From Utricularia gibba (taxonomy: Eukaryota > Streptophyta > Magnoliopsida > Lamiales > Lentibulariaceae): DNA of 64,000 bases. The notes under the pieces are model-generated. The model was not told the origin of the DNA. It ran no database searches and saw only the letters and a list, made by a program, of their open reading frames with translations. Location of the stretch: NCBI GenBank assembly GCA_002189035.1, contig NEEC01000007.1, positions 1,612,001 through 1,676,000 of the forward strand, in the 5' to 3' direction. Position numbers and translations under genes: made by a program. This document shows positions 1 through 64,000 of the stretch, one piece after another (within the stretch, counting starts at the first letter, position 1; each line of letters starts with the position of its first letter).

Positions 1-1102
<1,102 letters not shown>

Positions 1103-2293
1103 GAAGTGATCAGGTGACCGGTTCCTGTGTGTCGCCTTGCAAAATTTTGATTGTTTTGTAGCTTATAATATTATTATTCAAAGGAAGTCCTTGCCTTTCG
1201 GGAGGGTTGGATTATCTCCATGCTGCTGAAAAAATCCTGTATCTCGATTGGCTGAGATGAATGAGTTGCTGTATTCGGCAGAGTGGTGGTTCAGGGCTAC
1301 AACTGCCCTCTGCATCCTGCCAACTGACAAATACTTCAACCTGATAAGTCCATTTTGGCCATGCCAAGTCGAGTTCCCCTTGGTGCCAGGATGCCGATGT
1401 TACAAGTTTCGGAATGCCCAACTACTTTTTGTTCTTCACAGGAGTAACAAAGCTGCTTCCCTCGCTTTCGAGGATGCGGATAGCGTGACCGTCCCCACAC
1501 TGCATCACGTGCATTCGACTCTATAAACACGTATATATATAAAGGCAGATCCAACAGTTCCTGTCCCGGTCATTGCAAATACACATATGTATAGAAGATG
1601 CTCACTCTTTTCATAAATTGGAGCTAGATCCCTGAGTCACCGATAAACTAGTGTTGTAAAGTGGAACAGCTATTCTGGAGAGAAGGTCTGTACATCATTG
1701 TGATTCACAGTTAAATGGTGTTAACTCCCACAATTTAAAGGGAAAATTTGGTGTGTTAAACTGGCAAACCTGAGTCAAAAGCAGGAGGCATTCTCACTAA
1801 AGAGAAGATATGCATACTACAGTGAAATGATTTCTAGACGACGAATCGGATTCTGTGGTTAGATCAGGGAAGCATGAACACGCAGTCAAGTTACCTTGAT
1901 ATTTATAGAACTGGAAATGCTGGACGTTGGTTCTTTACATCTACCTCCAACAGAGCTTCACCTAAATTGAGGAAAATATGAGGCAGAGCCAAAGAGTACT
2001 ATCAAGGAACATTACATCTGCCTGTTGTCAGAGACAAAGCATATCATGCTAGGAGACACTTAGGCTGATGTGTGCAAGGTGGAGGAGGGAATGATGATTC
2101 AAAAAACAGGCAAGTAGGTGATGGATCATATGAGCAACCTTTGATAATTTTAATGATCATCGAGTATCCATAAAGTGAACTCAACTGTGCACTAGGTATC
2201 TATGGCTGCAGATTGAGCTTATATCATTTCCTATTCTGAAGTCTTTTTTTTAACGAAGCTCTCCACTTACCAAAAAGATCCAGAAAAACGATG
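1103..2293. other. Intergenic stretch between convergent DIM1 and SHOC1
   Basis: This holds the DIM1 3' UTR (probably to about 1560, where AT-rich ATATATATA sequence appears) and, on the other strand, the SHOC1 3' UTR. Short open frames at 1212..1554 on both strands have no recognisable content. I see no gene here. Confidence 0.6.
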
Positions 2294-5200
2294 CTAAAGT
2301 CGTCTTTCAGTGGAACCATGATTATTATCACTCCAAATTAGCTTCCTTTGCCCTCCACTTCCATTGGCTGACAATGATAATGTCTGACATGATCATCAAC
2401 TGAAAGTTAGGGAATGAGTAGTCAAAAATATATAAGAGTTACAAGGACGTACCCGCCTAGCTCTCTTGTCAACTGGAGTCCATGTAGGGGAATATGAACT
2501 GGCTGGGGGTTTCCTTTTCTGCAATGAGTTGAGGCAAGATCTTTTTGGTCTCCCTTGTTCAACTGTTTTCTGTCGCGCACTAGTTCCCGTATACTTGTAC
2601 ACTTCGAGAACTGATGGGCTCTTCCTTTTTGTGATTACATTTGATGATTTTCTGATGGAAGGAAACTGAGGAGATGGGAAGGATATCTCATGTGAAGAAG
2701 ACTGCTTAAGCAATCTACTCTTTTCCTTGACTCTGTTAAGAAACTGAATCGTCCATGGCGATCCTCTCTGGCGCATAGAACTAGATCCAAGAGCCTTTGA
2801 GAGAAACGCGTCACCAGACTTCTTTGCATCTTGGTTTGGCAAGTTACCGAAAGGCTCTTGTGTCATGTACTTGTGCATAAGCTCCTTTTTTTCAGTGGCA
2901 GAAATATTACCCCGTTTAATGGTTTCTGACGGTAGAATGACGCTGTTTCCTGTCATAGCCTGATGGTTATTTTTTACAGAATTCCATGCACCAGGCGCAT
3001 AATCAAAATCACTAGGGACATCGAACATCGGAGACTTGGGTTTAAGGAATGGAGCTTTGGAAATTTTGGAATTTCTGTCACCGCGATCCCTTTCAATATG
3101 CAGCAAAAATGGTGAAGAGATGTCGGAGCTTTCAAAGGATAAATCTTCTATAAACGGACCTGGAGTGCCTTCAGCATTAATGACTTCACCTTGTAGATCA
3201 AATCCAGTCCAATTGTTATAATGCTTATCTTCCCAGCAACTTCTAGCTGGTCGCAAAGCCAGTCCCTTTCTTGGACAATAAGTTGCTGTCTTCCTTATAT
3301 TTGATACATCCATACTTTCATCTGATGGAAACTCATTAGAGTTCACACAATCTTTCACCATATCCATGCCAGTAAAGTGACCGAGTGATTTTTTGTCTAG
3401 CGAGGAACCAAACCACATTGATGTATTCGGCCTCTCAATGAACCCTGAAAAACAAGAGTCGTGCATGGGAAAATTGAGTGAGTCATCTTGAGGAACTTTT
3501 AGAGACTCCACGAGGGTTTGTCCTTTATGTTGCTCACAGCCTTCGTCCATGCTGTGCCAGTGTTTCGGTTTTTTCTTTCTACATTCACCTCTAAATGGAA
3601 CATCTTTGCATTCTGGAAGTGATAAAGAAGAGGAGCAATCTGTCGTTGTAGATTTGCTATCCTCTCGCTCCCCATACCTGCTTGCCGCACTTAGTAATAC
3701 GATGCTTTCATTTGGAATCATGCATCTTTGAAGAGCACAAATTCTTTCCTCATTTGATATCTCCAGGAACTTTCCTAGCAAAAGATCTGAAGACAATATT
3801 GCATGAGCAGCAAGTGGATTAACTGAAGGAAAAGATGTGAGAAATGATTCTCCTAAACTTTCAGAATCAGGCATTCTTGGATATTCGCTTTTACAAGATT
3901 TTGCAGCAGTAGAGATGGAGGACAATATAACTTTTTCAGTCAATTCAGAAGAGTATGAGTAAAAGAGCTGAATATCAATTCCCAAACTAGCTGCAGCAGC
4001 AAAGAGTTCCTCTGATGATTCCATAACTCCATGAATAAAGCTGGCTTCTCCCTCAAATACCTGGAAAAGTTTAGAATGATAAAAAACATAATGAACATAC
4101 ACCCTAGACTCACGTGTATGTGCGAAATATAAATCTACATTCAAATAGAAACTTTCATTCAACCAGCGGCATGTCACAATAAGCTAACATCTGCGTTAGG
4201 TTGAGCTTCCACAGCCAACCACCTCAAACGTCAATCTTACCTTGAGACATATACTGGCCACATTTTGGAGCACACTCTCACTAAAAATGAGTCATGGATA
4301 ATAACTTGAAGCTAATGAAATCAAAGCATGGAGAAAACTAGAACAAAACATGAAAAGGATTAGAATACCAGAATGCAGCAACTGAAAGCAAAACTGAGGG
4401 ATGTTAAGACATTGGTTGCAATGCTTTCTATGCACAGAGAGAACGCTGCATCTGGAGCTGAAACCTTCGTTCTAATATTTCTGCTATGATACCAAGCGAG
4501 ACAAACTGATGAACTGATCACCAAATCAACTGGCAGATCTATATCACGCTCAACAACTTGTGTTCCAGTTTGTTCAATTTCCAGAATTCTTTGATAAGTT
4601 GTTCTCCTGGAAATAATCATTTCTTCACTGCAACTTTGAGTATTCACGACAATGATTTTGTTTGAACTAAGAATACAGCAGGACAGATTTTTCTCTGATC
4701 CCAAGCTCATTGAAATATGCTCACCAGGAACTGAAGTGCAGCCTTCATTTTGATTTATAGCTGGCTCTTGTGGAGATTTTGTTTCAGTATTCTAGAAATA
4801 ATTTGGAGTCAGATAACAAAAAAACCTAGTAAGAAAACAATAAAAACTAAAAGCACTAGGACGGTTTTGCTTCTATGTATCAATTCACTGCTTCATGTCC
4901 TCATAGATCAGCGTTTGTTTATTTTTAACTGTCATTCTCATTACACTCACAACAAATCCTTGATCTACACGAACAATGAATTGATGAATTTCAACCTTCG
5001 ATAACAGAGATTCACTAACTGCTTCAGAGATGGCAAATGAGATAGTGCTCATTGAAAAAACATATTTATAATTTCTGTCGATCAAGTGCACCATCTGTCT
5101 ACCCTAGGAACTCTTCCATGTAAAATAAAAAAGCAGTGTTCCCTTAATTTACCTGGAAAATCGTAACAGCTAACTTTTCTTGAGCTACCTCCATATCAAC

Positions 5201-7636
5201 ATTTTTTGAATCATCAGTGGGCATACGCATCTGCTGCATCATTTTGTTGTCTCTGGGGTTATCTGCAGGCCTGCATACTTTCCCTTTAGTATGGCTAACA
5301 GGATCCAAGAAAAACTCAAGATCGCTAGACATAGATTCAGCAAATATTGATGCCTTTTCAACCACAGGCTTTTGGTGAATATCCTGATGAACAGTTTTTC
5401 CCTGTTGATGATCTCCGATTCTGTTTATATCTTCTTCAACATAAGTGGAATATTGGTTCACAATATCCTTGCAGTTTTCCTCCTTTGCCTCCCTGGGAGA
5501 GTCTTCAGTGAGAATAAAATCAAATATAAGCTTGTCACCGTCTTGCGGAATCAGAATATCCATTTTGGAAGTATCAATTTCATGCAGCATTTCACTAATG
5601 TATGAATGCTTCATTGATTCCAGGGAATTTTCTTCACAAAAGCGCCAGTCAAGATATAGATCATCAGATGCTAAGAATGAAACCTTATTCAACCGGGCTA
5701 GTATGTCATCAATCAGTGTAGTTAATGAATATTTGCTTCCATGATCAGAAAAAATAGGTGCTGGCATTGTTTTAAAGGAGTCATCCATAAGGGTAAGTTC
5801 ATGGCAAACAACTAATTGGTTGAAGTCCTTGAAGTTCGCGTCTTCAAATATTGATTCCAGATGTTCAACTTCAAGTACCCTTGCTAAATCAAGAAGCGCC
5901 TCTGATAATACAAATTGATCTGAATCAAAGAGTAGAATGCCATTAAATATGATTGGCTCTATTGAGGAAAGTGAATCATCAATTTTCTTTCTGTGTTCCG
6001 CAAGGCTCTCCAGGGAATTTTTCAATTCAGCAATGCTCCTAATGTTTGATTGTGATGAGAAGCTCCCCTGTTCAGGCTGCTGAATTGGTGCAGTTTCATT
6101 TACTATATACTTCATCAAGTCAAATTTCCCAGATCCAGGAAACTCTATGTCGCTAATGTTAACTTCATCTATTTCTACCACTTGTTGCTTTTCAATGTAA
6201 TCAAAACAATGAAGCTCATCGATTGCGCATACTTTTGGAAGAATTCCAAGATCATCCATATCCATTTCAAAAAGAGGGAAGCTGTTTTCATTCGAATTAT
6301 TACTTCCATGAGGAGAATCAATATTTTCCAAAATGCCATTTCCCTCCACCAAGTATGTATCAGTTATACGGTCAACTGAGGAAACTACTCGATGAACCTC
6401 TACGCAACTGTGCGAAATGACATCACAACTGAGATCATCCTGAAAATCCACTTGCAACGCAAATATATGTAAGCAATATCACTTTAGACAAAACAGCTAA
6501 AAGGCAACTGACATTTCCAATCCACGGTACATTATTAAGCTTTTATTTTTTGGTGCGAATACGCAGAATCTCAGTAGTTAAGCAGCATGGATGTGGTGAA
6601 GGGAAATATGAAACGAAGATTCTAGCGCAGCATGACCTCCAGTTAACTTACCACTAGAAATTCTTCCTTCGGAATCACAGAAAGAGAACCTAAAGAGTCA
6701 AATATGGGCCTTTCCTGTATAGTGAAGGAAAGACAAGACATAAGAGATCGCCGGGTGGAAATAGCTAGCACTTTCAGAGACATTAGAAATGAAAGTTGAC
6801 CAATGGAAGCAGGGATATATCCATTTTCGGGACTTCAAACTGCAACCCAGGTAGATTGCAATCCGCATCGAATGATGAGGTTCCATCACTATCCATTTGA
6901 ATCTCCGTTTGAATCTGATCCAATATGAGTTGATAAAACTGGCACACCATAGCATAACATGTTCCAAATCACGATTTTATTTACTTGAAACAGACTAATT
7001 TCTTATATAAACAAATGGAATGAGGATTGGCAGGAACAAAGCTATCTAAATGTCCAGGACTTATTCTATATGCTTCTTAAGCGATGTGCACACCAGATAT
7101 AACTTCAAGCTATTTAGATACAATGAAAACATCACCAACCGTAGCAAAGTAATCTCATCTAGCAATGATCTAAGATGTGCAAGTATGAGGAAGCCATTCT
7201 TTAAAGTTCCCTTCATTGTTCCGACTACCCTAAGTAGCTCAAAATTTCTACAAGATGAGGATGCCGTACTCTTTTTAACTAAACGCAACTTTCGCGTCAA
7301 GCGAAGAAAAACAGAGAAACACATAAGCATCTCATTAATACATTATGTTACCTCGCCAGGCTTAAACTCATAATCCTTTCCGCCAATCAAACCATCGCCA
7401 TTGACGGTCTGAGGAAGAACGTCCGAGAGGAATATCGAAAGAGCGTCATCAATTGGCCACTTCTCCAAGTCTTCTGGTACTCCAAAGACTGGAAGTTCAT
7501 TGAAGCATGTCAAAATACTGTCGGACGGCGATAAATAATCTGGAGAAGATATGTGAGGACATGGAAGTGAGACGAAGTCATGGTCGCCGGCGCCGGTGAC
7601 CGTGCTGTAATCCGTAGGCAGGAAGCGAGTACGCAT
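2294..7636 (-). CDS. SHOC1: SHOC1 (ZIP2-like) XPF-family meiotic crossover protein
   Basis: SHOC1 is a ZMM protein that, with PTD, stabilises recombination intermediates to give class I crossovers in meiotic nuclei. Eight exons give an unbroken frame of 1348 codons plus stop: 7352..7636, 6801..6938, 6652..6714, 5153..6439, 4951..5103, 4369..4791, 2453..4060 and 2294..2383. All junctions are GT-AG and phase 0. The protein starts MRTRFLPTDY as in other plant SHOC1. The XPF-like centre includes LVFEGEASFIHGVMESSEEL across the exon 6-7 join. The tail has SPWTIQFLNRVKEKSR, TKRKSPSVLE and a final SLSANGSGGQRKLIWS in the small last exon. Most of the long exons 4 and 7 are low-conservation acidic sequence, usual for the family. 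It is shorter than the roughly 1590 residues I recall for Arabidopsis, so an exon may be missed. The exon 2 donor (GTCAAC) is weak. Confidence 0.93.
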
Positions 7637-7673
7637 GGGATCTAAGATTTCGGAGGGGAAGAAAAGAGAGGGA

Positions 7674-7693
7674 AATATATATATATATATATA
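7674..7693. repeat. (AT)n microsatellite between SHOC1 and the PPR gene
   Basis: This is a run of AT dinucleotides inside the 97-bp gap between the SHOC1 start codon and the PPR stop codon, where the SHOC1 promoter or leader must overlap the PPR 3' UTR. Confidence 0.85.
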
Positions 7694-7733
7694 ATTCTAA
7701 TAAATTACTCCAATGTTCGACATGCAGAAACGG

Positions 7734-9653
7734 CTAGAAATTAAGTGCAGAGATTTCTGTATCTTTTTTCAACTGCAGAACCAAGCCATCCAAAGTCTCA
7801 AACACCTGAGATCCTTCGGGGTGTAGTCTATCTCCTGCTGCAAATGACCTGCACATTCCATTGACTTGTATGACGCTACATCCCTGAGATTTACTGACTT
7901 GCGTGCACTTCATCTTCCTACGCATGGTTGCAACGCCATTCCAGTCTTTTGCTGATGCATATATATTCGCCATTTCGACATATGGTGCTGCAGCTTGCGG
8001 ATCAAGCTCAAAGAGATGATGTGCTGCATACTCGGCGACTTGGACGTTATGATGAATCCTGCAGGCACTCAGCAAGTAACTCCAAATCCCAGCATCTGGT
8101 TTCATGGGCATTCCTTGAATGAACTGGAGAGCTTCTTTCAGCATTCCTTTTCTTGCAAGAAGCTGAGAAATGCAGGCGTAATGATCTAGGCCTGGGGTGA
8201 CTCTATGCACTTGAGTCATTGTATCAAGAACTTCTCTTGCTTTATCAAGTAAGCCTGCGTGAGTGCAGGCCTGAAGAACAGCAAGGAAGGTAATGTGATT
8301 TGGCCTCAAACCCAGCTTCAACATCCAATTATAATGGTCTAGTGCCGCTTGAAATTTCCCGTTAAGTGCAAAACCGGAGATGAGAGTCGTCCAAGTCACC
8401 ACATTCTTCACTTTCATTGAAGTGACGAGCTTCTGAGCATCACCCATGGTGCCACATTTGGCGTACATGTCCATCAAGGCATTACACACCATTGTATGGT
8501 GTCTGAGCTCCTGTGAAACTGTGTAAGCATCCATCCATCTCCCTAATTCTAGGGCACCCACTTTACCGCAGGCAGATATTAAATGCACAACAGTTACCAA
8601 GTCAGGTTTCTCTCCAGCAGCTATCATATCATCAAATAGCAAAAAAGCTTGGTCGATATCACCAATCTCGGAATACCCACCTATCATAGCGGTCCATGTG
8701 ACACGCGATCTAGTGTTCATTCCATCAAAAACATATCTGGCTAACTTAACTTCTGCACATTTTGAGTACATGGAGATAAGGGTGTTAAGCATGGTGATAT
8801 CTGTATCACAACCAAGTTTTAATCCATGAGCATGAACTGACATGCCCAACCAAAAATAACTAGACTGAGCAAATGATGAAAGCAAATTAAGAATGGTGCA
8901 CAGATCAGGGGCGTACCCATTATTTAGCATTTGCTGGTAAAACCTGGTGGCTCTCACAGGCTCCTCACAAGAGGCAAATCCTGCTATCATAACGTTCCAA
9001 GAAACAACATTCAGAAACGGAAAATCAATGCTACAAAATATCCTCTCAGCTGAGTGTAGATCACCACATTTCGCATAGCCAGAAATGAAGGTGTTAGCTA
9101 CGGACGTATCAGCTTGAAGACCACATTTTAAACCAAGGCATTTCACCGCGGCCAGTGCTTTCAGGTCGCTTATCCCAACCACCAGTTGTATCAATCCCAT
9201 GATGGAAACTGCATCTGGCATAACGCCTTGGAACCTCATTGTGTTGAAGAATGCAGATGCTCTCTCAGAGAACCCCAGTTGGACGAAACCTAAAAGCATA
9301 GCGTTCCATGAAGCTATATCCCTGGTAGACATTTCCTCAAACATACGATGGGCACAAGTCAGGCGATCGCATTTAACGTACATGTCCATCAACGCAGTCT
9401 GGGCATACATATCCGAAGAGTGTGGCGTCTTAACTAGACAGGAATGGACCATCCCGGGGAATACGAAATCTGCTATCTTTGCACATGCTTTGGCAACAAA
9501 GATAAAAGTCACTTTGTTGAACAAAGGTTGCTGCTGCTGCTTCATCTGGCGGAATAGGAAAAGGGCATTCCTGGGGTCGCCATTGTTCAGCGCTTGCCGT
9601 ATAATGGAATTCCAGGCAGTCACCGAAAATCTCTCGCTGTGGACCAAAACCAT
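7734..9653 (-). CDS. Pentatricopeptide repeat protein, E class, At4g19191-like (mitochondrial)
   Basis: A single intronless frame of 639 codons. It holds about 14 PLS-type PPR motifs, for example DVYSFG-free helical pairs such as DIASWNAMLLGFVQLG, NVVSWNVMIAGFAS and NVVTWTTLISGFALNG, and ends with an E domain (PDAGIWSYLLSACRIH, AAAPYVEMANIYASAKDWNG, QGCSVIQVNG). There is no DYW domain. It resembles Arabidopsis At4g19191, annotated as mitochondrial, from the short N-terminus through the E domain. Proteins of this class bind single-stranded organelle RNA and usually act in C-to-U editing with a partner that supplies the deaminase. The RNA target is not visible here. The start ATG at 9653 fits the homologue (SVTAWNSIIRQAL follows closely). 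Confidence 0.88.
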   Translation of the reverse strand: MVLVHSERFSVTAWNSIIRQALNNGDPRNALFLFRQMKQQQQPLFNKVTFIFVAKACAKIADFVFPGMVHSCLVKTPHSSDMYAQTALMDMYVKCDRLTCAHRMFEEMSTRDIASWNAMLLGFVQLGFSERASAFFNTMRFQGVMPDAVSIMGLIQLVVGISDLKALAAVKCLGLKCGLQADTSVANTFISGYAKCGDLHSAERIFCSIDFPFLNVVSWNVMIAGFASCEEPVRATRFYQQMLNNGYAPDLCTILNLLSSFAQSSYFWLGMSVHAHGLKLGCDTDITMLNTLISMYSKCAEVKLARYVFDGMNTRSRVTWTAMIGGYSEIGDIDQAFLLFDDMIAAGEKPDLVTVVHLISACGKVGALELGRWMDAYTVSQELRHHTMVCNALMDMYAKCGTMGDAQKLVTSMKVKNVVTWTTLISGFALNGKFQAALDHYNWMLKLGLRPNHITFLAVLQACTHAGLLDKAREVLDTMTQVHRVTPGLDHYACISQLLARKGMLKEALQFIQGMPMKPDAGIWSYLLSACRIHHNVQVAEYAAHHLFELDPQAAAPYVEMANIYASAKDWNGVATMRRKMKCTQVSKSQGCSVIQVNGMCRSFAAGDRLHPEGSQVFETLDGLVLQLKKDTEISALNF

Positions 9654-9689
9654 GACTCATTTTCCACCCAAACACAGGAACATCTTGAA

Positions 9690-10159
9690 ATTTTGCCTCG
9701 AGAAATAATACGAGAAGTCAGCATGAAGGAAGTCCTCTGTGCACCATGCTCAGATTCAATCTTGTAGGTTTCTTCATCCTTCATAACTTGATCGTACCAA
9801 CCGAACCCGCACACAGTGCAAATGAAGCCACCTTGAGAAGAAACAGAAATGGTGTATAAACGAAAGAAGAAGACCTTAAATAGCCAGCACAAGCCCACTG
9901 GTGTTATTTCATCGGGCACTTTATATGGTGAAACAATGTCTTCCGATGACCCTTCCTGCAACAAAACTTTCCACCGGGAGGCTTCTTTCGACCTTGGAAG
10001 CATATCCACCGGAGTGGATGGCGGAAACTCCATCCAAACGGAAGCTGTCTGCGGCATCACAAATGCACTGAAGGGAATCCATCTCGGCGTATTAGAGTGT
10101 AGATGGGGTGGATTCGGTGCCATTTGCTGCGTTTTCTTAGCTGGATCTCCATCGTTCAA
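9690..10159 (-). CDS. Hypothetical ORF between the PPR gene and EME1
   Basis: I do not recognise this product. A minus-strand frame starts with ATG at 10159 (second ATG at 10123, MAPNPPHLHS) and stays open for 179 codons, running past 9690 to overlap the PPR start in another frame. The first 80 residues are proline-rich and protein-like (TPRWIPFSAFVMPQTASVWM, SEDIVSPYKVPDEITPVGLC). After LCWLFK a GT donor (GTCTTC) followed by an AAG acceptor could splice to a short end, so the real coding part may be only about 9830..10123. It could instead be the PPR 5' leader or chance. A 111-codon frame overlaps on the plus strand but looks less protein-like. Confidence 0.35.
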
Positions 10160-10478
10160 ATTTTGCTTTGGAATATTTGGTTAAATTTCCTGTTTTCTAA
10201 GCATCTTGCGAACGAATTATTTACAAACACTCCATCTGCATCCCACGGATCGAACATATGCAACGAGGACTTCAGTTGCATGGAAGGATACAATGATGAA
10301 ATCCAACCTAGGGGTCGTAGGCGGTCGCTTTAGAGCTAGATTTTAAAGTAGACCATGCAAGCGTTATGGAGAAGAGGGCTGCAGTGTTGTTTCTCCGGTT
10401 GGATTCACAAGATTACCGATTTTGAAGGTTAGCCTGACAGAGAAGCTGCGGGGTTGATACGGAGGCAGCGAACGCAAC

Positions 10479-13400
10479 TCAACCAGGCTGCTGCTGCCTG
10501 ATAAATAAATCGGCTCCATTTTCCACATCATCTGTTTTGATGCTTCCACACTCAGCCATCAGCGTTCTGTAGATCCTCTTCGAACACATCTCACCGACCC
10601 GTCGATCATCCCCAAGTAAGCTCTCCGTTGTCAAGTCGCGTAGAAGAAACTCTTTCTCGTGAACCTGTCAACTTTGGCTAAGTGTGAAATTTGGGCATTG
10701 ACGGGACAACAAAATGCAACGAAGATATATTTGATCACATTCCTCGAAAGGTAGCGTTGAGTGGACTTACGGTTCTGGTCGGATCCATGTAAACACTCAG
10801 AAGGGATTTCATTGTGGGGTACTTCTTCCATATGGCTACAGCAAACCGTGGCTGCACCTTGGGGATGGCTACGAGAGCTTTCAGCCTGTGTCATATGACA
10901 TAATCGAAAATGATCACGAAGAGCTGATTTGCACTTAAAAGTTGACAGAGGGGATTTTTTAGGTTTAAACTTGTACCAATCAAGGACACATACTTTATGA
11001 TCCGAAAAGCATAGCGCATCACATGAACACATTTCTTACTAATAGTATTTTGTTCATATTGGGAAACTGTAAACTATAGGGACAACTCTGGAACAAGCAT
11101 GCATTTCAAAGCTGCTCAACCCCCAGGCCAAATGCATATTCGAGCATGAGTGTTAGAGAAGAAATAAATAATGATTGAAGCATGGATGTGACACAGGCAA
11201 TATGTATTTAATGATAATGGTGAGCTGCATAGGTGATTTCGGAAAAGGGTACCAGACGTTAGTCTTGATTAAATCTTTATCAACGAAGTCCTTGGGGATG
11301 TTAGCACCATTAGCATTAACGGACAATCGTGTTAACTTTTTCCTGAAAACAATATCAGAAACAGAGAGTCCATGATAACCATTACAAGGAAGAAAGACGG
11401 CTCATTCTTTTGAAAGGTGAAATAGGCGATACCTAAAATGGCAAGTGGCAAGGCTGCATGTCAGACCAACTACATGTTCAGCTAATTCAGCTTCATCTAC
11501 GCAATGCCTCGAGTGAACTCCGACATAATGAGTGGCCAGTTTTGCTATCATCTATAAGAGAGTACGAACTAAGTGGGCTAGACATGATTTCCAGTGAAAC
11601 AGTGAATCATAATTTCCCCAACCTCATCAATGGGAGGGCGCTTCCAAGAAAGATGACCAGCTGGATTCTTGTAGTGTGCTTGTTCCCTGTTATGGCATTG
11701 AGATCAAGAAATATAAGAACTAAAAAATTAACAAGCAAATATTGAACCTAAAAAACCACAGTTGGGGCTCTCACTTCTTATTGATATAGCTCTTCAACCT
11801 ACTTGTTGCATAACATATAGTGTAATGAGGATACTGATTCTGAACAATGCTAACATGATCCTCAAGAGACTTATTTGCAACAAGATCGCAGAATTCTTCA
11901 GCCTCATAGATTATTAAGATGTACGAAATATCAACTGTTTTAGATGGAAGCTGTAAATGTAGTCAGACAAGCTTTGGAACTAAAAAAGAAATAGAGACTT
12001 ATAATAGCAAGAACATACATTCGATCATTTCTAAAATAATAACAAATACCGTGGAAAGCTCTTCAGGAATGACCATAGACCACACAATGGTTCTCTCTAT
12101 TGGATTTGAAGTTATGCGATATGAAAGGCCCTTTTCAGAAAACCTTGTAAGAAGGTGTCCTGGAGTAAGAAAAAATGATTTGTCATTGAACACCAAGCAT
12201 CGGAGAGGAAAAGCGCGGGCTCATTAAGTGAACACATACAAGAAGTTTAAAGGACGCATACCAGCTACTGATCCCAACTCGACCACCTTTTTATCAATTT
12301 CAGCCACAATGGACTTAAGAGCATATTTTCCCTTTTCCCATTTCTGCATTTCCTTCTCACTTTTCTTTAATTCAGCAGCTTTCTCCTTTGAAGAAGCTTT
12401 AAGCAACTTCTCTCTCTAGTTAAAAAAGTCACACAGTAGAGAAATAAACATTTTAGTTTTTTTATCCAGTCTTCTTCCCTTGTTTCCAAAACAAAGAGAA
12501 AGAGAAACTGAGCATCCAAGTAATAGGAATTACTTCCTTAGCTTCCTTCTTTTCTTTCATCAGACGAAGCTTCTCTTCCTTCGAAATTCTGACTGGTTTT
12601 TTCTTATTATCTACTTTCTCAGTGTCCTTAAGGGAGACTCCACCTCTATACTTTCCACTAGAAACTTGACTTGAAGACTCTAACTGCCGAGTGTTATCAG
12701 GAGAATCAACATCCACCTGCAAACGAATGGCTTTATAGTCCACAGATTGCATAATGGAAGTTTTTTAGAGATTTTATTGATGCCACAGCCATCGGATGTG
12801 ATGCTTTTAAAGATAAATTAGAAGTTCATTATCAATGGGAATAGGGGAATCCAGCACTTTATCCACCTAACATGCCATTCCCAATTTCATATGTGAATTG
12901 AGGAAAAAAAAAAAAAGAAATACAGACAGAGCAACTGGGGATTCTGGGAAAGGACATTCAGTGAAATGTGAAATACCCAGCTTAGAGCAAGAACACTAAG
13001 CAACCAACTCGCATCTCATTAAACTACTGTTGTCAGTCATGGCCATGAGACTTTTTGATGACATGATTCCAACTTAAAAAAGCAAGGTATAATTTCGTAA
13101 ACCACCACCATTGTCAAGTCCCTTATTAGAAAACTAACAATCACATGGAAAACTTCTCATTAAAGGAATAATCTTCGAAGATATGACATTATACAAGAAA
13201 TGACTAATAATCTGCGAAGTTAAGACATCATCCAAATAAACTTTATAATACGAGGAAATAAATTAAAATCAGAAATTTCATCGGAATTCCTTTTAGTGCG
13301 ATAGGCAGTTCAATTTGACACTGACCAGGGATATCATCACATCTTCCAGATCATTTGAACTTGATTGGAAATTCAATGATTTCAAGTTATTTTCCTCATC

Positions 13401-14518
13401 ACCCGGTAATCCCATCTGAAGGTGAGAGGTGCCTGAGAAAATAGGCTAGTTTTACATTGTCAGATGAACCAAGATTTAAAAAATGAAAGAAGATTCAAAT
13501 GGTAACCGACTTGGCAATGATGCAGCATCAGAAGGCTTGGAATTACTTCCTGAACGGCAATCACGATATTGATTATCCCTTTCAGTCTCATCATCAGATT
13601 CCAAAAATATCAAGCCAGTAGCCTCTGTTCAAAACATTTCTGTTGTAATAATGAGAGATATCTAAAGTAACAATCTGAAGGATAACAGGTACTTGATAAA
13701 CATATCATCAACTTTATGATGAAAAGCACGGGGAATATTTCAAATCTATAGCAAATAAATGCAGTCGCCATGTGTTATGTTAGTTTATCTGATAAAATAT
13801 AAATTGCAACAGGGAGGCACTTTCAGAGAGGCACAAACGCTTAACACAGAAACATAACCTCAACTAAAGTAATGCTGGCTAGCAATCACACTACCTACCA
13901 GAATTGTTGGCTGATGCCGTAGGCTTACCCATCCGGACACCCTGGTTGGACTTAGCACCTGAGACGTCTGACTCCATTGGTGTATCAGGAACAACTCGCT
14001 GCTCAATGGAAGCCGTTGCTTCAGTTAAAGAAACTGGAGACAGCAAAAATTGAAAAATCGATCATCAACAGGAACCACATGTATCCCCACTTGTCAAACC
14101 CTTGGATAAGTCAATTACTTCGTCAAATGAGTTCAGATCATACTCTCTGCAGAATCCGTGCACAAAGGAGAAGAATTAAATCACCTCCAGTACACTTGAC
14201 CAGAGAAGAATCCCATAACGGTGTCTCCGCAACGAATGAAGGCGTTGATGAAGATTTTCTCCCAGACGGCGTCGCATTCTCCGTGCAGTGATCCACTTCA
14301 TCATCGATAAAAACGAGCAATGAATCACTAGCGTCCGTATGCGTCCCAGTCCTTCGCTTCTTCTTCGTCTGAGGGACCGGTGGCGGCGTGACCAGATCTA
14401 TGGCTTGTCTAGAGACACCACGATCAATACAACCTCCATCTTCAGCCTCGCCATCGGAATCGGACGACAAATCGACGGGAAACGGTCCCGCCATAGCATT
14501 CGTAGCCAGATCTCCCAA
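10479..14518 (-). CDS. EME1: Crossover junction endonuclease EME1, MUS81 partner
   Basis: EME1 is the non-catalytic partner of MUS81. The heterodimer cleaves branched DNA such as flaps, replication forks and nicked Holliday junctions in somatic repair and in minor-class meiotic crossovers. Fourteen exons close in frame to about 650 residues: 14185..14518, 14079..14144, 13899..14033, 13511..13624, 13326..13432, 12534..12716, 12262..12415, 12050..12159, 11775..11950, 11623..11686, 11433..11551, 11253..11342, 10771..10885 and 10479..10664. The N-terminus is disordered and holds PSFVAETPL. A charged helix (KEEKLRLMKEKKEAKE, ELKKSEKEMQKWEKGK) leads into the ERCC4 nuclease-like domain (RITSNPIERTIVWSM, IYEAEEFCDLV, HCVDEAELAEHVVGLTCSL) and the helix-hairpin-helix region (LVAIPKVQPRFAVAIWKKYP). 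The exon 2 and exon 5 boundaries at the divergent N-terminus are the least certain. The start could be 14518 or the in-frame ATG at 14494. Confidence 0.92.
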
Positions 14519-15109
14519 ACGCTACCCCCGTGGAATCGAAGAGCTCACAACTCCTCTTCTGTTTTGGCGGGACTTGAAGAGAAAGAATCTTTAATATTAG
14601 CCGTGGCCTGTGGGAACGGGCCTTAGTTATGCAATTTTGGAGTTAGGCCCAATAAAAATATCCCCCATCTAAGTCCCGACAGGCGACATCGACCAATCCC
14701 AATACATAAGATGTCACTTAAATTTTTTTTAATAAATAAAATTATTATTACTATTATTATTATATATAACGGATCAAATGATACGCCGTCCCTAATTAAC
14801 TCCAAATTAATAGTACAATTCATAATTTTTTAATTGTTTAAAATATTATTATCAGATTTTCCGCCAAACTCATTTTCTTGACTATATCTTCACTGGATAG
14901 TAAACAGGAATAGTATGAATCTCATTAATCCATAATATTATTTTAAAATATATTTCTAATAATATATTATTAGAAGTATGCTTTTAACATAATTAATTAA
15001 ATAAAATATATTAGAATTTCTAATTCTATTACAAAAAAATTGTAGGAAAAGGATTATACTAATATATAAACTATTAATATATATATATATATATATAATA
15101 TTTAGAAAA
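14519..15109. other. AT-rich intergenic DNA upstream of EME1
   Basis: This is the EME1 leader and promoter followed by strongly AT-rich sequence. It includes an (AT)n run at 15077..15097. No coding signal is seen. Confidence 0.6.
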
Positions 15110-15545
15110 AGTTTATATTAGAAAGTAATGATTATATCTTTTATTACTAATTATCATCTTCGCTGTCTTCCTTGGCTCCGCCACGGCGGGGCCTATATGG
15201 ATGATTTCGGTCTTGTAAACACTCTGGAGTTGCATCACCACCCTGGGACGTCTATGTATCCGACCAGTGTCAGCAGCTGGGTTCTCAGATCAGAGTGGAT
15301 GGTTGCCACACCTTTTTTCCACATGAATTCATTGTTACGCTTCAACTCTCACATTAATCAGTACGGACTAAGGAAATAGAGATACCCAGAATATCAGCAA
15401 TAGCGTCCAAACAGTTCTTCTTGATTCTGTCATTAGTCATCCTAGGAATCTTGACTATTAGTTTCTGCAAAACATGATCATTTGTTAAAATATTCGTAAT
15501 AATAATAGTGGTAAATAATAGTAACGAGTAAGTAACCGTGGCCAT
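15110..15545 (-). pseudogene. HMA-domain (HIPP-like) gene copy A, frameshifted
   Basis: The exon layout is that of a small HMA protein: a three-codon exon 15537..15545 (ATG GCC ACG), a 79-nt exon 15386..15464 coding KLIVKIPRMTNDRIKKNC, and a third exon starting at 15311 coding VATIHSDLRTQLLTLVGYI. Near 15240 the frame changes. The family continuation VVMQLQSVYKTEIIHIGP is readable only in another frame, and the annotated frame stops at once (PGW then stop). One lost base explains it. The metal-binding CxxC is absent (MTNDRI instead), as in the divergent Arabidopsis cluster At5g52670-At5g52770. A stub protein of about 55 residues would be made if it is transcribed. An assembly error is the main alternative. 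Confidence 0.68.
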
Positions 15546-16303
15546 TTGGAAGAAAGTGTTCAGAGGGAATGGGAATCAGAATTATGGGTTGAAACTTGGA
15601 GATGTTGCCTCTGTATTTAAGTAAATGAAAAGTGTGTAATTGTTGAAATTTGATCGATTGAATTTTAGATTTTGAAAATATTATGATCTATTATTTTGAA
15701 AATATATTACATTATTTTTTGTATTTCATTTAACTTTAATTCGAAATCTGAAATTTAAAATTTTACCAAATTTCGAATTGCCACTATTTTACGTGGAATA
15801 GGGTCAAAATTTGATAGCAGTTTAATATTATGATTTTCATATGAAATTAGATTCGATTCAACTCAAAATTCATAGATAAATATATTATTTATTCTTAAAA
15901 TATAATTATAAATTAAAAGTTCATTGAAATTTGTATCTTCGGAGGGGCTCCAACACTTTATGCACGTAGCATGCCACGCTAACCTACTATGATTATGGAA
16001 GGGTCAAATTAAAATATTTTAAAATAATTAATGAATATATTGATTATTATTAATAATTAATTTTTTAAGAAATAAGGTAAGATCAGGATCCTACCTAATC
16101 CCAACTACATTTCGTCACTGGAATACCATTCCCAATTTCATATGTATAAAGGATCAAAATGGGACACCACCTTACCCCCTAATTTTCTTTTTTTTTAATT
16201 AATTAAATAATTAAAAATTATATGATTTTTAATTATATATATATATATAGATATATATATGTTATATAATAATTAATAAAAATCTCAAAAGTATTATAGT
16301 AAA
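15546..16303. other. AT-rich spacer between HMA copies
   Basis: Very AT-rich sequence with an AT-repeat patch near 16230..16260 (TATATATAGATATATATATG). The phrase ATACCATTCCCAATTTCATATGT near 16122 also occurs, slightly changed, near 12871 in EME1 intron sequence, so a short dispersed repeat is possible. No gene is seen. Confidence 0.5.
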
Positions 16304-17122
16304 CTAGAGTCCACTAGTTCCCGGCTTCTCTTCTTCCTTGACTTTTTCTTTCTTCTTTTCCTTGGTCTCTTCCTTCTTTTCCACCTCGGTGGTGCCGATG
16401 TATATGGTTTCGAACTTCACAACCTTCTCTAGCATCAGCAACACCGTCACCGTATGCATGCTTCCGACCACCGTCATCTGCTGGGTGCCCATATCACACG
16501 TGATGAAATCCAACCTTTTTTCCACATGAGTTCATGTTAGGATTTAATCCTTGTATTAATCATGATTAATTAATACAAACTAGATTAATGAAAATTACCC
16601 ATAACTTCACCAATAGCCTTGCTGGCTTTCTGCCTGATTTTGTCATTAGTCATCTTGGGAATCTTGACTACCACTTTCTTTAAATAACATGAAATCTCGA
16701 GTATAATCAATCAATCTCCGAAATTTAATGTATTGAAATAATTAATGTCTCATCGTTTATATTTTTAGAAGTATTTTGATCTATTAATATTTAAACATGA
16801 GACATAGTTATTCAAAAATTAGGTAGGATTAACTAAAGAGAAACTTAACCCCAATTTTTAAATAATTAAGAACTAATAATGTCAATTATTTCAAATACGG
16901 GAAGATGATTTATATTAAAATTGAAAATACTAAGTTATTGAGAATCAATTTTTTAAATAAATATCAAAATTTTACCATTATTTTTGAAATAGTATAAATT
17001 AATTACATGAAATTTTTAACACAATAAAAGAATATAAAATTTATAAATAATGATGATTAGTGAGGTTAGTCACACTAATCATAATAATAGTGATAATAAT
17101 AGTAATGAGTAACCTGAGCCAT
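16304..17122 (-). pseudogene. HMA-domain (HIPP-like) gene copy B, frame broken at intron 2
   Basis: Exons are 17114..17122 (ATG GCT CAG), 16599..16677 (79 nt, coding KVVVKIPKMTNDKIRQKASK) and 16304..16514 (coding LDFITCDMGTQQMTVVGSM, then VVKFETIYIGTTEVEKKEE and a lysine/glutamate-rich tail ending GTSGL). Exon 2 ends in phase 1, but exon 3 needs one more base to read the HMA frame. It is 211 nt where 212 would fit, and the acceptor region matches copy A except for one missing base. No other AG upstream repairs the phase. There is no CxxC and no C-terminal CaaX box. This is probably a recently broken duplicate of copy A, but a single sequencing error at the splice site would also explain it. 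Confidence 0.62.
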
Positions 17123-17858
17123 GTGGAGAGCGAGCTGCAAAGCAAATACAAATCCAAGGGATGAAAGTGTTTATAAGGAATGTGAATCGCGATTGTGGAC
17201 TATAGGCTTCCAACTGTCGCATTTATATATAATTTAAATACGCAAAAAGTTTGTATTGTTTCAAGAAAATCAAAGCTTTAAATTTGATCAACTAAATTAC
17301 GGATTTTTATTATAATTCGTGATTTTTTTTCTTTGTTAATCTTATGATTTCTTATTTTGATAATATATTATATTATTTTTATGTTTAGTCTTTAAATTTA
17401 ATTTTTTTTCCAATTTTCAGAATTCCACTATGTTACGTGGAATGGCGATTGATTCTATATGAATATTGACAAAATCTGGTAGTATTTTAAAATTGTGATA
17501 TATTCGACTTAATTTAAATTAATTAATAAATTTTTTAAAACAATAATATTATTTCATAAAAATATAACTAAATGTATTAAATATAATTTAATATATTTCA
17601 ATTTGATAATTAAATTAAAACATAAAGTTAACTCATTTTTAAAAGATTGATTTTTGGTCCGCTTTGGGGGCCAAAATTTTTCTGTTTTTTTTTTTTTTGG
17701 GTGCCGGCTGTAGTTTTCCCGGGCTGTTGTAATACCTCCGGCGGCTTTGGGGGGCTTAAGAGCATTTCCAACGGTTGCACACCTGAGCATTCTTCAAGCG
17801 TTCCCGGCTGTGCTTCGAATCAACTGTTGCCGCCGGGGATATCGTTCCGACTGTTGTG
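17123..17858. other. Spacer between HMA copy B and RPC3
   Basis: AT-rich DNA up to about 17640, then a GC-richer stretch (17650..17858) that is probably the RPC3 promoter and 5' leader, with a poly-T tract near 17685. No separate gene is seen. Confidence 0.55.
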
Positions 17859-20800
17859 ATGGTGTCGTCGCATGGGATTGCGCTGGCTGCCCATTTGATC
17901 TCTTCCTTCTATGGAGACCTATGCGCAGTTAATAATCTCAGTTTCCTTCGCAAGATTATGTTTTGATGCTGATTAGTTTAAGAGTTCATTGTTTCCTATG
18001 GTGCAGAAAGTATGCGAATGCTTGATTCGACGAGGACCCCTAACCCTACAGGATATCATCCGATTCACCGAACTTAGAAAGGAGAATGTTGTGAATTGCT
18101 TACGCGTTCTGATCCATCAAAACTGTGTGCAAGCGTTCACGATACCAGACGAAGGTTTGATTTTGTAATACTATAACCGTAACTTGGATGATATTTTACG
18201 ATTTGGAAAGTAGATGGCTTGCACACAAAATTTTGGTATGAAAGGTGGTGGCTTTCTTATTATTACTTGATGACATTTAACTTCATAGATAACGAAATAG
18301 GACGTAGTAATTGTAAGTAATGTGATTTCAGGTACTTTTGGGAAGGAACCACGGCTTTTTACACAATACATGGCATTGTTTGACTTGATTGTGCACAAGT
18401 TGAGACTCTCAAAATTTATGCAAATTGTGTCACAGGAGTTTGACAAAGAGACACGTGTAAGTTTCCTTTTTTTTCTTCTTTTTGATGTCCTACAGCTGGC
18501 TTCTTTGGTACTTACCTTTCTTTTTGCCTAGTGTTTAGAAATATTTCGAGGTTTGCTTGAACATGGGAGGCTCTCAGTCAATCAGATGATCGATAGAAGT
18601 GCTCAGATGGAAGGTAATTTACTTCTCAGATGCGTTTTTGTTGTTTTATCAATGGAAGTAAATGTGGTGGAATTTCTCTTATTATGCTAAATTATTAATT
18701 TTTCTTCATGTACCACATGCAGTATGGCCGTTTCTTCTCGTCAATTGGAATATGAATGAATATATTATCTTCTGATGCACATTTTCTGGCATTTCAATAT
18801 AATAGTACCAGTATTCCAGATAAAGATAGCTGACCTATATGGCTTACCAATTTCTAGTCGTTTACTGAGATACAGTGTGTTATGCATTGCCTTGGATGTT
18901 TTTGTCCTAACATTGTTTTTCAACTTTGATTGTTTAGGTGGTTCTGATGTTCGTCTTATTCGTGAAGATATCAGTAAACTTGTGGATGCAAGACTCATTG
19001 AACGGTGTCCTGCCCCTGATCCATTTCTTGCACCACCTTCAGAAGAAGAAGTGGCTCCAAAAAAACGGGGTGGCAAGGCAGCCAAGGTGGTGACCTACTT
19101 ATCCAATTGTCACTTTCAGGAAGCAAAAATATTTGCTGAACATACTTCATATGGTTCTCAATGAATTTTAGATATGCCCAATTGTATTGTTTTTAGATCT
19201 TCTGTTGAGGGGAATAAAAAAAATTTCAGAAAAAAAATACCATGAATGTTCGGTGAAAAATTTGTTCTGGATGTTATTCCAGGGATTCTTTTTCAGATTG
19301 TTGCCTTGATGCAGTTATAACGGAATCTCTGTATTATATTTCTTGTGTTATTGTCAGATAGTTCAACCACAATTGACCACAGAACAACGTGCTGTGGCTG
19401 CAGCTGGTCCAGTGGAATCACTCAGATTCTTGCTTGAATTTGATGATTTCAGTGAGGAGGGCGCTCAGGAAACCGCTAACAAGTTGACAGTAGGAAAGAA
19501 GGTCCGGACATTTTCTTTCTTAGAATGACATTTTTTTCTGCTGTTAATTACTGGTTGAAGCTAATCCCATTAGTTATTTTGCATGCAAAGCTATTATTTC
19601 GTGTACTGATCAACTAATTTGTTGGCGGATTCAACAGCGGAAGCATGATGATCTGATGTCTGATGAAGACGTATTAGACAACATCAGAAAAAAAGAAGTT
19701 CTTTGGCGTGTAAACTCTCAAGAACTTGTGCTACGCCTGAGAAACAAGGTTTGCGTTATGTTGCAAAGTCTCTCACCCTATCCTTGGCTAGCTTGCTTTT
19801 ATTGTTACATGTTCTATCTCCATTTCAAGTATGATTTGCATGTTTCTCATTTTTTTCCAGGCATGCATTTCATACATAACAAGGACTTATGATAGCATTG
19901 CTGGTGTTGTGCTTCGTGCAATTTTCAAGTTAACGGATATTGGGTTGAAGGCTGGAAAATCTGGTAATAATCTCCTCTTCAAGTTAGGTTTCTTTTTGCA
20001 CATGTGTTAGTACTATGATCCATCTCAACAATGAACCCAAATAAAAAGTTGTATGGTAGGTATCATATATTATCATGTCTATATGGCCACTATTCTGACT
20101 CAAATAATTGTTTTCAGCTTTTCTGAGCATAGATGCAATAAACACGGAGGTTACTAAAACAGATAGCAGTCTTAACATGGACCGTGTCAGAGCTTCACTT
20201 GGGCAGCTTGGGTTTAGAGCTGTTGAATTCGATAATGAGAGTTACATTATTGGTACAAACAATCATTTCTTTACATAATGTTATAATGAATCGATTGGGG
20301 CAGATCCCAATAGGCACACATTGTGCAACATACTATCATTAACTGCTTTTTTTTTGGATACAGATCTGAAGCCCCTAATTGAAATGGCTCAAGATGAAGA
20401 GGTTCGTGCAGTTTTTGTTTTTCTTTTTACTCAGCAAGCTTATACTGCATTCTTTTTGTGTGCTTCCATTACTAACCACAGTAAACTTTAGGTAGAAGCC
20501 GTGGTGCTTCGAAGGCATGGGAAGGATGCATACAGGATTTTCCGGTACTTATCCAAGGCTAATCGCTATCTTGGCACTGACACGGTACCTCTACTTCACT
20601 ATTTTTGAGGAAGTTTCCGGCATTATGATTTGTTGCATGGAGGACAATGTGGTTTAGTAAAGTAGCTTGCCATTGCCAAAGATATTAGAGCCGGAAAAAA
20701 AAATGCAGCTTTTCTCTTTCTTAGATTGCGGAAGCCAACACTACTAGTCCTGACTCAGCAGACACAGTAAAGATCCTGAACAACCTTTGGAAGGATGAGT

Positions 20801-21441
20801 ACGTAGATATGGAGGTAACTTCCATCTTCCTTCAAAGCTTTTCATCTAGTGAATTTCTGATCAGGCAGATAGCTGTCAACTAAGCTGTCTGAATGCTTCC
20901 ATCCAAAGGCGTCCTCAGTTTGTTCCCAGGCTTCATTCCAGCCTCTGTAGAAGCACCCCAAATATTTTTTGCCTCATTCCCATGACTTAGATATGGTTTT
21001 CATAACTATTCCAGAGAGTGGCAACAAGTGGAGGAGCCCGGCAATCCATCAACATGCTTTGGAAAGTCAACAAGCAGCATCTTCGTGAACAAGTTCTTGA
21101 TGAAATGTACCATGCTGCTTTAAACCTGAGACTGAGAATCGCACATGAGCTGGATCAGGGAAAAGAGGTACTTTCAAATGAACTCACCACTTCCCTTATC
21201 AGAGTTACAAGTTCATCTCCATATCCAAATGTTATTTCGTCACGTAGGCATGAGCACACCAATGAACCTTCCATGTAAACCTGTCTGTGTATGCCAGATT
21301 GCGCAGCTGCCCAAAGACAAACGCATCGGGGACCTGGGCAAGAAGTACGAGCGATTGCGCAAAGTGAGAGCCATCTTGGAAAATTCCTTGCTGGGTCTGG
21401 ATGACTCCATCTTGCTGTTTCATGATTTTTACGTACAATAG
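17859..21441 (+). CDS. RPC3: DNA-directed RNA polymerase III subunit RPC3 (RPC82/C62)
   Basis: RPC3 belongs to the RPC3-RPC6-RPC7 subcomplex of RNA polymerase III, which opens promoters of tRNA and 5S genes in the nucleus. Fourteen exons close to 527 residues: 17859..17927, 18007..18154, 18332..18456, 18532..18613, 18938..19086, 19358..19501, 19638..19748, 19861..19963, 20118..20252, 20364..20401, 20492..20584, 20725..20814, 21015..21167 and 21298..21441. The first winged helix reads VCECLIRRGPLTLQDIIRFT. It is followed by RLFTQYMALFDLIVHKLRL and GRLSVNQMIDRS. Later helices include GVVLRAIFKLTDIGLKAG, and a coiled coil with GDLGKKYERLRKVRAILENS ends the protein. The start was chosen because MVSSHGIALAAHLISSFYGD matches the family N-terminus and splices in phase to exon 2. 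Length and domain order are normal. Confidence 0.93.
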
Positions 21442-22230
21442 TACAAATCTGCCCTCTTTTAAGCTTATTGATGAAACCAAGCTTGTTCCTAGGAGGGGAT
21501 GAGATTTTTTTTATTTTTTTAATGTGAAGGGATCCGAAAAACACAAAAAAAAAAAAGAAGAGATTTTTGTTTTTTCTGTAAAGCATTAATCCAAATGCGA
21601 AAAAAAAAAGATGCAGAATGATTGTTCTAGAAGCTTTTCTCCGTACATATTATCGTGATTACTTAAAGTATATTGTGGGGAATAAAAAGTTTATTTTTAA
21701 AAAAAGGAATAAACTTGGAAGTATATAACGAACCAGCCAAGGCGGCTAATTTTTTGTGCGGATTTCCTGCTCCAGTTTCCCGCTACTGCACAGCCCCTTT
21801 GCAAGTTGCAGGAAAGCAGATCCAGAATTGCGGCTGCCGGAGATTTGCCTCGTCCGCTGGTCAGTTACACCAGGGCATATTTTTTACTTATGATCAAATG
21901 AATGCTGGAGCGTTTTTCTTTTCCGATTGGCGGCCAGGAGTCGGTCGGTTTTATTGTTCAGCATTGCTTTGTTTTCATCGCTCGCACGCCCTAATTGATT
22001 TGGCGTGTCCAAATGCAATACCATTTGCTTGCAATTTCATCATCTTTTCGGAAATTTCAGTTTCTGCCACGTGTTAGCTATTGGAAATTGGGTTCTCCCC
22101 CAAACCGTTGCCACGCGTCATTTCTCGAAGTTATTGATCTTCACTAGTGATGGCTATTGGGTTCTTCCCTCTTGCATTTCTTCCCACTTTTTTCAAAATT
22201 AAACTGGTTTTCTTTTTGTAGATAATCAAC
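21442..22230. other. RPC3 3' UTR and TKI1-like leader
   Basis: The RPC3 3' UTR is followed by poly-A tracts at about 21545..21610 and then the promoter or leader of the next gene. An acceptor-like TTTTTGTAG at 22214..22222 just before the ATG suggests a 5' UTR intron. The short frames here have no recognisable content. Confidence 0.5.
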
Positions 22231-23918
22231 ATGGAGTCGAAGGGGCGTCAAAAAAGAAAGAAATCACAAGTTACCGATGACCAAGATTCTTGTGTGGATT
22301 CTGCACCAAAATCTTCAAATTTGAAAGGTTTGTTGACATCTAGAAGTCACATATTAACTGTATGCATCAAAGTGGTGTATTAAATTTGTGAAGATACTTT
22401 TCTTTTCCTTTTTCCTTGACGGTGCATATATTACTGCCTATTTCAGTGCCTGTAAGGAGACCACCATTGGTTCTTGAGAGTCAGTTGGAGATTCCTTCTA
22501 CCAAGATTAAACTTCAGCTTTTCCCGTTAAATGATCTTATACAGGTTGGATTAGAGAAGGTAAGAAAATATTTCCTGTAGTTTTTCCCACCTCCCGCGGA
22601 ACACAATACATTCTTTTTTGAAAGATGTCCTTTTTTGTTGTTTCAGGAAGGATACAATCCATATTTGGAGCTCACCCTAAGTGCTCGAAAAAGGATATCA
22701 TCCGTGGTTAAACATGTTAACAGTAAATGGCAAGGTTCAAGTGTGGCAAAGGGGCAACTCATGCTTTTCCCATACGATATAAAGTTGGAAGACCTACATT
22801 CATGCACAAGATGGACTTCATCTGACACCATAATCACTGCGTGGGAGGTTTATGCTGAGATCGGAAGTCCTAGTATTTTCCGGTTAAGGTCTCTAGTCTG
22901 TTGTGTGTTATTCTCAGCTTTTGCGACTAGTCTAAAATCCAATTAGTGCTTCGTAGGTACGGGTGGCAATCAAGTATCGAGCATGAAGCATGTGGTTCCC
23001 TTACTCAAGCCAATGCAATCAATCCGCAATATTTTGCTGATGTCAGGAGGACAGGCTGCAGCAAAGTGATGGAGATGTCAAAACCTCAAGATGAGGGTTG
23101 TGAACCCATTATAAAGCATACCGGTTCCGATGAAGCTTCAAATGCCAATGGAGCAAGGGCTTTGGGCATGTCTTACATAAATGTGGTAAATTTTGGTTTT
23201 TCTTTGTAGATGTAGCTGTTTCCTTGTGGTCTACATTTTATACGCTTATTAGGTGATTGAAGCATTGCATGTAAAGTTTGTATTTGGTTAAACAGACACT
23301 GTTGGACAAGATGTCGCTTCTTAGCTGTGGTTTTTTTGTTTGTTTGTTTTTCTTGGTTAGGAAAAGAGGAATGACGTAGCCCCAGGACAGACGTCTGTTC
23401 TACGGGATGAGAGTTTTGCTGAGAAGAGTATTAATAATAATCAGTCAGATCCCAGCAGCGCACCTGGTGAGCAGCCAATAGGCTTGACATCAGACGTGAG
23501 CATTGGCGGGTTTTTTCGATCTCTAATGAGTAAGAAGATTAGTGATCCACCGGAGATGGAATCCTCCCCGCAAACCATCATCTTGGTTCCCAGTGATATA
23601 AGCGTTGGAGGATTGCTTTCAGAAGTATCTTTACTCTCCGACACCAAACTGAGAGAAGGTAGACGTGTTGGCCAGGCGTGGGACAATGATAATCCAACCG
23701 CCTGCTTGTTGTCCGAGGACGTGGGTTGCGGCAACAACAATGAAAGCAAACCCACCCCGCACCTGCAGAATGGTCATCCTGTCCTTTTATCCGACTCACT
23801 GGATAATCTTGTGGCCACCCATATGAAGAACGAGTCACTTCCCCAAGCAAGCCATATGATGTCTATTTTGGATGCCGAGGACACTTGCCATCCCTTTCCT
23901 GTCCATCGAGTTTGCTAA
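22231..23918 (+). CDS. TKI1: TSL-kinase interacting protein 1-like (TKI1)
   Basis: Five coding exons close to 412 residues: 22231..22327, 22447..22559, 22647..22888, 22957..23185 and 23361..23918. The start MESKGRQKRKKSQ is followed by a conserved block (KIKLQLFPLNDLIQVGLEK, YNPYLELTLSARKRISSVV, SIFRLRYGW) that I associate with plant TKI1, a nuclear protein found as an interactor of the Tousled kinase. The C-terminal half carries two related short motifs, LTSDVSIGGFFRSLM and VPSDISVGGLLSEVS, in an otherwise disordered region. It is clearly shorter than the Arabidopsis protein as I remember it, and I see no SANT/Myb domain upstream. The biochemical role in this plant is inferred from family only. 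Confidence 0.78.
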
Positions 23919-24473
23919 AGCAGGCTTCCTATTGGGATGCCTTTCTGTTGACATTGATTTTCATTGTATTGGTAGAGTGATGCACCTTTTGACAGTTTGA
24001 GCCACTCCAAACTCCTGCAAATGCAATGGAAGTAAAAGAAAAGGTAATTTAGCTCTGGATTTGGACTGCTTATCTATTATAAATAAGCAGGCACTCTCCT
24101 CCTCTTAAGCTATGGCTTGCTACCACCAGGTGGTCCGTCGTAAGGCTTCGGTGGCACATGAAGAATATTAAGGATGATGGCACATCACCCTCCTCTGTGT
24201 GTTCAACATGGACAAAAATGGAATGAACGCACTGGCCACAGGAGATTCAGAAAGGTACGTAAACTGTGAAATATGAAAAAGGCGGTCAAATTCCCTGTGG
24301 CAGTCGCGGAAGCTTCGCCCAACTCGTCAAGTTGAAATTTCAACTTTGTAGTGGGGGATGAGAACGCAATCTTCATTTGAAACCAACATGATGATGATCA
24401 CGGATGCGCAGCCTCTGCTCTTTCCAGCTTTGAATCAAAGTTCAAAACCGTAATGCCGCACATAATATGATAG
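23919..24473. other. Intergenic stretch before the P450
   Basis: TKI1 3' UTR and P450 upstream region. No coding signal is seen apart from short chance frames. Confidence 0.55.
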
Positions 24474-24480
24474 TATAAAA
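24474..24480 (+). promoter_or_regulatory. TATA box of the P450 gene
   Basis: TATAAAA lies 138 bp before the ATG at 24618 in an otherwise mixed-composition region, which suits a plant core promoter with a leader of about 110 nt. Confidence 0.55.
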
Positions 24481-24617
24481 GGCCCTCCATTGCAGAGCCT
24501 TGGGAAGCTCTGTGCATGACCTGCTTTCTTTCATTTGCTCCTTTTAGGATCTAACCAAAGCCCAGGTGATTTGTTGTAGAACCGTAAAAGGTAACATTTC
24601 AGTAGCTTGTTCGATTT

Positions 24618-26420
24618 ATGGACCTGGAGTCGGCGGCGGCTGCGTCATCATCGTCATCGCTATCCGCTCTGTGTTTGGCTGCTGCGTTTCTGCTGCTGCT
24701 GCTGGTGGTGAAGGTCTTGGTATGTTTGTGGGTTTCACCTATTTTAGCCCATCGGAAGCTCAGAGCAAATGGGTTTTCTGGACCGGAACCCAACTTCCCT
24801 CTGGGAAACTTGAATGGGATGAAGAATATGATGACCGAGAAGCAGCTGGATCCATTGTCTAACGACATCCATCCATATGTGTTTCCTTACTTTGCTACGT
24901 GGCAGGAATTATACGGTAACTACAGTGTAGATAAATGCTTAAAATCTGTATGTGTTTTTAAAGAAGGAAGCACTTCATCTTCTGCAGGGAAAGTGTTCGT
25001 GTACTGGATTGGGACAGAGCCGTTTGTTTACGTGGCAGACCCTCAGTTTCTGAGAGAAATGACGGCAGAGATAGACGGGAAAAGCTGGGGAAAACCTGAT
25101 GTATTTAAAAAGGATCGAGATCCCATGTTCGGGAAGGGACTTGTGATGGTAGAAGGCGAAGAGTGGGTTCATCGCCGACGCATCATCGCTCCTGCGTTTG
25201 CTCCTGCAAACTTGAAGGTAATCATTACCCAGAAATGAATGAGCAGGGGGGATGGCGCAGAATTAACTTCGGATGATTTTGTGTAGGAAATGGCGAGCCG
25301 GATGCTGGAATCCGGGACGAAAATGGTGGATCGATGGGCTGCCTCCGGCCGGCCGGAGATCAATGTTGAAGATGAGATCATCCGAACCGCCGGAGAAATA
25401 ATTGCTAGAACCACCTTCGACGTAAGCGTTCACCAAGGCCGCAAAGTGATTGATAAGCTGAGAGAAATGCAGATCATGCTCTTCAAATCCAGCCGTTACG
25501 TTGGAGTTCCGTTCGGCAAGTATCTAAACCCCAAACAAACCTTGAAAGCGAAAGCCCTCGGCCGGGAAATCGACGGCAGAATCCATGGAATAGTCACTGA
25601 TCGGATCAATAAACCAAGAGAAAGGTCACCCAGAAACGACCTCCTAGGGCTGCTGTTAGGCGAGGATACCCAGAAAAGAGGGCGTTTCAAATTCACGGCG
25701 AAAGAGGTGGTGGATGAATGCAAGACGTTCTTCTTCGGTGGCCATGAGACGACGGCGTTGGCATTGACATGGACGTTGCTCCTCCTCGGCCGGAACCCAA
25801 AATGGCAGCATGAGCTGAGGGAAGAGATCCAACAAGTCATCGGAGATGGAGATGCCATTGATGCCACCACCGTCGCTCGACTAAAGAAGGCAAGTTCTCC
25901 TTTTTCCTGCACAAACAATCACCTCAGGAATTCCTATTCCAATTACAGAAATATACTCAAAAACTGCTCTCCTAAATCCATCTCCTTGCAGATGGGGTGG
26001 GTAATGAACGAGGTTCTAAGGCTCTATCCGCCGGCTCCTAACGTGCAACGGCAAGCAAGACAAGACATCCAAGTAGGAGATGTAGTGATCCCAAAGGGCA
26101 CCAACATCTGGGTAGACGTCGTTTCCATGCACCATGATCGCCGTCTATGGGGCGACGACGTGCACGAGTTCAGACCAGAGAGGTTCAGGGACGATGGGCT
26201 AACCGGAGGCTGCCGTCATAACATGGGATACTTGCCCTTCGGATTCGGAGGCCGAATGTGCGTTGGGAGGCACTTGATGATGATGGAGTATAAGATAGTT
26301 CTGAGCCTTGTCCTCTCAAGGTTCTCATTCTCCGTCTCCCCTGACTATCGCCATTCCCCTGGAATCATGCTGTCTCTTAGACCCATGAATGGTCTGCATC
26401 TTCGTCTCAAACAACTCTGA
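24618..26420 (+). CDS. Cytochrome P450 of the CYP72 clan, probably CYP715 family
   Basis: A membrane-anchored haem monooxygenase of the endoplasmic reticulum. Four exons (24618..24915, 24988..25217, 25287..25889, 25992..26420) close to 519 residues. An N-terminal hydrophobic anchor (about residues 15-42) is followed by the I-helix FFFGGHETTA, the ExxR motif in NEVLRLYPPAPN, the PERF-type RPERF and the haem loop PFGFGGRMCVGR, whose cysteine binds the iron. The catalytic set is complete. CYP715 is favoured because the length equals that recalled for Arabidopsis CYP715A1 and because neighbours are collinear with At5g52400. CYP709, CYP714 and CYP735 are related alternatives. The substrate is unknown; the clan often acts on hormones and terpenoids. 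Intron 3 is GC-AG (AAGAAG|GCAAGT). All three introns (72, 69 and 102 nt) are multiples of three, and the first and third lack stops. Confidence 0.88.
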
Positions 26421-26839
26421 GACGAGAAAAAGCTTCATGTCTGCGTACGAATTCATAAAACTAACTGCATGAAGGTTATGGAGAAGAGAAAAAGAATCGG
26501 AGTTCTTCTGTAGAAAAAAAACATGTTAATGATTGATCATCATACCAATGATTTCAAAGCATAGGTTGCATTTCGAACCTTACAAAAGGGGAGGCGAGGC
26601 TAGTAAGAATGTATAACAAAAATGTTTTAAATAAAATTATGAAATAAATGTTTGTTTTTTAATAATATATTTGATACGTAAATATTATATTATTTGGATT
26701 TATAAAAAATATAAAATTTAATAGAATTGTTTAAAATGGGAATTTACGAATAAATCATTACGTAAAAATTTAAATACACATATAGTATAAAATGTATTAG
26801 CCCTGATTTTCGTCTTTGCGAGCGACAGACAGCGCGGAG
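26421..26839. other. Short AT-rich spacer
   Basis: P450 3' UTR and promoter of the small ATP synthase gene. Nothing else is recognised. Confidence 0.5.
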
Positions 26840-27090
26840 ATGAGGAAATTCGATCCGTGGCCGGTGTTCTTCAGGAGGGAATGGAACCGGAACTGGCCTT
26901 TTCTGGTTGGATTCGCCGTCACTGGATTCATCGTCACGAAGTTTTCTCTCGGTCTCACCGGTCGGTTCAGTTTTTTCTCATCCCCCATCCCCTCTGCGTA
27001 ATTGTGTTTCTTTGGCCCTTATTTTGTCCGTAATTTGTAGATGAGGACGCCAAGAATTCACCGTTCGTCCAGAGGCATGGTAAAAAGTAA
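26840..27090 (+). CDS. Mitochondrial ATP synthase 6 kDa subunit
   Basis: Two exons, 26840..26960 and 27041..27090, code 56 residues. The protein begins MRKFDPWPVFFRREW, has one hydrophobic segment (WPFLVGFAVTGFIVT) and ends DEDAKNSPFVQRHGKK. This is nearly the whole length of the plant-specific 6 kDa subunit (Arabidopsis At3g46430 and At5g59613), a small inner-membrane component of the F0 part of mitochondrial ATP synthase. The intron is GT-AG (80 nt). A further AG at about 27540 followed by stop-rich sequence suggests a 3' UTR exon. It was recognised although only its first exon has a long open frame. Confidence 0.9.
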
Positions 27091-28695
27091 GTCTCCCTGT
27101 GATTTTTGGGTCGCGACTGAAACCCTAGATGAGTCCGCTATAATATTCTGTATTTTTAATGGACTGGTGCTGATTGCGGGTGGTCACATGCTTTTGATGC
27201 CCATTTATAATGTTTTAAGTATTGTGATCACATTTCGTTAGGCTGGCTTCGTGAACCAGAAGTAGTTATCTAGATACCTTTGTCATATGCTGTTTATGTA
27301 TTCTTGTTTTGTTTTGTTTTTCTTTTTAGTAATTCATAACACCTTGCTATGCGTTATTGCACAAAATGCAGATATAGTTATTATATGTGTTTTGATGTTA
27401 GTAATGCCCCTCGTTCTGCTTTCCATGTGCAATTGAAGAAAAAAAATTCTTCCCCTACACATGTTTCTACCCCATTTGATTAGGGTAGTTGCTGAAATTT
27501 GTTCCATTTCTCGAGCTGACATTCCCATTTGACACTGCAGATGAGACTGCATCTGCTACAGAGGCCAATGCAGCAGAGTTTGGTTGTTTGTCTTTACATT
27601 TCTTAAGGTATAATAAACTCAATGCATCCTGTTCTGATGCTGATTGAACTTGTTGGTTACTCATGGAACATATGAAGAGAGTTTGAAATGTCTTTATGCA
27701 ACGATGAGCAGTTCTTTCTTATGCTTGAAGTGCCGTGACACTTCCATCCACTTCCATCATGTTGCAACCGATGAATGTGTAGCATGGCTCGCAGTTTGAT
27801 GGATGTTGGAAGTATGTGGAAAGAGTGGTGTTGTTTTGGTCACCATAATGATGCCCTCTCAGTTATGAGTTATGTTTCATACTCTGGTATTCACCTCCGC
27901 CTATTTCTACCAGAGGCCACAAATCTCAATAATCATGCAACTCCACACTTGCCATCATTTTTTAACTCAGCAATGAGCATGTTTGGATGTAAATTCGAGA
28001 AGTGAATTTATTCCCATATTTATACTAGAACCATTGCAAATCCAGACGGTGGCGGAAAAGGGATTAGGGTTTAAGAATTATTAACAACAAGAGTAGGGGT
28101 AATTTTGGATTACATAAATTATTTGAGGATTAATTGGAATTTTTGAATAATTTGATTTATGAATTATAGTCCTGTTTTAAAAGAAAATATGGGGAATTAA
28201 AAAAGAACGTGTAGAAATGTATTTACATTGTAGTTACAGTGGTCAGTAAAGTTGGTTGGCATGAACAGTCAACATTGTCAGTTGCGTTTGGTCATCAAAA
28301 AAGGAAGCAAGTATGAAAAGCTTTAACCACTAGCTGCTTGGCGTCGGAAGTCGGTTGCTGTTCCATCTCTGATCTTCTTGAAGGTGGCTGATTGTGGGGA
28401 GGAATTCTGCTGCCTGCGATCCGGCGGGAACTTCGTCAATAACGCCGCTGCCTATTAAACAGGAGCGGTTGTATGATTTCCCTTGTTGATTTTGCCCCAT
28501 TTCGAAACTTGGCTTGATATTTTAGAGCTTTTGCTGTCTCTGGTTTGACGGAATTGATTAATTGAATGCCCAGTCGCGCGTTCGGAAATATTGAATGATT
28601 GATGTTAGTTGATTGCGGGTGAGGTCGAGGAGATTGAAGCAGTGTTCGATGCTGTTTGGATTTGTGGATGAGTTGTTAGAGCTAGCTGCTAAGAA
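27091..28695. other. 3' UTR of ATP synthase gene, spacer, U-box gene leader
   Basis: It includes a probable spliced 3' UTR (exon from about 27541), an AT-rich spacer near 28010..28230 and the leader of the U-box gene from about 28330. The open frame at 27775..28005 shows no family resemblance. No N-terminal universal-stress (Usp) domain exon for the U-box gene was found here. Confidence 0.5.
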
Positions 28696-30635
28696 ATGTA
28701 TCAGGAGCAGGACAAAGAGCAAGTTTCTGCACTGTCAAGGAAGATTGGGAACGCTGTGAGTGATGCTGGTATTGCTAAGCAGGGAGGTTTTGAGGAGTCT
28801 CAAAGACTGAGCAGGGAGCTTGAGGTTAGCATGTTTGAATTTTGGTCGCCGTATAATTCTTGTGGAAACTCAGATGCCTTGTGTGCTCTTTGTTTCATCT
28901 GGTTATAATTGTGTATAATGTAATCTAGCATTGGTTTATAGGCTATGGAGGAAGAGAAAAAACGTCTCAATACAGAAATTAATGGGATAGGAGAGCTCGA
29001 GGAGTTATTAATTGAGCACAGTCGAAAGATCGATGAGATTAACAATGAACGTGCTCGGTGTCTTGAAGAACTTAAGGTGATACAGGAGCAGAATTCTGCC
29101 CTCAAACTTGAACTGAGTCAAGGCAGAAGTTCAGAGAAAGAGCTGGAGGAAAAGGTTATTCAAGCTGTAGATTTGTTGATTATATTTAGGAATAAGCGGG
29201 ATAAATTAAAAGAAGAGTTGGATTCTGCTGTTAGAGAGGTCACCAAAAACAAGGCGTTACGTGGTGTGGATCTTCAAGGAACATCTCCATCATGTTTTTT
29301 TGGGTTCTGCTTCTCAGACATCATTGAGGCTACTCAGAATTTCAGTAAGTCTCATAAACTCGGTGAAGGAAAATATGGAAGTGTTTATAAAGGGGTTATT
29401 CGCAGCGTCAAGGTTGCCATCAGAGTGCTGCCGTCCTCTGCTTTTCAGAGTGACTCAGAATTCAATTATGAGGTACAATACATCTTAACTTCAAACAAAA
29501 AAATTGTTAATAGCATTATGGGAATAGAATTGTTAACTTGAGTACTTCATTTCAAAAGTTTCTATTTTCGGGTTATTGGACACCATTGTACTCACTTCTT
29601 ACAAGATGAACATTTGTTTGACACTCTGCATCTTTTATCAAATGCAGGCAGAGATTTTATCCAGAGTTAGACATCCTAATCTTGTCACGCTCATTGGTGC
29701 CTGTTCTGAATCTAAGTCACTCATATATGAATATGTTGATAACTGCAGCCTTGAGCGTTTCCTCTCAAGTCCAGAAAAAGCTTCATCACTTCCATGGCAA
29801 ACTCGGATGAGAATAGCTACTGAAATATGTTCTGCTCTTCTTTTCGTTAATGCAAATGCTGCCTGTGACATCCATGGAAACCTGAAGCCTTCAAATATTC
29901 TTTTTGACTCAAATTTAGTTACCAAAATCAGCGATTTCGGTATCTATAGCATGATGCCTCCGAGTGAAGGTCATTTGAATCTGCATTCACCCTACATGGA
30001 TCCGGAGTTTCAATTAACCTGTCAACTTACTACTCATTCTGATGTGTACTCTTTTGGCGTCATACTGCTACAGCTCTTAACTGCAAGGCCATCCACCACT
30101 ATTGTGCGAGACGTTAAACTTGCTTTGGAAAGAGGAAACATTGAAACACTGTTGGACAAGTCAGCCGGAAACTGGCCACTTGAGGTAATAGAGGAGGTTT
30201 CCTATTTGGGTTTGAGATGCTGTGACGAGAACCCCCTTGATCGTCCCCAACTCGAGACAGAAATCTCTACTACACTTGAGAGAATCTCAAAACTTCACGC
30301 CTCCTCACATTCATCATCAACCAAATGTTCCAGCAGCATTCAACGCAAAGTACCTTCACACTTTCTATGCCCCATTTACCAGGTAAATCGAACTACCTTG
30401 TCGCCAACTATTACTCATATATCTTGAATTCTGCTGATGTTTTTATGTTCAGGAAGTGATGAAGGATCCTCATATAGCTAATGATGGATTCACATATGAA
30501 GGCGATGCCATCAAGGGATGGTTCAATAGTGGTCACATGACTTCTCCCATGACAAATCTGAAGCTTGAAGACTGTGGCCTCACTCCGAACTACGCCCTTT
30601 ATTATGCGATTCAGGAATGGCACCAAAACACCTGA
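28696..30635 (+). CDS. U-box protein with kinase-like domain (PUB32/33 group), likely pseudokinase
   Basis: Four exons (28696..28824, 28942..29472, 29648..30382, 30453..30635) close to 525 residues. Order: a coiled coil (about 1-170, EEEKKRLNTEINGIGELEEL), a kinase-like domain (about 185-430) and a C-terminal U-box (about 450-520; FLCPIYQEVMKDPHIANDGF, SPMTNLKL). U-boxes recruit E2 enzymes for ubiquitin transfer, so this is a probable cytosolic E3 ligase. In the kinase part the glycine loop LGEGKYGSVYKG and SDFG are intact. However, the ATP-anchoring lysine is arginine (VAIRVL, codon 29422..29424) and the catalytic aspartate of HRD/HGD is asparagine (IHGNLKPSN, codon 29879..29881). The domain is therefore probably not an active kinase. 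Many relatives carry an N-terminal Usp domain, which is absent here. Confidence 0.9.
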
Positions 30636-31051
30636 AATCTCTCTTCATTTTACGTGCTGCACAAAGTAATAGCTGCCTTTACCTGTCAGTTTGGCAACAT
30701 TTATGTGTCGTGATTGATATCATACCATAGAGCACTGTGTTGTGAGAAAAAACTTTTGAAACCCGTGAGGAATTATGTACATATTCCTAAATTTGATGCT
30801 ACATAAAAAGCCAAGGCATTAGCTTGGTTTGCTTATTTGGCATGCCTTCATCAAACTTCAGGGGTCCAGCACTGATGGATTATCCTTCACCCCTTAAAAA
30901 ACAAAAGGAAAAAAGAAAAGCCCACTAATCAAAATCTGAAATTTAGCTCCATGATGTGGCCATGAATGCGATGTATGTTAGATTGAGTTGGTAATTCTGT
31001 AGATGCTCCACGGTTTCAAAGCTCGGTTTCTTGACTGCAACTTCCCGAGCA
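30636..31051. other. Spacer between the U-box gene and TatB
   Basis: U-box gene 3' UTR and TatB leader. No further feature is seen. Confidence 0.5.
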
Positions 31052-32632
31052 ATGGTTTTTTCCATCTCCCCGACAGCTTCTTTGCTGCTGCACTCCTCTT
31101 CAACGTTATCCACTGGAAGGAAAATTCTTTCCTTTAGTTATCCCCGGAATTCCTCAATTTCAATCCCTAAAACTGCAATCTTCCGGCGTGGAGTTCCCCA
31201 ACTGGGTTTGAGCCCTTTTGCTCCATGGAATGGTTTAAAGCTTGTTTTTCGATGTCAAGTGAACAGGGGTATTTCTATCACCTTCTTGGTCCTTTTTGTT
31301 GATAATTTGGTATTTGCTGCGCATGACTTTTGAATGAATTTCGCATTTCTTTGCTGAAGTTTTCAGCTCTCTAATGTTCGATGTAGTATTTTCCGCAGGA
31401 AGGAAGGGGAATCAAAAAGGTAGAAGAGGAGTATATGCCTCTTTATTTGGGATTGGAGCACCTGAAGTTCTTGTGATTGGGGTGGTTGCTTTGTTGGTAT
31501 TTGGACCAAAAGGCCTTGCAGAGGTTAGTTTTTTTCCCTTCACATTAGTTGTTGTATGCAACCAATAATGGGAATAACAAGTATTCTTGTGTTGATCGAG
31601 AATCTTCCTTAGTGTTCTGCTATTACTCCTAGATAAGGTGGACTCTTTCTATTCCTTGCGCCTGATTATGTGACTGGTTTCTCGTTTCTCCTTCATCCTG
31701 AAAGATGATTGAATCCTGGACTTTGGTATGAGATGGCAGGTTGCCCGTAACTTGGGTAAGACTGTGCGTGCATTTCAACCAACAATAAGGGAACTTCAGG
31801 TTGATTGAAACTTGCTTTTAATGTTCGAGCACAAATGCTTCTTCAAGTCAGATGTCAAAGCCGGTTCCTTTATCCCTTTCACAGGAAGTCTCCAGAGAAT
31901 TCAAAAGCACCCTTCAACGGGAGATTGGCATCGATGATGTCAACTCCCCTATTTCGTCAAGTACTTCAATGTACAATGCAACCAATGCCGTGGCATCAGA
32001 TTCAGAAACAACCAGCAAAACGGGTGAGTGGAATGGAGTCGTATCACTATGCACTACGACATGATGATAAGTTCTTTGTATCTCGAATTGATAGGAAGTT
32101 ATGCATTATTTGTATAAATGGTATAAAGGCTTTGTCAAAAAGGTGGCTACACAAGAAGCCATATACGGGAGGCAGAGCCTTTGAGTCGAATGTTTTCTCT
32201 GGCTGTTCTTTTCATCTGAAGTGGTTTTCCATAGAAAGATCTTTCTCCCAAGCGGATTTTATTTATGCTCTTGTACCAATCCACCGGCAGATTCATCATC
32301 CTCTGAAAATTACGATGCCGCCGCCGTAAATGTGAAGACAGATCAGGTCCTCCAAAGCCATTCCCAGTTGCAGAAACAGCAAGAAGATGAAGCAGGGAGT
32401 TTACAAATCCAATCTTCATCAGGTATGTGTGTAATTTCTCAAGGCTCCCTTTTTACTCTGCCACAGCTTCTAACTCAGCTAGCTGTAGAACACATGCACT
32501 CCCTATTCCCTTGTACTCTATTCTCCTTAAGATCCTTCTTCAAATGCAGACACAGATGAGAATTCCAAGAGTGAATCTCCTTCAAAAGAAGCTGCTGCTG
32601 CTGTGACAACCACCCCTCCACCAAATCCTTGA
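31052..32632 (+). CDS. HCF106: Sec-independent translocase subunit TatB, chloroplast (HCF106)
   Basis: TatB/HCF106 sits in the thylakoid membrane with TatC as the receptor of the delta-pH (Tat) pathway, which exports folded proteins with twin-arginine signals. Six exons (31052..31268, 31399..31523, 31740..31799, 31885..32023, 32291..32422, 32550..32632) close to 251 residues. A serine-rich plastid transit peptide (MVFSISPTASLLLHSSSTLS) precedes the short transmembrane helix and hinge (SLFGIGAPEVLVIGVVALLV then FGPKGLAE). The amphipathic helix VARNLGKTVRAFQPTIRELQ follows and continues EVSREFKSTLQREIGIDD, which favours TatB over TatA. The C-terminal tail is serine- and proline-rich (TTTPPPNP). 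The 3' end faces the DUF819 gene, with 315 bp between stop codons. Confidence 0.9.
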
Positions 32633-32947
32633 AGCAAGAGATATTTGTTGTGCTGTGTTTCTGAGGTGCATATGAGTTGTCTAGTGTTTTGCGAGTTGTA
32701 ACACAAGGATGTTAGCCTATGGATGTCATCCATTTCCTTCTTTTTTAACTTCAATTTTTCGTTTGAGTGCCATCGAAAGTCTTGAATTGCTTCTAGGATC
32801 AAACACAAGCACTCTGTTTCCATTCAAATGCATCATCAGAAAATATGGAGCAAGAGACCAGAAGGTGTTCAAGTCAAGATTCATGGCTGCCTTTTACAGA
32901 AGACATAGCTTCATGCATTGCAAATGAGAGTTGAAACCCATGTTTCT

Positions 32948-35023
32948 TTACATAAGCCTTAGAACATGTTGGCCAAATGCAATCCCAAGAAAAGTTGCAA
33001 TGGCTATGCCAAAGATGCCTGTGAGAATGGCAGGAACCACAAGGGAGTTCCAACCTTTCGCAGTGGCCATTCCACAGGCTGTCGTCGGCCCACCAACATT
33101 TGCGTTGGATGCTAAAAGCAGTAACTTGAGATCAAATCGGAGCAATCTCCCTAGACCAAGAATAACAGCAAGATGGACAGCGATTTGAACAAGAGCGAAC
33201 AAGAAAATGCTTGGTGCGGTGTTCACCACATTCCGGATGCTCCCACTTGCTCCCACCACAGCGAAAAATACCTGAACAGCACGAGGAACACTGAGAAATG
33301 AGATGAGGTGTTGATGAAGGAAGTTGAAAGTTACAGGGTGCAGGACTGGTGACCTGCATGAGTATCATAGCAATGGCTTCACCAGAGGGAGCGAGATATG
33401 CAAAATAGTTTGGAAATGCAGTTGCTAGAACGACGACAATTGCTGTGATGGCTGGAAGGCTGCCGCCTTGGATACCTAAATGGTTCGTCAAAAGTTTGGC
33501 AGTTTTGCATATAATGAAGGATACAGCAAGGGCAGTTGCTGTCTGCAGCACAGGCAGCTTGCTACTGGATTCTGTTTCCCGGGTGAGTGGAGTGTCTGCA
33601 ACAAAAAAACAAAGAAAAAAACACAAGACTAGCTGGTGAGTTCCCAAGTGTTTCTGACAGCAAAATTTACATATCCCTTTGTTTAAACAACAGCACAGAC
33701 AATTCAGGAAAAATAGCTGGTTGAATTACCAGACAAGGTCTCCTTTGTGAAAGTTTCAGGAGGGATTTTGGATGCCAACGCAAACAATGAGGTGAAGTAC
33801 AGAGCACAGATCACGTTATCAGCTGCGAGTCCAGCAGCTAAAACCGAAGGAGAGACTTGAAGGGCTTCAGATATGGCGACATAATTCACAGCTGCACATA
33901 AAGAATTGCTCATGACATTTGATAACATAAATGATGGCGACCGATAGGAAAACTGCCTCCGGTAGGAATGGAGCAATGAAAAAGAAAGGTTTAAGTTCCC
34001 TTCCGCACTCTCCTCCCTACAGACATAGAGGTCTCACTGACAGCTTCAGAATGTAGCAAAATGAAGAGAAACAACCTCCACCAATGTGTCTTCCCATTAA
34101 AGCAGCTGCTATTTTCCAGCTATCTTGACCAAGTGACCGCATTGGCACCAACATGAACGCCACTGCTGTTCCCACCGTAGTGGCAACTGGGAACAAATGG
34201 GCATGAGAAAGGAAGTGTGTAAGTAATGCGCCGCACATGGAAGACAACGAAGATTTAATAAAGGGGCGAACGGAGGTGTCTGTTGTGAGGGCGATAAACA
34301 AGAATTAGACTCCCCTTTCTAGACAGTGCAGAGCGTTGAACTTAGATTTCAGCAATCATATCAGTTTTGAGGACACACAGATATGAAAAGTCATTTCATC
34401 AAAATTAGATGACTAACCTGAGCCAATCAAGAAAGCTAAAAGTAATGAACCAGTTGAGCGTATAATTCTGCGCATATCTGCCCTGTAAAGCAGTAGTGGA
34501 ACAGCCAACGGCAACAGAAACTCCATCACAACATTATACGCTGGCGCCTCACACCCTATGATTCCAAGATTACTCGCAGCAAGACCCACCAAAGTACTCA
34601 CCAATGCGCCACTCAGAGCGCTTCCTATCTGAGTCTTCTCCGACCTTAAAGACAAAAGCAGAAAACACCCACCCATCAGCAAAATCTCGGAGTAATCAAC
34701 CAGCATCTCCTCGTTGTTATTAAGAATCAGATGCATTCAGCCAATATTCACCATATACCAAAAGCACTGGTGGCGAAAAGAGCCGTCAACATGCCCCATT
34801 GATCATTTGGAGAAATTATGGGGAAACTCAATGGCGATCTTATGACTACATTACAGGTTAAACGCTTAGAGTTCTTTTTCTGTATAACCCCTCCTCCGAC
34901 AGAACCAAACCGTGACAACGAAAACAACTCCGTGGACGAAATTCGTTGAAATGTCGCGGAGTGAAGCGCTGGAGTTGCGGCCGCCGTCTTCAAATGCGAT
35001 GGGCATCGTTCCGGAAGTTTCAT
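32948..35023 (-). CDS. DUF819 integral membrane protein, probably plastid-targeted
   Basis: Six exons (34752..35023, 34418..34644, 34076..34186, 33730..33891, 33354..33595, 32948..33271) close to 445 residues in frame. After a basic N-terminus ([20 protein letters not shown], plausible transit peptide) come about ten hydrophobic segments, e.g. [60 protein letters not shown] and [20 protein letters not shown]. These match the DUF819 family (bacterial YjcL; Arabidopsis At5g52540 and At5g24000, called keratin-associated by automatic naming). The conserved glycines, asparagines and prolines in broken helices suggest a transporter, but no substrate is known. Upstream in-frame ATGs exist (to 35206). 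I chose 35023 because a transit-like sequence starts there. Confidence 0.85.
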
Positions 35024-36239
35024 TCCATATGTACGGTAAGAATTACAGAGAAACAGATGCTGACCAGACATTTCCCCGTCTCCGTGACGATTCCAGTGAC
35101 GCCTCGCCGGTGAACAACGACGGCGATCAAAGAGAGGAAGAAGTTTCTGGGAGAGCGAGACAGACATACCCATAGGCCACGGCCCAATAAATACACGGGC
35201 CTTCAAAATCCCACTAACACTAAAGTTATTTAAATAATTTAAGTTTAGACAAATCCAAATATATAAATATAAAATACCTCTATTCCCCCTCCCTTCACCC
35301 TCCCTTGATTATACATATATTTATATGTAATGATAGTATGTAGATATAATTATGCCAAATAATGATTATACCCATATAATTTGTTTCATTATACCTATAT
35401 ACCAAATAACATAATTTTATTAAATTTATTATAAATCCACCTTATACTTTCATATCAAACAAAATCTAACAAGCTTCCACTTTTCTTCCCTAATTAATTA
35501 GAATGCCAAACATATTAATCAACATTAACCATTTGATTAATCAACCCCTTCGACCCATTCACCATTTCTTCAACCTTATGTTGTGAGTCAAGAGGTTCCA
35601 CGTCTTCCCCTATGCATGATTTTAATATCCCCTATGCTCTCTTAAAAGCACCATGTTGCCAGAGGCGCTACATATAATTTGTAGACTTGAATACGGGATC
35701 TTCGCATGGACATAGCGCCTGGCGTATCGGTAGGTTTCCCCATCCAATTTAATAGGTTCCCAAAAGTCAAGAGTACCTCAACCTAGACTCGTGACAAAGA
35801 TCTGAATTGTAAGCTTCTTGCTTTGATATCAATCAGACTTCCTTATAAACCTGTGAGCTTTTGGGAGACTGTTGCAGGAGCTGGAATCCAGTCTTCCTCG
35901 CGGCCTACAGCAAGCCGCACAGCACACTAAGCAAAGGTTAAGAAGTCAGAAGTCAGCTGATGAGTTAGACAAGCAGCACAGTTCTGATATTAATCACATA
36001 AGACCTGAGGTGGGGGGATGGGTAAAGGTTCAGACTTCATGTGCACTCAATTCCTTGGTGCCAGCCAATCAGAAAAACATCTAATTAAGCAATAGCACGA
36101 CAGTAAAATAAATAAACCGCATCACAGAAGAATAGTTGGGTTGTGGGGGGTTCTCTTCCTTTCTGCTTTCCTTGAAAAAGGTTTTGAAACCGATGTTTTT
36201 AGTACAAAGAATGGTTTGTTGGTGAGCTATGGTCTCTCT
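35024..36239. other. Intergenic region between DUF819 and beta-carotene hydroxylase genes
   Basis: The DUF819 promoter lies at its left end. 35200..35550 is AT-rich, and 35560..36080 is of mixed composition with no recognised family (a 70-codon plus frame at 35872..36084 is unconvincing). The right end is the 3' UTR of the hydroxylase gene. Confidence 0.5.
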
Positions 36240-37673
36240 CTAATGCTTGGCCAATCTTATTCGTCTGTTAACTTCTTTCTCCAGCTCCTCTAAGCCCCCC
36301 ACTTCCTCCAACTCCTGCGGTGAAAGAAAATTCGAATGGGGATTTCGGGTGAACAGTAAAGATGGTTGATGATGATGCGTACCTTGGGTCCGAGGAAGAG
36401 GCCGTATGGGACGCCATTGAATTTGTCCGAGTGGTGGAGCTGGTGGGCGGCGGCCACCTGTCGGAAGTAGGGGACGTCAGCAATGGGACCCACGGGGAAT
36501 CTCCTGTGGACGAGCCCATCGTGGACGAACATGTAGGCGATCCCGAACACCGTAATCCCCAGCCCCTGCACCAACCAATCACAAGCACCCTTTCTTTATC
36601 CTTCTACCCAAAACTGCAATGTTTCCCCCCTATTCTATCCCTCCTCCACGAAAAGGGGATCTTGGAAGATGCCGTGTGATTTGCCCTAATTTTCAGAATT
36701 TGAAACGCACGAGAGTTCACTTACCGCGCCGAAGCAGAGGCCGGGTAACAATCCCCGGTTGAAGAACCCGAAGGACAGAAGGGCGATCGCCGGAACCGCG
36801 TTGATTATCGCGAACACGTCGTTGAGCTCGAATGGTCCGTCGCGGGGGCGGTGGTGCGACTGCAGAGAAGCCGAATTTCATAAACAACGCCTTGCGATAA
36901 GTAAAGAACACCTTAAATGAGAAAACTCACTTCGTGCATGTGCCATAGAGAGGCGTGCCACAAAGCTCTGTGAGCCCACCTCGCCCAATACTCCATCCCC
37001 ACCTGTACCGTATTACAGAGAAGCATACAACTCAGCTCTGCTACTCACTATGGGTTGTCAAATTAAAATAATATTTGAAAAAAAATGTTGATCCAGAAGC
37101 ATGCTCCGATCCAAGAACCCAAACCCGGGACTTACCGCTGCACCGAAGGAGAGAGCAAAGGTACCAAACATCTCAGCATAAGGTACATCTCCGCCCTGAG
37201 CCACAAAAATCGCGTGATGAAAAAAAATAAAATAATTATTTTGGTCGAGATGAGAAGAGAAGCAAAATTCCGGTGAGGGAGAAGCCAATCCGGACCTCCA
37301 TTTGCCACGAGAATCTGTAATAGACCGCCATCACCGCCATAGAAGTAATTCCCAGGCTCGACATCACCGCCGCAACCAAATAAGTAATCCTCTCGGATTT
37401 CCTTTTTGCGGCTCTTTCCGCCGCCTTCAGCGGTTCCTGCGCCTCGGCAGTCGCAAGCACGATCTCTTCGCCGCTGCCGCTGGATTTCGCGTCCTCAACC
37501 ACTAGGCAGACCGTGGAGAGCGTATTCCGGCGGATTCTGAGAAAGCGGCCGCGTGGGCGCAGAGGCAGACAGGGCGACGCGAGTGAGGTGTTGAGCTTGG
37601 GAGCCAGAAACGCAATGGGCTTTACGTGAATCGCTGCTCGGGATGTCGAGGCGGCGCAAATCCCGGTGGCCAT
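36240..37673 (-). CDS. BCH: Beta-carotene 3-hydroxylase, chloroplastic (non-haem di-iron)
   Basis: It hydroxylates the beta rings of beta-carotene to give zeaxanthin in plastid membranes, in the xanthophyll pathway. Six phase-0 exons (37296..37673, 37136..37195, 36931..37002, 36725..36859, 36383..36565, 36240..36314) close to 300 residues. The N-terminal 55 residues are an arginine- and serine-rich transit peptide. Membrane helices include YLVAAVMSSLGITSMAVMAV. The histidine clusters that bind the two irons are all present: HRALWHASLWHMHE, SHHRP, HDGLVHRRF and HQLHHSD. The C-terminus (ELEEVGGLEELEKEVNRR) is typical. The start at 37673 (MATGICAAS) is preferred over the in-frame ATG at 37742. 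The gene is collinear with Arabidopsis BETA-OHASE 2 (At5g52570). Confidence 0.95.
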
Positions 37674-39268
37674 GAACGGCGGGTACTCTCCTCGAGATTT
37701 TGGTGGGTGTTTTTCGCTCTGCAAGTCGTCCAAGTTCACCAACAGAACTTCGTGACCAACTTCTTAAATAGACTGCCAGGTGCTAATTTAAATAATATAA
37801 TATAATTAAAAAAACCCCCAATTGTGTTTTTATTTTATTTTTTCTTTGTTTGGTTTATAATAGCAAATGATGGATTAACACGTAGTCTAGACTTCCATCA
37901 GCTGTTAATACAGCTAAAGAAGCGTGATGCAAATGCAAGGCCTCTTGCATGTAGTATATAGCCACATTCCTGTTCAAAAAATCAAGATTAAATTATTCTA
38001 AATTACGAATTATTCATGATAACAATTAGATTAAATTCGATCAAAATAAAATTGAGTCATAATTGAACAATGAATAGATTTTTTTTTATCATTTAAAACA
38101 ATTAGATTTACTTTAATTTTTCCTTTCAATTTAAATAATGAGTAGGTTCTATTCTCTTAATGTATTGTATTGACGTTGTTTACTTTTTATAAATTTATAT
38201 TGTAAAATTAACTTTAAAAATTATTAAATTTATTGAATCTTTATCTTAATAATTAAATAAAAGATTGATTATAAAAATCACATTATTTACTTTTTACATA
38301 TGTAAAAAATATAGTTATATTATCACATCAAATATTACTATAATTAAAGCTCATATGCGATTGTGGTAGAAAGCGTGTTATAATTAAAGAAGTAGAATAC
38401 AGCCACTTAGAATAATGCAGTCAAAGGAGAATCAGTCTGCCGGCAAATGGACATGGGGCGGCGGCGCGGTGCGGGGGCGGTGGGCGGAGTGGTCTGTCTG
38501 ACGGCGGCGCGATACCGTCGGTCTGTTGGGATGACTCATCGACACATGCTGTGATGGCTTTGGCGGTGTGAAGACCGGGATCGTTAAACGGAACAGTTTT
38601 GCACCGATTTACAGAAGAAATCCTTAACCAAGGAGATTAACGTTAATCGTCGTAATAAAATCCTAATTAGACTTTTCCAGCCGAAGCAAGTGGGGCCCTG
38701 TCCCGGTCGCCACGTGTCGAATAGCTTTTGAATACGTGCCCAATCTGGGTCAGGAATGCAATTTTGTCACCGATACGACGTCGTATGGGGCGAAACCAGA
38801 TGCGCCACACGATTTTGCGTGGGGTGATGGAGTTCCACGTATCCCTTGTCGACGCCCAAAACTGCGAAGTGTGTGTGTGGTCGTCACTGTTTCATTTTCA
38901 TTTTCATTTTCACTGCGAAGTTGTATGCATTCAAGGGAGCTTAGTCTCTCTCATTATCTGCCCCCACCACCGGGCGCCGACTCCCGGAGTTGCTCATGGA
39001 GCAATAAAGGAGGAGGGCGTCATTTTGGTGGGCCGGAGTCTGTGTTGGGTGGCTTTTCCCTGCATAGCAGTTCACAGTAGGCACAGGCCATATGCGGCTG
39101 TCACTCCCCCCCTCACCTTTGCAAACCCCCATGGGAGCTTTCTAGACAAGTGTCGCTGCCTCCCCTTTTTATATGATCCAAAGTTCCGTATGCATTGAAC
39201 TTTGGCACAGGGAGGCGGCATCTCGCTGACTCCTCATGTGATCCAATGCTACATTCACAACACAACTC
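37674..39268. other. Long intergenic region upstream of the hydroxylase gene
   Basis: 37800..38400 is AT-rich. 38430..38560 is a sharply GC-rich island (clusters of GGGG and GGCGGCG). 38700..39230 is of mixed composition, with a CACGTG-containing site near 38711 and a TTTTCA hexamer repeated about four times near 38890..38915. Plus-strand frames of 156 and 114 codons overlap at 38728..39198 but look like chance. No gene is called. Confidence 0.45.
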
Positions 39269-39433
39269 TATTAGAACACACAATACTATATTCGAATATA
39301 AAATTTAAATAATCAAGTATATAAAAAATTATAGATCAATAATAATTGATGATATCTATTTTTTTCTAATGTAATTTTTTGTATATTTAGATTTATATGT
39401 AATCATCCAACTCATCAAATTCTAATTTCAACA
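39269..39433 (+). mobile_element. Solo LTR related to the TRIM-like element at 42.7 kb
   Basis: About 165 bp, AT-rich, starting TATTAGAACACACAATA and ending near CTAATTTCAACA. It aligns by eye over its whole length with both long terminal repeats of the element at 42744..43282 (shared AAGTATATA, a T-run and the CTCATCAAATTCTAATTTCA-type end). No internal region follows, so it looks like a recombined solo LTR. No convincing target duplication is seen. Confidence 0.5.
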
Positions 39434-39769
39434 AAATCTGTTTGCTTCTGTGAATAAGTAACTTGAGATGAGCCCATCTCCATTTTAAGTACTCTTTTCT
39501 GCGCATATTTATTGCCCCCTGGGCCTTCGCTCTCTCCTCTCTAATGTTTTTGGGCTGCCACCTCGCCATGCCTGACTGCGCTTCTGGGTCAAACGGACCA
39601 ATGTCCCTCATGAGGCCTTGTTACCACACTGCATTCAATGCTGTCCATAAGATAACTACTTCATTTTCTTGTATGCGATATCAAAGCATAATGGATTGAT
39701 TCAAATTTTGAAAAATAAGTCCATTTGTGTATCTTTTGGAATATAAAGCGAGATAAAATTATTGCAAAT
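39434..39769. other. 3' flank of methylesterase copy 1
   Basis: It holds a segment (39656..39720) also present downstream of copy 2 (41226..41290). This marks part of the tandem duplication unit. A 72-codon minus frame at 39393..39611 overlaps the solo LTR and is probably not a gene. Confidence 0.5.
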
Positions 39770-40856
39770 TTACTTAGAGTAATCTTTAACAATTTCGAGT
39801 AGCAATTGGGAAAGTTGGTGGGGTTTGGAGATCATGGCCATGTGATCACTCCCCTGCAACTCCTTCACTCCATCTACTCCGCAGCTCTCCGTCATCCGGC
39901 GCTGGGAGTTGATCAGAATCGTCTTGTCCCCGGGGCACAAGATGTACACCTTCTTCACCGATCCGAAACCCTTCTCCGACAGCGGATACCTCCATTTCTC
40001 CTCTTCCAGAAACAAAATGCTTGGCCTCACCAGCACTTTTGCTAACTCCACATCCTGCCCGCAACAACATCAAACCTCAGACAGCGCCCATACGACAAGT
40101 ATTCCGGCAGAAACAGACCTCGGGAGGAGACGACGCGTAGAGCTTCGTAGCGATGCTTATTGGACCGAACGACATGGAAGTGAACCGGCCCCCTGCACTC
40201 TCCACCGTGGAAAACACAGTGTCCTGGCCTTTTTCCGGCGGCGATTCCTCTATAAACTGAAAATTCAAACAAATGCACAGTGGAGCAGCAACTTCTGGTA
40301 ATAATTTTCTATTATTTATAAGAATATAATATTAATAATTATGGTATGAAAAGAATGTTCGAATAGAATGAAACGTGTGCATATATACCTTGAGAGGCCA
40401 GTAGGAGGGCGGGTGGGCCAAATCCGGCAAGATAGCAGTCACATACACGGCCACGAGTATCTTCTCCGGGAACATTTCCATGGCGAGGCTGATGTTGAGC
40501 CCCCCCTGGCTGTGCCCCACGAGGATCACCTTCTCCGACGCGTCGAGCGAGCCCAGCGTGTCCAGCAGCGGCTGCGTGTAGTCCTCGAAGGACGCCAGAT
40601 CCAGCAGTTTCGTGGAATTGATGCCGGACGCCGCCATGTCGAGGGCGGTGACACGGTGGCCCGCCGCCTCCAGCAACGGTATCAGCTTGTACCAACACCA
40701 TGCGCCATGGCAGACGCCATGGACGAGGATGATATGACGCTTCTGCTCTCGGGATGGCATCTTCGTGGCCAGGGCAGAGCTTGAGCATGGCGATTGAATC
40801 TTATAGGCGGATGGTGTGCGCCAGAAGCGTGACGCAACTTCTTTATTTTCGGCCAC
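39770..40856 (-). CDS. Methylesterase (MES/SABP2-like alpha/beta hydrolase), tandem copy 1
   Basis: Three exons (40389..40856, 40119..40256, 39770..40054) give 296 residues. The alpha/beta-hydrolase core starts HIILVHGVCHGAWCWYKLIP. The nucleophile serine is in GHSQGG, the acid aspartate in LCPGDKTI and the histidine in GSDHMAM, so the catalytic triad is complete. The lid segment follows the LPDLAHPPSYW motif. The MES family hydrolyses methyl esters of salicylate, jasmonate or auxin; related enzymes act in alkaloid pathways. The exact substrate cannot be read from sequence. A 32-residue N-terminal extension before MPSREQKRH is unusual for the cytosolic members and might be a targeting peptide. 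Exon lengths are identical to copy 2. Confidence 0.9.
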
Positions 40857-41432
40857 AATATATATGTATTAAATCAAAATTCGTAACGTGTACGGAAGGC
40901 GCAAGGCATCTCGATACAGGATAACTTGAACCAGTTCATGACGTCATTTTTATATGAATAATGAAGCGTTGCTTACGTAACTAGCCAAAAACCGAGGCCC
41001 TATGGGATTTAAAATGTATTGTTTATAATTATTTAATCAACAGTTTATTAGTTAGGCATGAAGAATGGGATAACGATGAGATAAGGATAAGATGATGTCG
41101 TAACAACACGAAGTAGAATTGACTTATTGCACGCACGTGTGGTTGTGGTTAGATTCAGCCATGCAGGTTGTCCGTATACGAGGAAGGGATGTCTGGATGT
41201 TGGTACTAGAAAGAAATCATGAGGAATACTTCATTTTCTTGTATTCGATATCAAAGCATAATGGATTGATTTAAATTTTGAACAATAAATCCAATCGTGT
41301 ATTATGTATTGAAATCAAGGATCTAATACATAAATTTAATACATAATAAACATAAATTATATTAAAAAAATTCAATTCATTCGATTTGATTATTAATGAT
41401 ATACAATCTTTTATATACTTCTTTTTTTTTGT
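40857..41432. other. Promoter of MES copy 1 and 3' flank of copy 2
   Basis: The left part (40857..41040) matches the upstream region of copy 2 (42452..42610). 41176..41229 matches 43280..43333 and forms the empty-site counterpart of the LTR insertion described at 42744. The rest is AT-rich. Confidence 0.55.
40939..40946. promoter_or_regulatory. Palindromic ACGT element TGACGTCA upstream of MES copy 1
   Basis: TGACGTCA, a site type bound by plant bZIP (TGA-class) factors, lies about 83 bp before the MES start codon. The same site is kept in copy 2. The role is inferred. Confidence 0.45.
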
Positions 41433-42451
41433 TTACTTGGAGTAATCTTCAATTATTTCAAGTAGAAATTGGGAAAGTTGGTGGGGTTTGGAGATCATGG
41501 CCATGTGGTCACTCCCCTGCAACTCCTTCACTCCATCTACTCCGCAGCTCTCCATCATCCGGCGCTGGGAGTTGATCAGAATCGTCTTGTCCCCGGGGCA
41601 CAAGATGTACACCTTTTTCACCGATCCGAAACCCTTCTCCGACAGCGGATGCCTCCATTTCTCCTCTTCCAGAAACAAAATGCTTGGCCTCACCAGCACT
41701 TTTGCTAACTCCACATCCTGCCCACAACAAGATCCAACATCAGACGGCGCCCATACGAAAATTATTCCACAGAAACAGACCTTGGGAGGAGACGACGAGT
41801 AGAGCTTCGTAGCGATACTTATTGAACCGAACGACATGGAAGTGAAGCGGCCCCCTGCAGTCTCCACCGTGGAAAACACAGTGTCCAGACCTTTTTCCGG
41901 CGGCGATTCCTCTATAAACTGAAAATTCAATAACTACACTATGAAAAGAATGTTCAAATAGAATGAAACATGTGCATATATACCTTGAGAGGCCAGTAGG
42001 AGGGCGGGTGGGCCAAATCCGGCAAGATGGCAGTCAAATACACGGCCACGAGTATCTTCTCCGGGAAAATTTCCATGGCGAGGCTAATGTTGAGGCCGCC
42101 CTGGCTGTGTCCCACGAGGATCACCTTCTCCGACGCGTCGAGCGAGCCCAGCGCGTCCAGCAGCGGCTGCGTGTAGTCTTCGAAGGACGCCAGATCCAGC
42201 ATATTCGTGGAATTGATGCCGGACGCCGCCATGTCGAGGACGGTGACACGGTGGCCCGCCGCCTCCAGCAACGGTATCAGCTTGTACCAACACCATGCGC
42301 CGTGGCAGATGCCATGTACGAGAACGAAATGGCCCTTCTGCTCGCGCGGTGGCATCGTCTTGACCAGGGCAGAGCTTGCGCACCGGGGTTGAATTTTATA
42401 GGCACATGGCGTGCCCATGGACCGTGACGCAACTTCTGCATTGTCGGCCAC
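41433..42451 (-). CDS. Methylesterase (MES/SABP2-like alpha/beta hydrolase), tandem copy 2
   Basis: Three exons (41984..42451, 41781..41918, 41433..41717) give 296 residues with exactly the same exon lengths as copy 1 (468, 138, 285 nt). The triad is complete (GHSQGG, LCPGDKTI, GSDHMAM). Differences from copy 1 are mostly single residues, concentrated in the N-terminal extension (MADNAEVASRSMGTPCAY against MAENKEVASRFWRTPSAY) and a few surface positions. Both copies are therefore probably functional and recently duplicated. The core reads HFVLVHGICHGAWCWYKLIP. The unit repeats with an offset of about 1.6 kb, including promoter and 3' flank. Confidence 0.9.
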
Positions 42452-42492
42452 AATACATTGTTAAATCAAAATTAGTAACGTCAATCAATTCA

Positions 42493-42500
42493 TGACGTCA
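42493..42500. promoter_or_regulatory. Palindromic ACGT element TGACGTCA upstream of MES copy 2
   Basis: TGACGTCA lies about 42 bp before the start codon, inside the duplicated promoter segment shared with copy 1 (both continue to CTTACGTAACTAGCC). Conservation is partly due to recent duplication. Confidence 0.4.
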
Positions 42501-42743
42501 TTTTATATGGTTAATAAAGCGTCGCTTACGTAACTAGCCAAAACCGAGGCCCCCTGGGAATTAAAACGTCTTGTTTTTAATTATTTAATCAACAGTTTTT
42601 TCAGTGTGGAATGAAAAATGAGGTAGGGATGAAATAAGGGTGAGATGATGTCGTAACAACACCAAGAACATGACAAATAGCCCGAATTGACATTTTATGC
42701 ACTTGTGGTTGTGGTTAGATTCAGCCATTAAAGTTGTTCATAT

Positions 42744-43282
42744 TATTACAATACACAATCATTCATCTAAAAATAAAAATGATATAATTAAATATATAAT
42801 AAATTATAAATTACAATTAATAAATTGAATTTAATCTTTTTTAATATGATTCATATTTTTTAAATACTTGAACTTCACGTATGCTCGTTCGATTCATTGA
42901 ATTCTGAATTTTAACATGGTATTGGAACATTTGCCACATGGCTTGTGTGGGCAAGATTCGTGCTAGTCTAAGTTCAGGTTAGAAAAAAACAAAAAGATAC
43001 ATTAGATTTGGACAATAAAAAATTAGATTGATTTATGACATGATCACTCCTACAATTTTATATAAAAAAATAAGTATTAATTGGATCAAAGATCAATTCA
43101 ACTTAAGGTTGTATATTAGAATACATAATCATATATTAAAAATGAAATTGATATAATAAAGTATATAGAAAATTACATATCATAAGTAATCGATTGAATC
43201 TAATTTTTTTAATGTTATATACGTTCTTGTGTATTTAAACTTTACGTGTACTATCTGACGCATTATATCCTAAATTTCATAT
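42744..43282 (+). mobile_element. Small non-autonomous LTR element (TRIM-like) next to MES copy 2
   Basis: Two diverged AT-rich direct repeats of about 170 bp (42744..about 42915 and about 43107..43275) flank an internal stretch of about 190 bp without coding capacity. The left repeat ends TTTTAACA and is followed by TGGTATTGG, a degenerate form of the usual Copia primer-binding start TGGTATCAGAG. The element is bracketed by TTCATAT at 42737..42743 and 43276..43282, a plausible target duplication. The paralogous MES unit has one uninterrupted version of the site (about 41167..41183, GTTGTCCGTATACGAGG). Size and layout fit a terminal-repeat retrotransposon in miniature. Orientation is inferred from the primer site. 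Confidence 0.62.
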
Positions 43283-44577
43283 ACAAGGAAGGGATGTATG
43301 GATGTTGGTACTAGAAATAAATCATGAGGAATGGAGTACTGGTTGCTGAGCATTTCCATTGCAGAGTGGTGCATCTCAGAATAGGGTATCAGTGTTTTCA
43401 TTCTCAATACCTTAATTAGAGTACCTGGAAAAGTTACAATGAGATTGATGTTTATCATCATGGATGTGTAACTTGAAGACCCAATGGTTAAGGTGTTAGT
43501 CGACTCACATGTGCATAAGGAAGAATTACAACCTTTTCTGGGCAAAAATATCATGCTAAGGAAGGTCTGGTTGCACTATTCTAGGAGAAGATTGAATGTA
43601 TTTTAACAAACTTTTGAGTGGCATGTCTCTTGTATCCATGAATACTGTGTGTGTTGAATGAAAACCAGTTTTTTCCCTCTCCCTCATCATATCAGTGATG
43701 CATCTTTGCTCCACCACTCATTCTAACACAACCTGCACATCAGCATTGCTTGTCAATACACTCATGGAAGATGTCTCACCAAGGACATGTAAAAGCCTAT
43801 GGAAATGTCTGCAAGTCGCGTCATACACAAAAAAGCCAAAAACAGCATGGGTTTCCAAGCAAATGCATCATCCATCAGTCTGCAGATGACTGCCTTGTTG
43901 AAAGTAATGTTGTTTTTCTAGGCGGCTTGGATTTTGGAAATGGCATGGGAGTTGTAGATGGTAATCTTCCCTGTTTTAATAAAGAAAGAGGGTAACGATG
44001 AGCTCTGCAACACAGTGAGAACAGCGAATAAAGAGCAATCTTGAAGATTATTAACACACTGAGGTTTTCTGATTGTTTCTCTCTGTGTATGTGTACGGTG
44101 TGCGGTGGATTTGCCCAGCTTCTCTCTATAATTTGTGCAGCTTCTCTCTGCCAGGCCCTTAATTTCCAGTGGGAGGCTAAGCTGGATCCATGCCCTTAAT
44201 GAAACCTCAGTGACATGAAACATAGCAGATAGGAAGCTTGTTTGAAGCAGTCAATGGAAACGATGATGTTAAATAATAAAATATGGTTATTGAAGCAGTC
44301 AATGTAAACGAGTAGCAACAACACTGCTATGAAAAGGGTTATTACATTTCAGCAGTCAGCAGCATGAAGCGAAAAATAATTTATATCCAGAGGTATGGGC
44401 TTCCGTGGAGAGCAAATTTTGTAGGACCGGACACGGGCCAAGTCAGACGTACAAACGCAAGAAGGAGATGGAGGGGCCCGAGTCAACAATGGTGGCGAGG
44501 CAAGCCACTCACTGAATTGAACATTCCACGCGTTTGAAACTTATCCACCGAGCTTGCAGCAGCAAGCTTCCACTCTT
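43283..44577. other. Intergenic region before the HIPP gene
   Basis: 43283..43333 belongs to the MES duplication boundary. The remainder shows only short frames (43270..44223) with no family resemblance. 44380..44577 is the HIPP promoter. Confidence 0.45.
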
Positions 44578-44585
44578 TATATATA
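44578..44585 (+). promoter_or_regulatory. TATA box of the HIPP gene
   Basis: TATATATA lies 121 bp before the ATG at 44699, followed by a pyrimidine-rich leader (TCTCCATCTGCG, TTCACTTCTCC) typical of plant transcription starts. Confidence 0.55.
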
Positions 44586-44698
44586 GAACAGTCATTCTGT
44601 TTGTTCTCCATCTGCGTTGTTCACTTCTCCAGTTCTCCTGAAAGAGAAAAAAAAGGTTATCTCTTGCTCTGCTCTCTCCCCAAATCCGTGTGGTCCAG

Positions 44699-45561
44699 AT
44701 GAAGGTAACAATCCTCTACTTGACTTGGCTTCTTCTTCACAGAATTGGTTTGTGAACCCAAGTTTTTTTTGAAGGAAAGAAGCTTAATTTATCATACATA
44801 TGGGGAATCCTTGTTGCAAATCATCTGCTTTGTATCCAAAAAGAAACATACATGGGATTGATTTCTCTTCTTGCTCTACCCCCTCACAATAATTCACTGA
44901 TTCTCTTCAATCCTCTGTTTCTTGTGCTGGCAGAAAGTTGTGTTGAAATTGAACTACAGCGATGACAAAATCAAGTCAAAGGTGATGCAGAAAGCATCAG
45001 GCCTACAAGGTAATACACTTCAATTCCAAGAATATTTGGTGGGCTCTCTGAATTCGACTGAAGGTCACTACTGATGTTCCTGTGTTGTACATTCTTATTT
45101 TACCAGGGCTGGAATCAATCTCCATTGATGCAAAGGATAAAAAGCTGACTCTCACCGGGGACATCGATCCAGTGGACGCTGCGGGGAAGTTGAGGAAGCT
45201 CTGCGGCGTGGAGATCATTTCCGTTGAACCGGCAAAGGAACCGGAGAAGCAAAAGGAACCAGCGAAGGAGGCGAAGAAGGAAGAAGTTAAGAAAGATGTG
45301 AAAAAGGAAGGAGGAGGAGGAGATAAGAATCAAGTGCCACAGGTTCTAAAAGCTGTAGTTGCCCATCAGCAACCAGCAGCGTACGGTCCCATGGCGGCGG
45401 CGCAGTATTACCAGCAACCAGCAGCGTACGGTCCCATGGCGGCAGCGCAGTATTACCAACAAATGCAGCAGCATCGACTGCCGGTGATGGGAGCTCCGGC
45501 GCCGTACCCTCCGCATAACTCGAGCATGGAGGAGGATCCCAATAGCTGCGTTATATGTTGA
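44699..45561 (+). CDS. Heavy metal-associated isoprenylated plant protein (HIPP), CxxC-less
   Basis: Three exons (44699..44704, 44934..45009, 45107..45561) close to 178 residues. The first exon has only two codons (ATG AAG), the same layout as the two broken HMA genes at 15-17 kb. The HMA fold reads KVVLKLNYSDDKIKSKVMQ, LESISIDAKDKKLTLTGDI and VEIISVEPAKEP. The metal-binding cysteines are replaced (NYSDDK), so copper or zinc binding is doubtful. A lysine/glutamate-rich linker and an Ala/Gln/Tyr region with a perfect-in-protein 15-residue tandem repeat follow. The protein ends CVIC, a CaaX box for prenylation and membrane attachment. HIPPs act in metal homeostasis and stress responses; here a protein-binding role is more likely than metal transport. 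Confidence 0.88.
45367..45456 (+). repeat. 45-bp tandem duplication inside the HIPP gene
   Basis: Two copies (45367..45411 and 45412..45456) coding QQPAAYGPMAAAQYY twice. They differ at one synonymous base (GCG/GCA), indicating recent in-frame slippage or duplication. Confidence 0.9.
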
Positions 45562-47695
45562 ATATCACTTGATGTCTTGATAAATTAAATTAAATTCAAT
45601 AAATGTTTTCTTTAAAATAATTATTAATTATTAAATATAAAATGTCTTTATTAAAAAATATAAAATCAAGAAATATTTCCTTAAAAAAAAGTTAATGATC
45701 CTTAACTTTTGGGTGTATTATTCAAATTTGTTTCTCCAAATCATTTCTTATAAAATTTAATATAAGTTGAACCAAGGGGTCTTGAGTAAATGATATATAA
45801 TTGTCTCCAGCAAATATTAAAGAAATTTTGATTTAATTCTTAAAACATTCACATGTTGATAATAACGAATGCTTGATTGACTAATTTAATAATACACAAG
45901 TATTTTAAACACAATTCAAACTAGTTATTTCAAAACTCAAATTTTAGATGGATTTTCTTAAACAACCTAATTCATAGAGTATTTGTTTTAAACGCATCTA
46001 TCAAATATCATATTAATTAAAATATATATTTTCAAACTTATATATAAAAAAAAATTTAATTTTAATACGCATGACATGGGATATTAAGAAAATTGGACAT
46101 ATGATTATGAGTGTGTGAAAAATATGATTATTTTTAATGTAAATTTGTTGATTTAATGTATAAGGAAGAATGTGAAATTAATAAGATTTCTAAATGGCCT
46201 TTTTTAAAAATGTATTAATTCCATGTAATATTTCTCGTTAATTATAATGAATAGTAACAAAACATTGAATGCACCACCATTTTCAAATATTCCATCACTT
46301 ATTCAAACTCCTAATTAATTAATCATTTATTTCTCCCAAAATTCTCCTTTAGATTGTCCAGACCGCACGCTCTCCTTTTGCTTTCATATATGAACATACA
46401 AATTGACGCTGTAGTCGCCAATATTGAACATTTGTTTGTAATACCGTACGTTTCTAAAAAAATTATTTTAAAATTAATTTTGTTATCAAATAATGATAAA
46501 TTTTATTCAAAAATTAATTAATTATTTCAATCCTCCCCTCTGAAACGCAGCAGGTGATAATCTTTGCGCCTCAAGTACTCGTCTTTAATTCGAGAAATCA
46601 CCAAGTTGCGATTCCTGATATAAACAGGGGAGAGCGATCTCGCTCTTTTTGGTTGGATCATGAGACATCGGAATGGCATTCTTGTTGCCCCAGAAAGTCC
46701 GAGACGCGCCAGCGACTTTCAGGAGAAAGTGCAGAAGCTTCCAGGCAGGTGGGCAGGCGTTTTTAATATCTAAATAAGACGATGGCCAATCACTGTAGTT
46801 GAGACCAGGAAGACATCCTTTTGGACGACTATAGATGCACCTCAATTTTCAATATATTAGAATAGCTACTCGGAATTCCAATTTCTAACACAATTAACGG
46901 CTAATAAATGCACAGTTAAGGTTGATTTTGGAGATCAGATTTTGTGTAGGGAAGGAAAATGCATTCCGGTTGTGGATGTAATATTATGATGGTACGTGGT
47001 TTCAAATTAAGAACCAATCCACGAAGAACTGTCATCCGAAAAATGATTAAATAAATGATCTTTGCATGACTTTCAAGGTACCCATTTCCTTTGTTTCCAA
47101 GTCAAGAGAAGGAAAAAAGTGCCTTTCTTTTCTTTTCATGCCTACGGAGTATCAAGCGGGTGCAATATCCCTTTTTTCTTCCTGCCCCGTTGACTTGCAA
47201 GAAATGAAGTCAGAAGCAATTCGCTTCTTCGAGTGAATCCTGAATCTGTATTCTGCTTCGTTCGTTATGCAAATAAATCTGAATCACAGGTGAGTAAGCT
47301 GGGTTGTTTGGTAGGAGCCGCAATGGTTGATTTATTCCAGCGAAACGTTTACTGTTATCACGATGGAGTGATGAAGTTCTTGCATGGTTAGGAGAACAAA
47401 CAACCTGGACTTTGGTATCCTTGTGATAAACAGTATGAAAGGAGAGCGTTTCAACGATTTTAAGATGTCTACGCTTTCTGTCAAGCATACTTTGACAGCT
47501 TACTTTCTGTTTTCTAGAATACTGAATACCAACTAATGGATTTGGTACGCAACCTAATTCTGCTTGAAACATTGAAATATGGTATCTGTAGCTGTTTTTC
47601 TTAGTTCAATTCATCTCTCTCTGTATCTTTATGCTGTTGTGTGGATGTGCTTTGTGAGGCAGCACACAGCATAGAAGAGAGCAAGAGATATAGAT
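45562..47695. other. AT-rich intergenic region before the receptor kinase
   Basis: 45590..46550 is extremely AT-rich with no coding signal. Minus-strand frames at 46585..46845 (86 codons) and 47210..47572 (120 codons) are the only open stretches. Neither resembles a family I know, so I do not call genes. The last 150 bp are the receptor kinase leader. Confidence 0.45.
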
Positions 47696-49599
47696 ATGAA
47701 GCTGCTCTGTGCAGCAAATTTGATGTTTTGTTGTATTCTTTTTCTTGCAGAAGCTGAGCCTTTGCTGGATAAACAGGCTTTACTTGATTTCATCAGCAGC
47801 AACTCACGTCATCTTAACTGGAGTCCCAACACCTCAGCTTGCAGTAGCTGGCATGGTGTCACTTGCAACCATGACCATTCGAGAATCATCGCTGTTAAGC
47901 TATCCGGTATCGGATTCAGGGGAAGTATCCCTACCAACACCCTTGGCCGCATATCATCTCTAGAGATTCTGAAGCTGAAATCTAATGGAATTGATGGTCC
48001 ATTTCCTTCTGATATTTTGAAGCTTAGGAGTTTATCAGTGATTGATCTTCAGTTCAATAACTTTCATGGTCCATTGCCAGAGGACTTCACTATCTGGAAG
48101 AATCTTTCCACTCTCATCCTGTCAAATAATGAATTTAATGGGAGTCTCCCATTCTCGGTTATGAAATTAAGTCACTTGGTTACTCTGGATGTTTCACATA
48201 ACTCACTTTCAGGTACTATTTCCAACCTTGAGATTCCTAGTTTGCAAGTGTTGAATATATCATACAATGGTTTTCAAGGTGCTGTCCCTGAATCGCTCCT
48301 TAGATTTCCTAGATCAGCCTTCATAGGAAACAATGTTTGGTTCGAAAACAAAAGCTCATCACCTCAGAGTATAGATGAAAAGACTAGCTCTTCCTCAAAA
48401 ATCAGTGAATCAACCATCTTTGGGATTATTGCTGGTTGTATGTTAATGGGTTTCTTTTCTATTTTTCTTGCACTCGTTTTTAAGTGGAGAAGATCGAAAA
48501 GGGGTGATTATAAGATGAACATGAAATTAATCCGGAATGTTAGATCTGTCAAAAGAAGTGCACCTGATCATCACCAGGGCGGCAGTGGGAGAATCACATT
48601 TTTTGAAGGTTTGCACCTTGGCGTCGATCTTGAAGATTTGTTGAGCGCTTCTGCTGAGATTCTCGGGAAGGGGACTTTGGCAACGACGTACAAGGCATCT
48701 TTAGATGATGGAATGATTGTTACAGTCAAAAGGTTGAAGGAGATTGCAGTCGGAAGGAAGGAGTTTGAGCAGCAGATGGAGATCATTGGAAGTATCAGGC
48801 ATGAAAACGTCTCACAACTGAGAGCCTATTACTTCTCTGAGGAGGAAAAGCTGATGGTGTATGACTATAACGAAATGGGAAGCGTTTCTGAACTGCTCCA
48901 TGGTACTGCACTCTAACATATCCATGCTTATCAATCCTTCTCTTAATTCATTCAACATTCTTCGCAGCCAAACGAGGAGGAGAAAGAACCCCTCTAGACT
49001 GGGAAGCCCGCCTCAAGATCGCAATAGGATCAGCAAGAGGCCTTTCTCATATCCACACACAAAGAGGAGGAAGGCTGTTTCATGGAAACATAAAAGCCTC
49101 GAACGTGTTCCTCAATTCCCAACAATACGGCTGCATTTCTGATCTGGGAATAGCTGCATTGGTCGCCATGCCGCCGGCATGGCCACGGTCCCTCGGTGCA
49201 GGCTATCTAGCCCCTGAGATCACAGACACCAGGAAGGGATCACAGGCATCAGATGTGTACAGCTTTGGAGTGCTCCTCCTCGAGCTCGTGACTGGTAAGC
49301 CCCCTGAAGGGAGTGATGAGGTGATGCCTCTGGTGCGGTGGGTGAGTTCGGTGGTCCGAGAGGAATGGACCGGAGAAGTTTTCGATGCCGAGCTGTTGAT
49401 GTATGATGATATAGAGGAGGAAATGGTGGGAATGCTACAGGTGGGGCTGAGCTGCGTGACCACAGCTCCAGAGCAGAGGCCGGCTATGGCGGAGGTTGTG
49501 AGGATGGTTGAGGAGATCAGAGGTTATGATTCCAACTCATTTTCTGGAACAGAATCATCTCCATGCTCAACTTCATGTGCAGATCAGGAAATGAGATGA
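47696..49599 (+). CDS. LRR receptor-like protein, probable inactive receptor kinase (LRR III, At4g23740/At5g24100 type)
   Basis: Two exons (47696..48902 and 48968..49599) close to 612 residues. A signal peptide (MKLLCAANLMFCCILFLAEA) precedes an LRR N-cap (HLNWSPNTSACSSWHGVTC), about five leucine-rich repeats, a membrane span near residues 240-262 (FGIIAGCMLMGFFSIFLALV) and a kinase-like domain. The ATP lysine is kept (VTVKRL), but the glycine loop is degraded (LGKGTLATTYKA), HRD is HGN (LFHGNIKASN, 49081..49089) and DFG is DLG (ISDLGIAAL, 49141..49149). It therefore belongs to the catalytically impaired LRR III receptors, which signal through partners at the plasma membrane. The ligand is unknown. 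Confidence 0.9.
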
Positions 49600-49870
49600 T
49601 TTCAGGCTCTGGAGTTAGACTCTCGTCAACGTTCTTTAGATCTCGTTCAAATTTGTGTTACAGTTTGACTAATGAATTGGCAACTCAATGACTAATGTGG
49701 GTTTGGGGATGCGTCAAACGAGCAGATTGACTATTGTAAGATTATTACTAAAAATAGAATATTGCAGTCCACTCCCCTATATTATTATCCGACTGTGTGG
49801 GATATCGTCAGCGACTATGAAGTGGGTCCCACTGGTTTCTGCGCTCACATTTCAACCAATAGCTAAACAG
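49600..49870. other. Receptor kinase 3' UTR
   Basis: Tail of the receptor kinase transcript and distal SIG5 promoter. No other feature is seen. Confidence 0.45.
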
Positions 49871-49898
49871 CACGTGTGTAACGGGCGTCCATATAAAA
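49871..49898 (+). promoter_or_regulatory. G-box and TATA box of SIG5
   Basis: CACGTG at 49871..49876 is followed 15 bp later by TATAAAA at 49892..49898. A further ACGT core (TGTCACGTCAGC) lies near 49936. The leader to the ATG at 50562 would be about 640 nt. In Arabidopsis SIG5 is controlled by light and the clock through G-box factors, so the arrangement fits; the transcription start is inferred. Confidence 0.55.
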
Positions 49899-50561
49899 AC
49901 ACTTCGTGAAATATCTCCACTTCCAGTCTCGAAATGTCACGTCAGCAGGCATTCCCTGCTCCACATCTTCCATGGCACCTCTGCTACCGCCGTGGCAGTT
50001 TGTCGACCATCGATCACACGGCAGGATACGTGCAACCGTCCGTAGGTCGAAAAAAGGCTTGTGGATGGCAAAATTCGGGAGTCCGGGGGTGGCATTTTTC
50101 AAGGCAATATTGTTTCATTTGTTGTTGTGAATCAAGAAGTGATTCGTCTCTGGATTCTTGTCGGAATCTGGCGCCGGTGCTCGGAAATTTTTTCTTTGAA
50201 ATCAACACCTCAGGAGGTGTAGTAAGGTGCTTGATAGCCGTTTGATCGTTCATCGTCTCTTGAATTAAAATTAGTTTTACGCTCCAGCGAAGTGTTGCTC
50301 CGGAATGATTAATCCATAATTGTTCCAGGTTCTTGATTCTAGGCGATTGGATCTTTTGTTATCACCGGTTATTGAAACTGATGACTGTTTTATGCGGTGT
50401 TTCTTTTTCTTGTGATCAGTGTTCTAAATTACGAATTTTCCAGTTGTTGCGCTGTGGTTGTTCACTCCTGAAAATCATTTGATTGTGTAGGAGGAAGAGT
50501 AGCAAGGGCCCTGGATTTTGCTTTCTCGAACGCGAAGCTGTAGTGTGATTCCGATTTTGGC

Positions 50562-52718
50562 ATGGGAGTCGTAACGATTTCTAGTTCTGCTGCTCGATCA
50601 CCATTTGGGCTGTCCACTGGTTGTTCAACTCGCGTTTCACCTTCGTGCAGAAGGCCACTTACAGTAGTGTCGTTCAAGGCATACAAAAGGAAAAATGCAT
50701 CTATAACTGGACCACCAGAGTCTGCAGCTTTATCTTCGGATGTCAAAATGGAAGATGGAGACAAGTTGCGGAAGTCTAAGAAGAGGCCAGAACGAGTAAA
50801 TGCTGTCTCAATTGGAGAAGCCTCTCCAAGTACACTGGAGTTGGATTACGATGAAGCTGCCGCTACACTTGAAAAGATATTTGAAAAAAGTCCTGCGGTA
50901 GTGGTTTTACAAGAGGAAATAAGTACTGCAACTACTAAGAGAAAAAGGCAACGAAGAAAGACAGCTAATGGTGCTGATGAGAAAGAGAAGAAAAATCCTC
51001 AATCTGCTACTGGAAAGTTGCTTAAGAAGGGGAAGAGGTTGAATCTGAATGAAAGAGTTGCTCTTCGACTATCGTCTACGCTAGTCAAGAGTAAAGAACT
51101 CATGAAAAATAATGAAGATGAGAAGATCGACAGATTATTACGGGAGTTTACAGCTTCAAATGACTTTGCCAGTTTGGACTGGAAGAAAATGAAGATCCCT
51201 CCTGTTCTTCCTTCCTCTGAGCAAATTTGGTTGTTTAAATTGATGCAACCGATGAAGGTGAGACCAAACTACTCGCTGTGAAGAATAATGTTTCTACTCT
51301 GCATAAAAGTTTACATTGTTAATGGCCTTGTCATTATTCAGGGGACTTTAAAATTTAAGGAGACTTTGGAAGGAGATTTAGGAAGAGAACCTTCTGATTA
51401 TGAGCTAGCTGATGCAATGAACATGACGTCTGTTCAGATTAGAAGGCAGTTGGAAGTTGGTAAAGCGGCGCGAAACAAGTTGATCAGGGTAATAATCATT
51501 TTCAAATTCAACACCTCTCACTTGAATGATGTGTATGCAGAATGTTTGTTAAATCCACATGATTTGTGTTACAGCACAATCTCCGGCTTGTTCTGTTTGT
51601 GATGAACAAGTATTTCCAAGACTTTTCGGCTGGACCGAAATTTCAAGACCTTTGTCAGGCTGGCGTCAAGGGTCTTATTACTGCTATTGACCGATTTGAG
51701 CCAAAGAGGAAGTTGAGGCTCTCAACATATGGCCTCTTTTGGATTAGGCATGCTATTGTTCGTTCCATGACACTCTCTAGTTTCACTAAGGTCTCCTTCG
51801 GACTTGAATCGGTACGAACAAAACCTTTTGCTAAGATGTATAGAATTCCTCTTCTGTGCAGACTTAGTTTGATGTGATTTGATGCAGCTGAGAGTAGAAA
51901 TCCAAAAGGCCAAGATAGAGTTGTTAGTTGAGATGCAGAGATCACCAACAGACACAGAGGTCATGGACCGCGTTGGAATTTCTCCAGAGAGATACTACGA
52001 AGTGATGAGGGCAACAAGATCTGTCTCTTCTCTCAATGCAAGACACGATGTCACCAATGAGGAGTACATCAGTGCAATCTCAGATGCTGATGACGCTGAA
52101 AGTGACCGACGACGAGAACTTGCACTTCTCAGGCTCGCCATCGACGATGTGGTAAATAATTCTCCTCCATCACTATCACTGGTATTAAACCGCAAAAGTG
52201 ATTCTAAGCATGCTGAAAAAATAGAACTCTATTCCAACCTTTTATTCTACTGGCATAGCAAAACTTCTAAACCAGTCGTTAGCACTACTTGCTCCTTGAT
52301 GATCATGATCGTGCTTTTGTTACATATGCTCTGCATATCCTCTTTCTCTGGCTACTTTGACACAACCTTGGAATCTATCTATCTGAAACGGGAATGAAGT
52401 CTCCTAATATTCCACATGATAAAACCAATCTGATTCTATACCTTTGTACCTATTGTCTGATCTCTTTTGCTGCACTTGCATCATCAAGCAGCCAATGAAA
52501 CTGCTTTTTTTTCTCAGCTTGATTCACTGAAGCCAAAGGAGAGCTTGGTAATCAGACAACGATACGGCCTGGATGGCAGAGGGGACAGGACTCTCGGCGA
52601 AGTTGCAGGGAACTTGAACATTTCCAGGGAGATGGTCCGCAAGCACGAAGTGAAAGCCCTGATGAAGCTCAGGCATCCTGCTCGTGTTGACTACCTCCGC
52701 CGTTACATCTTCAAATGA
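50562..52718 (+). CDS. SIG5: Plastid RNA polymerase sigma factor SIG5 (SIGE)
   Basis: A nuclear-encoded sigma-70 factor directing the plastid-encoded RNA polymerase to promoters such as the light- and stress-responsive psbD promoter. Five phase-0 exons (50562..51257, 51342..51488, 51575..51811, 51888..52151, 52518..52718) close to 514 residues. The transit peptide starts [20 protein letters not shown], the hallmark N-terminus of SIG5. A long basic region follows. Region 2 reads [36 protein letters not shown] and [17 protein letters not shown]. Region 3 includes [20 protein letters not shown]. Region 4 with the helix-turn-helix reads [20 protein letters not shown] and [19 protein letters not shown]. 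All regions are present and length is normal. The receptor kinase-SIG5 order matches Arabidopsis At5g24100-At5g24120. Confidence 0.94.
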
Positions 52719-53806
52719 ACTTATCCCATATAACATGTATACGTTACACACCTGTAAGTAGGTGCAATATACGAGGAGAACACGCACCCTTTGTTCTTGC
52801 ACTCTATTTCCCACATCCTCAATGCAGGTCAGCTTTGAACCCAGTGCATCCCAAGCCCTCCTGCAAGAGTTGCGCAGCTCGACGACAAGGGCGTCACTCG
52901 AAGTGCCCGTAGAATACCAAAGAAACCCCTTAATAAAATCAGGAGATTGGTATAAGTGGAAAGAGCCAAGAATCAGAATACATGAAGCGGGTCTCTTGCT
53001 TACTGCCTCTTTGTTTCTTGCGGATTGGAATAGGTTTTATTCGTTAAAAAGTGTTTTAAAAATATTTTTTTATTAATTATAAGTGATTTTTATTCAAAAT
53101 AACAATAATAATAATTTAGAAATACTTTTTTTAAAAAAATTGTGAAAATTTAATTTTTATTTTATTAGAAACATTTTTTGGAAAGTAAAACCAAACAAAT
53201 TCAACATTATTTTAGAGATTTTTTATTTTGTTTTCATCTTGAGGATGAATGCTGCTTGAGAAACATTTTCCATAGCTATAATATGTATAAAATAAAACAA
53301 AATACAAAAATGATCTTAACTTACGTTTTAAAAAAACATAAAGAAGGTTATTATGAATTTATGTAGCATAAATATATTTCATTAATAATTTTATTTAAGA
53401 AAATGGGGAAATTTTGAAGATGAAAGGGGAATAATAAAATTATTCATATATTCCAAATTGACGCCCCTAATAAAAACCCATGCAGGAGATGATGTTCCTT
53501 TGGGATGGATGGTTCTGTGTTGCTCGTCTCAGTCCCTGAAATAACTCACTGCATTTTCACGACCACAGAAACAAAATATGAAACGATGCTCTCAGGGAAT
53601 AACAAAGATGCTAAATGCATTCTCAAACACACCAACGATGACAGGGATAGTTTTGATATGCCTCCTGAATCAACTCTCACTTCAACTGCATTATATAATG
53701 AGTGCCCCCTCACAGTCTGATTTCCACACAGAGAAAACTAGAGCATTCGTCCATCTCCTTCACGCCAGCCACCTTGTTCCGTAGGCTTAACCATCTCTGT
53801 CAGCAG
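52719..53806. other. Spacer between SIG5 and SWEET
   Basis: SIG5 3' UTR to about 52900, then AT-rich sequence (53040..53460) and the SWEET promoter. Short frames at 53505..53784 have no recognisable content. Confidence 0.5.
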
Positions 53807-54951
53807 ATGGAAGAGAAGCTTCGCCTGGCGGTGGGAGTCATGGGTAGATAGATTTCTTAATGTTTCTTGTAACCCTTTTTTGGAGGATGAAAAGAACCTG
53901 AAGCCTTTTTGTCTTTGCTTTTTTGTAGGAAATGCTGCCTCTATGCTCTTGTACACAGCACCAATGTAAGCACCTTTTTTTTTCCTTTGCCTCGATCCAT
54001 TGGACTTCGAAATTCCTCATGTCTATGATCTGCTTGCAGACTGACATTTTGGAGGATGATTCGAAAGAAGAACGTGGAAGGGTTCTCTTGTGTACCCTAT
54101 TGTGTCGCCTTGTTTAACTGCTGTCTCTACACTTGGTACGGACTGCCTGTTGTTAGCTGCAACTGGGAAAATTTCCCTGTTGTCACAATCAATGGACTTG
54201 GGATTCTTTTGGAGCTCTCCTTCATTGTCATCTTCTTCCGTTATGCTCCACCTGATGGCAAGGCAAGATGAAGAAATCCTCTTCTTTTCTTCTTGTGATA
54301 AGAAACATGATGTTAACCTTCTTTCTGCGTTTCATATACAGAAAAAGGTGGCCATCTTGGTGGTGCCTGTAATCCTCTTCTCCAGCCTCATCGCGCTTCT
54401 ATCTGCTTTTGCTTTTCACGATCACCACCACAGAAAGGCGTTGGTCGGGAGCGTTGGACTGGTTGCATCGATTGCCATGTACGGCTCCCCACTTGTGGCT
54501 GTGGTGAGTTGCATCTATTGCCATGTACTGATGCTATTCTCTTTACATCTGATAACACTCTGGTGTCGCTGAACTTCGCAGAAGCAAGTTATCAAGACCA
54601 AGAGTGTGGAGTTCATGCCTTTCTACCTCTCATTCTTCTCCTTCCTCGCGAGCTCTCTTTGGATGGCGTATGGCCTGTTAAGCCATGATCTTATTCTTGC
54701 TGTATGTACTTATAGCAATCGACTTGGTTAAGCTTTTTCATAATCCCACACCCACTTACGTAGGGACATCTGTGCAGGCTCCTAATCTTGTGGGCAGTCC
54801 ACTGGGGATTGTGCAGCTGGTGGTTTACTGCATGTACAAATGGAGACAAGAAGATGACATTGAAAAGTGGGGTATTGAGAAGAATGCGTACCAGAAAGAA
54901 GCAAAGAAGATGGAGACGGTTGTCGATTCAGCGACTCCTGCAAAGAACTAA
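53807..54951 (+). CDS. SWEET3: Bidirectional sugar transporter SWEET3-like
   Basis: A uniporter-like membrane protein that moves sugars along their gradient, usually at the plasma membrane. Six exons (53807..53843, 53929..53965, 54040..54262, 54342..54503, 54582..54701, 54778..54951) close to 250 residues. Two MtN3/saliva domains of three helices each are joined by a linker helix. Domain 1 reads [20 protein letters not shown] and [20 protein letters not shown]. Domain 2 reads [40 protein letters not shown] and [20 protein letters not shown]. Intron 3 starts with GC (GGCAAG|GCAAGA), because no GT donor keeps the conserved PDGK-KKVA join. Clade I (SWEET1-3) is favoured by sequence and by collinearity with At5g53190. 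The sugar specificity is not visible. Confidence 0.9.
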
Positions 54952-55195
54952 CTGCTGGTTTCGATCAATGCAACTCAGGCGCTAAAAGGATGTTTCTGCA
55001 ATCAGAACAAATGTATCAGTTGTGTTGTGTGGTAATGTAGCAGTGCGACTGAGACAAGTACTTCAGTAATAAATGAATCGAAATTGAGAGATACATTATT
55101 TTTCAATTTCAATTTCTGTACAGAAACACAATTCTGAACTTTGTGTAAACTGGTGGACCTCAACAACACGTCTTGGAGCTGCTGGAGTAGTTGCT

Positions 55196-57772
55196 TCACC
55201 AGTAATCGTTGCAGGAACAGAAACCACCTTTGAAATGATGAAACCTGTTTGAGTCTCGAACCACAATCTCTCTTCCAGAGGCTATTGATGCGTATTTCAT
55301 CAGATTATGGCAATCTCCACAAATTCTCAAGTTGTTGAATATCCTTATCACCTTCTTGTTTGAGGTCCTAAGCAGGCCATATGCTAAAGCAATCTTCTCA
55401 CTGTGATGGAACACATACTTCTCCTTCATTTCCTCCTCAACTTCGTGCAACACGTAGCTCGTCTCAGGTTGATATCCGATTTTTCGGATGTCGATCGCAA
55501 GTCTATCTAGTTCCTCATAGATTGCCACAGCCTCAAGGTGGTTAGCATCCCCCACGTAGAACTTATGCACTCTGTTCCCTACTTCTATCCAGCTTGATCC
55601 AGCTTCCTTCACTAAATTTCTAGTTTTCATAGTTTTCCTTACAGCTGCCGTCTTCTGCCAGTGGCCCTTCGAAGCATACAGATTGGATAGCAAGACATGA
55701 GTGGCTGGATCATTCGGTTCTTTCTTGAGGACCATATCTGCGGCGAGCTCGCCAAGTTCGACGTTTCCATGAACGAGGCAGGCACCAAGCAACGTCCGCC
55801 AGACAAGTGCATCAGGTTGACATGGCATTGAATTGATAAATGAAATGGCGTTCTCTAGAAGACCTGATCTTCCAAGCACATCAACCATGCAAGCATAGTG
55901 TTCCATTCTTAGTCTAAGCCGGCGATTGTTGGAGATGGACTGAAAATGCCTCCATGCCTCATCAACGAGGCCAGCATGACTACAAGCCGAGAGAACTGCG
56001 ATGTAAGTGACTTCATTGGGTTCTATGCCAAGCTCCAACATCTTTTTGAACAATCCTAGAGCTGTTTCTGCTTCTCCATGTTTAGCAAAACCTGTTATGA
56101 TAGAGGTCCAAGAGACAACATTTGGATCTTTCATCTCGTTAAAGATCTCGAATCCAGAATGTATGTCACCGCACCTTGTGTACATAGATATCAAAGCATT
56201 GGAGACAGCGACGTTAGATTGAAGCCCAGCTTTAATCACACGACCATGTAGTTGCTCCCCTTTTCCTACTGCTCCAATACTTGCAGCTCCACTCAACAGA
56301 CTTGCAAATGTGAAGGCATCTGTGCGGAAACCAGAGGTTTCAACTTGATTGAAGAGTTCAAAAGCCTCATGGGAATTCGAAGTTTGACTGTAACCATCAA
56401 TCAAGGCATTGTAAGAGACTAGGTTCCTCTCAAATAAGAACTCGAAGGCTTCTCGAGCATCGGCCATCCGGTCGTTTCTTGTGTGCATGCTTATCAGAGA
56501 ATTGCCAACACAATTGACCGATGCAAGACCAAGTTTCACTGCATGTGCATATACAGTTTCACCTAATCTTGGATTAAAAAGATCACCACATGCTTTCAAA
56601 AGAGCTGCAAATGTGAAATGGTTGGGTTCAACTTCACCCTCTGTTGTCATCCTACTATACAATCCAATGGCTTCATCTGCAAGTTCGTTTTGCACATATC
56701 CGGTGATGATTGCAGTCCATGACATAACATTATGCTCCGACATTCGATCAAATACCTTCCTAGATTCATCCATACATCCATTGATAGATGACTTCACATA
56801 CATATCTACTAAACAACAACCTACACAGACATCCCATAACATTCCATTTTTTATGACCAAACCATGCATCTGGCGACCAAGCGACAAATTTCCGAGCTCC
56901 GCGCAGGCTGATAAGCAACTACTGAAGGTATACTGATCTGGCTGAAAACTAGAACTCACCATGTCAATGAACAACCCAATCGCATCAGTTGGACAACCCA
57001 TCTGCGAAAACCTGGTAATCATCAGGGTCCAAGAAACAGAATTCTTCTCAGGCATTTTCTCAAACACCTTCTTCGCCGACTCAAAATCATCATAACTCTT
57101 CAGAAAGAATTCAATCAAAGCACACCCTACGCAGACATCGGAACCAAAGTATCCAGTTTTAAGCAAAAACCCGAAAACACTTAAACCCGCTGTTGCGTGA
57201 AGACGATCGGAACAAGCACGGAGTACGGCAGAGAAGCAGTATTCATTCGGCGTCTCCCCAAAGTTGAGCATTTGAATGAACGTAGAAATTGCTTCCTGAT
57301 TCAGTCCATTAAGAGAGTAACACGATATCATCGCGCTCCACGAAACCAAATCACTCAATTCACCCATGGAACTGAAAATCTGCTCCGCTTTTCTCCAATT
57401 CCCACTCTTGGCATACAACGTGATGAGCGAATTGAGGACAATGGTATCAAGCTCTATTCCGGATTCGATGAGCTCGGAGTGAATCTCTCGACCCAATCTG
57501 AAGTTTCGCGTGCGAATGCAGGATTTGAGAAGCACAGCGTAGGCAGTGAGATCAGGTTTAAGATTTGTTCGCTGCATCGAATCCATGGTGGCTTTCGCTT
57601 CCTCATCGCGACCGCCATGTGCGTCGTAAATCAGATGACCCTTCACAGACTCAAAAGTTGTATTTTCCACGTTGGATGCCGCCGCGGAGTGACTTTTCCG
57701 GCGATGAGGACCGTTGATTTTGATTGTAGCATAGGCGGGAGAGGAGGGCGGGAGGCTTATCGCCAAAGCCAT
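55196..57772 (-). CDS. EMB2261: DYW-type pentatricopeptide repeat protein, EMB2261-like (chloroplast)
   Basis: One intronless frame of 858 codons from the ATG at 57772 (MALAISLPPSSPAY; an in-frame ATG also exists at 57841). A serine-rich N-terminus suggests plastid targeting. About 18 PLS repeats follow, for example DLVSWSAMISCYSLNG, NVMSWTAIITGYVQNE and NVVSWTSIITGFAKHG. Then come E and E+ motifs (ALVWRTLLGACLVHGN, GSSWIEVGNRVHKFYVGD) and a full DYW domain, with HSEKIALAYGLL carrying the HxE zinc/active-site motif, ICGDCHN carrying the CxxC, and a terminal NDYW. DYW proteins edit specific cytidines in organelle transcripts. The layout matches Arabidopsis At3g49170 (EMB2261), needed for embryo and plastid development. 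The edited site is not inferable here. The 3' end faces SWEET3, 244 bp away. Confidence 0.9.
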   Translation of the reverse strand: MALAISLPPSSPAYATIKINGPHRRKSHSAAASNVENTTFESVKGHLIYDAHGGRDEEAKATMDSMQRTNLKPDLTAYAVLLKSCIRTRNFRLGREIHSELIESGIELDTIVLNSLITLYAKSGNWRKAEQIFSSMGELSDLVSWSAMISCYSLNGLNQEAISTFIQMLNFGETPNEYCFSAVLRACSDRLHATAGLSVFGFLLKTGYFGSDVCVGCALIEFFLKSYDDFESAKKVFEKMPEKNSVSWTLMITRFSQMGCPTDAIGLFIDMVSSSFQPDQYTFSSCLSACAELGNLSLGRQMHGLVIKNGMLWDVCVGCCLVDMYVKSSINGCMDESRKVFDRMSEHNVMSWTAIITGYVQNELADEAIGLYSRMTTEGEVEPNHFTFAALLKACGDLFNPRLGETVYAHAVKLGLASVNCVGNSLISMHTRNDRMADAREAFEFLFERNLVSYNALIDGYSQTSNSHEAFELFNQVETSGFRTDAFTFASLLSGAASIGAVGKGEQLHGRVIKAGLQSNVAVSNALISMYTRCGDIHSGFEIFNEMKDPNVVSWTSIITGFAKHGEAETALGLFKKMLELGIEPNEVTYIAVLSACSHAGLVDEAWRHFQSISNNRRLRLRMEHYACMVDVLGRSGLLENAISFINSMPCQPDALVWRTLLGACLVHGNVELGELAADMVLKKEPNDPATHVLLSNLYASKGHWQKTAAVRKTMKTRNLVKEAGSSWIEVGNRVHKFYVGDANHLEAVAIYEELDRLAIDIRKIGYQPETSYVLHEVEEEMKEKYVFHHSEKIALAYGLLRTSNKKVIRIFNNLRICGDCHNLMKYASIASGREIVVRDSNRFHHFKGGFCSCNDYW

Positions 57773-57841
57773 CTCACTAGGACATTCCCAAACCACATGC
57801 CGAAGACGGAAATGAAATGCAGCAGTAAATGAGAATTTCAC

Positions 57842-58235
57842 ATTATAAAAATTCGAATTATTTAATTATTTAATATGAAATAAAAATCTCCCTCTTTTTT
57901 TAGTAATTCCCACGCGTAACAAAATCAAGCTACAAAACTCTTCATTTGGATGATGTTCTACGAAGAAGAAATGATACCATTTAATATAATTTTTCAAAAA
58001 AATAAAAATATTTCTACATTTTGAATTTTTTGTAATAAAAAATCATATTTAACAGTAAAATTACTACAAAAACAGAAGAAATCTTCCAAACATAACAATG
58101 TCAGTAGTGTTTTTACAACCGTTAAACCGGTTACCGGATCAATGTACAAATGGGTAGCTTAGCCGGTCGACCGGACTATTTTCTTACACCAAAAGATCCC
58201 TGCCCTTGATCTGAGCTGAGCACCAGTTACTACAT
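57842..58235. other. Spacer between EMB2261-like gene and HMCES
   Basis: AT-rich promoter of the PPR gene and 3' UTR of HMCES. Nothing else is recognised. Confidence 0.5.
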
Positions 58236-60649
58236 TCATGGCCTTCTTCCAAAGAAAGAAAGAAGCGAGAGTTGAGAATCACTACTGCTTCTGCTTTTCT
58301 TTCTGGTTGGACCACTCTGTTGTTCCTCCTCAAATGCCTTATCATGACCAGAGATCTCCAAGTTTCCTGGAGGAAAACTATCACCTTTGTCAAGGAATTG
58401 AGCATGCTCTTCCAGGCTTTCAGCTTCCAGTTTCACTTCTTTTCCATCATCTTTAAATCGAGTCATCAGCATATTCTTCACATTCTTCAGCTCTACGGCT
58501 TCACCAGCCTCCTCCTTTAGTGGAGAGTCATCATGTTTTGGATTATGCACTTCTTTCTTTGTGAAGAACTGAGAGATTGACTTGGGGTGTTCTAGTTTTA
58601 CCTGTATACGCTGAAAAAAATGAGTGATTTCAGAACGGCATTACATAGCTTTAATGTGTTAAGAAAATACCTCTCTGATGCAATCAGGCCCATCGAAAGA
58701 AAGTTTGCCTATTGCAGGTGTCACTGGGTACCATACCTGCAGAGAAAGGTTTGATGTTCTCCTTGCTATCCTTGTGAATTATTATGCTAGAGGAGATCAC
58801 CGGTTTTACCAAATCCTTTCCTTCATATGGCCTGAGAAGTTTGCTGAGATCAGGTGAAGAAGTATCATCCAGCCAGGATTCAGTTGATTCTTGATCCCCC
58901 AAGATGACAGGCATCCTGTCTATTAAAACATAGAAAGAAATTACAGCCATTGTCAATATAACAATCAACTTCAACGTAAAAAATGGGGATTCAATGCAAT
59001 GGATACATTGCAGGAACGATGTAAAAAGGAGTGCAAACCGTGCAGCCATTCCAGAGATGTGGATGCAGATGTTGTGATGATGGTGAAGGTGTACAGAACA
59101 TTCCCTGCTCAAAGAATGGTAAGTCACTTGAGCACACCGGATATGTGATCATGAATGTGATCAACAGTGGTGCCAATCAGAAAATTTGGTTCACCGTCTG
59201 AGTTTTTCCACGAGTCAAACAATGCAGCAAAAACCAGCGGACGCCCATCCTTGAAGTGTATATAGTACGGCTGTTTCTTTGATCCATCCTTTTTCCACTC
59301 ATAAAACCTAGACAATGATCCATTGAAGGGAGAAATAGATGAGGAAGAGCATCTGTATGCACAAGCAAAAAATGCAGAGGCTCCTTGAAAAGGAGATGAG
59401 TTCACTCAAAATATAAATTCTAAAGACGCAGCAGTTTTTGTGCTTGTTCCAAGCACAGGGTCAAAGATAAAAGAATTTTCAAGGATATAAGCAGAGAAGA
59501 TCATTGCACAGTACCATCTACTAGATTACGATATGGATGACAAGGTGGATCCAAAGAGAACCTGCCTGACATACACATCGGCTATCGAGTCCTAAGGCAA
59601 CCATAATCTCTAGCATTCTTCAGGTGATTGATATGTTTAATTCACAAGAGCAATAAATACACAGATAGAAGCAAGAATTGCAACGCATACCCTTCAGCAA
59701 AGACTAAACACCTATTCTTGGGAACCAGCCTACAAAAAGAGGGCTTCTCTTTGATGGACTCTGCTCGAGCATTGAACTGGGAAATTCGAAAAATGATCAT
59801 TAAAAATGAAACTTATTCATCCGCGAACTCAATATGTTTACCATCTTGAAATGATCAATCTTCTCATTTTTCTTGGTGAAGCTTGGAATGAGTCCCCATT
59901 TCATGCAGTGCAACACAATACCATTGCCATCACCTTCACTGTCTCGGTAAATCACTGGCACGTTGAACCCTGGTGCCATATTGTATGATGGCTGATACCT
60001 GATAAACGACACTTAATGCAAAAACTCAAGCTTTAAAGAAATACATTTATTATTTTCGTAAGACGCGACTACACCACTATGCCATATTGTCCTTTAAAAA
60101 AATTTAGCCCAAGAATATCCAGACAAAGGCACACCACTGCACCTCACCAGTCCAATAATGTATTGCAACTTCACAAAATTACGCTTAGAACAATGACGGA
60201 TAAATGCACTGGTGGATAAACACGTATCAACAACACTTGCGCAACATGGCATGAGAGAAGGGTCTAAGCTAATTATTAGTTCACGTATGACCCAAGTTCC
60301 AAACAAAAAGCATACGTTCCTCAATTTGTGAATTGTATAAACCGACTCTTGCAACCAGTGTCACAAAATTTCTTCTTTTCCTTATTGCATAAACTCATTC
60401 AGATTTGAATGCCAAAATTTTCTTTTTCATTGACCATTTTTACCAAAAAAACGCATACAATCTCGCTTATCGATATCCCATACAAACCAGACAAAAAGTA
60501 CAGGTCCTAGTAATAAATGGAAGTTTGATTTGAAAGAGAATGAAACACAACCTGTCCATGTTGACGTGGCGAAGAGGGCGAGAGTTGCGGAGACGGGAGG
60601 CGCGAACGAAATCGTCCGCCCTCATAGTGCACCGTGCTCTTCCACACAT
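58236..60649 (-). CDS. HMCES: Abasic-site processing protein HMCES (SRAP domain)
   Basis: SRAP proteins form a covalent thiazolidine link between Cys2 and an abasic site in single-stranded DNA, shielding replication forks; they belong to the YedK family. Eight exons (60552..60649, 59842..59998, 59691..59776, 59195..59307, 59039..59104, 58810..58919, 58671..58736, 58236..58610) close to 356 residues. The start MCGRARC puts the catalytic cysteine at position 2 after Met removal. The SRAP core continues YQPSYNMAPGFNVPVIYRD, MKWGLIPSF, NARAESIKEKPSFCRLVP, FYEWKKDGSKKQPYYIHF, TIITTSAS, HDRMPVIL and VWYPVTPAIGKLSFDGP. All key residues (Asn and Arg of NARAE, Glu of FYEW, His of HDRMP) are present. 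The C-terminal 120 residues are disordered and end QLSLLSFFGRRP, a canonical PCNA-binding box. Confidence 0.92.
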
Positions 60650-61100
60650 TCCTTGTTTTTCTCCCTTTTGCAAACCACTTGAACACCTATCAAATACAAA
60701 CCAAGTCGGTCAATCACTCAAAAAGGGTATCTTTGTTCGCTCCCCGTCCCGCCCCAGAGGGAGAAGCAGAGGTCTCCGTCGTTTTCTGCAGAACGAAAAG
60801 ACGGACTGGCTGTTTATGCATGCCGTGGCATCTTATGAGCAGGGCATAAAGAGCCCCCACCGCCATGGATTCCAGGAAATTCATAAACATGCATATCATC
60901 TTCATTCTTTTAAATTTCAATATAATGATAACGTATTAGCTGAGTTTTGAGATTAAATATGTAATAATAATACAACTCAAACTTCATCAGAAACTCGGTT
61001 TGGAAGAATGCAGACCCAACAGACAGAGCAGGCAAAAGGGGAATCTTCGGCAAAGTATCATCACCGGGCACCGGCAGGGTGACTGGCTCGGCCTCTGCAT
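60650..61100. other. HMCES leader and TMN 3' UTR
   Basis: A leader on the right-hand gene side and a 3' UTR on the other. Short frames at 60714..60950 look like chance. Confidence 0.5.
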
Positions 61101-63080
61101 TCAGTCTATCTTCACCGATGAAAAAAGGTAGTGCACAAAGTAGAAGGAGGTAAGGAAACCGACGGCGCCGGTGGAGAGCATGATGGCGATGGACATCAAG
61201 AGGGAGTAACCAAGGTAGAGCATGGCTGAGACCGGCCCGCTCAGGCTCTGGAGGTCGAAGACCAGGTAGTTGATGGAGTAGAGGAATACATAGAGGGAGA
61301 CTGAGCCAGAGGCGTAGAATGCCTTCCACCACCATGCCCAGTCCTCAACACAGAGATGCATGTAAGTCAAGACAACCGAAACTTCGGCGCATACGATCAC
61401 CAGCAGCGAAAGGACGATTAGGAGGAATCCAAACACATAGTAGAACCTCCCAAGCCAGATGCTGGAGAGGATGAAGAAGAGCTCAATGAAGAGAGTGCCA
61501 AATGGGAGAGTCCCCGCTCCGAGAATGAGTAGCCAGGAGGGGTATTTGCGTGCCGGGATCTCTCTGGGGATCTGGTTGGTGCGGACAGGATACTGGATGG
61601 GCGTAGCCCTTGTACCCAAGTGACCACCCAAGAGAGTCAGAGGCACCGAGATGCAAAACCAGAGGGCCAGCAGTCTGAAATACAAGGAAATGGGTATAGC
61701 CCCCGTGCTTTTGCTTCCCCAAAGGATGAAGTTCAAGATGGTAAGAATAGCAAACGCGATTCCAGAGAAGAAACATGCAATTGACCAGGAAACCGATCGC
61801 CACCCTTCAGTGGATCCTTTCATAGTTGCCCACAGCCGTACACCAACATAGCCGGCTGCAATTCCGAGGAAAAGATAAAGCATTATCATCCCAGTCAATA
61901 GCATTCCCCGAGAAGCAGGTGAAATGAAACCCAACGCTGCAAAAACGATAGTGACAACTGCCATCCCGGTAATCTGAACTCCATCACCGACCATCACACA
62001 GAGTAACTTTGGATGAGATGGTTCTCTAAACACATCACCGACCACAAGCTTCCACCCTGAAAGCTCTTCATTCATCTGGGCCTGAGCTTCCTTATCCAAT
62101 TCTTCGTACCTTGTAAGATCCCTTCTGACTGTCCTCAAAAATATGACAAACACAATGCCAGCTAAAAAGAAAATCACCATTAAAGAGTTGAGAATTGAAA
62201 ACCAGTGCACACGAGCACCCTCCATCTTCAAATAGACATCCCACCTCGATGGCCACCGGATGTCACTTTTCACAAACTCCACCTCATATGTAAATGTGAC
62301 TCTTTCCTTCTCTCGTATCATCTGAGAATTCTCCAGTTCCTGAGGGCAGTCCACTGGCTCAATTGTATCATACATGTGGAGTTTTGACATCTTTTCAGGA
62401 TCCCGCTTTACACTGCAGGGGAAAACCTCAAAGCCAACAATTTCATACCCAGAAGCCTTTTTGTTATCAACATCTGATATAACACCAAAGCCCTCTTCCC
62501 CTGTGCCAATTATCTGCACACCAGCTCCTTCGTACTCATGAATCAGTACTTTAAATTTCAGATGGTTGATGATGTAGTCATCATTGCTGTTTGGAGGAGT
62601 ATACCCCACGGTGTAACCAGTCCACAGGATTTTAACCCCATTTTGGATGGCATACCTCATAGCTGGTAGATTGTCAAGAATCATGTTAACTTGATACAGA
62701 TCCCTAGTCCTCTGCTTCAAAAGCTTGACCTCATACTCGCTCAATGGAGAAGTGATACAGAGGAACAAAGATTCACTGACATTCATACGGAAGCGGTAAG
62801 GGGAACTGAAAATCTGATCACCCATCAGCAGCTCTCCAAGATTTTCAGCACTTTTCTTGATGTTGTCGATAGGTTCACAATAAGGAAGACTATAATAGCT
62901 GAAAGGCAGCTCTGTTTCTATAGATGTCAAAGAATTCACCTTCGCGTAGATTTCATCGCCACTTGAATATGTGTGCATATAGCTCCCAGGAAGATAAAAC
63001 GCATTGCATGCTCGGAGTAAGAAGAACAAGTATGCTAATAGAAGAGAGAATTTCTGTCTAGAAATAAAAAATAAGGCCAT
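61101..63080 (-). CDS. Transmembrane 9 superfamily member (TMN/EMP70), Golgi/endosomal
   Basis: One intronless coding frame of 659 codons from the ATG at 63080 (MALFFISRQKFSLLLAYLFF, a signal peptide; an in-frame ATG at 63194 is less likely). A large lumenal domain (NAFYLPGSYMHTYSSGDEIY, VNSLTSIETELPFSYYSLPY) is followed by nine membrane spans in the last 390 residues, e.g. WFSILNSLMVIFFLAGIVFV and FYYVFGFLLIVLSLLVIVCA. Family marks include TRYEELDKEAQAQMNEELSG, GWKLVVGDVFR and LCVEDWAWWWKAF. The C-terminus SSVKID carries the KXD/E COPI-binding signal that keeps TMN proteins in the Golgi. TMNs act in endomembrane sorting. Upstream sequence (63135..63800) probably holds 5' UTR exons. Confidence 0.92.
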   Translation of the reverse strand: MALFFISRQKFSLLLAYLFFLLRACNAFYLPGSYMHTYSSGDEIYAKVNSLTSIETELPFSYYSLPYCEPIDNIKKSAENLGELLMGDQIFSSPYRFRMNVSESLFLCITSPLSEYEVKLLKQRTRDLYQVNMILDNLPAMRYAIQNGVKILWTGYTVGYTPPNSNDDYIINHLKFKVLIHEYEGAGVQIIGTGEEGFGVISDVDNKKASGYEIVGFEVFPCSVKRDPEKMSKLHMYDTIEPVDCPQELENSQMIREKERVTFTYEVEFVKSDIRWPSRWDVYLKMEGARVHWFSILNSLMVIFFLAGIVFVIFLRTVRRDLTRYEELDKEAQAQMNEELSGWKLVVGDVFREPSHPKLLCVMVGDGVQITGMAVVTIVFAALGFISPASRGMLLTGMIMLYLFLGIAAGYVGVRLWATMKGSTEGWRSVSWSIACFFSGIAFAILTILNFILWGSKSTGAIPISLYFRLLALWFCISVPLTLLGGHLGTRATPIQYPVRTNQIPREIPARKYPSWLLILGAGTLPFGTLFIELFFILSSIWLGRFYYVFGFLLIVLSLLVIVCAEVSVVLTYMHLCVEDWAWWWKAFYASGSVSLYVFLYSINYLVFDLQSLSGPVSAMLYLGYSLLMSIAIMLSTGAVGFLTSFYFVHYLFSSVKID

Positions 63081-64000
63081 CGCAGAACAGGCAGGTTGCA
63101 CAGAGAAATCTTCAAACAAATAAGTCAGCTGTTGGAAAATCAAATCTGCAAAAGGGAAAAAAAATAATTTAGCGAGCTCTTTGTGCAAGTTCATTGCTGA
63201 AGTGCCAAAAATGATTTCATGAAATCCTTTGCAGTCATAAGTTAGTTATCAAAGAGAAGAGAATACCTACAGCATGCATCCATACTGTAAAACACAATCA
63301 CACATAAAAATAAGATCACTTTAGAGAGCATTTGAACTTACGGAAATTTGGCCCTCAATTCGAAAATTTGGTTTGGAAGAAATAAGTCTAAGAAAAAACA
63401 GGACCAGCAAGAGGAGTGAAGGTGACTATGGTGCCGGTCGAACAAGCAGGAGGACGTGTACTTCCTTCAGAAAACCACATAAACCTAGGATTTGGGTAAT
63501 AGGCAATGGCGGATCTACGATTATCGAACAATCCCAACTCATAAGACCAAATCACCTGGATCCGCGACAAAATATTACGGAATTAGGCACAGCAAATCCA
63601 TAAATCCCCTAAACCACTACGCGCAAAAAAAAAAAAAAAAAATTCCCCAGCCGTTAAAATCAAGAACAAACCAACAAGGACTCTAGCTTAAACCATCAAA
63701 ACCCAAACTCCATTCACAATCACATCTCTCAATCTCTCCCACTATTTAAAAAATTCCCATTTCAAGAACAAATCCAAATCTCAAGTCTTGTAGTACCCAA
63801 AGAGCAATGAATCTTACATTGATTCCCAGATCATTCTTCCCTCTCCGTACATGGCCGGTGTACGAAAGCGAGTGTAACTGGAAGGTGAGGCGTCCTAAGT
63901 TCATGATAAAGGCGTTTAACGCGTACTTGGTTCACGATAAAGACGTTGGGGGTTCCCTATGTTGGGCCTGGACGAATTTGTAGAACATGGGCCCCAATCA
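63081..64000. other. Upstream region of the TMN gene
   Basis: Probable 5' UTR with one or more introns, a poly-A tract at 63627..63641, then promoter sequence to the window edge. Small frames on both strands around 63373..63686 have no family resemblance. No further gene is called. Confidence 0.45.

Follow-up and report, generated by a model that had tools for sequence, protein, structure and literature searches.

A degenerate TRIM retroelement beside a tandem esterase pair in Utricularia gibba, and fusions of TRIM copies with a Copia element at the primer site

In a survey of plant TRIM elements, Gao et al. 2016 (PMC4717578) described 289 subfamilies and reported 5-bp target duplications; 11 of the 289 had longer relatives, with LTRs 79-98% identical to those of the TRIM, and 278 had no coding relative that could be found by similarity. 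The dispersed Utricularia gibba family that we describe here is like these plant TRIMs in its two short LTRs, non-coding interior and iMet-type primer site, and also in its 5-bp target duplications, its occurrence near a gene and its tandem LTR-interior-LTR arrays. Judged by its anatomy, the element in our window belongs to this known kind. The case differs from the 11 subfamilies with longer relatives in that the coding element, a Copia, has a block at the primer site in common with the TRIM and not an LTR; it does not carry the TRIM's LTR at both ends, and its own LTR is unrelated. Cassandra (PMC7215508), whose autonomous partner is called unknown, resembles our family in its TRIM anatomy and tandem arrays but has a 5S rRNA in its LTR, and retrozymes (PMC4918200), which are likewise small non-autonomous plant LTR elements, differ in having a hammerhead ribozyme there. 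In the eight loci tested here, including one that spans the interior of the window's element (L001), there was no Rfam match at the gathering threshold, either to 5S rRNA or to a hammerhead.

Fusions of different LTR elements are known from complex Triticeae elements and from VejuL and BARE2, as named by Sabot and Schulman (PMC1950507); the ones for which template switching has been argued have target duplications and near-identical outer LTRs. The TRIM/Copia chimeras that we found are also fusions of different LTR elements, but show neither of these two features. LTR swapping, in which autonomous and non-autonomous elements exchange LTRs, was reportedly described in soybean by Du et al. in 2010; in our chimeras, in contrast, the primer site is the point where a TRIM meets a Copia whose LTRs are unrelated to its own. 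Fusion of a TRIM and a Copia exactly at this site is a new observation here.

The window is the whole stretch of 64,000 nucleotides that we analysed, and the features discussed below are located in it as follows.

39269 to 39433, plus strand: solo LTR of the TRIM family, flanks AACTC/AAATC (4/5 match)
39657 to 41227, unstranded: tandem unit 1 (empty), with an esterase gene (Pfam Abhydrolase) on the minus strand
41167 to 41183, plus strand: paralogous empty site in unit 1, with a single CGTAT at 41173-41177
41227 to 43332, unstranded: tandem unit 2, which carries the TRIM; first esterase exon at 41954-42451
42739 to 42743, plus strand: 5' target-site copy CATAT, boundary set by family copies and the alignment of copy L036 with the window
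42744 to 42916, plus strand: 5' LTR, 173 bp, start TATTACAATAC (family TGTTAGAATAC), end TTTTAACA
42917 to 42928, plus strand: degenerate primer-binding site TGGTATTGGAAC (family form TGGTATCAGAGC, tRNA-iMet type)
42917 to 43113, plus strand: interior of 197 bp, non-coding, with homology to the interiors of family copies
43094 to 43113, plus strand: degenerate polypurine-tract region CAATTCAACTTAAGGTTGTA (family form CAGTTCGACTTGAGGGCGGG)
43114 to 43279, plus strand: 3' LTR, 166 bp, whose eroded 3' end runs into the target copy
43278 to 43282, plus strand: 3' target-site copy CATAT

The element (42744-43279, 536 bp) has a degenerate LTR-internal-LTR structure, and its anatomy confirms what an earlier note on this DNA had called a TRIM-like retroelement as an old, degenerate TRIM. 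The primer site, which we take to be complementary to tRNA-iMet, adjoins the end of the 5' LTR without a gap, and the 536 bp contain no ORF as long as 90 aa. The LTR termini have eroded to TA...CA, where the family has TG...CA. The TTCATAT repeats that were said to flank the element are present, as a 7-bp match between 42737-42743 and 43276-43282, but the target duplication, judged by the family boundaries, is probably only the 5-bp core CATAT, and the extra TT and 'CA' around it would be leftovers of the eroded 3' LTR end. The two direct repeats can be aligned with 74% identity over 166 bases, with a local alignment score of 100; none of 500 dinucleotide shuffles scored above 50. The LTRs have a G+C content of just 17-20%, as might be expected if these were chance repeats in AT-rich DNA and not an element at all, but that reading is refuted by the shuffle control together with the zero-match junction controls and target duplications in the family described next, and we give it practically no credence.

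A search of the assembly (100 Mb) gave 45 matches, and a rough first look gave 480 candidates. A better-preserved copy (L036) aligns end to end with window positions 42746-43279 (69% identity, E 4e-58). When the family copies are oriented, the LTRs are 175 bp long, bounded by TGTTAG...CAACA, with TGTTAGAATACACAATC at the start and CCTGAATTTCAACA at the end, followed by TGGTATCAGAGC. The junction of LTR and primer site had 35 matches in the 100-Mb assembly at up to 3 mismatches, and the junction of the tract GACTTGAGGGCGGG with the TGTTAG of the 3' LTR had 27, while the reversed-pattern controls had none. At least 133 LTR 3' ends were recognisable per 100 Mb (reversed-pattern control 0), so the suggestion that the family might be small does not hold. 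Twelve complete copies of 463-571 bp were dissected, all below the TRIM limit of about 1 kb, just as the LTR length falls in the TRIM range of about 100-250 bp. The 5-bp target duplication was perfect in seven of them and matched at 4/5 bases in another two; in total, 51 positions matched where 22.6 were expected, and none of 10,000 shuffles reached this number. Solo LTRs with perfect target duplications were also found (CGTAT at L068, GATAT at L069); the possibility that these two loci were Copia LTR pairs was considered and rejected. The genome-wide check proposed in the note thus yielded other copies with the same boundaries, as full elements and solo LTRs, with target duplications.

Two near-identical tandem TRIM arrays, L020 and L021 (G000:C317:1546191 and 1524628), lie about 21.5 kb apart, apparently through segmental duplication of one array. 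In the window, a gap of 223 bp separates the solo LTR at 39269-39433 from the left end of unit 1. At 41303-41432, unit 2 contains some 94 bp of additional AT-rich sequence, with weak reverse similarity to the TRIM LTR; we did not call the fragment 41335-41420 a reversed TRIM LTR, as it is too short and too AT-rich.

The two tandem units abut, and the genes in both are alpha/beta hydrolases. A search with the unit 2 exon found salicylic acid-binding protein 2 (SABP2) and hydroxynitrile lyases as relatives, a sequence similarity in keeping with a methylesterase. In unit 2, the TRIM sits upstream of the esterase, about 290 bp from the first exon found. At the corresponding place, from position 41166, unit 1 reads GGTTGTCCGTATACGAGG where unit 2 has GTTGTTCATAT, the element, and CATATACAAGG, and the flanks of this site can be aligned with unit 2 on both sides; its CGTAT differs by one base from the CATAT at the element. 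A genome-wide search found no paralogous copy of the upstream region beyond unit 1. Because unit 1 has one target copy and no remnant of an element, it was most likely never occupied, and the insertion therefore came after the duplication. Both the matching empty site and the possibility of ordering the two events from the window alone, as the earlier note had it, are borne out; naive LTR dating would reverse the order and has to be reconciled with it through the mutation spectrum. The second exon of unit 1 (39770-40268) has a 1-base insertion relative to unit 2 that breaks the frame, so that the TRIM-free unit is the likelier pseudogene of the two, or else contains an assembly error.

The K2P distance between the LTRs is 0.33 (0.23-0.47), whereas that between the non-coding parts of the paralogues is 0.13 (0.10-0.17), and their exons 1 and 2 have Ks values of 0.17 and 0.09, respectively; taken alone, the larger LTR divergence would place the insertion before the duplication. 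However, 30 of 42 changes in the window LTRs relative to the family majority base are C>T or G>A, and the two LTRs differ at 23/37 family C/G sites (62%) against 4/95 A/T sites (4%; p=2e-12), and this concentration at C/G sites makes the excess a deamination-like C>T/G>A decay. At A/T sites the LTR difference is 4-5%, a figure somewhat lowered by limiting it to family-conserved sites, which is below the 12% of the paralogues over all sites. Transversion distances overlap (LTRs 0.085, 0.04-0.14; paralogues 0.061, 0.04-0.09), and A<->T changes are somewhat but not significantly higher in the LTRs (8/118 vs 7/249, p=0.09). The paralogues may also have been kept similar by gene conversion between the two units. 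LTRs usually evolve at about a twofold rate, which would also remove the conflict with the paralogue clock.

We therefore consider it very probable that an old, non-autonomous TRIM, copied in trans, inserted upstream of one esterase after the pair had formed and then underwent C>T decay. A Pol II transcript of the TRIM, primed by tRNA-iMet, would have been copied by the reverse transcriptase of another element, our best guess for which would be a member of the Copia superfamily. Integration with a 5-bp target duplication would have followed, and later decay would have been mainly C>T at presumably methylated cytosines. The TRIM may influence the esterase gene. If the insertion had instead preceded the duplication, and an empty haplotype had later restored the site in unit 1 through gene conversion or unequal exchange, the raw LTR distance would be explained and so would the patchy identity of the paralogues (94.8% on the exon 2 side, 85.7% upstream), which is as expected from conversion. 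That order requires that an empty allele persisted for long, and the C/G excess and the usual LTR rate each dissolve the clock conflict that speaks for it, so that we regard it as very unlikely.

Thirty junctions of TRIM LTR and primer site were read. In 25 of them the TRIM interior follows, in four the leader and gag of a single Copia family, and one could not be assigned. In the four chimeric loci (L064-L067), the TRIM LTR joins the Copia leader and gag exactly at the primer site, and two of them (L065 and L066) also have the reciprocal junction of Copia LTR, primer site and TRIM interior. L064 has the order TRIM LTR-primer site-gag-pol-Copia LTR, while in L065 and L066 the order is Copia LTR-primer site-TRIM interior-TRIM LTR, and then gag. 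The Copia is about 5 kb long and contains gag, integrase, SH3-like and RVT_2 domains, with the integrase ahead of the reverse transcriptase. We rejected the idea that the four loci are autonomous relatives sharing the TRIM LTR, since the Copia carries its own LTR of about 300 bp (TGTTGGAGATC...), in copies about 4.98 kb apart, and blastn shows nothing in common between this LTR and that of the TRIM. The only block shared by TRIM and Copia is CAACATGGTATCAGAGC, about 17 bp at the primer site. Copia leaders also occur repeatedly in one orientation, in steps of mostly 3.1-5.7 kb (G000:C477:104669-192129; also C15, C39 and C513), which suggests tandem Copia arrays.

In a tree built from gag, the four chimeras occupy three separate positions, interspersed with ordinary Copia copies, and a single clade of chimeras is rejected (p-AU 1.65e-7); chimera formation would thus take at least three changes in the tree, although the three could include losses. 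Plus-strand strong-stop transfer pairs through the complement of the primer site, so exchange between TRIM and Copia cDNAs in one particle would give the junctions observed. The Copia would then be a candidate mobiliser of the TRIM, whose co-packaged cDNAs swapped strands with its own at the shared site; the four exact junctions, two of them reciprocal, and the rejection of one origin fit this reading, which we hold only tentatively. Against it, L064 has no target duplication (its flanks are GAGCA and ACGAG) and its outer LTRs are unlike, the outer Copia LTRs of L066 separate in the tree, and the partner is not significantly specific by counts of exact CATGGTATCAGAGC sites: this Copia supplies 56 of the 92 in the assembly, so its repeated choice as partner is not surprising. 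By the criteria of PMC1950507, the missing target duplication and unlike outer LTRs of L064 favour recombination between integrated copies. Ectopic recombination at the shared block between TRIM and Copia copies already integrated in the genome, which would be silent on mobilisation, is also in line with the inverted fragments in L066 (between the TRIM LTR and gag) and in L067, but the block is short to have been used independently at least three times. We put its chance of being the explanation at about even, and recombination of this kind is at least as likely as mobilisation by the Copia. The fuller proposal, that the chimeras preserve traces of plus-strand transfer between molecules in shared virus-like particles and mark the TRIM's mobiliser by a recombination footprint and not by LTR similarity, is doubtful.

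The TRIM element itself is ordinary. Its abutting tandem unit provides a local check on LTR dating: an age taken from the raw LTR distance is some 2.5 times too high relative to the paralogues, and almost all of this excess comes from C/G sites. For the many TRIMs that have no coding relative by similarity, primer-site junctions offer another way to seek the partners that mobilise them.
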